From the NCBI GenBank assembly GCA_022842905.1, contig JALHOS010000008.1, forward strand, positions 1-47,919: DNA of 47,919 bases, in the 5' to 3' direction. The DNA is from Myxococcaceae bacterium (GTDB taxonomy: Bacteria > Myxococcota > Myxococcia > Myxococcales > Myxococcaceae). The translations under genes were made by a program, and so were the position numbers. The notes under the pieces were generated by a model. The model was not told the origin of the DNA. It did not search any database and saw only the letters and a list, made by a program, of their open reading frames with translations. Positions 1 through 47,919 of this stretch are shown one piece after another (position 1 is the stretch's first letter; each line of letters starts with the position of its first letter).

Positions 1-1001
1 GCAACGGGCCCTTCGACCGGCGCCGCGCCAACCAGGCCCGCGCCGCGCTGGCTCAGTCGCTCGCGGGGTTGTCGGTGGAGCAGCAGCGGCTCGAGGTCGC
101 GCGGCTGGCGACGGTGCGCTGGGCGGAGTGGGTGGCCGCCGGTCGTCGGCTGGACGTCGCCCGGGCGCTCCTGCAGCTGGCGGTGGACCGTGACGCGCAG
201 CTCGGCCGGCGGGCGTCGCTGGGTGACGTGGCGCAGTTCGACCGACAGGACAACGCGCGGGCGCTGCTGCAGCGCGAGTCCGTGGTGGTGCAGGCCACGC
301 GTGGGCTGGAAGCCGCGGCGCTCGAGCTGTCGCTCTTCTTTCGCGACGAGTCCGGCCAGCCCGTGCTGCCCGACGCGCGGCGGCTCCCCGGCCAGGAAGA
401 GCCCGCCGGGCTGCCCGCGAGCGTCGACGTCGACGCCGCGCTGGTTCGGCGCCCGGACGTGAAGCGGCTGGTGGACCTGCGCAGCCAGGCGCAGGTGGAG
501 GAGCGGCTGGGGAAGAACCAACTCTTGCCTGCCCTCGACGTGGGGCTCGCCGTCAGCAAGGACATTGGGGCGCCCGCGCGGCCGGACTTGGACCCGCTCG
601 GCTCGGTGGAATTCGAACTCGGGGCGACGCTCGAGGTTCCGCTCCTGCTGCGCGCGCCGCTCGGGAGGCTCAAGTCCGCGCGCGCGCAGCTGGCGAAGCT
701 CGACGCGCAGCTGGGCCTGGCGAAGGACCGCGTTCGTGTGGAGGTGAATGACGCGCTGTCGGCGCTGCGCGCCGCGCATGGTCGGCTGCGCCTCGCGCGT
801 GACGAAGTGAAGCTGGCGCTCGAGGTCGAGGCCGGCGAGCGCATGCGCTTCGAGTTGGGGGAAGGCAACCTGGTCTTCGTCAACCTACGCGAGCAGACGA
901 CGGCGGAGGCGCGGCTGCGCGAGGTGGACGCGGCGATGGACGGGCACCGAGCTTGGGCGGCGCTGACGCTGGCGTTGGCGCTGAGCAGCACGCCTCGCTG
1001 A
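1..1001 (+). CDS. TolC-family outer-membrane efflux protein, 5' end missing
   Basis: The reading frame is open from the first bases (frame 3), so this is the C-terminal 332 or so residues of a longer gene. The protein is almost entirely amphipathic helix with Ala, Arg, Leu, Gln heptads, as in the long periplasmic helices of TolC/CusC proteins. Short strand-like stretches (around VEFELGATLEVPLLL) match the barrel segment that interrupts the helices. The motif GPFDRRRANQARA near the start and the repeated QLxLAxDRVRVEVNDALSAL helix fit the internally duplicated outer-membrane efflux protein family (OEP). Known family role: the outer-membrane channel of RND, ABC or MFS efflux or heavy-metal export complexes. 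Partner genes would lie to the left of the window. Family is likely; substrate is unknown. Confidence 0.75.
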   Translation, partial: NGPFDRRRANQARAALAQSLAGLSVEQQRLEVARLATVRWAEWVAAGRRLDVARALLQLAVDRDAQLGRRASLGDVAQFDRQDNARALLQRESVVVQATRGLEAAALELSLFFRDESGQPVLPDARRLPGQEEPAGLPASVDVDAALVRRPDVKRLVDLRSQAQVEERLGKNQLLPALDVGLAVSKDIGAPARPDLDPLGSVEFELGATLEVPLLLRAPLGRLKSARAQLAKLDAQLGLAKDRVRVEVNDALSALRAAHGRLRLARDEVKLALEVEAGERMRFELGEGNLVFVNLREQTTAEARLREVDAAMDGHRAWAALTLALALSSTPR

Positions 1002-1053
1002 CGCCTCGAGGTGCGCGCGGTGCGCGAGGTGCTCCTCGGACGAGCTGGCGAAG

Positions 1054-1100
1054 CGCGTGCCGAGCCGTGGCGACGGACGCCAGGGCGGTGTCGGCACGCG
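1054..1100. terminator. Hairpin between convergent genes, probable bidirectional terminator
   Basis: CGCGTGCCGA (1054-1063) is the exact reverse complement of TCGGCACGCG (1091-1100). The loop contains a second stem, TGGCG/CGCCA. It lies in the 139-bp gap between the ends of two convergent genes. There is no T-run, which is common for terminators in very GC-rich genomes. Confidence 0.45.
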
Positions 1101-1140
1101 GCGCGCCGGTGGTCGGAGCCCGCCGTCCTCCGTCGTCACC

Positions 1141-3921
1141 TCACTGGCACTCGAACACGGTCTTCTTCAGGCTGCCGTCCGTCCACACCGCGCCCACGCT
1201 GAAGTCCGTGAGCGGCACCAGCGCGAAGTCCGAGCGCGCGCCCACCGACTGACCGAACAGAATGTCGGGAATCAGGTGGAACACGCCGCCGTCCGCGGGC
1301 AGCTCGCCCACCGTCAGCCGCGCGTCGTTGGCCGTGTTGGTGACGGCGACGAAGCGGTTCCCGGCGATGGGGGTGACGCCCGGCGCGACGCCCGCGCCGA
1401 AGCCGTCTTCCAGTGCGGTGGACTCGGTGTCCGGCGCCAAGGTGACGAAGCTCTGCGCCGCGCCGTCTTCGTCGATGCGCAGCGCGCGCACGGTGCCGGC
1501 GCCGGTGGTGATGACGGTGTGGTGGCTGCCGTCGAACCACGCGCGCACGACGATGGGCTGGCTCGTGCTGGGGACGGCGATGGCGAAGGGCCCAGCCACC
1601 AAGTCCAGTGGGGCGCCCCCCAGAATCGCCCAGCGCAGGGGCATGGTGGTGAAAGGCTGGTACGTCTCGTTCGTCCACGCGACGAGCACCGAGCGCGCGC
1701 CCACGCTCACGCCGGTCCCCAAGCGCAGCATGCTGTCCTGGCTCATGAGCGGTTGGTTGAAGACCTCTGCGGGGGGCGCGAGCAGCCACACGAAGCGCGC
1801 CGGGTCGACGACACCCGCGTCCGAGACGGTGGTGAAGCGCAGGCGCGGCGCGGTGGAGGTGTTCGGCGTGTCCCACCAGGCGGCGACCCACTTCCCCAGC
1901 GCAGCACTGAAAGCCGCGGCGGGGCGCGAGGTGAGCACCACGGGGCTGTTGCCGACGCCGACGAACTGCCGGCCGATGAGGTCGTGGCAGGTGCCGGTCT
2001 GCGCCGCGGCGAAGAGCGTGGACGTCGTCGGGTTGAGCGCCGTGTCGAACAAGCTCACGAAGCTGCGCTGCGTGCGCTGCTCGCCCGTGCCACAGCAGGT
2101 GGCCTGCACGCTCGTGTAGGACGCCGTGACGCCTCCCAGCGCGAAGGTGGACCCGAAGGCCGTGAGCGTCGGGAAGATGGACTGCTTGCCGTAGTGCGTC
2201 GTGCCGCTGCAGGTGTCCCAGCTGGTCGAAGACGAGACGAGTGGCGTCGGCCCCGACACCAGCGTGAAGTCGGTGGCGGACAGCTTGTACGCGTCGAAGC
2301 TGCCGCGCGCCCGGTGGGACGCCGCGACCACCACCACGTCGTCGCCGACGCGAGAGACGGCCGGCGGTCCACCGAACGGGTTGTAGCCGCTGGGGGCAAT
2401 GCTCCCGCGCGCCAACGGACGCTCGCGCCACCGCAGCTCGTCGACGGCGCCGTTGCAGTTGTTGTCCTTCCAGTCGCAGCGCTCGAGCGCGTTCCGGTAG
2501 GTGTTCGGGTCCGTGTCGTCGCAGTCGTCCGCGCCCGCGTCGACCAGGCCGTTGCACTGCGTCGGGTAGTGGCCGTCTTGGTCCAGGTCGACGGCCACCG
2601 TCTGGTACGCGCACTGCCGCGTCTGGGCGTTGCAGACGTCGTTCGTGCAGGGGTTGCCGTCGTGGCACGGGTTGACGCCGGGGACACAGCGCCCCGCCCG
2701 GCAGGCCTCCGCGCCGTTGCAGTAGTCGTCGTCCATGCAGTCGTTGTCCACGCGGCAGCTCCCGCCGTCGAGCGCCAGCCCGGCGTCGCGCACGCCGCCG
2801 TCGCCGAGGGGCACGGTGCAGAAGGCCCCGGCCACGCAGCGGAAGCCGGTGCAGCACGGCGCTTGGGCGGCGCAGTCCGACGAGGCCACACACTCGTAGA
2901 CGCACTGGCTCGTCACCCCGCACACCAGCGGCGGCGTGCAGGTCGACGACACGAAGCAGCTGTCGCCCCAGCCAGGAGGCAGGCCGCCGTCCGCCAGCCC
3001 CGCGTCTCCGAGGAAGGGCACGCAGCGCGCCGCGCGGCACTCCTGTCGCGCGAGGCAGTCTCGGCTCGTCAGGCACTCGGGCTCGCAGCTGCCGGTGCGA
3101 GCGCAGCGCAGGCCCGGGGAGCACTGCGTGGTGTACAGGCAGCCGGCGTCCGTGGGGCCGGCGTCGGCCACTGGCAGCGGCTCACAGCGGCGCTGCGCGG
3201 TGCAGGTGAAGTCTCGGGGGCAGTCGCGCGGCGTCAGGCACTCGGCCACACACTCGCCTCGGCTCGAGCAGACGGCGCCCGCGTCGCACTGGCTGGTGTA
3301 CGTGCAGCCGAAGGGGGAAGGACCCGCGTCCACGCCCGCGTCAGAGAACGCTCCACCGTCGACGCCGTCATCGACACAAGCCCCGAGCGCCGAGCAGCGC
3401 CGGCCTGGAGCGCAGTCGCGGCTCGCCAAGCACTCGGGCAGGCACAGGCCCGCGGGCCCGCAGCGCTGACCTTCGGGGCACTGCGAGGTGTACGTGCAGG
3501 ACGACGTGGCGCCGAGCAGCGAAGGAAACCCGCCGTCCGGCATGAGCTGCTCCGCCCAGACACACTGCCTCGACGCGCAGCGCTGGCCTTGGGCGCAGTC
3601 CGGGTCGACGCGGCACTCCGCGCGGCAGCGGCGGTCCATGGAGTTGCAGCCCTGGCCTGCGGGGCAGCGCTGGGCGCCTTCGCAGGTCAGCTGGGTGCAG
3701 ACGAGCTGGGCGGGGTCTCCGGCGAGCTGGCAGTCGCTGCCGGCGGGGCAGTCCCGAGGCTCGTTGCAGGGCTGGTGGCAGCGGCGGAACACGCAGACGA
3801 GCGGCGCCGCGCAGTCCGAGTTGAGCAGGCAGCCTTCGGACAGGTTGGACTTCGCTGGCTCATCTCGCCCGACACACGCGGCCACCAGCGCGAACGTCAC
3901 CCCGACAACGATTCGTCGCAT
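1141..3921 (-). CDS. Large Cys-rich lipoprotein with MopE-type metal-binding motif
   Basis: 926 aa. It starts with a lipoprotein signal (MRRIVVGVTFALVAAC, lipobox Cys at residue 16). Residues about 30-420 are a string of six-to-eight-Cys modules of the form C(x)nSxCxxxxxCxxxxC, joined by Asp-Ala-Gly linkers, resembling the Cys-rich/EGF-like arrays of myxobacterial surface proteins. At about residues 440-495 there is a DxDxDG...CNG...DDCDDxDP...CDxxDNNCNGxVDE motif, matching the MopE putative metal-binding (copper) family. The C-terminal 430 residues look like a beta-rich propeller or lectin-like domain with repeated LVAGPFAIA-type strands. Likely an outer-surface protein. It is monocistronic, convergent with the TolC-like gene. 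The function, adhesion or metal capture, is inference. Confidence 0.7.
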   Translation of the reverse strand: MRRIVVGVTFALVAACVGRDEPAKSNLSEGCLLNSDCAAPLVCVFRRCHQPCNEPRDCPAGSDCQLAGDPAQLVCTQLTCEGAQRCPAGQGCNSMDRRCRAECRVDPDCAQGQRCASRQCVWAEQLMPDGGFPSLLGATSSCTYTSQCPEGQRCGPAGLCLPECLASRDCAPGRRCSALGACVDDGVDGGAFSDAGVDAGPSPFGCTYTSQCDAGAVCSSRGECVAECLTPRDCPRDFTCTAQRRCEPLPVADAGPTDAGCLYTTQCSPGLRCARTGSCEPECLTSRDCLARQECRAARCVPFLGDAGLADGGLPPGWGDSCFVSSTCTPPLVCGVTSQCVYECVASSDCAAQAPCCTGFRCVAGAFCTVPLGDGGVRDAGLALDGGSCRVDNDCMDDDYCNGAEACRAGRCVPGVNPCHDGNPCTNDVCNAQTRQCAYQTVAVDLDQDGHYPTQCNGLVDAGADDCDDTDPNTYRNALERCDWKDNNCNGAVDELRWRERPLARGSIAPSGYNPFGGPPAVSRVGDDVVVVAASHRARGSFDAYKLSATDFTLVSGPTPLVSSSTSWDTCSGTTHYGKQSIFPTLTAFGSTFALGGVTASYTSVQATCCGTGEQRTQRSFVSLFDTALNPTTSTLFAAAQTGTCHDLIGRQFVGVGNSPVVLTSRPAAAFSAALGKWVAAWWDTPNTSTAPRLRFTTVSDAGVVDPARFVWLLAPPAEVFNQPLMSQDSMLRLGTGVSVGARSVLVAWTNETYQPFTTMPLRWAILGGAPLDLVAGPFAIAVPSTSQPIVVRAWFDGSHHTVITTGAGTVRALRIDEDGAAQSFVTLAPDTESTALEDGFGAGVAPGVTPIAGNRFVAVTNTANDARLTVGELPADGGVFHLIPDILFGQSVGARSDFALVPLTDFSVGAVWTDGSLKKTVFECQ

Positions 3922-4122
3922 GGGCGGGCCTTAGCAGGGTGTCGAGGACTCTGAGGGGCGCTTCGTCGTGCGGCTCGAAGCGCGGCAGTCGAACTCGGTC
4001 GTTGCGCCCTTGCGCACCGCGGCGGCGGAGGCTGCTGGTCGCCAGCCGCCGGCCGAGCCTTGGGAGACGGGCGGTCCTCGGACGGAGGGCCCAAGCGCGC
4101 CACGGCGGCGTGCTGCGTCCTC
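3922..4122. other. 201-bp intergenic region between two minus-strand genes
   Basis: It must contain the promoter of the Cys-rich lipoprotein gene and the end of the OmpA/cyclase operon transcript. I see short GC-rich inverted repeats but no convincing sigma-70 boxes and no open frame with coding-like third positions. Confidence 0.3.
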
Positions 4123-5721
4123 TCAGCGGCTCTTCGGTCCTTGAATCTCCGGCGTCGACCCAGCGCCACCATCCGCCACCACTTCACTCGGCGCGGCGCC
4201 GCCGTCCACGGGTCCTGTGCTCTCGCCCGCGTCGATGGCCAGCGTCAGGCCGACGCCCGCGTCCGTGAGCGACCCGCCGTCGAGCAGCACCAACCCGCCG
4301 TCTTCCAGCTCGAGCAGCGCTTCGAACTCCACGCCCGCGTCCACCGGCCGCTCCACCTGCAGCGGCACCACGTCCTCCACCGGCACCGTCGGCGGCTTGA
4401 AGGACAGAATGTGCATGCCCGCGCCCAGCGTGCCGACGCCGCCGTCGAGCCGCACGCCGTCCACGTACACGTCCACGTCGTCGGGCAGCGGCACCGGCGC
4501 GCCGAAGGGTACGGTGTGCGGCGCGTCGTAGACGTCGAGCTGAGCGGCGCGGCTGGCCTTGGACTTGAGCCCCAGCTCGTCCACCACGGTGACGCGCACG
4601 AAGTAGCGGCCCGGCTTGAGCCGCGGCACCTCGAAGCGGGCGCGCTTCGTCGACAGGCTCAGCACGCGCGCCGAGAACTTGGCGTCCGCCGCCAGCTCCA
4701 CCTGGTAGCGCGCCACGTCGAGCCGCCGCTCCCAGGCCACCTGCGCCGGCGGCAGCGCCGAGTCGTACCAGCGGACGAGCGGGAACGTGCCGACCAAGCG
4801 GGTGGCCAGCGGCAGCGGGCGCGGGGGCTCCGGCGGCTTGCCCGGCTTGACCTGCGTGCCCTGGCCTTCGACGACGGTGACCGTCTTGCCCTGCGCGGCC
4901 ACCTTCACCTCGCCCTCGCGCACCGACACCTTCGACTGCTTCTTGTCGTCGACCTCGAGCACGAAGTCCTTCGACTTCGCCGTCACCTCCGCGGCGGGCA
5001 TGGACACGACGCCGGGCCGCAGGCTGAAGCTGAACTCCCCCTCACCCTTGAGCAGCTCGAGGTCCTTCTTCGGCGCTTCCTTCTCAATCTTGGGCGCGGT
5101 GCCGGAGATGATGACGAGCGCGTTGTCGCGCAGCTTCAGGTAGCTCGAGTCGACGAACGTAATCTCGGCCGCGGCGGACTCGAGCGTGGACACTTCGTCG
5201 TAGTGGAACAGGTCCTGCCCGCGCTGCGCCGGCAGGAAGGCGGGCGTGCTCGCAGGGCGGTGCTCGACGGCGGGCTTGAGGAAGGTGAGCTTCGCCGGCG
5301 GCTCTCGCTTGGGGCGCAGCCCTTCGACGAAGAACTCGATGCGGCGGTTCTTCCCGCGGCCCTTCTGCGTGGCGTTGGACGCGAGGGGCTGCGTCTGGCC
5401 CAAGCCCCGGGCCACCAGCCGCTCTTCGGGAATGCCCTTGCTGATGAAGTACGTGCGCACGCTCTGGGCGCGGCGCACCGACAGCGCCATGTTCGCCTGC
5501 GCGTCGCCTTGGTTGTCGGTGTGGCCGGAGATCTCGACGGGCACCTTCGTCTTGCGCAGCAGCGGCAGGAGGGCGTCGAGCGCCCGCTTCGCCTTGGCCG
5601 ACAGCGCGTCGCTGCCGCTGTCGAAGTCCACGCGCAGCTTCTCCGCCGCGCGCTTGAGCTCGAGCTGCGTCTCCGACTCGACGCTGCTCACCGCCAACAT
5701 CAAGCACAGGGCCGTCACCAT
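4123..5721 (-). CDS. OmpA-domain protein with FecR-like domain
   Basis: 532 aa. A short signal-like N-terminus (MVTALCLMLAVSSVES) is followed by an OmpA C-terminal peptidoglycan-binding domain at about 20-130: VEISGHTDNQGD, then NMALSVRRAQSV, RLVARGLGQTQP and KGRGKNRRIEFF, the canonical GHTD and NRRIEF motifs. Residues about 150-290 look like a FecR domain (VDSSYLKLRDNALVII, EFSFSLRPGVVSM, KVSVREGEVKVAAQGKTVTV, EGQGTQVKPGKPP). A fibronectin-like segment (about 300-410, RYQVELAADAKFS, GRYFVRVTVVDELGLKS) and a low-complexity Asp-Gly-Gly/Ala tail follow. It is the last gene of a three-gene operon, 6 bp after the adenylate cyclase stop. Likely periplasmic and tethered to peptidoglycan. Role in envelope sensing with the cyclase is inference. 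Confidence 0.85.
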   Translation of the reverse strand: MVTALCLMLAVSSVESETQLELKRAAEKLRVDFDSGSDALSAKAKRALDALLPLLRKTKVPVEISGHTDNQGDAQANMALSVRRAQSVRTYFISKGIPEERLVARGLGQTQPLASNATQKGRGKNRRIEFFVEGLRPKREPPAKLTFLKPAVEHRPASTPAFLPAQRGQDLFHYDEVSTLESAAAEITFVDSSYLKLRDNALVIISGTAPKIEKEAPKKDLELLKGEGEFSFSLRPGVVSMPAAEVTAKSKDFVLEVDDKKQSKVSVREGEVKVAAQGKTVTVVEGQGTQVKPGKPPEPPRPLPLATRLVGTFPLVRWYDSALPPAQVAWERRLDVARYQVELAADAKFSARVLSLSTKRARFEVPRLKPGRYFVRVTVVDELGLKSKASRAAQLDVYDAPHTVPFGAPVPLPDDVDVYVDGVRLDGGVGTLGAGMHILSFKPPTVPVEDVVPLQVERPVDAGVEFEALLELEDGGLVLLDGGSLTDAGVGLTLAIDAGESTGPVDGGAAPSEVVADGGAGSTPEIQGPKSR

Positions 5722-5727
5722 GGCGCT

Positions 5728-7428
5728 TTAGAGGACCTCGTGAATGCGGGTGGGCGTGGAGCGACCGCGCAGCGTCTCTTCTTTGACGAACTTGATCTCC
5801 GCGCCGCTGTCCTTGGCGCGGTCGGCCAGCTCCCCGCTGACGATGATCTGGCCCGCCGACGCCTGCGACTCCAGGCGCGCGGCCATGTTCACCGTGTCGC
5901 CGATGACGGTGTACTCGAGCCGCTTGGGGCTGCCGATGTTCCCGGCGATGGCCTGGCCCACGTGCACGCCGACGGCGATCTGCACCGTCAGCCCGTACTT
6001 CTCGCGCCACTTGCGCTGGGCGGCCTCGACCCACTCGCGAATCTGCTGCGCGCACTCGAGCGCCCGGTCCACGTCGTGCGGGCTGGCCTCGGGCAGGCCC
6101 CACACCGCCATCACCGCGTCGCCGATGAACTTGTCCACCATGCCCTTGTGCCGGTGAATGACCTCCGTCTCGACGGTGAACAGCTCGTTGAGCAGCGCCA
6201 CCACCGTCTCCGGCGGCAGCGTCTCGGACAACTTGGTAAAGCCCACGACGTCGGCGAACAGCACCACCACCTCGCGCCGCGCGCCGCCCAGCGTCAGCGT
6301 GCCGGGGTTCTTGAGCGCCTGATCGACGACCTCCGGCGCCAGGTAGCGCGCGAGCGCGTTCTTCCGCTCGGCCTCCTCCAGCACCCGCTGCTGCGCCACC
6401 TTCAGCTGCGCCCACATGCCGTCGAAGCTGCGGGCGAGCTGGCCGATCTCGTCCTTGCGGGCGGTGACGGCGACGTCGACCTTGTCGAACGTGCCCGTCG
6501 CCATGCGCTGCGTTTCCTGCTCGAGCGTCTGCAGCGGCCGCGTCAGCTTCTTCGCGCCCCACAGCCCGACGAGGAGCGCGACCAGCACCGCGAAGCCCAC
6601 CGCCAGGCCGACCGCCCGCCGCGTCTGCGCCAGCGTCGCGTACGCCTGCTCCCGCGGCCAGTCGACGACGACGGCCCAGCCCAGCTCCGGCACCGTCGAG
6701 AAGCCGCCGAGCAGCTCCTTGCCCTGCGCGTCGACGAACTCCACCGACAGGCTGACGGCCTGGCGGAAGGGCAGGTTGTTGCCCAGCTTCTGGAGGAAGT
6801 ACGCGGCGTGGGTGTCTGGTCCGCCGGCGAGCACCTGGGTCCCTTTGAGGTCCGTCACGAAGACCGCCGAGCGGTTGGACAGCGGCGGACGGTCCCCGAG
6901 CGCGCCGAGCTGGGCGTTGAGGCCTTCGAGCGTCACCAGCGCCGCCAGCGTGCCCAGCCGCTCGCCCACCGGCACCGCCAGCCACAGGTACGGCGAGAGG
7001 CCCCGCTGCTCGTGCGAGAGGAGCGCGAGGCCCGGCTCTTCACGCAGCGCCACGGTGTCCGGAGCAGCCACCGACGCGTCGCCCTTCGTCTTGAGCGTCC
7101 ACCGGCGCGCGCCGTCCGCCCCGTAGAGGGCCAGCGCCTGCACCTGCGGCGACGTCGAGACCAACGCCTTGACGGCGGTGAGCCGGGCGTTGTCGTCACC
7201 CAAGTCCGGCGCCGAGATGGTGAGCGCGACGGCGTCGAGCTGCGTGCGCACCTGCTCGAGCTCGCGCTGCACCAGGTCCCGGCCGCGCTCCGCCGTCACC
7301 TGAAGCGAAGCGTTCGCGTCCCGTGTGAGCGCCGCCTTGTTCTGGTCGACGACGGCCAGCCCCAGCAGCACGAGCGGCGTGACGGCGGTGACCAACAACA
7401 GGGCAACTTGCCGCGTGAAGAGGTTCAC
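5728..7428 (-). CDS. Class III adenylate/guanylate cyclase with periplasmic sensor and HAMP
   Basis: 566 aa from a GTG whose bases overlap the upstream stop (GTGA, 4-bp overlap), which fixes the start. There is an N-terminal membrane helix (about 7-27), a periplasmic Cache-like sensor of about 240 residues, and a second membrane helix at about 272-293 (AVGLAVGFAVLVALLVGLWG). A HAMP segment with RKDEIGQLARSFDGM follows, then a catalytic domain from about 385. Catalytic features are visible: both metal-binding Asp residues (LFADVVGFTKLSE and DKFIGDAVMAVWG), the purine-binding Lys in DKF, and the Asn/Arg of YTVIGDTVNMAARLES. So it should make cyclic nucleotide, cAMP by family norm, in response to a periplasmic signal. 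It sits between two OmpA-domain proteins in one operon. Confidence 0.9.
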   Translation of the reverse strand: MNLFTRQVALLLVTAVTPLVLLGLAVVDQNKAALTRDANASLQVTAERGRDLVQRELEQVRTQLDAVALTISAPDLGDDNARLTAVKALVSTSPQVQALALYGADGARRWTLKTKGDASVAAPDTVALREEPGLALLSHEQRGLSPYLWLAVPVGERLGTLAALVTLEGLNAQLGALGDRPPLSNRSAVFVTDLKGTQVLAGGPDTHAAYFLQKLGNNLPFRQAVSLSVEFVDAQGKELLGGFSTVPELGWAVVVDWPREQAYATLAQTRRAVGLAVGFAVLVALLVGLWGAKKLTRPLQTLEQETQRMATGTFDKVDVAVTARKDEIGQLARSFDGMWAQLKVAQQRVLEEAERKNALARYLAPEVVDQALKNPGTLTLGGARREVVVLFADVVGFTKLSETLPPETVVALLNELFTVETEVIHRHKGMVDKFIGDAVMAVWGLPEASPHDVDRALECAQQIREWVEAAQRKWREKYGLTVQIAVGVHVGQAIAGNIGSPKRLEYTVIGDTVNMAARLESQASAGQIIVSGELADRAKDSGAEIKFVKEETLRGRSTPTRIHEVL

Positions 7429-8843
7429 TTCTTGCCGCCGCCTTCCCGCTTGAGAATGAAGAGCTGCACCCGGCGGTTCTTCGCGCGGCTGGCCTCGTCC
7501 ACTTCGTGCACCAGCGGCTGGTCCGGCCCGAAGCCCACCGTGTCGAGGCGCCCGGCGGCGATGCCGTGCTCGACGAGCCAGGCCTTCACCGCGTCGGCGC
7601 GCGCCAGCGACAGCGTGCGGTTGGCGGCGGCGTCGCCCACGTCGTCGGTGTGGCCTTGGATTTCGACCTTGAGCAGTTCGGGCTGGCTGGCGAGCACCAG
7701 GCGCACGCTCTCGAGCGTCTTGAGGGACGCGGGGGTGAAGCTCGTCTGGCCGCTGACGAACTGGAGCGGGCTGAGCACCTTCACCTCGTCGCCGTCCACC
7801 ACCACCGGAGCGGGGCAGCCCTGAATTTTCCCCGCGAGCGACGGGCAGGCGTCGGCTTCGTCGGCGATGCCGTCCTTGTCGTTGTCCGGCTCCGGGCAGC
7901 CGTCGGCGTCTTCGAAGCCGTCGTCGTCCTCGGCCACCTTGGGGCACTTGTCCTTCGCGTCGGCGACGCCGTCCTGGTCGTTGTCCAGGTCCGGGCAGCC
8001 GTCCTTGTCGTCGAAGCCGTCGCGGTCCTCGGCGGCGTCGGGGCAGAGGTCGACGTCGTCCTGAACGCCGTCGCGGTCGTTGTCGACTTCGGGGCAGCCG
8101 TCGCCGTCCTCTTGACCGTCGAGGTCCTCGGCCACGGCGGGGCACCGGTCCTTGCCGTCGGGCACGCCGTCTCTGTCCGAATCCGGCGGCGGAGGAGGTG
8201 GCGGCTTGGCGCGCAGCTTCACCTTGGGCGTGGGCGGCGGCGCGAGGCTGGGACTCGGCGTCGGAGTCGGGGTCGGCTCGGCTTTGGCGAGCGGCTGGTC
8301 TCCCGTCGGCTCCGTCACGTCGAAGCGCAGGCCCAGGCCGGCGACGAAGAAGCGCCCGTCGCCTTCGCCCAGGCTGAACTGCTCCGGCGCCGTCTGCAGC
8401 ACGTGCACGTAGCGAAGGAAGGGCCCCAGCCAGAGGCGGCCCAACTTGAATTCACCTTGCACGTCCAGCGCGAAGCTCGGCCGCGCGACCGTCTGGAGCC
8501 CGGTGAAGCCCGCGACGGCGTGGAAGGCGAGCGACAGGTCGAAGCCGCTGAACACCAGCGGGTGGCCGCGCACGCCGACGCCGGGCGCGAAGAGGCTGCC
8601 GAAGCCTTCTTCTCCTTTGAGCGACACCCACAGGCCGCTGAGGTCGACGTCGAGGCCGACGTGGCGGTGAAAGCGCCACTCGTAGCCCGCGCTCACCGCG
8701 GCGCCCGCGCCGAAGCGCTCGTCCGCCGGCGAGCCCACGGGCAGGGCGAGCCCCGCGCGTCCACGCGCCAGGTGGTGGCTGTACGGCTCGGCGGCGCGCA
8801 CCGGCAGGCTCGCCAGCGCGGCACAGCAGAGGAGTAGACGCAT
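7425..8843 (-). CDS. OmpA-family protein with thrombospondin type 3 repeats
   Basis: 472 aa. A signal peptide (MRLLLCCAALASLPVRAA) is followed by an eight-strand-like beta domain (about 20-180), a Pro/Thr linker, and a block of Asp-rich TSP3 calcium-binding repeats (about 220-345; DSDRDGVPDGKDRCP and variants). A C-terminal OmpA peptidoglycan-binding domain has VEIQGHTDDVGD, RADAVKAWLVEHGI and RAKNRRVQLFIL. This is the known OprF-like layout, with the barrel in the outer membrane and the OmpA domain on peptidoglycan. First gene of the operon with the cyclase and the OmpA/FecR protein. The stop overlaps the cyclase GTG start, so translational coupling is expected. Confidence 0.9.
   Translation of the reverse strand: MRLLLCCAALASLPVRAAEPYSHHLARGRAGLALPVGSPADERFGAGAAVSAGYEWRFHRHVGLDVDLSGLWVSLKGEEGFGSLFAPGVGVRGHPLVFSGFDLSLAFHAVAGFTGLQTVARPSFALDVQGEFKLGRLWLGPFLRYVHVLQTAPEQFSLGEGDGRFFVAGLGLRFDVTEPTGDQPLAKAEPTPTPTPSPSLAPPPTPKVKLRAKPPPPPPPDSDRDGVPDGKDRCPAVAEDLDGQEDGDGCPEVDNDRDGVQDDVDLCPDAAEDRDGFDDKDGCPDLDNDQDGVADAKDKCPKVAEDDDGFEDADGCPEPDNDKDGIADEADACPSLAGKIQGCPAPVVVDGDEVKVLSPLQFVSGQTSFTPASLKTLESVRLVLASQPELLKVEIQGHTDDVGDAAANRTLSLARADAVKAWLVEHGIAAGRLDTVGFGPDQPLVHEVDEASRAKNRRVQLFILKREGGGKK
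7813..8187 (-). repeat. TSP3 calcium-binding repeat block inside the OmpA gene
   Basis: Four to five tandem, imperfect coding repeats of about 72 bp (24 residues) with the pattern DxDxDGxxDxxDxCPxxxED. They explain the repetitive GTCGTCC/GTCCTCG sequence here. They are protein repeats, not a CRISPR array: the units abut each other without unique spacers. Confidence 0.8.
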
Positions 8844-8937
8844 GAGGCGTCGGACTTTGGCGCGCTGGGGCGGCGGCGCTAGGAGTTTTTTCCGCCGGGT
8901 GCTCGGCGCCGCCTGCGGAGGGCGCCATCGGCGAGCC

Positions 8938-9861
8938 TCACGGTTGGGTCAACACGGCGCGTCGGTGCTGCTCCCGGAGAAAAGCGAGCTTGTCCGTCGC
9001 CGCGATCCAGCGCTCGATGTCCGCTCGATCGAACCGCAGGACGACGGGCTGCTCGGTGGCGTGTTTGCTCAGCTCGAGGGCAAAGGCGTCCGTGAAGCCT
9101 TCGAGCGAAAAGTAGAAGCCGACGGTGGCGCGCCGGTGCTTCGTCACGAGCTTGCAGACGAAGTCGCGCGCTTCAGGCGAACCCGCCTTCTTCGACCAGT
9201 TCTTGCACTCGCCCAGCAGGTACTGGCCTTCCTTCTTCCAGAGAGGGTCCTCGCTGCGGTTGCAAACGACGACGTCGAGTTCCTCCGTGTCCGTACGGAG
9301 GTTCGTGGTGACTTCGGCAAAGCCGGGGGTCGCCGTGAACAGGAGCTTCATCACCCGCTCGAGGAGCGCGCCTTTTCGGAAGCGGTCCGACGTTGAGGTC
9401 GCTTCGCGCCAGGTCGCCTGCAGCTCCTGACTCAGCGCTGCGTCGTCGCGCAGCGAGTTGCGGCGCCGTTCGAAGGCGACCTCAGCGGCGTTGCGCACCT
9501 TTGCCCGCAGGAGCGCCTCGAAGGCGCCATTCTTCACGAGGTAGTCGTACACGCCGAGTCGAAACGCCCGCTCGATGGCGTCGGCTGACGCGTAGCCCGT
9601 GACGACGATGAGCTTCGCCAAAGGCGCCAACTCTTTCGCGACAGAAATGAGCTCGAGCCCGGAGTCCGAGCCACCGGGACCCTGGAGTTTCTGGTCCAGG
9701 AGGATGACGTCCAGCGCTGGCCCGGCGTCCTTGCAGGCCTGTCGGGCCTGCTCGGCGGTCGAAGCGACCTGCGCCACGTGCCCATCGGCCTCGAGCAGCT
9801 CTCGGTACATCGCCGTGAAGGCGGCGTCGTCGTCGACGATGAGCAGACGGGTCGAGCTCAT
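8938..9861 (-). CDS. Response regulator fused to PD-(D/E)xK (Mrr-like) nuclease domain
   Basis: 307 aa. Residues 1-120 are a complete receiver domain: acidic pocket VDDD (10-12), phospho-acceptor Asp56 in VILLDQKL, the Thr of IVVTGYAS, and the Lys of YDYLVKNG. A coiled linker (about 120-160) leads to a restriction-endonuclease-like domain at about 160-285. This has GALLERVMKLLF (possible first Glu), TEELDVVV (metal-binding Asp), and LLGECKNWSKKA (the ExK motif), followed by an ATVGFYFSLEGFT strand-turn, as in Mrr/PDDEXK families. Catalytic residues look intact. It is the last gene of its operon and overlaps the histidine kinase by 4 bp (ATGA), so it is the obvious cognate partner. No DNA-binding HTH is present. 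Inference: phosphorylation controls a nuclease rather than transcription. Confidence 0.85.
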   Translation of the reverse strand: MSSTRLLIVDDDAAFTAMYRELLEADGHVAQVASTAEQARQACKDAGPALDVILLDQKLQGPGGSDSGLELISVAKELAPLAKLIVVTGYASADAIERAFRLGVYDYLVKNGAFEALLRAKVRNAAEVAFERRRNSLRDDAALSQELQATWREATSTSDRFRKGALLERVMKLLFTATPGFAEVTTNLRTDTEELDVVVCNRSEDPLWKKEGQYLLGECKNWSKKAGSPEARDFVCKLVTKHRRATVGFYFSLEGFTDAFALELSKHATEQPVVLRFDRADIERWIAATDKLAFLREQHRRAVLTQP

Positions 9862-11282
9862 GGTGCCTCGGCCGGTAGAGTTAGCACGAACCGAGCTCCT
9901 CCGAGGTCGCTCGCCTCACACCGCACCGTGCCGTGGTGTTCGGCGAGCACTCTTCGCACGAAGGCCAAGCCGAACCCCGTGCCGCCCGGCGTTGTCGTGA
10001 AGCCCTCCTCGAAAATGGCCGCACGCAGCGGCACCGGCACGCCTGGCCCGTCGTCGTCGATCTCGAGCGCGGTCGCGTCCGGGGTTCGACGGGCCTTCAC
10101 CCGGACGTGCTGCGCCTTCGCCTGAAATGCGTTGCGGAGCACGTTGACCAACGCTCGAGTCATCAACTCCGGCGCGACTGCCAGCGTCACCTCGCCCTCG
10201 TCGACCTCGACCTCGACAGTGTCGGGGAACGCGCGCAGCGCGCGCTGGAGGAGTGCTGCCACGGAGATCCGCATCCGGCGCTCCGCCGTCAGCTCCGCCG
10301 TGTGCACGAGCTCGTCCACGAAGTGCAGCGTCCGGAGCACGCCTTCGTGGGCGGCCTCGAGCCGGTCCAGGCCGTCTGCAGGCCGCTGCTTGATGAGCTG
10401 GCTCAAGTTGAAGCGCACCGGCCCGAGCGCGTTGCGCACCTCGTGGGTGACCAGCTTGACGTAGTCGCGCGTCGCGAGCTTGGCGTCGAACAGGACGCTG
10501 GGGACCGACGAAGCTCGGAGGTCTTCCAGCGCAGCGCGGACGGCGGCGCGCCAGGGGTTGGCTTCGGTCAGCGACCGGACCATGGAGCGGTAGGCGGGGG
10601 CCACCCGAAGGCCAGAAGGGAAGTGCGCACCGTCGTTCCACGACGCCTCGATGACGCCCCAAGCGAGCAGGCGCGCCAGCGCTGCGTCCGACACCGACAA
10701 CGCGAAGTCCACGTCGTCGAGGTGTTCTTGGTAACTGACCGCAGCGTCTTCGAGCTGCTCGAACTCCTGCGGAGCGACTCGCCACACGGAGCCGTGGAGC
10801 CCGTTCGCCAGCTCGGTCTCGATGGTCAGCACCCAGCGGATGGCGTCGAGTGGCGGCAGATTCAGAAGGGGCCGCCCGAGCGCGGTGAGCGCAGTCGCGC
10901 CACGTTGGATCAACAGGTTCTCCTGCGCGTAGCTGAGCGTCTGCACTCCGCGCTCGCGGCACAGGTCGAGCACTCGTCTTGCCTCGAGGCGCTCGACGGA
11001 GTCACCGCTGGGGACGAAGGCCGACTCGAGGACCCTTCGGGCGAAGGTCTGGGTGCGGTGCCAGACTTGGTCGTCCGGAAGGCTCGCCAAGGTCTCGGCG
11101 AGGGAGTCGACTTCCCTGGCCCACTCGGCGTGGCCAAGCCTCCGCCGCCAGGGCGACCTGTCAGCGAGAAGGTCGACGAGGCACTCCCTCAAATCGGCGC
11201 GGTCCAGGTCCCACGACGAGCCCGTCTCGGTGCGCCCCGAGTCGACGCGGCGAAGGAACGCCTGCAGGTGCTCGATGTGCAC
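9858..11282 (-). CDS. Soluble histidine kinase with unrecognised N-terminal domain
   Basis: 474 aa from a GTG 14 nt after the thioesterase stop; upstream GTG codons overlapping that gene are possible. Residues 1 to about 260 form a mostly helical domain I do not recognise. No transmembrane segment or signal peptide is visible, so the kinase is cytosolic. The HisKA motif has phospho-acceptor His280 in LVTHEVRNALGPVRF. The ATPase domain has an N-box (ALVNVLRNAFQAKA), the G1 box (DDDGPGVP) and the G2 box (GGTGFGLAFVRRVL). The stop overlaps the start of the response regulator-nuclease by 4 bp. Likely it senses an intracellular cue and phosphorylates that regulator. Confidence 0.85.
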   Translation of the reverse strand: MHIEHLQAFLRRVDSGRTETGSSWDLDRADLRECLVDLLADRSPWRRRLGHAEWAREVDSLAETLASLPDDQVWHRTQTFARRVLESAFVPSGDSVERLEARRVLDLCRERGVQTLSYAQENLLIQRGATALTALGRPLLNLPPLDAIRWVLTIETELANGLHGSVWRVAPQEFEQLEDAAVSYQEHLDDVDFALSVSDAALARLLAWGVIEASWNDGAHFPSGLRVAPAYRSMVRSLTEANPWRAAVRAALEDLRASSVPSVLFDAKLATRDYVKLVTHEVRNALGPVRFNLSQLIKQRPADGLDRLEAAHEGVLRTLHFVDELVHTAELTAERRMRISVAALLQRALRAFPDTVEVEVDEGEVTLAVAPELMTRALVNVLRNAFQAKAQHVRVKARRTPDATALEIDDDGPGVPVPLRAAIFEEGFTTTPGGTGFGLAFVRRVLAEHHGTVRCEASDLGGARFVLTLPAEAP

Positions 11283-11296
11283 GGGCGCCGGCGCCC

Positions 11297-11740
11297 TCAG
11301 CCGACCTTCTTCAAGAACCACCGCACCGTGACCTCGGTCGCCTCGGTGCCCTGCTCGTCCACCAGCAGCACCCGCACGTCCGCCTCGACGCCCTTCTCGG
11401 CGGCGGGCAGCTGCGCCATCAGCTCCTCGGGCTTCTGCAGCAGCTCGGCCTTCGCCGTCACCGCGCCCTTGGCAACCTTCCGGTAGCGAATGGTGGCTTC
11501 CTTCGCCAGCGGCAGGACCTGGCCCATCTTGTCCGCGAAGGCCGCCGCCACCGCCGCCCCGGACGCCGCTTCCGCCAGGCCGAAGAGCGCCGCCGCGTGC
11601 AGCGTGCCGATGTGGTTGTGCAGGTCCGGCCGCGACTTGAGGTGCGCCGTACAGGTGCCAGGGCCGATCTCGGCGAAGGTGATGCCCATCGTTTGATTGA
11701 GCGGAATCGACTCGAGGAGTGCACGCGCGGCTTGGGACAT
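11297..11740 (-). CDS. Hotdog-fold thioesterase (PaaI/DUF4442-like)
   Basis: 147 aa, a normal length for the family. The segment LHNHIGTLHAAALFGLAEAA matches the hotdog helix with the conserved HxGxxxAxxxxxLxE pattern of PaaI/DUF4442-type proteins; a core strand follows at EATIRYRKVAKGAVTAKAEL. The reaction would be acyl-CoA or aryl-CoA thioester hydrolysis, substrate unknown. It lies 54 bp after the HAD hydrolase and 14 bp before the histidine kinase, in the same minus-strand operon. A functional link to the kinase is not evident. Confidence 0.85.
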   Translation of the reverse strand: MSQAARALLESIPLNQTMGITFAEIGPGTCTAHLKSRPDLHNHIGTLHAAALFGLAEAASGAAVAAAFADKMGQVLPLAKEATIRYRKVAKGAVTAKAELLQKPEELMAQLPAAEKGVEADVRVLLVDEQGTEATEVTVRWFLKKVG

Positions 11741-11794
11741 GGTGGGCGCGCTGTAGCACTTTTCACCCGCGCTGATGACGGGTGACTCCGGCTG

Positions 11795-12667
11795 TCACCC
11801 CAGCAGCTCCAGGATTTGGCCGTAGTTCGAAATGCGCCGGCTCGGCGTCACTTGCTGCTGCCCGCTCTCGTACACGCTGGCCGCGTGCCGACGGGTAATC
11901 GCGTTCGACGAGATGATGTCGAGCCGCTCGCGGTACTCCACCGACACGTACGTGCCGTACTCGGCGAACACGTCGAGGCAGCCCAGCTCCTGGGCGATGG
12001 CGACGTCCTTCTTCACCGAGTCGCCGACGACGAGCACGTCTTTGGGCTGCACGCCGTACGTCTGGAGGATCTTCTTGAGCCCCGCGACGTTCGGCTTCTC
12101 GAACTCCCGCGGCAGCTCGATGACGGGGCAGCTCGCGCGGTACTCGCCCTTCACTTCCTTCTGGAGAATGTCCGGCGCCACGAGCGCTTCCCCGTCGGGG
12201 CCCGCCGGGAACGTGAAGCCCGGCATCGTGTAGACGGCGGTCAGGAGTTGATCGAGCCCCATGCGCTTGATGCGCTGCTCCGCGGGGTTCTTCGGCGCGT
12301 CGGTCAACGCCACCACCGGCACCCGCCGCTCCTTGAGCGTGCCCAGCGTGTCCACCACCGTCTTGTACGGCTTCAAGTACTTCCGCCGCGCCTCCGCGAA
12401 GGCCATGCGCGCCGGCTCGATGACGAGCTTGTCGAAGCTGCCGAACTCGGGGAACTCGGTGAAGAGCGACGATTCCTGCAGCGCGAACGGGTACTCGTTC
12501 GACTCGTACTTCGTGTAGACGGCCTTGAGCGACTGCACGACCTTGATGCGCTGGAAACCCGTCGCGCGCACCACCGCGTCGACCATCGCTTCGACCGCCG
12601 GCACGATGTAGTCGACCCACGAGTACAGCGTGTTGTCCATGTCCGTCACGACCAGGCGAATCGGCAT
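11795..12667 (-). CDS. HAD-superfamily hydrolase (phosphatase-like)
   Basis: 290 aa. Motif I is VVTDMDNTL near the N-terminus (nucleophile Asp8, acid Asp10). Motif II is VVALTDAP, the motif III Lys is likely the one in EKPNVAGLKKIL, and motif IV is VLVVGDSVKKDVAIAQELG. The roughly 85 residues between motif I and II form a helical cap (C1 type). All four motifs are intact, so an active phosphohydrolase is expected; the substrate cannot be told from sequence. First gene of the operon, divergent from the first arginine deiminase gene. The last 25 residues (TPSRRISNYGQILELLG) resemble a C-terminal tail rather than part of the fold. Confidence 0.9.
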   Translation of the reverse strand: MPIRLVVTDMDNTLYSWVDYIVPAVEAMVDAVVRATGFQRIKVVQSLKAVYTKYESNEYPFALQESSLFTEFPEFGSFDKLVIEPARMAFAEARRKYLKPYKTVVDTLGTLKERRVPVVALTDAPKNPAEQRIKRMGLDQLLTAVYTMPGFTFPAGPDGEALVAPDILQKEVKGEYRASCPVIELPREFEKPNVAGLKKILQTYGVQPKDVLVVGDSVKKDVAIAQELGCLDVFAEYGTYVSVEYRERLDIISSNAITRRHAASVYESGQQQVTPSRRISNYGQILELLG

Positions 12668-12904
12668 GGCGGCGTTCTACCTCTGGACGGTTCGACGACA
12701 GCAGGAAACCACCTTTGCATTCACTGTCCGCAACTCAGCCGCGGCGTAGTTCCAGTGAAGACACTGGTGCACACCCAGCGGCTGTAAACGTGAGTTCCAA
12801 GAAAACGAGCCAGAGCGTTCTATGTTGTTGAAATGTGGAGTATTTCTACCGGTCCTCGCGGGTGGATCGCTTTTCGCTACAGCCTCCGACAGCTCGGAGG
12901 GTTC
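12668..12904. promoter_or_regulatory. Divergent intergenic region with promoters for HAD operon and deiminase 1
   Basis: 237 bp, noticeably more AT-rich than the flanking genes, especially 12780-12850. A Shine-Dalgarno GGAGG at 12896-12900 lies just upstream of the deiminase ATG (12905) and chooses that start over an in-frame ATG at 12833. A short inverted repeat CCAGT/ACTGG lies around 12752-12767. No consensus -35/-10 pair with normal spacing was found. Confidence 0.45.
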
Positions 12905-15055
12905 ATGCGAAAAACGTGGCTTGCAGGACTGACGGTGTTGGCGCTGGTCGGGTGTGGCGCCGAGACGCAGCTGTCCATCTCGGACGACACGGCGGACGAG
13001 TCGAACGCGGCCGGAGCGCTGACGGGGCGGGTGCCGGTCGGCTCCACGCTGCAAGTCATCTCCAATGCGTCGCTGCGGCGCGGGCCCACGTCCTCGTCGG
13101 CGCGAGTGGCGTCGCTGCCCATCGGCACGCGGCTGACGACGACCGCGGAGCTGCCCCAGGGCAACAACTACTACGCCGTGACGGTGCAGGGGCTGGACGG
13201 CTTCGTGTTCGGCGGCAACGTGCGGCTGGTCGCGGTGGCTGACGCCGGGGCGCCGACGCCTCGGGACGCGGGTACCCCGGTCGTCGAGGACGCCGGCACG
13301 CCGGACGTGGTGGATGCGGGGAGCGCGCCTGCGCCGACGTCGGTGGTGGTGGACCTCCGCGCGGACACCAACCGGAGCGGCGCGGTGGAGCTCGACGACG
13401 CCACCGAAGACGCCGACGAAGCGAGCTGGACGACGGCGCACGGCGCGGTCTTCTTCGCCAACATCGACGACGACTCGTCGCGCTGCCGCAACACGACCGC
13501 TTCCGACGTGGACCTGCCCAAGTGCCACGACGCGCAGGACGACGTCGTCAACGGCAGCGACGACATCCTCGACCTGGCGCCCATGAAGATCGCGCCCTGG
13601 GCGCAGGCGCCGGAAGGCACCACCACCAGCGTCGCCTTCGAGCCGGCCTCGCGGGTGCGCGTCTTCAAGCTGAACCAGGGCCGCTATGAGCTGGTGACCA
13701 GCGGCGCGAGCCTGTCCGTCGCCGAGCTGCGCGCCGGTGTGTCTCTCTTCCTCGAGGGCAAGGACATCGTCCGTGACAGCGCGGTGTGGAGCGGCGTGGC
13801 CGACGTGACGCTGCGGGTGACGGTGCCGTCGTCGGCGGGCGCGCTCGCGGGCACGTACACCGACGTGGTGCGGCTGAAGATTGCCCCGGTGATGACGTTC
13901 CACCACGTGTCCCCGGTGACGACGGCGTTCGTGAGCAACACCGGCGGCGCCGATTCCACCGCCTTCATCAGCGGGCTGCGCGCGGCCACCAACGCGTCCG
14001 GCCTGTCCGGCCGGCTGGTCGAGCTGCCCACGCAGGACCAGTGGACGCAGGACTTCTTCGAGACGGCGTACATGTCGAAGCCCGGCCCGAACGGCGCGCA
14101 GCACACCATGCTCGTCGTCTACCGCTCGGCCAACCTCGAGAGCCGCTCGACGACGTCGCCGCTGCGCGAGGCCGGTCGGCTCGTGTTCACGCGCCTGCGC
14201 GGCAAGGACGTGGCCGGCGTGCAGCAGTTCGACTTCAACGCCCAGGCTGACAGCCAGTCGCTCAACTCCTTCGGCAACCTCGAGACGGTGCCGCCGTACA
14301 CGTTCAACGGCCGCAGCTTCCCGTTCGGGCGTGTGCTGCGCGGCTCGATTCCGTCCTTCGCGCCGGACCGCAGCTTCACGAAGATGATGGACTCCCAGCG
14401 CGCGCAGCCCGTCATCGAGGTGGACACGCAGTGGCTGGCCGTGGGCCACGTCGACGAGACGCTGTCCTTCATGAAGGTGAACACGCCGCGCGGCTGGGTG
14501 GTGCTCGCGAACGACGCCCGGCTGGCCAGGCAGATGCTGCAGCAGGCCGTGCAGCAGGGCTTCGGCAGCACGCGCATGTTCATTGGCAAGAGCTGGCTCA
14601 ACGACTTCGGCACCGGCGAGGTGTCGGCGACGAAGAGCATCAGCCAGGTGCTCGCGGACACCGACGTCATGACGCACAGCAACGAGGCGGCGGTGAAGGT
14701 CGACGAGCAGCTCGACATCCTCAAGGCGCAGACCGGCATCACCGACGCGGAAATCATCCCCGTGCCGTTCCTCCACATGAGCACGTCGGGCGTGTCCGTC
14801 GCCTACAACCCGGGCACGGTGAACATGCTCAACCTCAACGCCAACAACCTGGTGGTGCCGGATCCGTTCGGCCCCATCATCAACGGCAAGGACATCTTCA
14901 AGGACCAGCTCGAGCGCGCGCTGGCGCCCTACCAGGTGCGGATCCACTGGGTGGACGACTGGGACCTGTACCACCGGCTCATGGGTGAAATTCACTGCGG
15001 CACGAATTCGGTGCGGCAGATTCCGTCGACGAAGTGGTGGGAGGTGCTGCCGTGA
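12905..15055 (+). CDS. Secreted protein-arginine deiminase, copy 1, vertebrate PAD type
   Basis: 716 aa. Lipoprotein signal MRKTWLAGLTVLALVGC, then an SH3b-like domain (about 40-115; SNASLRRGPTSSSARVASLP), then a PAD middle domain from about 155 with an Asp-rich calcium-site segment (VDLRADTNRSGAVELDD) and HGAVFFANIDDD. The C-terminal catalytic domain carries the PAD signatures in order: QWTQDFFE (Asp383), LNSFGNLETVPP, VGHVDETLSFM (His515, Asp517), PDPFGPIINGKDIF, and GEIHCGTNSV (Cys698). Cys lies 18 residues from the end, as in human PAD4, and the protein closes with KWWEVLP like the human KWWNMVP. Known reaction: calcium-dependent hydrolysis of peptidyl-arginine to citrulline plus ammonia. 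Its target, self or prey, is unknown. Overlaps the HEAT gene by 4 bp. Confidence 0.9.
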   Translation: MRKTWLAGLTVLALVGCGAETQLSISDDTADESNAAGALTGRVPVGSTLQVISNASLRRGPTSSSARVASLPIGTRLTTTAELPQGNNYYAVTVQGLDGFVFGGNVRLVAVADAGAPTPRDAGTPVVEDAGTPDVVDAGSAPAPTSVVVDLRADTNRSGAVELDDATEDADEASWTTAHGAVFFANIDDDSSRCRNTTASDVDLPKCHDAQDDVVNGSDDILDLAPMKIAPWAQAPEGTTTSVAFEPASRVRVFKLNQGRYELVTSGASLSVAELRAGVSLFLEGKDIVRDSAVWSGVADVTLRVTVPSSAGALAGTYTDVVRLKIAPVMTFHHVSPVTTAFVSNTGGADSTAFISGLRAATNASGLSGRLVELPTQDQWTQDFFETAYMSKPGPNGAQHTMLVVYRSANLESRSTTSPLREAGRLVFTRLRGKDVAGVQQFDFNAQADSQSLNSFGNLETVPPYTFNGRSFPFGRVLRGSIPSFAPDRSFTKMMDSQRAQPVIEVDTQWLAVGHVDETLSFMKVNTPRGWVVLANDARLARQMLQQAVQQGFGSTRMFIGKSWLNDFGTGEVSATKSISQVLADTDVMTHSNEAAVKVDEQLDILKAQTGITDAEIIPVPFLHMSTSGVSVAYNPGTVNMLNLNANNLVVPDPFGPIINGKDIFKDQLERALAPYQVRIHWVDDWDLYHRLMGEIHCGTNSVRQIPSTKWWEVLP

Positions 15056-15945
15056 AGCGTTTTCTCCTGGTGTTGAGCGTGGCCCTGTCGATGTCGGCCT
15101 TTGCCGGAGGCGCCGTGGTGGCGCCGCAGAGCCTGTCCGCGGACGCGCTCAAGCTCGTGCGTGCGCAGGTGGAGCAGGCCAAGGCGAAGCAGCCGGCGGC
15201 CTTCGCTGGCGTGCAGGGCCTCAAGGCGCAGGTGGCCACGTTGGACAAGCAGAAGCGCGGCCGGCTCGTGGCGCTGACGCCCATGCTCAAGGGTCTGGGT
15301 GAGGGCGCGGAGTGGGCGCTCGTCGACGCGCTGGTGTTCTCCGGCGAGCTGTCGGCCGAGCTACCCGCGACGGCGAAGACGGCCTGGCAGGTGGGCTTGC
15401 TCGAGGCGCTGGGCGCGCTGCGCGACGTGAAGGTGCAGCCGGTGCTCGAGGCCGCGCTGGCCACGGGCTCTTCGGTGGACACGACGCGGGCCGCGGCCGA
15501 GGCGCTGGCCAAGCTGGGCAACGACGCGGCGGTGACCACGCTGCTCGCCTTCGCGCCGAACGCCGGCCCTGCGCGGGACGCGGTGGAGAACGCGCTGGGG
15601 CACTGCCGGCGGACCGCGGTGGCGCAGTACCTGGCCCGCGTGCTGGTGGAGCGGCCGACGGTGAACACGGTGCGCGCCATGTCGACGCTCGCCTCGTCGT
15701 GGGCCTGGGAGACGCCGGGTGCGCTCCCGGTGCCGGCCGAAGCCAAGGCGATTCGCGCAGCGGTCGTCGACGCGCTGGTCAAGGTGTTCCTCAACGCGAG
15801 CCCCGAGCTCAAGCAGCAGGCGGCGGACGCGCTCGTGGTGGTGAACGCGCCCGAGGCGCAGGCGCTGCTGGACAACGCGCGGGCGAAGGACCCCGCCGCG
15901 GTGGACGCGCTCAAGGCGCGGCTGGCGAAGTACCAGGGCCGCTGA
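15052..15945 (+). CDS. Secreted HEAT-like repeat protein paired with deiminase 1
   Basis: 297 aa. It starts at a GTG overlapping the deiminase stop (GTGA). A signal peptide (VKRFLLVLSVALSMSAFAGG) is followed by Ala/Leu-rich helical pairs resembling HEAT/PBS-lyase repeats: TAWQVGLLEALGALRDVKVQ, TRAAAEALAKLGNDAAVTTL, DAVENALGHCRRTAVAQYL, KQQAADALVVVNAPEAQALL. No catalytic motif was seen. A paralogue (26407-27303) holds the same position after deiminase 2, so the pair is conserved as a unit. Inference: an accessory, scaffold or inhibitor for the deiminase in the periplasm or at the surface. Confidence 0.8.
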   Translation: MKRFLLVLSVALSMSAFAGGAVVAPQSLSADALKLVRAQVEQAKAKQPAAFAGVQGLKAQVATLDKQKRGRLVALTPMLKGLGEGAEWALVDALVFSGELSAELPATAKTAWQVGLLEALGALRDVKVQPVLEAALATGSSVDTTRAAAEALAKLGNDAAVTTLLAFAPNAGPARDAVENALGHCRRTAVAQYLARVLVERPTVNTVRAMSTLASSWAWETPGALPVPAEAKAIRAAVVDALVKVFLNASPELKQQAADALVVVNAPEAQALLDNARAKDPAAVDALKARLAKYQGR

Positions 15946-15976
15946 CGAAACGCGGCTTCAGGTGAAGTGCTCTCGG

Positions 15977-16011
15977 AGCGGGCGGTCGAGGCGTCGTGCC
16001 TCGCGCCCGCT
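15977..16011. terminator. Hairpin between convergent genes
   Basis: AGCGGGCG (15977-15984) pairs with CGCCCGCT (16004-16011) and an inner stem CGAGGC/GCCTCG closes over a 5-nt loop. It sits between the convergent HEAT and DUF2007 genes and can serve both strands. Confidence 0.6.
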
Positions 16012-16041
16012 TCGGCGTTTGCGGGCTGAAGCGGCGCCTCT

Positions 16042-16635
16042 TCACCACCGAGGTCGCTGGGGTAAGCGGGGCGGGCCAGGCTCGTCGCAGCCCAGGGTTC
16101 GCCCCAAGAGCGCCGCCGCGAGCGCCAGCAGCAGCGGCGCGAGCAGCCAGACGAAGACGAACGTGCGTCGGCGGGCCGCCAGGCGGTCGCGGACGGGCCG
16201 CAGGGCCTCCGCTTCCTTGCCGGCGCACTCCTCACACACCGCTCGGTCGCCGAGCGCGTGGCAGTCTGCGCAGAGGAAGGTGCCGCAGCGGCTGCACGTG
16301 CTCAGTGCCTGCCGTTCGTGGACGGGGCAGACCGCGTCGCTCAGCGGGCTCCCCTCGGTCGTGGGCTGCGGCGTCGCAGCGAGCGCGGCGCGGGCGCGGT
16401 CCAGGTCTGAGCGCGCGACCAGGACCTTGCGCTCAATCACGAAGCTCCCCGCGAAGCCCGGCATCAGCGACGCGTGGTGCTCGCCCTGGAGGACGAACGA
16501 CACACCGGCGGCCTCGAGCGCCGCCCGCACCGCGATGAGGTCCGCCTCGTCGTGCACCGACAGCAGCGGGACCGGTTCGTCTGGTTCGTCGGGCAAGGCC
16601 TTCCTCCTCGATGGCGCCGCTACACCGGGCCCCAA
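16042..16635 (-). CDS. DUF2007 / B-box zinc-finger membrane protein
   Basis: 197 aa. Residues about 24-92 look like a DUF2007 (putative signal-transducing) domain: VPLLSVHDEADLIAVRAALE and KVLVARSDLDRARAAL. A B-box-like Cys/His cluster follows (CPVHERQALSTCSRC, FLCADCHALG, VCEECAG), typical of bacterial proteins with membrane tails. A membrane segment (TFVFVWLLAPLLLALAAALL) precedes a short C-terminal end. The ATG overlaps the rhodanese stop by 16 bp; a TTG about 12 codons downstream is an alternative start. In many bacteria such proteins have no assigned function; role unknown. Confidence 0.75.
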   Translation of the reverse strand: MGPGVAAPSRRKALPDEPDEPVPLLSVHDEADLIAVRAALEAAGVSFVLQGEHHASLMPGFAGSFVIERKVLVARSDLDRARAALAATPQPTTEGSPLSDAVCPVHERQALSTCSRCGTFLCADCHALGDRAVCEECAGKEAEALRPVRDRLAARRRTFVFVWLLAPLLLALAAALLGRTLGCDEPGPPRLPQRPRW

Positions 16636-16976
16636 CGAGACATCGAACCCAAGTTGAACACCACCTCGTAGCCGGCGCGCCTCAGCACCGTGCGCGCCAC
16701 GGCGCTGCGGGTGCCCGACGCGCAGTAGACGACGACGGGCTTGGCCTTGCTGGCGCCCACTTCCGCCAGGCGCCCGCCCAACTCGCTGACGGGAATGTTC
16801 TTCGCCCCCGGCACGTGGCCCGCGCCGAACTCGGCGGCCGTGCGCACGTCGAGGAGCACCGCGCCGGCGCTCACCAGTTCCTTGGCCTGCGCGCCGGTGA
16901 TGCGACCGGCCGTCTTGAACCAGACGAAGCCTCCGACCAAGGCCCCCGACACTGCCCAGCCGACCCAGTCCGCCAT
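16620..16976 (-). CDS. Membrane-anchored rhodanese-like protein
   Basis: 118 aa. One N-terminal hydrophobic segment (WVGWAVSGALVGGFVWF) is followed by a single rhodanese domain: VLLDVRTAAEFGAGHVPGA (the CH2A-like motif) and the active-site loop YCASGTRS with Cys85. This is the length of stand-alone GlpE/PspE-type sulfurtransferases. The six-residue active loop (CASGTR) fits sulfur transfer rather than phosphatase activity. It overlaps the DUF2007 gene downstream and probably forms an operon with the broken gene upstream. Confidence 0.88.
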   Translation of the reverse strand: MADWVGWAVSGALVGGFVWFKTAGRITGAQAKELVSAGAVLLDVRTAAEFGAGHVPGAKNIPVSELGGRLAEVGASKAKPVVVYCASGTRSAVARTVLRRAGYEVVFNLGSMSRWGPV

Positions 16977-17042
16977 CGCCTACCGCCCTTCAAAGAGAGG
17001 ACGCGTCCGGAAAACACAGAGCGACGCGCACACCAACGAGCT

Positions 17043-17430
17043 TCAGCGACCGCACAACCACGACCCACGGTCCGCCGCAAGCTGGTCGGGAGCGTCCGCT
17101 TCGAGCGGGAGCAGCCGGAGGTCGGAGCGGCGCTCCGCCAAGCGCGGGGAGATGAGGCCCTTCGCCAGCGCGGCCGAGGATGGCCTCGACCTGTGTGTCG
17201 TCGGGCGCGGGCAGCTCCACCACCTCGCGGCCGGCGGAACTCGAGGGAATGGACTGGAAACCGGGGTACCGAGACGGCGAAGCCGCGGGCGGGCGCTCCG
17301 TCGGACCGTCCAGGCGGCCAGAGACCGCGTAGAGCTGGAAGAGCGAGCGCCCCCGGTGCACCGGCTTGGTACACTTCCGGCCGTGCGCAGTGCCGAAGCA
17401 GAACTCCTCCGGCGGTGGATCCGTGGTCAT
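17043..17430 (-). pseudogene. Small conserved-looking gene broken by a one-base frameshift
   Basis: From ATG (17430-17428) the frame reads MTTDPPPEEFCFGTAHGRKC... to about TQVEAIL with strong G/C third positions. Near 17172-17175 (a GGCC) the coding signal jumps by one base into AALAKGLISPRLAERR and SDLRLLPLEADAPDQLAADR, ending at a TGA at 17043-17045. Removing one G restores a roughly 128-residue protein. It is Cys-poor, soluble and unrecognised. Either a recent frameshift or a sequencing error; the clean reading on both sides favours one of these over random sequence. It lies 66 bp before the rhodanese gene on the same strand. Confidence 0.55.
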
Positions 17431-17770
17431 GAGCTGGCGGGGCGCCTGCCTCGTGTGCGGCGGCGCACCCCTACACAGTATGGTCGGATCGCGTTGTCGC
17501 TCCTCGAGGTCGCACGGCCCGTCGCCCGAAGCGAACGAAACCGAAGGCTGCACGAAGAAGCGGCCCAGCCAGTGCGCGCGCTGTGGGTGCGGCTGGCGGC
17601 CCGAAGCGGGGCGCTGGCGCGGTGGCATTCCAGCACGCGCTCGAGTCGGTAGGGGCGTTGGTTCGCGCGCTCCCGTTCCCTAGCGCGGGTCAGCGTGGCG
17701 TCTGCTCGGCGGCCGGCGCTGCTCGAGGACCCGAGGGCGCAGCCCCGTTTTCCGCTAACCTGCCGGCCGC
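17431..17770. other. 340-bp divergent intergenic region
   Basis: It separates the broken minus-strand gene from the plus-strand DUF4388 gene and should hold both promoters. Both strands stay open for long stretches, but none has a consistent coding signal. A plus-strand Cys-rich frame from 17429 (CLVCGG ... CARCGCGW) is the most gene-like, but it lacks a ribosome-binding site. No confident feature. Confidence 0.3.
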
Positions 17771-19324
17771 GTGTTCCCCGCTCCGCGCGACGTCCTCAAA
17801 GCCAAGGAAGGCTCGCTCGGGTCCACGCCCTTCGCGCTGCTCCTCCACGCCATCGCCGTCGAAGAGCGGTCCTGCACGCTCGAGCTGAAGCTGCGCAACT
17901 TGGAGAAGCGCCTGGCCTTCGAAGAAGGCGTGCCGGTGGCTTGTGAGTCCAACCTGCTCCACGAGTCGCTCGGCCACTCGCTGGTGGAGAAGGGCAAGCT
18001 GACCGCCGCGCAGCAGCACGCGCTGCTCGCCGAGTGCGCCGCACAGCAGAAGGACCTGGGCGCGCTGCTCGTCGAGAAGCAGGTGCTGTCCGCCTTCGAC
18101 CTCTTCAAGCACCTCCAGGCCGCGCTCGCGCACCGGATTCTGTCCGTCTTCCACTGGACGGACGCCGCATGGAAGCTCGGGCCCGCGCAGGACGTCGCCG
18201 CGCCCATTCGCACCAACACCGCGCGCCTCGTCTACACCGGCGTGGGGCAGATGCCGGCGGAGGCGCTCCTCAAGCATTTCGCGCCGCCGCCCAGCCTGGT
18301 GCTCACGCTCGACCCCGACGGGCCGAGCGCGCAGGAAGAGCTCAAGCTCTCGGCCAAGGAGCTTCGGCTCATCAAGGAGCTCAAGGGCCGCCCGACGGTG
18401 CAGCACCTGCTCGGCCTGAGCGGCTTCACGCCCGACGAGGTGGCGCGGCGCCTCTTTGCGCTGACGGTGCTGGGCATGGTGAGCCCCGCCCAGCAGGTCG
18501 ACGCCCGGCCGAAGAAGTCGTCGCCGTCTCGGCCGCCCGCCAGCGCGCCCGCGAACGCCGCGAGCGCCAAGCCCAGCGGCTTGCCCTTCCTCGACGCCGA
18601 CGAGGCCACGACGCAGCTGCTCGCCGCCGAGTTCCTCACCCACCGCACGAAGGACCCCTTCGACGTGCTGGGCGTGCCCGTCACCGTCGACGGCGTGGCC
18701 TTGCAGCGAGCGTTCCTGGCCAAGTGTGCGGCGCTCCCGCCGGGGCGCTTCGCCCAGGCCGACGGGCAGAAGAAGGCCGAAGCGCTGCTGCTCGCGTACG
18801 CCAAGGCCTTCGGCGCGCTGTCCGAGCACGAGAGCTTCCAGCTGCACAAGAAGCGCCGCGAGGTCGCCCAGGCCGCGAAGCAGAGCGGAGGGCCAAACCC
18901 CGCGCGCGCCGCCGAGCAGATGAAGATCCGCACCCAGCTGCTCGACGCCGACAGTCAATTCCAGACGGGGCTCGAGCGGCTGAAGACGGGCAACCTTCGC
19001 GGCGCGCTCGAGCACTTCGAGTACGCGTGCGACATCGAGCCCAAAGGCCGCTTCCTGGCGTACCTCGCGTACACCCGCTTCAAGGACAGCCCGGTGGGGC
19101 AGGGCAGCAAGGCGCTCGCTGAGCTGGCGCAGGCCTGTGAGGTGGCGCCGGACTGTGAAGAGGCGTGGGCCTTCCGCGCCGAAGTCGCCACGGGCCTGGG
19201 TCGACACGACGAAGCCGAGGCGGCGTGGCGCAGGGCGTCCAAGCTCGGGCCGGGTAAGTCTCGCTACGTCGACGGCATCAAACACGCGGCCGCTGCGGCG
19301 AAGGCCTCCGTCGGGCGGCGGTAG
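17771..19324 (+). CDS. DUF4388 protein with degenerate J-like domain and TPR tail
   Basis: 517 aa, GTG start. Residues 1 to about 150 match the DUF4388 domain common in Myxococcota signalling proteins (GSLGSTPFALLLHAIAVEE, TLELKLRNLEKRLAFEEGVP). A winged-helix-like segment follows (about 190-240; LIKELKGRPTVQHLLGLS), then a Ser/Pro/Ala linker. Next is a J-domain-like helical pair (DPFDVLGVPVTVDGVALQRA ... EALLLAYAKAFGALSEHESF) that lacks the HPD motif, so DnaK stimulation is unlikely. The last 130 residues are TPR-like (FQTGLERLKTGNLRGALEHF, EAWAFRAEVATGLGRHDEAE). Probably a cytosolic scaffold in signalling; function unknown. It appears monocistronic. Confidence 0.8.
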   Translation: MFPAPRDVLKAKEGSLGSTPFALLLHAIAVEERSCTLELKLRNLEKRLAFEEGVPVACESNLLHESLGHSLVEKGKLTAAQQHALLAECAAQQKDLGALLVEKQVLSAFDLFKHLQAALAHRILSVFHWTDAAWKLGPAQDVAAPIRTNTARLVYTGVGQMPAEALLKHFAPPPSLVLTLDPDGPSAQEELKLSAKELRLIKELKGRPTVQHLLGLSGFTPDEVARRLFALTVLGMVSPAQQVDARPKKSSPSRPPASAPANAASAKPSGLPFLDADEATTQLLAAEFLTHRTKDPFDVLGVPVTVDGVALQRAFLAKCAALPPGRFAQADGQKKAEALLLAYAKAFGALSEHESFQLHKKRREVAQAAKQSGGPNPARAAEQMKIRTQLLDADSQFQTGLERLKTGNLRGALEHFEYACDIEPKGRFLAYLAYTRFKDSPVGQGSKALAELAQACEVAPDCEEAWAFRAEVATGLGRHDEAEAAWRRASKLGPGKSRYVDGIKHAAAAAKASVGRR

Positions 19325-19440
19325 AAGCGCACTTTTTCGCAGACGCAAAACGCGCTGGTGCGGCGGGTGGGCCCGTGGTTTCTCCACCGCTCCCCACGCC
19401 GTCTGAAGTCCACGACGGCCAACTCCCGAAGAGGGCTCCC

Positions 19441-20388
19441 ATGCGCCTGCGTCTGCTGCTCACTTCCTGCGTCTCGCTCTGCACAACCGCCGCGCTCGCC
19501 GACATCGCCCCGCCCAAGCCGGTCGCCAAGCCCGCCGCCGCGCCCGCACCCGCCGCTGCGCCGCCCAAGGACTTCTTCACCGTCGGCCTCGTCGCCTCGC
19601 TCAACGACGAGAAGGCCGCCGCGCAGGCCGACGCGCTCGCGGGCTTCCTCGGCGGCACCGTCGGCAAGACGACGCGCGCGCGCATCTTCCACGACTACGA
19701 CGAGCTGGCCTCCGCCGTCGCTTCAGGCAGCGTCGACTTCGCGCTCATGGGGCCGCTGGCGTTCCTGCGCGTCGACCCCAAGAAGGCGGCGCTGCTGTTC
19801 CGCACGGTGCGCAAAGGCAAGGCCACGTACCGCGCGGTGCTCTTCGCCAAGCCCGGCAGCGCGCTCAAGGGCGGCATGGACGCGCTGCGCAAGGCCAAGA
19901 GCCTCAAGGTGGGCTGGGTCGACGCGAGCAGTGCCACGGGCTACCTGCTGCCCAAGGCGCTCCTGCTGCAGAGCGGCATCAACCCCGTGGAGATTTTCGA
20001 AGTGCAGGACTTCGCCGGCAGCCACGACGCGGTGTGCACCGGCGTGGCCGAAGGGAAATGGGACGTGGGCGCCACCTTCACCGACGACCCCGCGCCCGCG
20101 CCGCCCAAGGTGACGGGGTGCCAGGCGGTGCTCGGGCAGAAGAAGGCCGACGCCCTCACGGTCGTCGCGGTGACGGGGGAGATTCCCAACGACGTGCTCG
20201 TCGCGTCCGCGGCCGTCCCCAAGGCGCTGACCGACAAGGTGCTCGCCGCGGCCAAGGGCCTGTCCGGCAGTGAGCCGGGCAAGAAGACGCTGGCCAATGC
20301 GCTCTTGGCTGAAGGGGTTGCTGACGTGACGAGCGCCGACTTCGAGCCCGTGCGCAAGGCGCTCGACGCCTTCCACCGGCCCTTCTGA
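19441..20388 (+). CDS. PhnD-like phosphate/phosphonate-type periplasmic binding protein
   Basis: 315 aa from ATG 19441, preceded by AGAGGG. A signal peptide (MRLRLLLTSCVSLCTTAALA) and an Ala/Pro linker lead into a PhnD-type fold: FTVGLVASLNDEKAAAQADA, VDFALMGPLAFL, VGWVDASSATGYLLPKALLL, GKWDVGATFTDDP. The SATGYLLPKALL helix is the family's anion-binding loop. No ABC permease or ATPase gene is nearby, so this is an orphan binding protein, probably for sensing or for a transporter encoded elsewhere. It is followed after 18 bp by a small lipoprotein gene in the same direction, suggesting an operon. Confidence 0.85.
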   Translation: MRLRLLLTSCVSLCTTAALADIAPPKPVAKPAAAPAPAAAPPKDFFTVGLVASLNDEKAAAQADALAGFLGGTVGKTTRARIFHDYDELASAVASGSVDFALMGPLAFLRVDPKKAALLFRTVRKGKATYRAVLFAKPGSALKGGMDALRKAKSLKVGWVDASSATGYLLPKALLLQSGINPVEIFEVQDFAGSHDAVCTGVAEGKWDVGATFTDDPAPAPPKVTGCQAVLGQKKADALTVVAVTGEIPNDVLVASAAVPKALTDKVLAAAKGLSGSEPGKKTLANALLAEGVADVTSADFEPVRKALDAFHRPF

Positions 20389-20406
20389 GTCGTCGATACT
20401 GCCGCG

Positions 20407-20766
20407 GTGTCCATGCGCTGGCTTTCCTGGTTCTTGTGCGCGGCCTTCGCAGGCTGCGCCGTTCCAGCGTTGGACGAGGTCGGCAAGCGCTGCGCGGCGG
20501 ATCGGCCCTGCACGCCGCCCTGGGTCTGCGCCCCCGCCGCCGATGGGCTCGAGCGCTGCCAGCGCCGCGGTGAGGTGTACGACGCGGGCCCGCAGTTCGA
20601 CTCCGCGCTGACGCAGGCGCCGGTGACGACGACGCAGCCCAAGGACAAGCAGACGAACGGCCGATACGAGAACTGGGGCATGGTGAGTCAGCCCGTCAGC
20701 GCGGAGCAGACCAACGGCGCGTACGTGCACCGCGGCGGCTTTCTCCAGAAAGTGGTCGGGCCGTGA
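20407..20766 (+). CDS. Small Cys-containing lipoprotein
   Basis: 119 aa with GTG start; an in-frame ATG at 20413 is also possible. Lipobox in WFLCAAFAGC. The next 40 residues contain four Cys (KRCAADRPCTPPWVCAP ... CQRRGE), a short version of the Cys-rich modules seen in this genome. The C-terminal half is polar with no known motif. It starts 18 bp after the PhnD-like gene and overlaps the next gene by 4 bp (GTGA). Function unknown. Confidence 0.7.
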   Translation: MSMRWLSWFLCAAFAGCAVPALDEVGKRCAADRPCTPPWVCAPAADGLERCQRRGEVYDAGPQFDSALTQAPVTTTQPKDKQTNGRYENWGMVSQPVSAEQTNGAYVHRGGFLQKVVGP

Positions 20767-21419
20767 GCGTCGGTGTCGCGAGGCTGGGTGGGCTGCTCTG
20801 GGTCGCCGCGGTGTCCGCGTCGGCTGCGCCGCTCGGAGGTCTCCCAACGCAAGGCCCGACGGTGAGCGCCTTCGTTCTGCGCGGCTGGGCGCTCGAGTCC
20901 ACCACCCAAGCGGACCTCGACGGCGACGGGCTTGCCGACGCGGTGCTCGTGCTGCTGCAAGACGGCGCCGCGGAGCGCGCCCGCGCGGTGGTGTGGCTCC
21001 ACGCGGTGAAGGACGGCGGCTTTCGCCTGGTCGACTCCAACGTGGGCCTGCTCGCCTGCTTCGGCTGCCTGGGCATGAAGGGCGGCGACGCGCAGCCCGA
21101 CATCGAGGTGAAGGGCCAGGTGGTGTCCTTCTCTCAGTCCGGCGGCTCCCGCGACGCGTACGGCGCGACGCACCGCTTCCGCTTCGAGAAGGCGGGCGTT
21201 CGGTTGATCGGCCATGACGACGACGACATCGACACGCTCACCGGCGCGAGCACCAGCACCAGCCGAAACTTGCTGACGGGCTTGACGGTCGTCACCACGC
21301 AGCCGGCTGAGCGCGACGACAACGACCAGCCGACGCACGCCAAGCCGACGACGAAGAAGGTCCGCGGCAAGCCCGCGCCGCCGCTGCTGCTGCGCGACGT
21401 GAAGGGCTTCGGCGACTAG
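20763..21419 (+). CDS. Secreted protein with FG-GAP-like segment, unknown function
   Basis: 218 aa from the GTG that overlaps the previous stop. N-terminal signal-like segment (GGLLWVAAVSASAAP). Residues 45-130 include ADLDGDGLADAVLVLL, an FG-GAP/VCBS-like calcium-binding turn, followed by VWLHAVKDGGFRLVDS, i.e. a propeller-blade-like strand pair. The tail is basic and Thr/Lys-rich (PTTKKVRGKPAPPLLLRD). Third gene of the PhnD-like operon. No enzyme motif. Confidence 0.7.
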   Translation: MSVGVARLGGLLWVAAVSASAAPLGGLPTQGPTVSAFVLRGWALESTTQADLDGDGLADAVLVLLQDGAAERARAVVWLHAVKDGGFRLVDSNVGLLACFGCLGMKGGDAQPDIEVKGQVVSFSQSGGSRDAYGATHRFRFEKAGVRLIGHDDDDIDTLTGASTSTSRNLLTGLTVVTTQPAERDDNDQPTHAKPTTKKVRGKPAPPLLLRDVKGFGD

Positions 21420-21677
21420 CCGTCCGGCCGAGGAGCGTTCCGACCGCGCCCGACTGCCGAGCTTCGAGCCGCGCGAGGAAGAGGCCCAGCGTGACTCGTC
21501 GGTCCTTCAAGGCGCGCTGACGATGTCCGGCCAAGTCGCTCGGCGCTTTGGGCGACGGGCGCGCGGGACTCGACACCCGGCTCAGTCCCACCACGAACGG
21601 CCAGGGCGCCATTCGGCGCGCCGTGACAGGGCGGTGGCGTGCCCGGGCCTACCGTCGGCCTCGTGAGCCAAGACGTC

Positions 21678-22316
21678 ATGAAGGTGAAGCCGCTGCTGCG
21701 AGGAACGTCCCACGCGCTGGGCTTCTTCGGCGCCGCGTACGGGTGGTTGGTGCTGTTGCAGGCCTGCGGGCCGTCCGCGCTGCGCGTCGCGGGGCTGGTG
21801 CACGGCACGTCGCTGGTGGCCATGCTCGGCGTGTCCGGGCTGTACCACCAGGTGAACTGGTCCGAGCGAGCGCGCGCGGTGCTGCGCCGGCTGGACCACG
21901 CCACCATCTACGCCCTCATCGCGGGCTCCTTGACGCCCTACGCGGTGCTCGTCGCTGGCGGTGAAGCCAAGTGGTGGCTGTGGGCGTACTGGGCCGTGGC
22001 CATGAGCTGCGCGCTGTTCGCCGCCTTCGTCGACCACGGGCTGCGCTGGCTGCGCGCGGGCTTGAACGTCGCCGTCGGCCTGTCGGCGATCCCCGTCGTC
22101 TGGCACCTGCCCGGGCTCATCGGCCCGGCCCGCGTCGCCGTGCTCGTCGGAGGCTCCGCCATCTACATTCTCGGTGCCGTCGTCTACGCGCGACGCTGGC
22201 CCAACCCCAACCCGCGCGTCTTCGGCTACCACGAGGTGTTTCACCTCATGGTCGTGCTCGCCGCCGCGCTGCAGTACGGCGTGACGCTCAGCGTGCTCAA
22301 GGAGCTCGGCGGCTGA
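21678..22316 (+). CDS. Hemolysin III / PAQR-family membrane protein
   Basis: About 212 aa from ATG 21678; GTG codons at 21663 and 21639 are in-frame alternatives. Seven hydrophobic helices. Family motifs are present: LVHGTSLVAMLGVSGLYHQV (Ser and His), RLDHATIYALIAGSLTPY, and the C-terminal YHEVFHLMVVLAAALQYGV with the paired His of the putative zinc hydrolase site. Bacterial hemolysin III proteins belong to the PAQR/CREST superfamily; a lipid hydrolase role has been proposed, but haemolysis is not a reliable inference. It stands alone. Confidence 0.9.
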   Translation: MKVKPLLRGTSHALGFFGAAYGWLVLLQACGPSALRVAGLVHGTSLVAMLGVSGLYHQVNWSERARAVLRRLDHATIYALIAGSLTPYAVLVAGGEAKWWLWAYWAVAMSCALFAAFVDHGLRWLRAGLNVAVGLSAIPVVWHLPGLIGPARVAVLVGGSAIYILGAVVYARRWPNPNPRVFGYHEVFHLMVVLAAALQYGVTLSVLKELGG

Positions 22317-22329
22317 GCCCAAGCAGTCC

Positions 22330-22512
22330 TCACTGGTGGGTGCCGAGCGTCACCAGCGTCAGCGACCAGCGGGAGTCGTCGAAGAGCATGGTGATGTCGA
22401 CCATGCCGTCGCCCACGTCGATCAGCACGGAGTCCTGCGTGATGCGCTGGCCCGGCAGCACCGGCAGGAGTTGTGGTCAGCCAGGTGGTGGCGCGGGGCG
22501 CCCCAAGGTCAT
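22330..22512 (-). pseudogene. Short gene remnant with in-frame TGA
   Basis: From ATG (22512-22510) the frame reads MTLGRPAPPPG, then meets TGA at 22479-22477. It then continues for 48 codons with almost uniform G/C third positions (VLPGQRITQDSVLIDVGDG, MVDITMLFDDSRWSLTLVTL) to a TGA at 22332-22330. The coding signal after the internal stop is as strong as in intact neighbours, so this is real coding sequence of an unrecognised family that is broken or has a start I cannot see. Confidence 0.45.
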
Positions 22513-22619
22513 GGGGTGACCCGCGTCCCGCCTGTCCGAGAGCCCGCCGTGAGCGCGGTCGACAGTCAGGTCCCCAGCCCCGTTGCCTTGAAGGCCGCTC
22601 CCGCGTCAGCTTCGGCGCT

Positions 22620-22901
22620 TCACGTCGCGATGCGCTTGTGCCCGTTCATGCAGACGAGCTCACCGGCGGTGGCGCTAGCCTTCATGTCGCGGCCGCACAC
22701 GCGGCAGGGCGCGGCGCTGACGGGCGCCGACGGGCCGCCGGCCGGCTTGAGCTTGGCGAGCTCTTCGCTCACCTTGGCGAGCAGCTCTCCGCGCACGCCC
22801 TTGTACTTGCCCTGCAGCTTGGCCAGCCCCTGCATCATTTCCTGGTACTGCGCTTCACGGCCGTCTTCGAACGTCAGCTTGGTGTTGGTCAGAATGGTCA
22901 T
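22620..22901 (-). CDS. Small zinc-ribbon protein with helical N-terminus
   Basis: 93 aa with a good ribosome-binding site (GGAGATGAACC before ATG). Residues 15-50 form a charged amphipathic helix (REAQYQEMMQGLAKLQGKYK), residues 65-90 a probable zinc site (CRVCGRDM ... LVCMNGHKR: three Cys plus His). No transmembrane segment. Divergent from the dihydroorotase gene. Function unknown; the compact size suggests a nucleic-acid or protein-binding accessory. Confidence 0.75.
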   Translation of the reverse strand: MTILTNTKLTFEDGREAQYQEMMQGLAKLQGKYKGVRGELLAKVSEELAKLKPAGGPSAPVSAAPCRVCGRDMKASATAGELVCMNGHKRIAT

Positions 22902-23102
22902 GGTTCATCTCCGAAGGAGGACGCCAAGCGTGATCCTCTCGAGCGCCGCTCGCAACACCCTCGCGCTCGCCGATCCATCATTCTGTGTTCGGCAGCTCTT
23001 TCGCCGGGTTTGGCGGGTGTTCTGATCGCGCCGGAGGCCGATTTTTCGGCACGCCAGCGACGTCCTCCCCAAAACCGTCGCGGCTTGCTAGGCGCCTTCC
23101 TC

Positions 23103-24413
23103 ATGTTCGACCTGCTCTTGAAGAACGGCACTTGCCTGACCCCCAACGGCCGCGTGCGCTGCGACGTGGGTGTGCGCGACGGCCGCATCGAAGCGCTCGG
23201 CGTGCCGGCGTCGGCCGCGGCGAAGGACGTGCTCGACTGCACCGGGCTGCACGTGCTGCCCGGCGTCATCGACACGCAGGTGCACTTCCGAGAGCCTGGG
23301 CTGACGCACAAGGAAGACATCGGCAGCGGCAGCGCGAGCGCCGCGCTCGGCGGCGTCACCGCGTTCTGTGAAATGCCGAACACGACGCCGAGCACGGACT
23401 CGGCGGAGCGGCTCAACTGGAAGGTGGCGCGCGCCAAGGAGACGTCGTGGACGGACTTCGCGTTCTACGTGGGCGCGACGGCTCAGAACGTGGCCGCGCT
23501 GGGGGCGCTCGAGCGCCTCGAAGGCTGCGCCGGCGTGAAGATGTTCCTCGGCAGCTCGACCGGCAACCTGCTCGTCGACGACACCGTCACCATGGCCGCG
23601 GTGCTGGCCAGCGGGCGCCGCCGCATCGCCTGTCACAGCGAAGACGAGGCGAGGCTCAAGGAACGCAAGCCGCTCACCGACGGCAAGACCGCGCACGTGC
23701 ACCCCGAGTGGCGCGACGAAGAGTGCGCGGTGCGCTCGACGGCGCGGCTGCTCGACTTGGCGAAGCTCACCGGCCGGCAGGTGCACGTGCTGCACGTCAC
23801 CACCGCAGAAGAAATTCCCCTGCTCGCCCGCGCCAAGGCCTTCGCGTCGTGTGAAGTCTCGCCGCAGCACCTGACGCTGTTCGCGCCCGACTGCTACGAC
23901 CGGCTCGGCACCTTCGCGCAGATGAACCCGCCCATTCGCGAGCGGCGGCACCTCGAGGCGTTGTGGGAAGCCGTGCGCAGCGGCGTCTTCGACGTGCTGG
24001 GGTCGGACCACGCGCCGCACACCCGCGAGGAGAAGGCGAAGCCGTACCCCGCCTCTCCGTCCGGCATGCCGGGCGTGCAGACGCTGGTCCCCGTCATGCT
24101 GACGCACGTCGCGCAGGGGCGGCTCTCGCTCGAGCGCTTCGTCGACCTGACGGCGAGCGGCGCGGCGCGGCTGTTTGGCCTGACGACGAAGGGCCGCCTC
24201 GCGGTGGGCTTCGACGCCGACTTCACGGTGGTGGACTTGGCGGCCAAGCGCACCATCACCACCGACTGGTCCAAGTCGCGCTGCGGGTGGACGCCCTTCG
24301 ACGGCTTCGAAGCCGAAGGCTGGCCCGTGGCCACCGTCATTCGCGGCGCGGTCGTCATGAAGGACGGCCAGCTCCTCGGCAAGCCGTCGGGTCAGCCGCT
24401 GCGCTTCGCCTGA
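23103..24413 (+). CDS. pyrC: Dihydroorotase (class I-type amidohydrolase)
   Basis: 436 aa. Amidohydrolase fold with VLPGVIDTQVHFREPGLT near residue 55, GGVTAFCEMPNTTPS, the CACHSED-like HSEDEARLKERK, HVLHVTTAEEIP (His ligands), and DVLGSDHAPHTREEK (catalytic Asp). Known reaction: carbamoyl-aspartate to dihydroorotate in pyrimidine synthesis. The usual first His of the HxH metal motif is Gln (DTQVH); I recall this variant in a dihydroorotase subfamily of other proteobacteria, so it is probably family-typical rather than a defect. No other pyr gene is nearby. Start ATG chosen because the long upstream extension reads through non-coding-like sequence. Confidence 0.85.
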   Translation: MFDLLLKNGTCLTPNGRVRCDVGVRDGRIEALGVPASAAAKDVLDCTGLHVLPGVIDTQVHFREPGLTHKEDIGSGSASAALGGVTAFCEMPNTTPSTDSAERLNWKVARAKETSWTDFAFYVGATAQNVAALGALERLEGCAGVKMFLGSSTGNLLVDDTVTMAAVLASGRRRIACHSEDEARLKERKPLTDGKTAHVHPEWRDEECAVRSTARLLDLAKLTGRQVHVLHVTTAEEIPLLARAKAFASCEVSPQHLTLFAPDCYDRLGTFAQMNPPIRERRHLEALWEAVRSGVFDVLGSDHAPHTREEKAKPYPASPSGMPGVQTLVPVMLTHVAQGRLSLERFVDLTASGAARLFGLTTKGRLAVGFDADFTVVDLAAKRTITTDWSKSRCGWTPFDGFEAEGWPVATVIRGAVVMKDGQLLGKPSGQPLRFA

Positions 24414-24517
24414 CGGGTGGGAGGGTTGCGCGCAGTCGACTCGCCGCGCTAGGGGTGGACGCCTTCGGGAGCAGGGGCCTCGTTCATTCGAACCACAGGC
24501 CACAAGGAGTCACGGGC

Positions 24518-26410
24518 ATGGCGAAGTCGTGTGTTCTCGTCGTCGCGCTGGCGCTGGTGCTGGCGTGTGAAACCTCGCCGTCCCTCGAGACGACGGCCGG
24601 CACCATCGTCGTCACCGAGCCGCCCAAGCCCGTCATCCTCACGCCGCTGCCGCCGGTGGTGGACCTGCGCGCCGACGTCAACCGCAACGGCGTCGTCGAG
24701 CTGGACGCTGCGAGCGAAGACCAGGGGGAAGACACTTTCGACACGAGCCACGGCGCGGTGTTCCTCGCCAACCTCGACGACGACGCCATGCGCTGCCGCA
24801 GCGGCTCCGACTCGCTGTCCGACGCCGACCTGCCGCGCTGCAACGACGCCGAAGACGCCGTGCTCAACGGCGCCGCCGACAAGGAAGACCTTGCCGCGGT
24901 GAAGGTGCGGGGCTGGGCGCAGGCGCCCGAGGGCACCACGGCGAGCGTGCAGCTGGCCCCGGCCGGCGCGCTCACGCGGGTGCGCTTGTTCGTGGAAGAC
25001 GCGGCCGGCGCGCTGAGCGTCTACACCCCTGGCGCGGCGCTGAGCCTGGCCGACCTCCGCCGCGGGCTGACGCTGTACGTCGAGGGCAAGGACATCATCC
25101 GCGACCGCCGCGAGTGGGACGGCTCGGTGGACCTGACGCTGCGTGTGGTGGTGCCGGAGCAGCCTGGACTCGATGCGGGGCTGCAGACGTACGTCGTGGG
25201 CACCGCCGAGGACCGTGTGCGTCTGCAGATTTCGCCGGTGATGACCTTCTCCCACGCGGAGCCGGCGACCCACGTCTTCACCTCGGCGATTCCGCGAGAC
25301 CCCGACTCGAGCCGCTTCGTCACGGCCATGCGCGGCGCGGTCACCGCGAGCGGGCTGCCGGCGACGTTCACCGGCATCGTCACCGAGGACCAGTGGACGC
25401 AGGACTTCTTCGAGACGGGGTACATGGCCATGCCCGGGCCGAACGGCGCGCAGCGCACCATGACGGTGTTCTTCCGGTCGGCGAACGTGGAGCAGCCGCG
25501 CAGCCCGTCGAGGCCGCTGCGCGTGGCGGGGCGGCTGGTCTTCACGCAGTTCCGCGGGCCCGACGTCGCCGGCATTCAGCAGGTGGACGTGCGCACCGCG
25601 GAGGAGGTGCAGTCGCTCAACTCCTTCGGCAACTACGAGACGATTCCGCCGTTCAGCCACCTGGGGCGCAGCTACCCGCTGGGCCGCCAGTTGCGCGGGG
25701 CGATCCCCACGTTCCGCCCGGACCCGACCTTCACGCGCATGCTCGACGCGCAGCTGGTGCAGTCGGCGGTCGAGATCGACACGTCCTGGCTCCTGGTGGG
25801 CCACGTCGACGAGACGGTGAGCTTCCTCAAGGTGCCCAGCCCGCGCGGGTGGGTGCTGCTGGCGAACGACGCGCGGCTGGCGCGCAGCATGCTCCAGGCG
25901 CAGGTGGCCGCGGGCAACGGCGGCGTGCCCATGTTCGTGGGGAAGTCCTGGCTCGACGAGAACAACAACGAAGTGCCGGCGCAGAAGACCATCGCCCAGG
26001 TGCTCGCGGACACCGACGTCATGGCGTCGAGCAACGGGGCGGCGGTGAAGGTCGACGCGCAGCTCGCCATTCTCAAGCGGGAGACGGGCGTGACGGACGC
26101 GGAGATCATCCCCGTGCCGTTCCTGCACCAAGACGTCTACGGCGGGTATTCGCTCGCGTACAACCCCGGCACGGTGAACATGTTGGTCCTCGATGACCGC
26201 AACGTCGTCGTGCCGGACCCCTTCGGTCCCGTCATCAACGGGCGGGACATTTTCAAGGAGCAGCTCGAGACGGCGCTCGCGCCGTACCAGGTGCGCGTCC
26301 ACTGGGTGGACGACTGGGACCTGTACCACCGGCTCGCGGGTGAGGTGCACTGTGGCTCCAACGCCATTCGCACCGTGCCGCAAGCGAAGTGGTGGGAGGT
26401 GCAGCCATGA
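24518..26410 (+). CDS. Secreted protein-arginine deiminase, copy 2
   Basis: 630 aa from ATG 24518 with AAGGAG about 8 nt upstream. Lipoprotein signal MAKSCVLVVALALVLAC. Unlike copy 1 there is no SH3b domain; a short Pro linker leads straight to the PAD middle domain (VDLRADVNRNGVVELDA, HGAVFLANLDDD). The catalytic domain repeats the signature: QWTQDFFETGYM (Asp296), LNSFGNYETIPP, VGHVDETVSFL (His429, Asp431), PDPFGPVINGRDIF, and GEVHCGSNAI (Cys612), 18 residues from the end. All four catalytic residues of the vertebrate-type family are present. Downstream it overlaps its own HEAT-like partner by 4 bp. Upstream lies dihydroorotase, 104 bp away. Confidence 0.9.
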   Translation: MAKSCVLVVALALVLACETSPSLETTAGTIVVTEPPKPVILTPLPPVVDLRADVNRNGVVELDAASEDQGEDTFDTSHGAVFLANLDDDAMRCRSGSDSLSDADLPRCNDAEDAVLNGAADKEDLAAVKVRGWAQAPEGTTASVQLAPAGALTRVRLFVEDAAGALSVYTPGAALSLADLRRGLTLYVEGKDIIRDRREWDGSVDLTLRVVVPEQPGLDAGLQTYVVGTAEDRVRLQISPVMTFSHAEPATHVFTSAIPRDPDSSRFVTAMRGAVTASGLPATFTGIVTEDQWTQDFFETGYMAMPGPNGAQRTMTVFFRSANVEQPRSPSRPLRVAGRLVFTQFRGPDVAGIQQVDVRTAEEVQSLNSFGNYETIPPFSHLGRSYPLGRQLRGAIPTFRPDPTFTRMLDAQLVQSAVEIDTSWLLVGHVDETVSFLKVPSPRGWVLLANDARLARSMLQAQVAAGNGGVPMFVGKSWLDENNNEVPAQKTIAQVLADTDVMASSNGAAVKVDAQLAILKRETGVTDAEIIPVPFLHQDVYGGYSLAYNPGTVNMLVLDDRNVVVPDPFGPVINGRDIFKEQLETALAPYQVRVHWVDDWDLYHRLAGEVHCGSNAIRTVPQAKWWEVQP

Positions 26411-27303
26411 AGTCGATGACCCTCCTCGTGGCGCTGGGCGCGGCGTCGGCGTTCGCTCAGGCGGGAGCCGTGCTCGACGGAGCTGACCTGCCCTCCGCGA
26501 CCCGAGCCGCGCTCCTGGCCGAGGTTGCGACCGCGCGCCGGACCGACCCCCGGCCCTTCGCGGCCGTGCAGGCGGTGCGGTCGAAGGTCGTCGCGCTCGA
26601 CAAGGCGAAGCGCGGCCTCTTCGCGCCGCTCTCGCCGTGGCTCTCGAACGTCCCGGGCGTGCAGTGGGCGCTGCTCGAGGCGCTGGTGGTCGACGGGCAG
26701 CTGACACCCGGTGCGCCCAGCTCCGCCTTGCTGGCCTGGCAGGTGGGGCTCCTCGAGGCGCTCGGCGCACAGCGCACGCCCGCGGCGGAGCCGGTGCTGG
26801 TGGCGGTGCTGAACAAGCAGGGGCTCGCGCTCCCCGTGACGCGGGCGGCGGCGCAGGCGCTGGGCAAGCTGGGCAGCGACGCTGCGGTCGCGGCGCTGCT
26901 TGGCCGCGCGCGGGTGGACGGTGAGCTGGGCAGGGCCGTCGAGCTGGGGCTCGGTGATTGCCGGCGCGCCGCGGTTGCGGAACACCTCGAGCGCGCGGTG
27001 ACTCGCCAGGGCGAGCCGCCAGCACGGCGGGTGTGGCTGATTCGGGCATTGGCGCGGCTGGCGAGCAGCTGGGTGTTGGCGACGCCGAACGTGTTGCCGG
27101 TGCAAGCGGAGGCGAGCGCGATTCGCGCGGCCGCGGCGCGGGGGCTGGTGCAGGCGTGGCTGTCGGGCTCCGGCGACGTGCTGCAAGAAGCGCAGGACGC
27201 GCTGCGAATCATCGACGCGCCCGAGACGTTCGTGTTGCTCGAGGCCAGGCGCGTGGTGGACCCTGCGTCGGTCGACGCGCTCAAGGCGGCGCTGCGACGC
27301 TGA
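26407..27303 (+). CDS. Secreted HEAT-like repeat protein paired with deiminase 2
   Basis: 298 aa from the ATG that overlaps the deiminase stop (ATGA). Signal peptide MKSMTLLVALGAASAFAQ. Same helical repeats and spacing as the 15052 paralogue: ALLAWQVGLLEALGAQRTPA against TAWQVGLLEALGALRDVKVQ, TRAAAQALGKLGSDAAVAAL, ELGLGDCRRAAVAEHLERAV. The retained CRR (LGDCRRAAVAEHL) against (LGHCRRTAVAQYL) supports common ancestry. The last 23 bases overlap a truncated regulator on the other strand. Confidence 0.8.
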   Translation: MKSMTLLVALGAASAFAQAGAVLDGADLPSATRAALLAEVATARRTDPRPFAAVQAVRSKVVALDKAKRGLFAPLSPWLSNVPGVQWALLEALVVDGQLTPGAPSSALLAWQVGLLEALGAQRTPAAEPVLVAVLNKQGLALPVTRAAAQALGKLGSDAAVAALLGRARVDGELGRAVELGLGDCRRAAVAEHLERAVTRQGEPPARRVWLIRALARLASSWVLATPNVLPVQAEASAIRAAAARGLVQAWLSGSGDVLQEAQDALRIIDAPETFVLLEARRVVDPASVDALKAALRR

Positions 27304-27454
27304 GCTCCGCTGGCCCCAGGCTGGGCTGGCTCTTCGCGCGTTCCAGGCAGCTCAGGTGCCGGGTGGACAGCCGGGCATCGAAGGCCAGCTGCTCCTGTGA
27401 GAGCCGGCGGGTGCTGCGCCAATGTCGCAGCAGCTCACCGAAGGCCGTGCGCAT
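27281..27454 (-). pseudogene. Truncated XRE-family helix-turn-helix regulator
   Basis: 57 codons from ATG (27454-27452): MRTAFGELLRHWRSTRRLSQ, then EQLAFDARLSTRHLSCLERA, then KSQPS. This is the N-terminal HTH of MmyB-like XRE regulators (LRxWRxxRxLSQxxLAxxAxxSxRHLSxLExxRSxPS). The reading then runs antisense into the end of the HEAT gene and stops; the usual ligand-binding domain is missing. Likely a remnant. Divergent from the small membrane protein at 27568. Confidence 0.5.
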
Positions 27455-27567
27455 GACCCCGGAAGATGCCCGGTCGGCGCGGGGCCGGCATGACCTCGGA
27501 GGTCATGGTCTTGCTGCGGGCGATCCGTAGGGTGCGGCTTCCCTCGCGGTCCCACGGAGTCTTGGTC

Positions 27568-27942
27568 ATGCGCACGCTGTCCCTCGCCGTCGTCCTCGCC
27601 ACGTTCAGCCTGTTGTCCGGCTTCGTCGTCGTCCAACACGGCTACTTCGGCTTCGTCATGCTCGCCCTGAAGGAGCCGTGGGGCCTGCAGATGCTGCTCG
27701 ACCTGTGCATCGCCCTGTGGCTCGGCTGGGCGGCCGTCGACCGCCTCGAGCTCGAAGGCCCTCCGACGTGGCCGTACAAGCTGGCGACACCCGCGCTTGG
27801 TTCGATCGCGCTGCTCGGGTACTTGCTGCACTGCGCCGTGGCGAGGCGTTCTCGGAGCGTGAGTGCTCACGCGAGCGTAACTGGCCAGAATCACGAGGCC
27901 TCCATGCCCAACAACGTAAACCCGCTTACCTTGAGAAAGTGA
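27568..27942 (+). CDS. Small integral membrane protein (DUF2834-like)
   Basis: 124 aa from ATG 27568. Three hydrophobic segments: SLAVVLATFSLLSGFVVVQ, MLLDLCIALWLGWAAVDRL, and ATPALGSIALLGYLLH. The layout and the PWGLQMLLDLCIALWLGWA segment are like DUF2834 proteins. After residue about 95 the sequence becomes AT-rich, polar and unlike a membrane protein (SVTGQNHEASMPNNVNPL), suggesting that the natural end was earlier and that the tail is read-through or acquired. The tail contains an inverted repeat GCGTGAG/CTCACGC at 27857-27872. Confidence 0.6.
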   Translation: MRTLSLAVVLATFSLLSGFVVVQHGYFGFVMLALKEPWGLQMLLDLCIALWLGWAAVDRLELEGPPTWPYKLATPALGSIALLGYLLHCAVARRSRSVSAHASVTGQNHEASMPNNVNPLTLRK

Positions 27943-28014
27943 GCAACGGCGCGCAGTTCGGAGCGACAATAGGGCTCACCTGTTGATCCACCCCGCGAAG
28001 TACGGAGAACACCC

Positions 28015-28854
28015 ATGGCCATCGGACCGATGAACTCGCAGACGCTGCCCCCGCTGAGTGGGCGTTCTCCTCTCGGCACGGTGACCGGCTCCGCGCCGCA
28101 GGAGGCGATCGAGACCCTCCGGCAGATCGCCGGCCCGAACATGGGCCTGCGCAAGGGCGCCCTGTCGGAATTTGCCCTGGATCCGAGCGGCATGCCGGTG
28201 CTGAGCCCGAAGGGCAGCCTGCCCAGCCCGTTCCAAGACCTGATGGGCCGCATGCTCGCCGGCGACCCGGAAGTCTTCGCCCGCATCAGCAAGATGCCGC
28301 AGGACCAGGTCGAGAAGATGATCAAGCAGGCGGCGACGGTGTCCTCGGAGCGCGGCGTGTCTGGCGTGGGCCAGAACGTGGGCGCGGCGACGGGCAGCCT
28401 CGACGCCATTCGCGCCAACATCGAGCGGCTGGATTCGATGGCGCAGGCCGGCCTCAATCAGATTCGCAGCCTGGTGCCTGACGCCCTGGCGGCGCGCGGC
28501 AACTCGATCGCCCTTGGCAACCTGGCGCAGATCTTCGGCGCCAACGGCATGAACGACGTGGCCAACGCCATCTTCGGGAACACCGGCGCGACGGGCACCA
28601 GCCAGTCGGCCGCGACGGGCATCGGCTCCACTTCCTCGGCGGCCACGGGCTCGACGGGCGGCGACTTCGAGTCCGGCTTGCTCAGCAAGATCTCCGGCCC
28701 CCCGCCGATGCCGGCCAACGTGAAGGACGAGCGGCAGATGCTCGAGTACCAGCGCGCGATGCAGCTCTACACGGCCATGGTGCAGATGATCACCCAGGTC
28801 ATGCAGATGCTCCACGAAGCGCGGAAGAACATCATCCAGAACCTGCGCGCCTAA
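28015..28854 (+). CDS. Helical protein with T3SS-needle-like C-terminus, unknown function
   Basis: 279 aa with GGAGA before ATG. No signal peptide or membrane segment. Residues 1-45 polar/Pro-rich, 45-185 helical, then a Ser/Thr/Gly linker (GTSQSAATGIGSTSSAATGS), then a Met-rich amphipathic helix at the end: EYQRAMQLYTAMVQMITQVM, QMLHEARKNIIQNLRA. This end resembles needle subunits of type III secretion (e.g. the conserved IIxNFR end of MxiH/YscF), but needle proteins are about 80-100 aa, so the rest does not fit. Stands alone with no secretion genes nearby. Confidence 0.6.
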   Translation: MAIGPMNSQTLPPLSGRSPLGTVTGSAPQEAIETLRQIAGPNMGLRKGALSEFALDPSGMPVLSPKGSLPSPFQDLMGRMLAGDPEVFARISKMPQDQVEKMIKQAATVSSERGVSGVGQNVGAATGSLDAIRANIERLDSMAQAGLNQIRSLVPDALAARGNSIALGNLAQIFGANGMNDVANAIFGNTGATGTSQSAATGIGSTSSAATGSTGGDFESGLLSKISGPPPMPANVKDERQMLEYQRAMQLYTAMVQMITQVMQMLHEARKNIIQNLRA

Positions 28855-28877
28855 TCACTCCTGCGCAGCGCCCTCGG

Positions 28878-28912
28878 GCCTCGCTTCGTCCTTCACTTGG
28901 GCGGCGCGAGGC
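28878..28912. terminator. Hairpin between convergent genes
   Basis: GCCTCGC (28878-28884) pairs with GCGAGGC (28906-28912) across about 21 bases, in the 91-bp gap between two convergent genes. No T-run. Confidence 0.4.
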
Positions 28913-28945
28913 TCGAGTCGTTTCGAAGCCAGCGCACGCCCGCGG

Positions 28946-29521
28946 CTACTTCTTCTGCTTGCTCTTCGCCGTCCAGATGGTGAGCGCCGCGACCGCCAGG
29001 CCGATGAACGGGTAGCCGAACGCCTTCCACGTGTCGTGGGGCTTGCCGAACTCGAGCAGCAGCACGTCGTCGGCCAGCGGCTGGCCGCCGTTCACGAAGG
29101 CGTCCTTCACCTTGCCGGGCAGGCCTTCCCACGCGGCGCTGCGCAGCGTGCCGGCCAGTGTCACCGGCTGACCTTTCTTCAGCACCTCGAGCAGCCGGGG
29201 GTAGTCGTCCACCTGGACCACCACCTTCACCGCGTCTTTGGGCTGAAAGGCTGCGCCCACCAGCGGGTAGAACTTGTCGGTGTGCACGCTCTCGACGCGG
29301 CCCTTGCGCTTCGTCGTCGTCGTCAGCTCGACGAGCAGGTCCTCGCGCAGCGTGCCGGTCAGCGCGACGTTGCGGCTGCTCAGCGAGGTGGTGCCCAGCT
29401 CCTCGACCTTGGCCTCAGCGTGCCCTGAGTCCATCGCGTGCAGCAGCTGCGGCGTCGCGGCGAGCGCGCCCAACAGCGCGCCGATGCCCAGCGTCACCAG
29501 AATCGTCGGCAGGTCTTTCAT
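28946..29521 (-). CDS. Bitopic membrane protein with OB-like periplasmic domain
   Basis: 191 aa from ATG 29521 (MKDLPTILVTLGIGALLGAL). An N-terminal membrane segment is followed by a beta-rich soluble region of about 130 residues with OB-fold-like strands (NVALTGTLREDLLVELTTTT, AVKVVVQVDDYPRLLEVLKK, QPVTLAGTLRS), then a C-terminal membrane segment (FIGLAVAALTIWTA) and Lys-rich tail. It is 58 bp downstream of the chemoreceptor-like gene on the same strand. Function unknown; the paired TLxGTLR strands suggest a CcmE-like or YgiW-like OB fold, but no His haem-binding site was noted. Confidence 0.6.
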   Translation of the reverse strand: MKDLPTILVTLGIGALLGALAATPQLLHAMDSGHAEAKVEELGTTSLSSRNVALTGTLREDLLVELTTTTKRKGRVESVHTDKFYPLVGAAFQPKDAVKVVVQVDDYPRLLEVLKKGQPVTLAGTLRSAAWEGLPGKVKDAFVNGGQPLADDVLLLEFGKPHDTWKAFGYPFIGLAVAALTIWTAKSKQKK

Positions 29522-29579
29522 GGTGCGGCGCTTTTCGCCGAACGCCCACGGTGGGCGCCACGACAAACGGCGCAGAGGC

Positions 29580-30908
29580 TCACAGCCGGAAGCGCCGGAC
29601 GATGATCTGCAGCTCTTCGCTGATGTTGGTGAGCTCCTGCGCGGCGGCGCTCATCTCCGAGACGGAGCGCGTCTGCTCTTCGATCGCCCGCTTCACTTCG
29701 TCAGTCGCCTGCGCGTTCTTCTTCGCGACCTCGCTGATCTCGGTGATGGCGTGGACCATGGCGTCGGACCCCTCGCGCTGTTCCTTCGCGAAGTCGGAGA
29801 TGTGCGCCACCTTCTCGGCCCCGTCGCGCGCGCTGTCGGAGATGCTGCCCATGGATCGGACGATGGTGGTCAGCTCCTCGCGGCCGAAGGCGAGCTCTTC
29901 GATGCCTTCTTTCATGGCGCTGACGACGGCCGTCGACTGAGACGAAATGTCGCGGGCCAGCCGGCTGATCTGCTCGGCGGACTTGCCGGCGCTCTCGGCG
30001 AGCTTGCGCACTTCGTCGGCGACCACCGCGAAGCCGCGGCCGTACTCACCGGCGCGGGCCGCCTCGATGGTGGCGTTGAGCGCGAGCAGGTTCGTCTGCT
30101 GCGCCACCTGGGTGATGGCGTCGACGATCTTCGAGATCTCCTGCGTCTTCTCGCCGAACTTGAACACTTCCTGGCTGGCGACCTCGATGCGGCTGAACAC
30201 CTTGCGCACGCGCTCACCGGCGACACGCGCGGCGGTGCTGCCTTCGGCGGCGGCGGCGCTCGTGGCGGCGGCGGCCTTCGTCGAGTCGTCTGCAGCCGTC
30301 GCGGTGCGTTGCAGCGCCTGCGCCATGTCGTTGATGGTGCGCGACGCGCGGGCCACCAGCTCCCGCTGCACCTCGGCGCCCTGGGCGATGCTGCGCATGC
30401 TGCCGCCGACCTCGCGGGCCTGCGCGTTGACGCCCTCGGTGCTCTCGCCGAACGCCTGCGCGCTGTCGGCCACCGACTCGGCGGTGTGCTGAATCGACGA
30501 GACCAGCTCGCGGAGGTTCGCCTGCATTTCGGCGATGGCGACGGCCAGCTCGTCAATGTCGTCGCGCAGGCTCGCGGCGTCGACCTGCACGCGGCGGGAC
30601 AGGTCGCCGCGGGAAATCTCGAGCGCGGTCTGAGAGAGCACCTTCACCCGCGCCACCCGCAGCAGCAGGTACGGCAGCAAGGTGGCGAGCACCAGCGTGA
30701 CGATGCTGCTGGCCAGCACCTTGAGCGCCAGGTCCCACTGCGCGCCCAGCGTGAAGACGGCGCCCACCGCGATGGCGAGCACCACGTAGCCGGTCAGAAT
30801 CTTGAGGTGCAGGCTGATCTGCGCCCGCCGCTCGTCGGCGCTCCGCACCACGCGGTCCACGGGTTCCCGGCGAACCTGGGCAATGTCGTCGCGGCTGGGC
30901 CTTCGCAC
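29580..30908 (-). CDS. Methyl-accepting chemotaxis protein-like receptor
   Basis: 442 aa from a GTG at 30908; the longer upstream frame would run through the divergent promoter and protease start. Two close membrane segments (about 30-80; [15 protein letters not shown] and [16 protein letters not shown]) leave almost no periplasmic loop, so sensing is likely within the membrane or cytoplasm. A HAMP-like stretch ([12 protein letters not shown]) is followed by the long MCP coiled coil with the hairpin tip [20 protein letters not shown] and [20 protein letters not shown], which should bind CheA/CheW. Methylation-site Glu/Gln are not easily placed. No che genes nearby. Confidence 0.85.
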
Positions 30909-31002
30909 GATTCGGCAGCTTGCCCTGACTGGTGGGGCCCGGCCACCTTCCTGCCGCCCGACTTGCACGGGCCTTCCGCGGTGTGCAACGAGCCCCCTTC
31001 CC
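30909..31002. promoter_or_regulatory. Short divergent promoter region, receptor and protease
   Basis: 94 bp separate the GTG of the chemoreceptor-like gene from the ATG of the S1 protease gene, so it must hold both promoters. No consensus boxes seen. Confidence 0.3.
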
Positions 31003-32100
31003 ATGCCCTGCCCGAACGCCCTCCGTCGCGCCTTGGCGCCGCTGCTCCTTCTGACCTGCGCGCTCGCCTGCGGCCTGCCCGAGTCCGACGTCGACCGCGC
31101 CCAGGCCGCCATCGTCAACGGCAGCGCCGAGCCTGGCGAGAGCTGGGTCGTCATGGTGATTCAGCCGGTGCCGGGGACCAGCCGCATCGCGCTGTGCACC
31201 GGCAGCGTGCTGACCCGCCGCGCGGTGCTGACCGCCAAACACTGCGTGTACCGCCGGCCGAGTAGCGGGACGACGTGGAACGCCGTGCCGGTGAACGAGC
31301 TGACTGTCGCCACCGGGCCCAGCTATGCGGACCGTGTCGATGAGGTCGGCGTGACGGCGGTGTTGGCGACGCCGGGGCCGTACGTCACGGGCAGCGGGCG
31401 CAACGGGGACGACCTGGCGGTGCTCCAGCTCGCCGCGGACCTGCCGGTGGGCGTGACACCTCGGCCGCTGTTTCGAGGCAACGTCAGCACCGGCCAGGCG
31501 CTGCGGCTCTACGGCTACGGCTTCACTCAGCCCGACGGCGGCGGCACGCTGGGCACCAAACACCAGGGCGGCGCGTCGATCACCACCATCGAGCCGCTCG
31601 TCTACGTCACCAACGGCGCGGCGTGGTCCTGCACCGGCGACAGCGGCGGCCCCGTGACCGACGCGACGACGGGGCACATTCTCGGCGTCACCAGCATCGG
31701 CCCCACCGGCTGCCACGTGTCGACGGCGTACGTCACGCGCGTGGACCAGTACCTGGCGCTCCTCGCGAATGCGACGGGGCTGCCGTTGCTGACCGACGGC
31801 GGCACGGGCGGTGCCGGTGGCGGTGGAGGCGGCGCAGCGGGCACTGGTGGGAGCGGCGGGAGTGGTGGCAGTGCTGGGAGCGGTGGCGTCGGCGGCCTCG
31901 CTGGAAGTGGTGGGTCCGCGGGCAGCGGCGGTGCTGCGGGAACTGGCGGAATGTCGAGCGACGGCGGCGCGCCGGTGTTCGTCGCGAAGATGGAGGAGCC
32001 GGCCACCCTGCCGAAGGCCCAGTCGTGCAGCGCGGCAGGTGGCGCGCTGGGATGGCTGCTGGTCGGCGCCCTGTTCGTGCGCCGGCGTCGGCTCGGCTGA
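31003..32100 (+). CDS. Trypsin-like S1 serine protease with MYXO-CTERM-like tail
   Basis: 365 aa. Signal with a lipobox-like end ([10 protein letters not shown]), then [19 protein letters not shown], the usual propeptide/start of S1 proteases. The triad is complete: His80 (LTAKHCVY), Asp137 (GDDLAVLQL), and Ser214 (CTGDSGGPV). A Gly/Ser-rich linker of about 60 residues precedes [20 protein letters not shown] followed by Arg-rich RRRLG, matching the MYXO-CTERM layout (Cys, hydrophobic helix, Arg cluster), processed at the Cys by myxosortase. Likely surface anchored, then released. Divergent from the receptor gene. Confidence 0.88.
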
Positions 32101-32110
32101 CCCTTCCGAG

Positions 32111-32313
32111 CGGCGGTACCGCACCAGCAGCGCAGCGAGTGGCTCCTGTTCGTGCGCCCGCGCCGGGTCCGCCGAAGCGCGCGGGTTCGGTCCCTCACCG
32201 TCAGCTCTACCCGGTCCACCGTGAGGAGACTTGGCGTGCTGCCGCCCTACGGACGGCGGTACCGCACCAGCAGCTCCACCCAGTCCAGCGTGAGGCGGCT
32301 GGGGGTGCTGCCG
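32111..32313. repeat. Degenerate tandem copies of the Kelch gene's 3' end
   Basis: The last codons of the Kelch gene (32247-32313) are followed by a decayed copy at 32185-32244, offset by 69 bp and in frame (GSTPSLLTVDRVELTVRDR against GSTPSRLTLDWVELLVRYR); 32202-32244 matches 32271-32313 at about 36 of 43 positions. A third fragment at 32111-32130 is an exact 20-bp match to 32254-32273, in another frame. The stop codon lies between the first two copies. Confidence 0.6.
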
Positions 32314-35300
32314 TTCACCGCCTGCGGCGTCACGCCTACCGACACTCGCCGCTCGGGTCCTTCGAACAGCTCCGCGAGCCGCGGCGCAGCGGTGGTGCTC
32401 CAGGCCAAGGGCGTCGCGGCCGGCGACGAGCGCTCTTCCAGCATCACGTCGCCGCCCGTCACGTGAAGCACCGCGGACGGCACGCCGCGGACCTGCGCCA
32501 GCACCTCGGCGCCGAGCAGCACGCTGCCGGAGTCGGCGCCGGCGACTGAGAACACGAACTGCGCGACGACGCCGGGGCGCGACGTCGTGTCGCTGCCCCA
32601 GTCCCACAGCTCGTTGTGCGGCAGCGAACCCGAGAAGCCGCCGAAGGCCACCACCCGCTGCTGGTCGAACGCGAGCGAGCCCATGCTCGGCGGCCAGGGC
32701 TCTTCGGCCTCGAAGTGCCGCCACGTGGACGTCGTCGGAGCCCATTCCCACAAGTCGCGCGAGCTGATGGTCGGGCTGATTCCTCCGAAGACGACGAAGC
32801 GGTCTCTCACCGTGTCGAAGGTCCCGGACGCAGCCAGCCGCCCTTCAGGCCAGACGGCCGGCAGCGGGCTGGGCGTCAGGTTGGTCCACGTACCGCTCAC
32901 CCCGTTCCACGCCCACAGGTCGGGCACGTAGGTGTTGACCGGCCGCAGGCGCTGGTCGCCGCTGAAGAGCAGGGTGCGCCCTCGCGCCGCGTCGAAGGCC
33001 ATGGCGGGCCACAGCCGGGGCGGGGGCCAGGCGGTCGGCAGCGGCGTCGGCGTGCGGTTGGTCCACACGCCGGACGCTGGCTCCCATTCCCACAGCTCCG
33101 ACGTCGCGGGCGCGCTGCCCATGGAGCCGGTCTGCGCGCCGTACCAGACGAGCCTTCCGCGGGCAGAGTCGTAGGCGACGGCTCCGGACGTCAGCCGCGG
33201 CCATGCCGTGGGGAGCACCGCGGGCGTGCGGTTGGTCCACGTCCCGGCCAGCACGTTCCATTCCCACACCTCGAAGGACGTCGCGCTTCCGACGGCGACC
33301 AGCCGGCCCCGCATCGAGTCGAAGGCCAGCCCCGTCACCGCCCGCGCCGACGGTGAGCCCGTCGCCGGCGTCCGGTTGAGCCAGCTGTGGCCGCTCAGCT
33401 CCCAGACGTCGTTGAGCAAGCTGGTGCCGGTGTTTCCACCGAAGAGCAGGGCGCGGCCCGGCGTGGTGGTCCCCACGAGGCGAGTCACCCGCGGCGCTGG
33501 CGCCGGCACCGGGGGAGTGTGGTTCGTCCACGTCGCGCCGTCCCATTCCCACAAGTCGCGCGCCAGGTTGCTTGAGGCCAGCATTCCGCCGCCCACCATC
33601 ATTCGGCGGCGCGCCGCGTCGAACGTCGCAGCGCCTTGTTCCCGCGGCGCCGGCCAGCTGGGCGGCAGTACCGCGGGGGTGCGGTTGAGCCACGCGCCGC
33701 TCACCGGGCTCCATTCCCACAGCTGGTTGGTGCACAGCGAGCAGGAGGAGGAGTTGTTGCTCGCGCCACCGAACATCACCAGCTTGTTGGCTGCAGCATC
33801 GAACGCGAGCAGCTCGGCGATGACGAAGGGCGGCCAGGCGGTCGGCAGCACTGCCGGTGTCCGCGACGTGAGCGTGCGCGCGGTGGCGTCCCATTCCCAC
33901 AGCTCCACGCTCCGCCCGCTGCCGGTGCGCAGGCCGTACACCAGGAGCTTGTTTCGCACCGAGTCGTAGGCCGTCTGCGGGCCGTATTGGCTGCTGGGCC
34001 AGTTCCCCGGCACTGGGCTCGGTGTCTGGTTCGTCCACAGGCCGGTGCGCGTGTCCCACTCCCAGAACTCGAGGCCCACGCCCGAGAAGGACGGCCCCGA
34101 CACGACGACCATCGTGCGCCGCGCGACGTCGAACGACATGGCGTTGGCCGCGGGCGGACCGTCTGGCCCACCCGGGCTGGGGTGGAGCGACCAGGCGCGG
34201 GCCTCCGCGTCCCATTCCCAGACGTCTTTGACTTCGCGCGAGCCGTCGGAGCCGCCCACCACCACGAGCCTGCGGCGCACGCTGTCGTAGGCCACCACGT
34301 GGCCTCTGCGAGGCGGCGGCAGCGCTTCGTTGCGCGGGTGCGGGACCAGGCGCGACCACCCGCGCGCGCTGTGCCACTCCCACAGCTCGTTGGTCACCGG
34401 CGCCGTGGCGCTCCCTCCCCCGAACACCACCACGGTGCCGCGGTGCGAGTCGTACGCCATGGCGTGGCCAGACTGCGCCGGGCCAGCCTGGCGTCGGGCG
34501 CGCCAGCTCACCGCGCCGTCGGCGTCGACGGGCGGCGGGTGCTGCGCGACGCCGCCGACGTCGGTGGTGGCGTTGGAGAACACGGCTCGAGCCTCGACGT
34601 GGTGGGGGTTCTCGAAGGTGCGGCCCACCACCTTGCCGTTGAGCGTCGCCAGCCACTCGAGGTCGCGCACGTCCACGCGTGCGCTGGCGTTGCACGCGGA
34701 GTCGACGGCGGACACCCAGACAAAAGGGCGATCTGCGAGCGGCAGCGCCACCACCGCGCCGCCGTCGACCGTCTGCCCCACGGCCAGCACCGAGGCGCCG
34801 AAGCCCACCGCGACGTGCTCGGCGGCGACGGCGCCTGGCCGCGCCGAGACGACGAAGGAAGGCCCCGCGTCGCGGCTGCCCCAGGGCTCTCGCCGGAAGA
34901 CGACGCTGCCCGGCGTCGCGACGTTGGGCGCAGGCGGGGCGCTCGTGTCCACCCACAGCCCGGCGTCCACCGTCGAGCTGCCGCGGTTCCCCACCGCGTC
35001 CGTCGCCGACACCACGACGCTGACGGGGCCCTGTGGCGAAGCGCCGCTCACCGACGCCGCGAGGCTCAGCAGCGTCGGCGTCGCGGTGAGCGTCGTCAGC
35101 GTCAGGCCCGGCGGCGCAGAGGTCAGCTGCAAGTTCGTCGACGGCTCCGTCAGCCCCACCACGACGCGCGCGCTCGCGCCCAGGCCCAGGCCGCTCGTCG
35201 TCGGCAGCGGGCAGTCCGGCCGGGCGCTGGTCACCACGGACACCGACGCTGGGTCGACCCGCGGCGGGGTGAAGTCGAAGCTGACGCCCAGCGACTCGGT

Positions 35301-36377
35301 CGCCGTGTTCCCGGCGCCGTCGGTGGCGGTGACGAAGAAGAAGTGGTCGTCCGCGGCATCGTTCGCGCCGACGCTCCCCGGGCAGCGGCAGAGGCCTTGG
35401 GCGCAGGCGCAGCTCAGCGGGCTCGTGTCCAGTCGAGCCGCCACGTCGACCGTCGACGAGTCGACGCCGAAGGCCAGCACGTAGTCCCGAAACCCTGCCT
35501 GGCGGCTGAAGACGGTCGCGACGCCCCCGTCCGGCCCTCGCAGCGCGCGCAAGTCGGTGATGACGGGCGCGGTGCCGTCCACTTCGAGCCGGACGAGCGC
35601 GGGCTGTGGAGGCGCGAGGTTGCCCACCGCGTCGCGCACCCCGTGGACCGTCAGCGCGCGGGTGGCGCACACCTGGCTCGGCGCACTGGCGGCGACCTCG
35701 AACACCGTGCCCTGCTGGCGCCGCGGCTGGAACATGAGCCCTCCGTCGCAGGTGGAGTCGGTCAGCACCTGCGCGCCCGCTTCGAGCGCTTCGGAGAACG
35801 CCAGGCGGAGCACCGCTGTCTCTCCGCCACGAATCAACAGCACGCCGGCGTCGTCGCTGCTGCGCGGGGCGGTGAAGTCCGCTTCGACCAGGCGCGGCGG
35901 CGTGAAGTCGAACGTGACGACGCCCACCGGCTGCGCGGCGTTCTCGTTCCCTTCGCCGTCGAGGAGGTCGGCGACGACCTGCGCGGTGTGCTCCGTGTCG
36001 AGGCCGGCCCGCGCGACATAGGAATAGGTGTACCGCGCGCCCTCGACGCGCTCGAGCTGCGCGGCGCGGAGCCCCGAGGGGTGGACGACGGAGACGACGG
36101 GCGCCACGAAGAGGGGCTTGCTGGCGGAGAACTCGAGCTGCGCGGTCTGCCCGTCCCTCAGCGTCGCCGGGCGAACGGTCGGCTCGAGCACCCGCGGCGC
36201 TTCGCCCGAGCCCTGCGCGGTGAGGGGCACGCAGCGGCCCACGCGGGGGCGACAGGCGTAGCCGGCGGGGCACACGCCGTCGTCGCAGCGAATGACCGCG
36301 CTCGCGGGGAGCGCCGCTTCGAAGGTGCAGCCTGACGCCAGGCCAGCAAGGAAGACCACGAAGCTGCGAGCAGACAT
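32247..36377 (-). CDS. Giant Kelch-repeat lipoprotein
   Basis: 1376 aa. Lipobox in FLAGLASGC, then a short Cys-rich module (CDDGVCPAGYACRPRVGRC). Residues about 65-590 hold several Ig-like/bacterial 'Big' domains (the FDFTPPRLVEADF and TATDGAGNTATESLG types). Residues about 630-1240 carry roughly ten Kelch-like blades with the repeated pattern AYDSxRxRLVxxGG ... ELWEWDxxxxxWTNRTP, typical of bacterial Kelch propellers. The C-terminal 100 residues are a beta domain ending VELLVRYRRP. Large exported adhesin- or ligand-binding protein; ligand unknown. Monocistronic, with tail duplications after the stop. Confidence 0.85.
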   Translation of the reverse strand: MSARSFVVFLAGLASGCTFEAALPASAVIRCDDGVCPAGYACRPRVGRCVPLTAQGSGEAPRVLEPTVRPATLRDGQTAQLEFSASKPLFVAPVVSVVHPSGLRAAQLERVEGARYTYSYVARAGLDTEHTAQVVADLLDGEGNENAAQPVGVVTFDFTPPRLVEADFTAPRSSDDAGVLLIRGGETAVLRLAFSEALEAGAQVLTDSTCDGGLMFQPRRQQGTVFEVAASAPSQVCATRALTVHGVRDAVGNLAPPQPALVRLEVDGTAPVITDLRALRGPDGGVATVFSRQAGFRDYVLAFGVDSSTVDVAARLDTSPLSCACAQGLCRCPGSVGANDAADDHFFFVTATDGAGNTATESLGVSFDFTPPRVDPASVSVVTSARPDCPLPTTSGLGLGASARVVVGLTEPSTNLQLTSAPPGLTLTTLTATPTLLSLAASVSGASPQGPVSVVVSATDAVGNRGSSTVDAGLWVDTSAPPAPNVATPGSVVFRREPWGSRDAGPSFVVSARPGAVAAEHVAVGFGASVLAVGQTVDGGAVVALPLADRPFVWVSAVDSACNASARVDVRDLEWLATLNGKVVGRTFENPHHVEARAVFSNATTDVGGVAQHPPPVDADGAVSWRARRQAGPAQSGHAMAYDSHRGTVVVFGGGSATAPVTNELWEWHSARGWSRLVPHPRNEALPPPRRGHVVAYDSVRRRLVVVGGSDGSREVKDVWEWDAEARAWSLHPSPGGPDGPPAANAMSFDVARRTMVVVSGPSFSGVGLEFWEWDTRTGLWTNQTPSPVPGNWPSSQYGPQTAYDSVRNKLLVYGLRTGSGRSVELWEWDATARTLTSRTPAVLPTAWPPFVIAELLAFDAAANKLVMFGGASNNSSSCSLCTNQLWEWSPVSGAWLNRTPAVLPPSWPAPREQGAATFDAARRRMMVGGGMLASSNLARDLWEWDGATWTNHTPPVPAPAPRVTRLVGTTTPGRALLFGGNTGTSLLNDVWELSGHSWLNRTPATGSPSARAVTGLAFDSMRGRLVAVGSATSFEVWEWNVLAGTWTNRTPAVLPTAWPRLTSGAVAYDSARGRLVWYGAQTGSMGSAPATSELWEWEPASGVWTNRTPTPLPTAWPPPRLWPAMAFDAARGRTLLFSGDQRLRPVNTYVPDLWAWNGVSGTWTNLTPSPLPAVWPEGRLAASGTFDTVRDRFVVFGGISPTISSRDLWEWAPTTSTWRHFEAEEPWPPSMGSLAFDQQRVVAFGGFSGSLPHNELWDWGSDTTSRPGVVAQFVFSVAGADSGSVLLGAEVLAQVRGVPSAVLHVTGGDVMLEERSSPAATPLAWSTTAAPRLAELFEGPERRVSVGVTPQAVNGSTPSRLTLDWVELLVRYRRP

Positions 36378-36634
36378 GGCGCGGACGGTACTACGGCCGG
36401 TCGACGACGCCGGGCTGCCTCGTCGGCAGCGGTCGCGTCATCCGGGTGCACCGTGTGCCGTGCAGCGGCCGTGGATCGCGCCACGCGCGCCAGACTGCGA
36501 CAGCGCCGCCACAGTTCTTCGTTGGTGCGCGCGCGCTCCACCTCACCAGTCTCCGCTCGGAGCACCCCTGGACCGCGCTTCAGGCACACCAGGTGCAGGC
36601 CGCGCGGCAGTCCAACCAGGCAGGGGGTCGACGC
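36378..36634. promoter_or_regulatory. Divergent intergenic region, Kelch gene and propeller operon
   Basis: 257 bp between the ATG of the Kelch gene (minus) and the ATG of the propeller lipoprotein (plus). Both promoters must lie here. No clear -10/-35 pair or operator; reading frames here lack coding-like third positions. Confidence 0.35.
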
Positions 36635-38332
36635 ATGAGGCAGCGCAGCAGCAGGTGGTGGGTGCTTGTCGCCGCGCAAGCGCTGGTGCTCGCGGGGTGT
36701 GAATCGGCGGGGGCCTTCGGTCGCTTCGTTCCCAATGGCGACGAGGCGAGCGACGGCGGCTTCGGCATGGTCCCCAACGGCGGCGGCGGCACGGGCGGGA
36801 CCGGCGGGCAGGGCGCGGGCTGTCCCTGCGCTTCGGGCTTCGTCTGCGAGGGCAACGTCTGCGTGCCCGTCGAGCGCGAGACGAACAGCGGCCTGGGCGA
36901 AGCGCCGCCCGTCGCCACGCCGCGCTACGTGTACGCGCTCAACCCCACGGCCTCGTCGGTGGCCCGCATCGACCCGGCGAGCCTCCTCATCGAAGCGGTG
37001 ACGGTGGGGCCCAGCCCCGTCGCGCTCGAGGCGCTGCCGGGTGAAGACGCGGCGCTGGTGCTGTCTCCGGGGGACGGCTCGCTGTCGCTGCTCGACAGCC
37101 GCACGCTGCCCACGCGGGTGGTGCGGGTGCCGCTCGGCCGAGAGCTGCAGCGGCTGACGGTGTCTCCGGACGGCAAGTTCGCGGTCGCTTGGCCCAGCAC
37201 CACGGCGGGCCCCACGTCGGGCGCGGAGGGTGTCTTCACGCTGGTGGACGTCGCCGCCGTCCGTCGGGGCGCGCCGCTGGCGCAGCAGCGCTTCGAGCGC
37301 AGCGGGGGCTACCGCATCACCCACGTCGTCTTCCAGACCGAGGCCGGCGCCGCGACGAAGCTGCACGTCTTCGCCAAGGCCACGGTGTCCACGTTCGACC
37401 TGCGGGACACCGCCGCTGCGCCGCGGAGGCTGATGTTGCCCGCGTCCATGAGCGCCGACGTGTCGAGCCGCGAGGTGGCGGCGACGGCGGACGGGCGAGT
37501 CATCATGCTCCGCTCGACGACGGCGCCGGAGCTGGCGAGCTTCGACGGCGTGCAGCTGACGGTGCTGGCGCTGCCGGCCATCGCCACGGACCTCGACCTG
37601 TTGAGCGACGGCACCGGCGCGGTGGCGGCGCTGCGCTCGCTGGGCTCGGTGGGCTTCCTCCCGCTGCCCGCGACGAGCGTCGACGGTGGAACGCTGCGCG
37701 TGTACCCGGTGGCCGACGGCGGCGTGGGGCAGGTGGCGCTGCCGCCGCCTTCGTCCGACGCGGGGCTCTTCGCGGTGACGTACTCCAACGTCGGCACCGA
37801 CGAGGGCTACGCGAAGGTGGACCTGGCCACGGGGCAGGTGACGCGGGTGGCGCTGGAGAAGTGGGTGAACGAAATCTCCCTCTCGCCCGACGGACTGACG
37901 GCGTTCGTGTTGCACCGGGCCAACCCCAGCCCGACGACGACGGACCCGTACGAAGCCGCCGTCGACCGGGACCAGGGCTTCTCGGTGGTCGACCTGGCGA
38001 CGGGCTTCTGGCAGCTCAAGCGCACGGGCACGACGCGGCCCACGCGCTACGCCTTCTCGCCGCGCGGGGGCTACCTCGGCGTGGCGCTGCGCAACGACGC
38101 GCTCAAGCGGCACTCGCTGGAAGCGGTGAACCTCACGTCACTGGTGACGACGAGCCTGCCGCTGTCCTCGACGCCGCTCTTCATGGGCACGGTGCCCGAA
38201 GCGCCGTCCATCACCCCGCACCGAGTCTTCGTCTCGCAGGAGCACCCGGGCGGGCGCATCAGCGTCATTCAGCTGGACACGGGCCAGGTGCGGACCGCGA
38301 CCGGCTTCACTCTAAACGGGGAGATTGAGTGA
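36635..38332 (+). CDS. Beta-propeller lipoprotein, first gene of an envelope operon
   Basis: 565 aa. Lipoprotein signal (RWWVLVAAQALVLAGC), a Gly-rich linker, a short Cys pair module (CPCASGFVCEGNVC), then a propeller of seven or so blades with patterns such as YVYALNPTASSVARIDPASL, EDAALVLSPGDGSLSLLDSR and ELQRLTVSPDGKFAV, as in YncE/lactonase-like propellers. Its stop overlaps the next gene by one base (TGATG), and the three genes to 40526 are likely co-transcribed. It has no metal ligands that I can place; probably a surface binding protein. Confidence 0.8.
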   Translation: MRQRSSRWWVLVAAQALVLAGCESAGAFGRFVPNGDEASDGGFGMVPNGGGGTGGTGGQGAGCPCASGFVCEGNVCVPVERETNSGLGEAPPVATPRYVYALNPTASSVARIDPASLLIEAVTVGPSPVALEALPGEDAALVLSPGDGSLSLLDSRTLPTRVVRVPLGRELQRLTVSPDGKFAVAWPSTTAGPTSGAEGVFTLVDVAAVRRGAPLAQQRFERSGGYRITHVVFQTEAGAATKLHVFAKATVSTFDLRDTAAAPRRLMLPASMSADVSSREVAATADGRVIMLRSTTAPELASFDGVQLTVLALPAIATDLDLLSDGTGAVAALRSLGSVGFLPLPATSVDGGTLRVYPVADGGVGQVALPPPSSDAGLFAVTYSNVGTDEGYAKVDLATGQVTRVALEKWVNEISLSPDGLTAFVLHRANPSPTTTDPYEAAVDRDQGFSVVDLATGFWQLKRTGTTRPTRYAFSPRGGYLGVALRNDALKRHSLEAVNLTSLVTTSLPLSSTPLFMGTVPEAPSITPHRVFVSQEHPGGRISVIQLDTGQVRTATGFTLNGEIE

Positions 38333-39831
38333 TGAAACGCCTCGTCTTGTCGTCGCTGCTCTCTTTGGCCGTCGCCGGCGCGCTTGGCTGTGGCGCGCGG
38401 CACCCCAGCTTCGAGCCGGCCCTCAGGCCGCTGCCGCTCGTGGCGACCAGCCAGGCGGTGGTGCAGGTGGTGCCTCAGACGGAGCGCGCCGTCGTCGTCA
38501 CGCCCGACGGGCAGGTGAAGGCGGTGCGCATTGGCCCGGGCGCGCGGTTGGTGAGCCGGGTGCCGAAGACGGACGTGGTGCTGGTCGCCGGAGGCACGCC
38601 GCGGGCGCCGACGGTGGACTTCGTGGACACGCGGGCGGGGACGACGCAGCAGGTGTCCCTGCACGCGCCCTTCGACACGTTGACGTGGAGTGACGAGGGG
38701 GCCCTGGGCGTCTTCTCGTACGGCAACGCGGGCGGCTTCGGCACGCTCGTGGCTCGCAACCTGAACGAGGTGGCGGTGCTGGACGTGGCGCGGCGGACCT
38801 TCGCGTCGGTGCAGCTCGACACCGACAGCCTGGCGCCGCGCGCTGTGGTGTTCGGCCCCAAGGAAGCAGACCGGCAGCTGGTGGCGGTGGTGCTCGAGCG
38901 GGGCGTGGCGCTGTTCGACGCGACGCGGCCGCAGGTGCCGGTGCGCAAGGTGGGGCTGCGCCCCCAAGGCTCGACGACGGAGGCGACCGCGCTGGAGGCC
39001 GTCTTCTCGGCCGACGCGAAGTGGCTCTTCGTGCGCACCAGCACGCTGGACGACGTCGTGGTGCTGGAGCTGGGCGCGGAGCGCGGCGTGGCGCCGAGCG
39101 TGTCGATCAACTTCGTGGCCGGCGGGACGGGGCTGGCGGACATCGCCGCGCCGCCGCCGGGGACGCCGAACGCGGTGTTGGCGCTCTACTCGTCGAGCCG
39201 CGAGCTGGTGCTGCTGGACGCGCAGGGCATCGTCGATCGCCACCAGCGGGTGGCGCTGACGGCGTCGCTGCGGCGGCTGGCGAGCGTGGCCATGGGCGAT
39301 GTGGTGCTGGCGTGGGACGAGACGAGCCCCGTCGTCACGGCGTGGAACGTGCGTGACGGGCGCGTCGGGGTGGTGGCGCTCGACGGGCCGCCGGCGAGCC
39401 TGCAGGTGGCGCCGTCGCGGCTGAAGCTCTTCGCGCCGGTGACGGGCCGGCAGGGCGCGGCGCTGTCGGTGCTCTCGCTGGACGAGGAGCCCAACCGGCT
39501 GCGGCTGCGGCTGCAGTCGCTGCAGCTGTCCCGCGCCGCGTCGTCGGTGCAGCTCGACGTGGGAGCGCAGCGGCTCTTCCTGACGGTGGGCGGCCTGGGG
39601 ACGGTGGTGACGCTGGACACGACGAGCCTGGACACGGCGGAGGTGACGGTCGACGCGCCGCCGGTCGGCCTCTTCGCGCTCCCGGACGGCGACTGGCTGG
39701 CGCTGGCGCATGCGGGGGACCTGGGAGACCTGACCTTCGTGCGCGCTGGCGGCACCGAGCGCAGTGAAGCCCGCCGCGTCGTCGACTTCGCCCTGACGGA
39801 CGCGCTGCTGCGCGCGGAGGACCTGCGATGA
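38332..39831 (+). CDS. Second beta-propeller lipoprotein
   Basis: 499 aa; ATG overlaps the previous stop (TGATG); a GTG three bases upstream is possible. Lipobox in SLLSLAVAGALGC. The rest is repeated beta strands separated by charged turns (VVVTPDGQVKAVRIGPG, LVARNLNEVAVLDVA, DDVVVLELGAERG, LFLTVGGLGTVVTLDT), a likely six- or seven-blade propeller with no Cys module. It overlaps the outer-membrane protein gene by 4 bp (ATGA). The pairing suggests that the two propellers and the barrel form one envelope complex. Confidence 0.8.
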   Translation: MKRLVLSSLLSLAVAGALGCGARHPSFEPALRPLPLVATSQAVVQVVPQTERAVVVTPDGQVKAVRIGPGARLVSRVPKTDVVLVAGGTPRAPTVDFVDTRAGTTQQVSLHAPFDTLTWSDEGALGVFSYGNAGGFGTLVARNLNEVAVLDVARRTFASVQLDTDSLAPRAVVFGPKEADRQLVAVVLERGVALFDATRPQVPVRKVGLRPQGSTTEATALEAVFSADAKWLFVRTSTLDDVVVLELGAERGVAPSVSINFVAGGTGLADIAAPPPGTPNAVLALYSSSRELVLLDAQGIVDRHQRVALTASLRRLASVAMGDVVLAWDETSPVVTAWNVRDGRVGVVALDGPPASLQVAPSRLKLFAPVTGRQGAALSVLSLDEEPNRLRLRLQSLQLSRAASSVQLDVGAQRLFLTVGGLGTVVTLDTTSLDTAEVTVDAPPVGLFALPDGDWLALAHAGDLGDLTFVRAGGTERSEARRVVDFALTDALLRAEDLR

Positions 39832-40526
39832 GAGCGCTTCTGCTGGCCGTCGTCTTCGCTTCCACGACCGCCCTCGCGGCGCCGCCGCTGCAGTTGGTGC
39901 GGACCTCGCCCAAGCCGACGGGCTTCGTGCCCAAGCTGTACGGCGGCGCGGCCTTGGCGACGACGCTCATCACGCCGCGCGCGTACGACTTCGTCGACAC
40001 GGACGACGTGCACACGGGGGTGGCGCTCACGGTCGGGTACAGCTTCACGCTCAAGCGGGCGTTCTTGGACGTGGAGCTGGGGTTCACGACGGGAGGGACG
40101 AGGAGCGCGGTGCACTCCTCGCTCTCGACGGACTTCGCGTGGCGGGCCGTGGAGGCGGGGGTGGGCTACCGGTACGCGCTGTTCAAGCACCTGCACCCGT
40201 ACGCGAAGCTGCTCGGCGGGGTCGACATCGCGACGCTGACGATCGTGTCGACGGAGCGGCTGACGCAGACGGTGGTGGGCGGGGCGGGGCAGGCGCTCGT
40301 GGGGGTGCAGGTGCCGGTGTACTTCGAGCGGCCGACGGACACGGCGTCGATCGTGCTCGACGCGGCGCTCGGCGCGGGGCTGCACTCGGGGCTGGCGTTC
40401 GACAAGTTGGGGCCGACGCCGCCGCAGAAGCCCGCGGCCGATGCGATTCCGCGGGGGAGTACGAGTATCGGCTCGTTGTCGCTGTCGGGGTTCACGTTCC
40501 GGGTGGGGTTGTTGGTGCGGTTGTAG
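39828..40526 (+). CDS. Predicted outer-membrane beta-barrel protein
   Basis: 232 aa. Signal peptide MRALLLAVVFASTTALAAP. The mature part has alternating strands and aromatic girdles with Tyr/Phe-rich ends (VALTVGYSFTLKRAFLDVEL, AVEAGVGYRYALFKHLHPYA, LSLSGFTFRVGLLVRL); the final strand ends with Leu, close to the usual aromatic C-terminal residue. Predicted 8-10 strands. Third gene of the propeller operon. Confidence 0.75.
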   Translation: MRALLLAVVFASTTALAAPPLQLVRTSPKPTGFVPKLYGGAALATTLITPRAYDFVDTDDVHTGVALTVGYSFTLKRAFLDVELGFTTGGTRSAVHSSLSTDFAWRAVEAGVGYRYALFKHLHPYAKLLGGVDIATLTIVSTERLTQTVVGGAGQALVGVQVPVYFERPTDTASIVLDAALGAGLHSGLAFDKLGPTPPQKPAADAIPRGSTSIGSLSLSGFTFRVGLLVRL

Positions 40527-40879
40527 AGGGGCGTTGGAGTGGTCGCCAGTCGAGGGGTCCACTTCAGATCGTGGGCGTCGGTAGCCACATCAGAGTCGGT
40601 CGCGTGGCGTCAGTGTTTCCTCATTCCAAACCGTCCAATCCGGCGCGGCGCGAAGTCGTGCATTGTGCGACTGTGACCGGACAGCCGGGGCCAATGGCGC
40701 CAACCTGATTCACGTCAGACGAGCAACACTCCTCCCTCGCCTCGATCTCTCGCCTGAGTAGGGGAGCCGCAGACGCCAACACCAGAACGCAAGTTGACAG
40801 CGTAACGCTCGAAAAACCGCCAAGCTATGGCTGTACATTCTTGCGCACTTCGGCTCCGTAGGTCGATATCTTCCGAACA
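40527..40879. other. 353-bp intergenic region of falling GC
   Basis: It marks the left side of the lower-GC region. A TTGACA at 40794-40799 looks like a -35 box, but no -10 box lies at 16-18 bp; TACATT at 40834-40839 is too far. Rho-independent terminator for the propeller operon not seen. No frame with coding-like codon use. Confidence 0.3.
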
Positions 40880-41161
40880 ATGAACTCGCGTGCTCCGGCC
40901 CTCCAGTTGCTCGGTATGGGACTGCTGATGTGGGCATTGACCGTCGGCATGATCGTCTTCCTGCACCGGTACTATCCCGTGCTTGTCCTCATCGGCGGCT
41001 TATGCCTTTGGTTCGGACTCGCCGTTCTGCTTTTCGGCGAGCGGTTTCGAGGCATGCGTCCCTTACACCAGGGAGCGACCCTCGTCGGTACCGCGCCGCT
41101 GCCGGCGCTGGCAGCCTACGGTCTCGTCCGGCTCCTTGCTCACTTGGGCCACACGCTGTGA
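40880..41161 (+). CDS. Small integral membrane protein
   Basis: 93 aa. Three hydrophobic segments: LLGMGLLMWALTVGMIVFL, PVLVLIGGLCLWFGLAVLLF, and TAPLPALAAYGLVRLLAHL. No known motif. Monocistronic. It sits at the edge of the lower-GC islet. No ribosome-binding site stands out. Confidence 0.6.
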   Translation: MNSRAPALQLLGMGLLMWALTVGMIVFLHRYYPVLVLIGGLCLWFGLAVLLFGERFRGMRPLHQGATLVGTAPLPALAAYGLVRLLAHLGHTL

Positions 41162-41269
41162 CTCCCTCGCGAGCCAAGGCCGCGGCCGGTGCGCGAGAGC
41201 GTCGACGAGTTCTTCGCCGAGCGGACTCGGCGCGAGGCCGCGCTCGGCACCGTTCCCCTGGCACCGCTA

Positions 41270-41710
41270 TGCATCCTTCGGTCAGGTTGCGCCCCGCCGA
41301 AGCCGATGTCGACCTGAAGCCGCGCCTGCGCGTTCGTCATGCGAGCGAGAACTCGACGCGCACGCCGACGTAGTGCTGCAGCTCGCGGATGAGCCCGACG
41401 GCGAGGGAACCGAGTCGAGTGCATCGTGTCGTCGGCCACATTGAGTGCGAGCACCTCGGCGAAGACCGCGGGGACGCGATCGACACCCGGGTCGTTGGAA
41501 GCCGAGCAGGCCGAGGGTCCAGGTCGCGGGTCGCTCGACGTGGCTTGCCGGTCCTGAGCGTGAAGAGCGCGGTACCTCTGAGCACGAAGCGCTGCGCGTG
41601 CGTCGTCGACGCGAGCCGGAAGAGCAGACGCTCCTTCGCCTAGCGTGTGAGCACGAGCTGAAGGTCCACGCCCTGATCGCGGGCGGCGGAACAGGCACGC
41701 CCGCGCCGAT
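41270..41710 (-). pseudogene. Decayed AbiEii-type nucleotidyltransferase toxin
   Basis: Reading the minus strand with frame changes gives a recognisable protein: ARDQGVDLQLVLTR, a TAG where a Tyr is usual, then AKERLLFRLASTTHAQRFVL, RGTALFTLRTGKPRRATRDL and D (the nucleotidyltransferase motif), then LGLLGFQRPG, VDRVPAVFAEVLALNVADDT, LAVGLIRELQHYVGVRVEFS and NAQARLQVDIGFGGAQPD, each in a different frame. This matches the order of AbiEii/AbiGii toxins (PF08843). At least four frameshifts and one stop, so it is dead. No AbiEi antitoxin was seen. It lies beside the HAM1-SIR2 pair. Confidence 0.75.
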
Positions 41711-41834
41711 GCGCCGCTGCTAAGCGTTGGCATGAGTGCGCCTCACAAAGCCAGCTCTCGAACGTGGCGGGGACCGCGCGCTCGCAGATCGGTGTGAAAT
41801 TGTGGTGGGCTCGTCCAAGCGGTAGGTTGTGTTC

Positions 41835-42386
41835 ATGGAGATACGGTTCGTTTCCAGCAACAGTCACAAGATCCGAGAGGTTGAGTCGATCCTTGCGAAG
41901 GCTCGGGTACGAGTAGTCCCAGTGTCGATCAAGATCGAAGAACTTCAAATTGAAGATCCCAAGCGGCTCGTACGCGCGAAGGTTCTCAAAGCGTTCGAGA
42001 AGATCGGCAGACCGGTCATGGTCGAGCACACTGGTCTCTACGTAGCTGGGCTCAATGATCTGCCCGGAGGTCTTACGCAGCTCTTCTGGGACCGACTTCA
42101 GGCGCCCAAGTTTGTGGACCTTGTGCACCACCTTGCGACCCGCGACATCATCGCGCGCACGACGATTGGTTACTGTGACGGTAAAGCTTTACATTTCTTT
42201 CAGGGGGAAATCTCGGGCACTGTGCCATTAGGGCCGCGAGGTCCACCTGACTTTCAGTGGGACTGTGTCTTTGTTCCGACTGGCGAGACCGAGACGTTTG
42301 CAGAAATGGGTGACCGCAAGAGTGAGATCTCAATGCGCCGCAAAGCACTCGACCAACTGGCGTCGTTCTTGACGAGGAGGCCGTAG
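41835..42386 (+). CDS. HAM1/ITPase-family protein, probable nucleotide sensor of a defence pair
   Basis: 183 aa. HAM1/RdgB fold: [15 protein letters not shown] (substrate loop), [20 protein letters not shown] (metal Glu region), [34 protein letters not shown] and [18 protein letters not shown]. Known family reaction: XTP/ITP to XMP/IMP plus PPi. Two key positions differ: the metal/catalytic Asp in the VED/ADDSGL motif is His65 (VEHTGLYV), and the base-recognition His before Arg in SHR is Met167 (ISMRR). So it may bind rather than cleave modified nucleotides. GC is clearly below neighbours. It precedes the SIR2-like gene by 1 nt. ATG 41835 chosen; GTG at 41829 also possible. Confidence 0.85.
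42375..42380 (+). promoter_or_regulatory. Strong Shine-Dalgarno that fixes a TTG start
   Basis: AGGAGG lies 7 nt before TTG 42388 and inside the end of the HAM1-like gene. It supports the unusual TTG start for the SIR2-like gene and indicates coupled translation of the pair. Confidence 0.75.
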
Positions 42387-42387
42387 T

Positions 42388-43179
42388 TTGGAGCAGCTAA
42401 TTGAAGCCTACAAATCGCGCCGCCTGATTCTCTTTGTTGGCGCCGGCGTCTCCATGGGCCTTGGCCTGCCCTCGTGGAATCAGCTCATTGACCATATCGC
42501 CAGAGAACTCGGCTACGACCCAGATGTATATAGGACCTTGGGCACCAATCTGGCTCTTGCTGAGTACTATCGGATAAAAATGGGCCGCATAGGACCACTC
42601 CGAAGTTGGATGGACAGGGAATGGCATTCCGCCGAGATCGACATCTCGAAGTCGAGGACACACGCGACTATCGCAACAGCAGAGTTTGAGCTTATCTACA
42701 CGACAAATTACGACCGATGGATCGAGCGGGCGTTTGAGCATTATAGACGGCCGTATATGAAGATTGCCCGCGCCGCCGATATCGCAACGGCCCGGCACGG
42801 TGTGGCGCAAGTCGTCAAATTTCATGGCGATCTCGATGATGACGAGTCGATCGTCCTCGACGAGAGTAGCTACTTCGAGCGCCTTGGCTTCGAATCCCCT
42901 CTCGACATCAAGCTGCGTTCGGATGTGCTTGGTCGGTCGGTGTTGTTCATTGGATACGGACTTGCCGATGTAAACATTCGATGGATTTTCTATCGACTCG
43001 CGCACATGTGGCGAAGGGCCGACCGGACTCAACAGCCTAAATCGTATTACTTTTCGTCGACGCCGAACCCGGTGCTGGAGGCCACACTGGCTCAGTGGAA
43101 CATCCAGATGATCACATCTGGCGAAGCTGATCCGGGAGTTGCCCTGGCAGAATTCTTGGCGGGGCTCGTGACGAGTTGA
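42388..43179 (+). CDS. SIR2-like NADase-type effector
   Basis: 263 aa, TTG start. SIR2 fold: nucleotide-binding loop [16 protein letters not shown] (Gly18-Ser22), the [14 protein letters not shown] motif (Asn107, Asp109), the [15 protein letters not shown] motif with catalytic His146, and [17 protein letters not shown]. This matches the stand-alone SIR2 domains of bacterial defence proteins (ThsA and similar), whose Asn and His are needed for NAD+ cleavage. Not a deacetylase: no zinc-binding Cys quartet. It is separated by 1 nt from the HAM1-like gene, suggesting a sensor plus effector that depletes NAD+. Low GC like its partner. Confidence 0.9.
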
Positions 43180-43369
43180 CAGATTGGAGAGAGCTCGCAC
43201 CACGCAGCCGGGAATTTCAGTGGTCGACGACCCACCCGCTCTGCCTTCTCCGTCGCTGCATGGCGTCTACTCCCGCCTCGACCGACGGCTCTGCCCCTGC
43301 GCCCGCCGTCGCCGTGTCACGCCCTGAGCCCCTTGCACCCGCCCCACGGCAGGCTACGCCTCGCGCCCC

Positions 43370-44242
43370 GTGTACGAGCTTCGGCCTCCCGCGCCCCCGC
43401 TGCGCCCCTTCATCGAGCACTACTGGTTCGTCCGCCCGGACAAGGACCGGCCGGTCGACCTCCGGGTCGACGTCTTCGTCGACGCCCGCGCGGACCTCAT
43501 CTTCAACTTCGGCGCGCCCTACGAGCGGCGCTGGGGCGCTGACCGACCCGTCAAACACCGAAAGTCCAACCTCGACGCGCAGCGGCTGACGCCCATTCGC
43601 ATCACCCAGCGCGGCGCCGTGCGCACCACCGGCGTCCGCTTTCTCCTCGGCGGTGTCGGGCCCTTCGTCCGCGAGCCCCTCGCCCAGTGGACGAACCGCA
43701 CTCCACCGCCCGCCGAGGTGTTCGGCGCCGACGCCACCACGCTCGAGCGCGCGCTCGCGAAGACCTCCTCCGTCGACGCGCAGGCCGCGCTCCTCGACGC
43801 CTTCTTCACCCGCGCCCTGCTGCTCGACGACGCCCACGCCGTCTTCTCCCGCGCCCTCCGGCACCTCACCCACACCGGCGAAGACACCGTCGCCGCCGCC
43901 GCGAAGGCCGCCCGCACCACCACCCGCCAGGTCGAGCGCCTCTTCGCGCGGTTCCTGGGCATTCCTCCCAAGACCGTCGCCCGCGTGCTGCGCTTCCAGG
44001 CGTCGCTGCGGCGCCTCATGACGGACCCAGGCTGCACGCTCGCCGAGGTCGCCGCCCAGGCCGGGTACTTCGACCAAGCCCACTTCATTCGCGAGTTCCG
44101 GCGCTTCAGCGGAGGCGTGCCCCGCGGCTACCGCGGCTACTTCCCCGAAGCCGGGCCGACGGACTTCGCGCCCAACGTCGTCGCGTTCGTACAAGACGCA
44201 CCCCGGCGACGAAGACTACGAGCGCGGCCTCACTCTTCTTGA
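43370..44242 (+). CDS. AraC-family transcriptional regulator
   Basis: 290 aa, GTG start. Residues 1-130 match the N-terminal domain of DUF6597-type AraC proteins (RPPAPPLRPFIEHYWFVRPD, DARADLIFNFGAPYERRW). The C-terminal 110 residues carry two HTHs: AAAAKAARTTTRQVERLFAR and TLAEVAAQAGYFDQAHFIRE then FRRFSGGVPRGYRGYF. Effector ligand is not identified. It is followed by a DUF6855-like gene in the same direction after 10 bp, so the two may be an operon. Confidence 0.88.
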   Translation: MYELRPPAPPLRPFIEHYWFVRPDKDRPVDLRVDVFVDARADLIFNFGAPYERRWGADRPVKHRKSNLDAQRLTPIRITQRGAVRTTGVRFLLGGVGPFVREPLAQWTNRTPPPAEVFGADATTLERALAKTSSVDAQAALLDAFFTRALLLDDAHAVFSRALRHLTHTGEDTVAAAAKAARTTTRQVERLFARFLGIPPKTVARVLRFQASLRRLMTDPGCTLAEVAAQAGYFDQAHFIREFRRFSGGVPRGYRGYFPEAGPTDFAPNVVAFVQDAPRRRRLRARPHSS

Positions 44243-44252
44243 AGGAGCCACC

Positions 44253-44672
44253 ATGGCGAAGCACTGGTCAGGCGCAGGCACCAAAGACAACCCGTGGAAG
44301 CTGAAGACGCCTCCGCTCAGCTCGGACTACGAGCTGTACCGCGACGAGTCGGTGGAGCCGCCGCTCCTCATCTGCACCGTCGGCAAGACGAAGCTGACGT
44401 ACCTGGCCCGCGCCGTCGACGACCTCCACGCCATGCTCAAGAAGCACGGCGACTGGATGCCGCTGGGCGCCGCCGATGAGCTCAAGCCCGCCGCCGCCGG
44501 GACCGTCGAAGCGTGGGGCCGCGCCAAGGAGAACCCCGTCGGCGGGTGGTACGGCCAGAAGAAGGGCTACCGCGGTCGCTTTGGCATGTACCTGCCGCCG
44601 CTGCTCGAAGCGCGCGGCCTCGCTGAGCGCGCGCACAACCCGAAGAACAACCGCATTCGCGCGAAGAAGTGA
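44253..44672 (+). CDS. DUF6855-like soluble protein
   Basis: 139 aa with GAAGGAG 8 nt upstream. Pattern recalled from the DUF6855 family: WKLKTPPLSSDYELYRDES, LICTVGKTKLTYLARAVDDL, HGDWMPLGAADE, GGWYGQKKGYRGRFGMYLPP. No signal peptide. Role unknown. The next gene (SRPBCC) starts 13 bp downstream. Confidence 0.75.
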   Translation: MAKHWSGAGTKDNPWKLKTPPLSSDYELYRDESVEPPLLICTVGKTKLTYLARAVDDLHAMLKKHGDWMPLGAADELKPAAAGTVEAWGRAKENPVGGWYGQKKGYRGRFGMYLPPLLEARGLAERAHNPKNNRIRAKK

Positions 44673-44685
44673 GCTGAAAGACACC

Positions 44686-45126
44686 ATGGCCACCCGAACC
44701 AATTCAGCGTTTCGCTTGAGCTACGAAGTCCGCGCCCAGCTCCGCGCTTCTCCCGCCGCCGTCTGGGCCAAGCTGACCGACGCAGCCGGCTTCCCGTCGT
44801 GGAACTCGACCGTCACCAGCCTCGAAGGACCCATCACCCAAGGCCAGCGGCTGACGATTCGCGTGCCGATTGCGCCGGACCGCGCGTTTCGGCCGACCGT
44901 CGTCGAGCTCGTGCCCGAGCAGCGCATGGTATGGCGCGACGGCATGCTCCCCTTCTTCCAAGGCACCCGCACCTTCACCCTGACGCCGAAGGACGGCGGC
45001 TGCGAGTTCGCCATGGAAGAGGTGTTCCGCGGGGCGATGCTGCCGCTCATCAAGCCGTCGCTGCCTGACTTCGGGCCGGTGTTCGACCGCTACGCGCAGG
45101 ACCTCAAGGCGGCCTGCGAGCGCTGA
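44686..45126 (+). CDS. SRPBCC (START-like) family protein
   Basis: 146 aa. A START/SRPBCC fold is indicated by RLSYEVRAQLRASPAAVWAK, DAAGFPSWNSTVTSLEGPI, PEQRMVWRDGMLPFFQGTRT and the long C-terminal helix GPVFDRYAQDLKAACER. Such proteins bind hydrophobic ligands (polyketide cyclases, lipid binders, AHSA1-type). The ligand is unknown. Probably co-transcribed with the two genes before it. Confidence 0.85.
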   Translation: MATRTNSAFRLSYEVRAQLRASPAAVWAKLTDAAGFPSWNSTVTSLEGPITQGQRLTIRVPIAPDRAFRPTVVELVPEQRMVWRDGMLPFFQGTRTFTLTPKDGGCEFAMEEVFRGAMLPLIKPSLPDFGPVFDRYAQDLKAACER

Positions 45127-45186
45127 GCGGCGGACCTCCTTTCCCACACATGCGCGCCACCCCGCGCCATCGCCCGGGTACGCCGC

Positions 45187-46338
45187 GTGCACAGCGCCTG
45201 CGGCTCCATGGATCTGCGTGAGTCCTGTGAACATGACCTGCCCGATGTCGTCCTCGAGTACCCGCTGAGCGGCTCGCCCCGCCGCGTCGTGGGCCCTCCA
45301 GGCCCGGCCACGGCCCTCCTCGACGGCGTGTCGACACAGAAGTTCGACTGGCTGCGCGCGCACCCGAGCAAGGCGCTCCACGCCGTCCACCGCGTGCGCA
45401 CGAGCGACGGCTGGCGCTGGTTCGAATGCCGCGCCGCCGCCCACGACCCGCAGCACGTCCTCGTCATCGCGCGGGACGTCACGGTCAAGCGCCAGGCCGA
45501 GGCCGCGCAGCGGCTCCATGTCGCCCGTCTGCAGGCCGTCGTCGACTTCATGGAGGTGGCCGTCGGCATCAGCGAAGGCTCCGGCGCGGTCCTGGTGGCC
45601 AACGCTGCTTGCTCGCGGCTCATGGCGCAGTGGGGCGACGAGGAGCGGCTGTCCGAGCTGGTGCGCGCCGCGACGCAGACTGGCCACTTCCCCGCCGAGC
45701 AGGACGTGACGCGGGGCGAGCGCACCCTGCGGCTGACGGTGAAGCCCATGGGCCCGCTCGACGACGACGTGCTGTGGTGGTGGTCCCTGGCCGACGTCAG
45801 CGAGCAGCTCCGCCGCGAGCGTGAGTCCGTCAGCCTGGCCACGCTCGATGAGCTGACTGGCATTCGAAACCGGCGCGGGCTGCAGCTCGAGCTCCAGAGC
45901 GCGCTGGTGCAAGGCGGCCCCTTCGCGGTCCTGCTGCTCGACCTGGACGGCTTCAAGCAAATCAACGACAGCCGGGGCCACGCCGCGGGCGACGCAGTCC
46001 TCCGCGAGGTGGCGCAGCGCCTGCGCAGCACGCTGCGGGCCACCGACGTCGTCGCGCGGTGGGGCGGCGACGAGTTCGTCGTCGTGGGCCGCGGCATCGA
46101 GACCGACGCCGGCGCCAGCGCTCTGGCGAGCAAGCTCCGGGCGGCCATCGAGCCCGTCGTCCGCGTCAGCGTCGGCTTCGCGCTGTCCGGCCCCTCGCCT
46201 CGCACCGCTGAGGCGCTCGTCGCCGCCGCCGACCGCTCCATGTACGGCGCCAAGCGCCAAGGGAGGACGCTGCCCCCGTTGCAAAATGCGGCAGCGGTCG
46301 CGTCTTGCGACGACAACGGTGCAAGCCTGGCCAGCTGA
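45187..46338 (+). CDS. PAS-GGDEF diguanylate cyclase
   Basis: 383 aa from GTG 45187; ATG at 45208 is an alternative. Residues 1-90 resemble part of a PAS/PAC segment ([20 protein letters not shown]), then a second PAS-like domain (about 110-210). GGDEF domain from about 220: [29 protein letters not shown] (metal Asp), [18 protein letters not shown]. Both the active GGDEF motif (about residue 294) and the inhibitory I-site RxxD (RATD, five residues before it) are intact, so it should make c-di-GMP and be product-inhibited. No membrane segment; cytosolic. No EAL domain. Confidence 0.9.
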
Positions 46339-46399
46339 CAGCGCTCGCCGGCGTGTGCGCTCCGCGGCGCCTTCGCTGCTACCGTGCCGCCTCCGCTTC

Positions 46400-47919
46400 A
46401 TGCGCACGTGGTGGCTTTTCTTCAGCGTCGTCCTGGCTGGCTGCTTCGGCGGCGGCGTCGTCACGAACGTGTGCGGCGGCGTCGACCAGCCTTGCTGCGC
46501 CCAAGACGTCTGCGTCGAAGGCGCACGCTGCACGGGCAATGGCTGTGTGGCCTGCGGGGCCCTCGGCGCGCTGTGCTGCGCTGACGGGAGCTGCGCCGGC
46601 CGCGCCGTCTGTGACGCGCAAGAGACCTGTCAGGCCTGTGGCCAGCGAGGCCAGCGCTGCTGCGCGCAGGACACCTGTGACGAAGGCTCGCGCTGCGCCG
46701 ACGGCGTCTGCAGCAGCCTCGTCACGTGCGGCCCGGGCTGCACGCTGGGAGCTTCGCGCTGCGCAGGCGCGGGCCTCGAGTCCTGTCAGGCCGTCGGCAG
46801 TTGCCCCGAGTGGCGCAGCCTGGTGGCCAGCTGTCCGGCCGGCGCGTCCTGCCAGGCGAGCGGCGCGGCGGCGGAGTGTGTCGAGCCGTGTCCCGGCGCG
46901 TGCACCGTCGGCACCCTCGTCTGCGCCGTCGACGGGCTGAAGCGCTGCGTGTCCGGCACGCCCTGCCCGAGCCTCGCCGCGCAGAGCGACGACCTCGAGC
47001 GGCCGCAGTGTGTCCCCGGGGGAACGGCCGGCGCCGACGTCGTGTGGGAGAGCCCGACGCCCTTCCGCGCGCCGCTCGCCGGCGTGGTGGCCGACTTCCC
47101 CAACCACTACTGGCTGCTCGACGCGCTGGGCAACGTGTTCCGCCGCGCCGACGACGTGTGGAGCTACGAGCTGCGCGCGCAGCCGGGCAAGCGTGTGCGC
47201 GCGCTCGTGTCCTGCGGCGTGCCCTCGCGCCTGTTCGCCGTTGGAGAGAACGGGACGGTGTTCCGCCGAGAAGCCGGCACGTGGACGGAAGAGAACGTGG
47301 GCGCGCAGGTGACGCTGCGGGCCGGCGCGTGTGAGACGGGCTACGCGTTCTATGCCGTGGGCGACGGTGGCCGGCTCTTCTACCGGCGCGCGCAGGACAC
47401 GAGCTGGAGCAGCGTCGACGTAGGCACGACGCAGCCGCTGTACGGCTTGGGCGCGCTGCGCGGCGACGGGGCGCTGTTCGCCGTGGGCGCCCAAGGCACG
47501 GCCGTGCGCTGCACGTTGACGGGGAGCCCAGCCACCGTGCCGCAAGGCTGCCAGACGGAGGTGTCCTCCACGACGGCGGACCTCCACGCGCTCTACGCCG
47601 ACCGGACCAGCTTGACCGTGTGGGCCGTCGGCGCGGGCGGCACCCTCGTCTGGCGCAGCGCGGTGCAGTGGGCGCCGTGGCTCCAGGACACCGACGGCGG
47701 CTGGCCCACCTTGCGCGCGGTGTCCGGGCGGAGCAACGCGTCGCGGCCGCCCTCGCTGCTGATCGCCGGCGACGACGGCTTCTACGCGTACGTGGACGAG
47801 CTGCGGCGCGACGAGCTGCGGGTGGGCAGCGAGCGGCTGACCGGCGTCGCGCTCGTCGACGCGGACAACGTGCTGCTCACGTCTTCGACGGGCACGCTGT
47901 GGCACGGAGATCAGCTCGC
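46400..47919 (+). CDS. Cys-rich propeller-type lipoprotein, 3' end missing
   Basis: ATG at 46400 gives MRTWWLFFSVVLAGC, a lipobox, then a frame open to the window edge (at least 506 codons). Residues about 20-190 contain more than 25 Cys in modules such as CGALGALCCADGSC and CGQRGQRCCAQDTCDEGSRC, as in the other lipoproteins here. From about 210 on it has repeated strands (LFAVGENGTVFRREAGTWTE, FYAVGDGGRLFYRR, VWAVGAGGTLVWRS) of a propeller with AVGxxGxxxxR blades, like those in bacterial surface proteins. Ends outside the window. Function unknown. Confidence 0.8.
   Translation, partial: MRTWWLFFSVVLAGCFGGGVVTNVCGGVDQPCCAQDVCVEGARCTGNGCVACGALGALCCADGSCAGRAVCDAQETCQACGQRGQRCCAQDTCDEGSRCADGVCSSLVTCGPGCTLGASRCAGAGLESCQAVGSCPEWRSLVASCPAGASCQASGAAAECVEPCPGACTVGTLVCAVDGLKRCVSGTPCPSLAAQSDDLERPQCVPGGTAGADVVWESPTPFRAPLAGVVADFPNHYWLLDALGNVFRRADDVWSYELRAQPGKRVRALVSCGVPSRLFAVGENGTVFRREAGTWTEENVGAQVTLRAGACETGYAFYAVGDGGRLFYRRAQDTSWSSVDVGTTQPLYGLGALRGDGALFAVGAQGTAVRCTLTGSPATVPQGCQTEVSSTTADLHALYADRTSLTVWAVGAGGTLVWRSAVQWAPWLQDTDGGWPTLRAVSGRSNASRPPSLLIAGDDGFYAYVDELRRDELRVGSERLTGVALVDADNVLLTSSTGTLWHGDQL

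Follow-up and report, generated by a model that had tools for sequence, protein, structure and literature searches.

We have identified a two-gene cassette at positions 8938-11282 (-) of the window, meaning the whole stretch of 47,919 nucleotides analysed here, in which a soluble histidine kinase is paired with a response regulator that carries a nuclease output. That the two genes form a unit of kinase and receiver-nuclease is near certain. We hypothesize, from its residues and its relatives, that the cassette is a phosphorylation-gated DNase, most likely anti-phage and possibly abortive, and regard this reading as probable.

The genes lie at 11282-9858 and 9861-8938 (minus strand) and share 4 bp (ATGA), in agreement with the overall span and the 4-bp overlap given in an earlier note on this DNA, and the GTG start of the kinase is supported by homologues that start at the identical position (Table 1). 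Because the pair is kept in 13 other Myxococcota loci, chance open reading frames are ruled out. The reading of the pair as a kinase with a receiver-nuclease, also made in the earlier note, is borne out by its Pfam domains, the AlphaFold2 fold and the conserved pairing.

Table 1. Features of the kinase and regulator genes, in window positions
Feature	Positions	Strand	Basis or remark
Cytosolic sensor histidine kinase	9858..11282	-	474 aa, GTG start
N-terminal sensor region, kinase residues 1-262	10497..11282	-	Without Pfam family; conserved motif around DAIRWLL..E......DxWRxS
Winged-helix-like part of sensor, residues about 190-258 (tentative)	10509..10715	-	Weak MarR/PadR matches; model
DHp helices	10287..10484	-	Weak HisKA; model
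Phospho-acceptor His280, HEVRN box (predicted)	10443..10445	-	Invariant in 14 kinases
HATPase domain with N384, D410xGxG and C-terminal glycine box	9867..10274	-	PF02518, E 1.2e-20; residues invariant
Response regulator-nuclease	8938..9861	-	307 aa; PF00072 + PF04471, residue conservation, AlphaFold2 model
Receiver domain, regulator residues 1-122	9496..9861	-	PF00072; D10, D11, D56, T88, K110 invariant
Phosphorylation site Asp56 (predicted)	9694..9696	-	Invariant residue
Helical linker between receiver and nuclease, residues 123-158	9388..9495	-	AlphaFold2 model
Mrr-type PD-(D/E)xK nuclease domain, residues 159-307	8941..9387	-	PF04471 above cut-off; modelled fold
Catalytic Glu168, helix 1 (predicted)	9358..9360	-	Invariant, 18 diverse domains
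Catalytic Asp196 (predicted)	9274..9276	-	Invariant, 18 diverse domains
Catalytic Glu218-Cys-Lys220 (predicted)	9202..9210	-	Invariant, 18 diverse domains

The regulator was matched by Pfam to Response_reg (PF00072) at residues 7-119 (E 2e-15) and to Mrr_cat (PF04471) at residues 167-282 (22.8 bits against a cut-off of 21). No HTH was found in it by Pfam; the output is a nuclease, with no transcription-factor domain. In its AlphaFold2 model (pLDDT 84.7), the receiver and a long linker helix are followed by an alpha/beta core that resembles restriction enzymes. Helix 1 holds E168, strand 2 holds D196, and E218/K220 fall at strand 3; in the model this is the standard PD-(D/E)xK layout. The earlier claim that the output is a PD-(D/E)xK domain and not an HTH is upheld by the Mrr_cat match, the absence of an HTH and the modelled fold. 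Searches of the nuclease against PDB profiles gave no informative match, the top ones being chance matches to CD38, and a structure search with the entire regulator as query was filled by receiver domains and thus uninformative on the nuclease.

An alignment of 14 receiver-nucleases showed D10, D11, D56, T88, K110, E168, D196, E218, C219 and K220 to be invariant in all 14, so that the phosphorylatable Asp and the ECK motif are intact as previously claimed. When 18 nuclease domains joined to widely differing partners are compared, the only fully invariant positions are L-E, D and E-C-K-N-W. Homologues with dead nuclease motifs, which the earlier note had named as grounds for abandoning its reading, were looked for and none was found in either set, E168, D196, E218 and K220 being invariant in the 14 as well as the 18. 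Response regulators usually act by binding, and an ordinary regulatory two-component pair whose C-terminal domain binds nucleic acid or protein without catalysis would fit that usual mode. We consider such a pair highly improbable, since the catalytic residues are almost the sole invariants of the 18 diverse domains and occupy the right secondary-structure elements in the model. Because nearly all that is invariant in these 18 domains is catalytic residues and their immediate neighbors, catalysis is strongly argued for, and the nuclease domain of the regulator is very likely active.

The kinase was matched by Pfam to HATPase_c (PF02518, E 1.2e-20) and weakly to HisKA. All 14 kinases share H280, E281, N384, D410 and the glycine boxes without change, and the canonical two-component residues are complete, comprising the His and the N and G boxes of the kinase and the acidic pocket, Asp, Thr and Lys of the receiver. 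No transmembrane segment was found in the kinase, whose highest 19-residue hydropathy is 1.53, in line with the earlier description of a kinase lacking a membrane segment.

A domain search of the roughly 260-residue N-terminus of the kinase, which had been proposed as a check, matched no Pfam family in residues 1-262 of the window kinase and gave a weak winged-helix resemblance. This resemblance consists of weak MarR/PadR matches in a PDB profile search at residues about 190-258 (best E 0.02), over a stretch modelled as helix-strand-strand-helix with a pLDDT of about 60-85; PDB profiles gave no informative match to the sensor. Other members of the family yielded scattered, chance-level Pfam matches in this region. 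The kinase model is poor, with an overall pLDDT of 63.8 and its minimum in the first 130 residues, and therefore no fold is claimed for the N-terminal part. With 12 candidates scored per genome, a profile of the sensor region found matches in at least 15 of the 195 Myxococcota genomes, all of them where the nuclease gene lies (14 intact pairs, including the window, and one decayed), and no match in plasmids or viral contigs.

The nuclease domain occurs in 17 of 195 Myxococcota genomes and the intact pair at 13 loci besides the window, so that about 14 of the 195 genomes (about 7-8%) carry the cassette. All phosphorelay residues (H280, N384 and DxGxG of the kinase; D10, D11, D56, T88 and K110 of the receiver) and the nuclease set are kept in the 13 homologous pairs. 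A scan of species genomes turned up further relatives, matching over their full length, in Sorangium, Paraliomyxa and soil MAGs. The full-length matches bear Myxococcota or deltaproteobacterial names, relatives elsewhere match the nuclease part only, and the queries used retrieved no copy of the pair from plasmids, phages or viral contigs.

This pairing bears on whether the regulator might instead be a type IV-like restriction enzyme related to Mrr and dependent on DNA modification, whose activity or expression the receiver and kinase would tune rather than raise the infection alarm. The output domain does exceed the curated Mrr_cat cut-off, as such an enzyme might; however, the nuclease has no separate DNA-recognition domain, its partners being only the receiver and linker, and among the Myxococcota genomes searched, intact copies come with a dedicated kinase. 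We therefore find a restriction enzyme of this kind rather improbable. An orphan regulator does occur in Paraliomyxa miuraensis (locus L050, 8935-9924 (+)), a receiver-nuclease 54% identical to the window regulator, in which one acidic-pocket Asp is replaced by Gly and near which no kinase was detected.

The kinase-regulator pair is a self-contained cassette. Of 16 Corallococcus-type genomes with a lipoprotein gene and a GNAT acetyltransferase gene as flanks, four carry the cassette between them and 12 have the flanks joined, with the two genes about 105 bp apart at the empty site. In Myxococcus-type genomes, a pseudouridine-synthase-type gene and an Ntn-hydrolase-like gene flank the cassette in two and are joined in five; all four flank names are readings of the sequence rather than database assignments. 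Two-gene insertions and deletions at two chromosomal loci thus indicate that exactly the kinase and the regulator come and go, and neither an integrase nor a third gene accompanies them at these sites. Remnants were found in two genomes, one with a fused, stop-containing pair (G062) and one with a truncated regulator and no kinase (G045). The empty-site comparison covers these two loci; the DUF4442 neighbor of the window copy lacks a close counterpart in the relatives.

The two ends of the cassette diverge at different rates. In close Corallococcus-type pairs, amino-acid identity is 67-79% for the sensor, 93-95% for the kinase core and 96-99% for the nuclease, making the sensor half the fastest-diverging part and the nuclease one of the slowest. 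The sensor half also has a higher dS and a lower GC3. As dN/dS stays below 1, positive selection is unsupported, and because fast sensor divergence accompanies the lower GC3 and higher dS, part of it may stem from relaxed codon usage and not from an arms race. Swapping of sensors between lineages by recombination, suggested by the raised dS, was considered and dropped because sensor identities rank the relatives as those of the regulator do and GC3 is lower in the sensor.

These patterns must be weighed against a role within myxobacterial biology itself. Myxobacteria are multicellular and have many two-component systems, and the window copy is surrounded by housekeeping genes outside any defence island, 14 bp behind a DUF4442 thioesterase gene and with no defence genes adjoining. 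Such a setting would suit a suicide or DNA-processing nuclease, gated by a phosphorelay and triggered by stress or development (programmed cell death, DNA damage or competence), that has no role against phage. A core developmental function should be retained, whereas the cassette is confined to the small fraction of genomes given above, close relatives have clean empty sites and the sensor is its fastest-changing part, all of which weaken this explanation and leave it unlikely.

A survey of homologous neighborhoods for defence islands, another check proposed at the outset, supported a defence setting at one copy and failed to do so at most others. In Pyxidicoccus fallax, Septu lies one gene from the regulator (PtuA E 2e-49, PtuB E 1e-46), and most homologous loci, like that of the window, are without any other defence gene. 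The Septu genes lie at 5809-8054 (+) of this locus (L041), and a related genome (L037) has no Septu there.

Relatives of the nuclease were found in other architectures. One is a fusion of HEPN_Toprim_N to the same nuclease subfamily (L044, 8590-9903 (+)). Another is a two-gene unit of a TIR-AAA-TPR protein (1100 aa) followed by an nSTAND1-Mrr nuclease (562 aa; L045, 4986-9973 (+)), which looks like a separate NLR-like defence system. The relatives with HEPN_Toprim_N or nSTAND1 fusions belong to the same bacterial family, and the HEPN_Toprim_N and nSTAND1/TIR-AAA-TPR architectures are typical of defence proteins. A defence role for the cassette is indirectly supported by its precise two-gene presence and absence, its patchy distribution, the Septu system beside one copy, the HEPN/Toprim-, STAND- and TIR-type relatives and the fast-diverging sensor half.

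Two further genes of the window were noted. A stand-alone SIR2_2-domain protein of 263 aa is encoded at 42388-43179 (+), about 31 kb from the cassette (Pfam E 2e-25; PADLOC ThsA E 8e-30). Its GC3 of 0.64 is unusually low for the genome, so the gene is likely a recent arrival, and it is a possible defence gene. At 12833-15055 (+), a 740-aa protein begins like a lipoprotein and contains an SH3_3-like stretch and a complete PAD domain (E 7e-91); protein-arginine deiminase is an enzyme family best known from animals.

Under the favored reading of a phosphorylation-gated anti-phage DNase, the N-terminal region of the kinase would sense an intracellular cue, probably one made or altered by the invader. 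The HATPase domain, whose residues are in place, would then drive autophosphorylation on His280, and the phosphate would pass to Asp56 of the operon partner. The activated receiver, probably dimerizing through its receiver and linker helices, may unite the Mrr-type nuclease domains and so license cleavage of DNA, the presumed substrate, at E168/D196/E218-x-K220. Infection would be halted when the invader's DNA is cut or, in an abortive response, the host's own.

The literature searched contained no published description of a two-gene kinase and receiver-nuclease arrangement; HATPase and REC domains do feature among the predicted systems illustrated in a recent machine-learning survey (PMC13092281). 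We propose tentatively, and with slightly less than even confidence, that the cassette is a minimal two-gene immune two-component system, in which a kinase whose sensor belongs to a new family detects infection directly and phosphorylates, and so licenses, a DNA nuclease with no second messengers, buffer protein or NTPase, and that this minimal arrangement is new to the literature and libraries searched. If true, a phosphorelay would be a simple, re-wireable DNase switch during infection, and immune sensing by a histidine kinase would become directly testable with two genes and a dedicated sensor domain. Strains with empty sites offer natural controls, and close relatives offer sensor halves that differ strongly over nucleases that barely differ. 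A nuclease that phosphorylation can switch would be of use as a tool as well.

Several known systems share parts of this design. The cassette nuclease has the PF04471 catalytic domain family and the E-D-ExK site in common with Mrr and type IV restriction endonucleases, but a receiver is attached to it and a dedicated kinase would control it, with no separate recognition domain seen. In Shedu, SduA is a DUF4263 PD-(D/E)xK nuclease behind varied N-terminal regulatory domains (PMC12137116). In the cassette, too, a PD-(D/E)xK nuclease follows a regulatory domain of an exchangeable kind, although its nuclease is Mrr_cat rather than DUF4263 and a separate histidine kinase is added. PADLOC profiles assigned no defence family to the kinase and only SduA to the regulator, where the profile (PDLC00405, positions 6-128) covers the receiver alone (residues 3-120). 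Shedu identity was accordingly rejected, Pfam giving Mrr_cat and no DUF4263; the match suggests that a receiver domain stands at the start of some proteins filed as SduA. Response regulators of the PorX type, with a PglZ output, control oligonucleotide signalling and virulence-factor secretion (PMC12839542). Their output, too, is a phosphodiesterase-type enzyme and not a transcription factor, but the effector domain is another one and PorX is not described as an excisable cassette.

Another parallel in layout is with Detocs, which comprises three genes, the DtcA kinase, the receiver-only buffer DtcB and the receiver-PNP DtcC, and whose best-known effector, the PNP, degrades ATP (PMC11728103, PMC11249213). 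In both, a single operon encodes a cytosolic kinase that has a sensing region of its own, together with a receiver to which an enzymatic effector is directly fused. Detocs variants with other effectors, including nucleases, were reportedly presented in the original 2023 Cell paper. The absence of DtcB claimed in the earlier note holds for the window locus and its homologues: no second receiver was found on the window contig or in 13 homologous neighborhoods of 17-19.5 kb (tblastn with the regulator, E<=1e-3). Since the kinase HATPase matches nothing in PADLOC and a DtcA model is probably absent from it, PADLOC cannot decide Detocs membership. At the ssb-yjcB island site of E. coli, Avs4 islands and one resistance island were found, and no Detocs. 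Compared with Detocs as described, the cassette has two genes instead of three, lacks a receiver-only DtcB and carries an Mrr-type nuclease in place of the PNP, and for these reasons it is not filed as Detocs. By analogy, it would work like Detocs without being a member of that family on the features tested.
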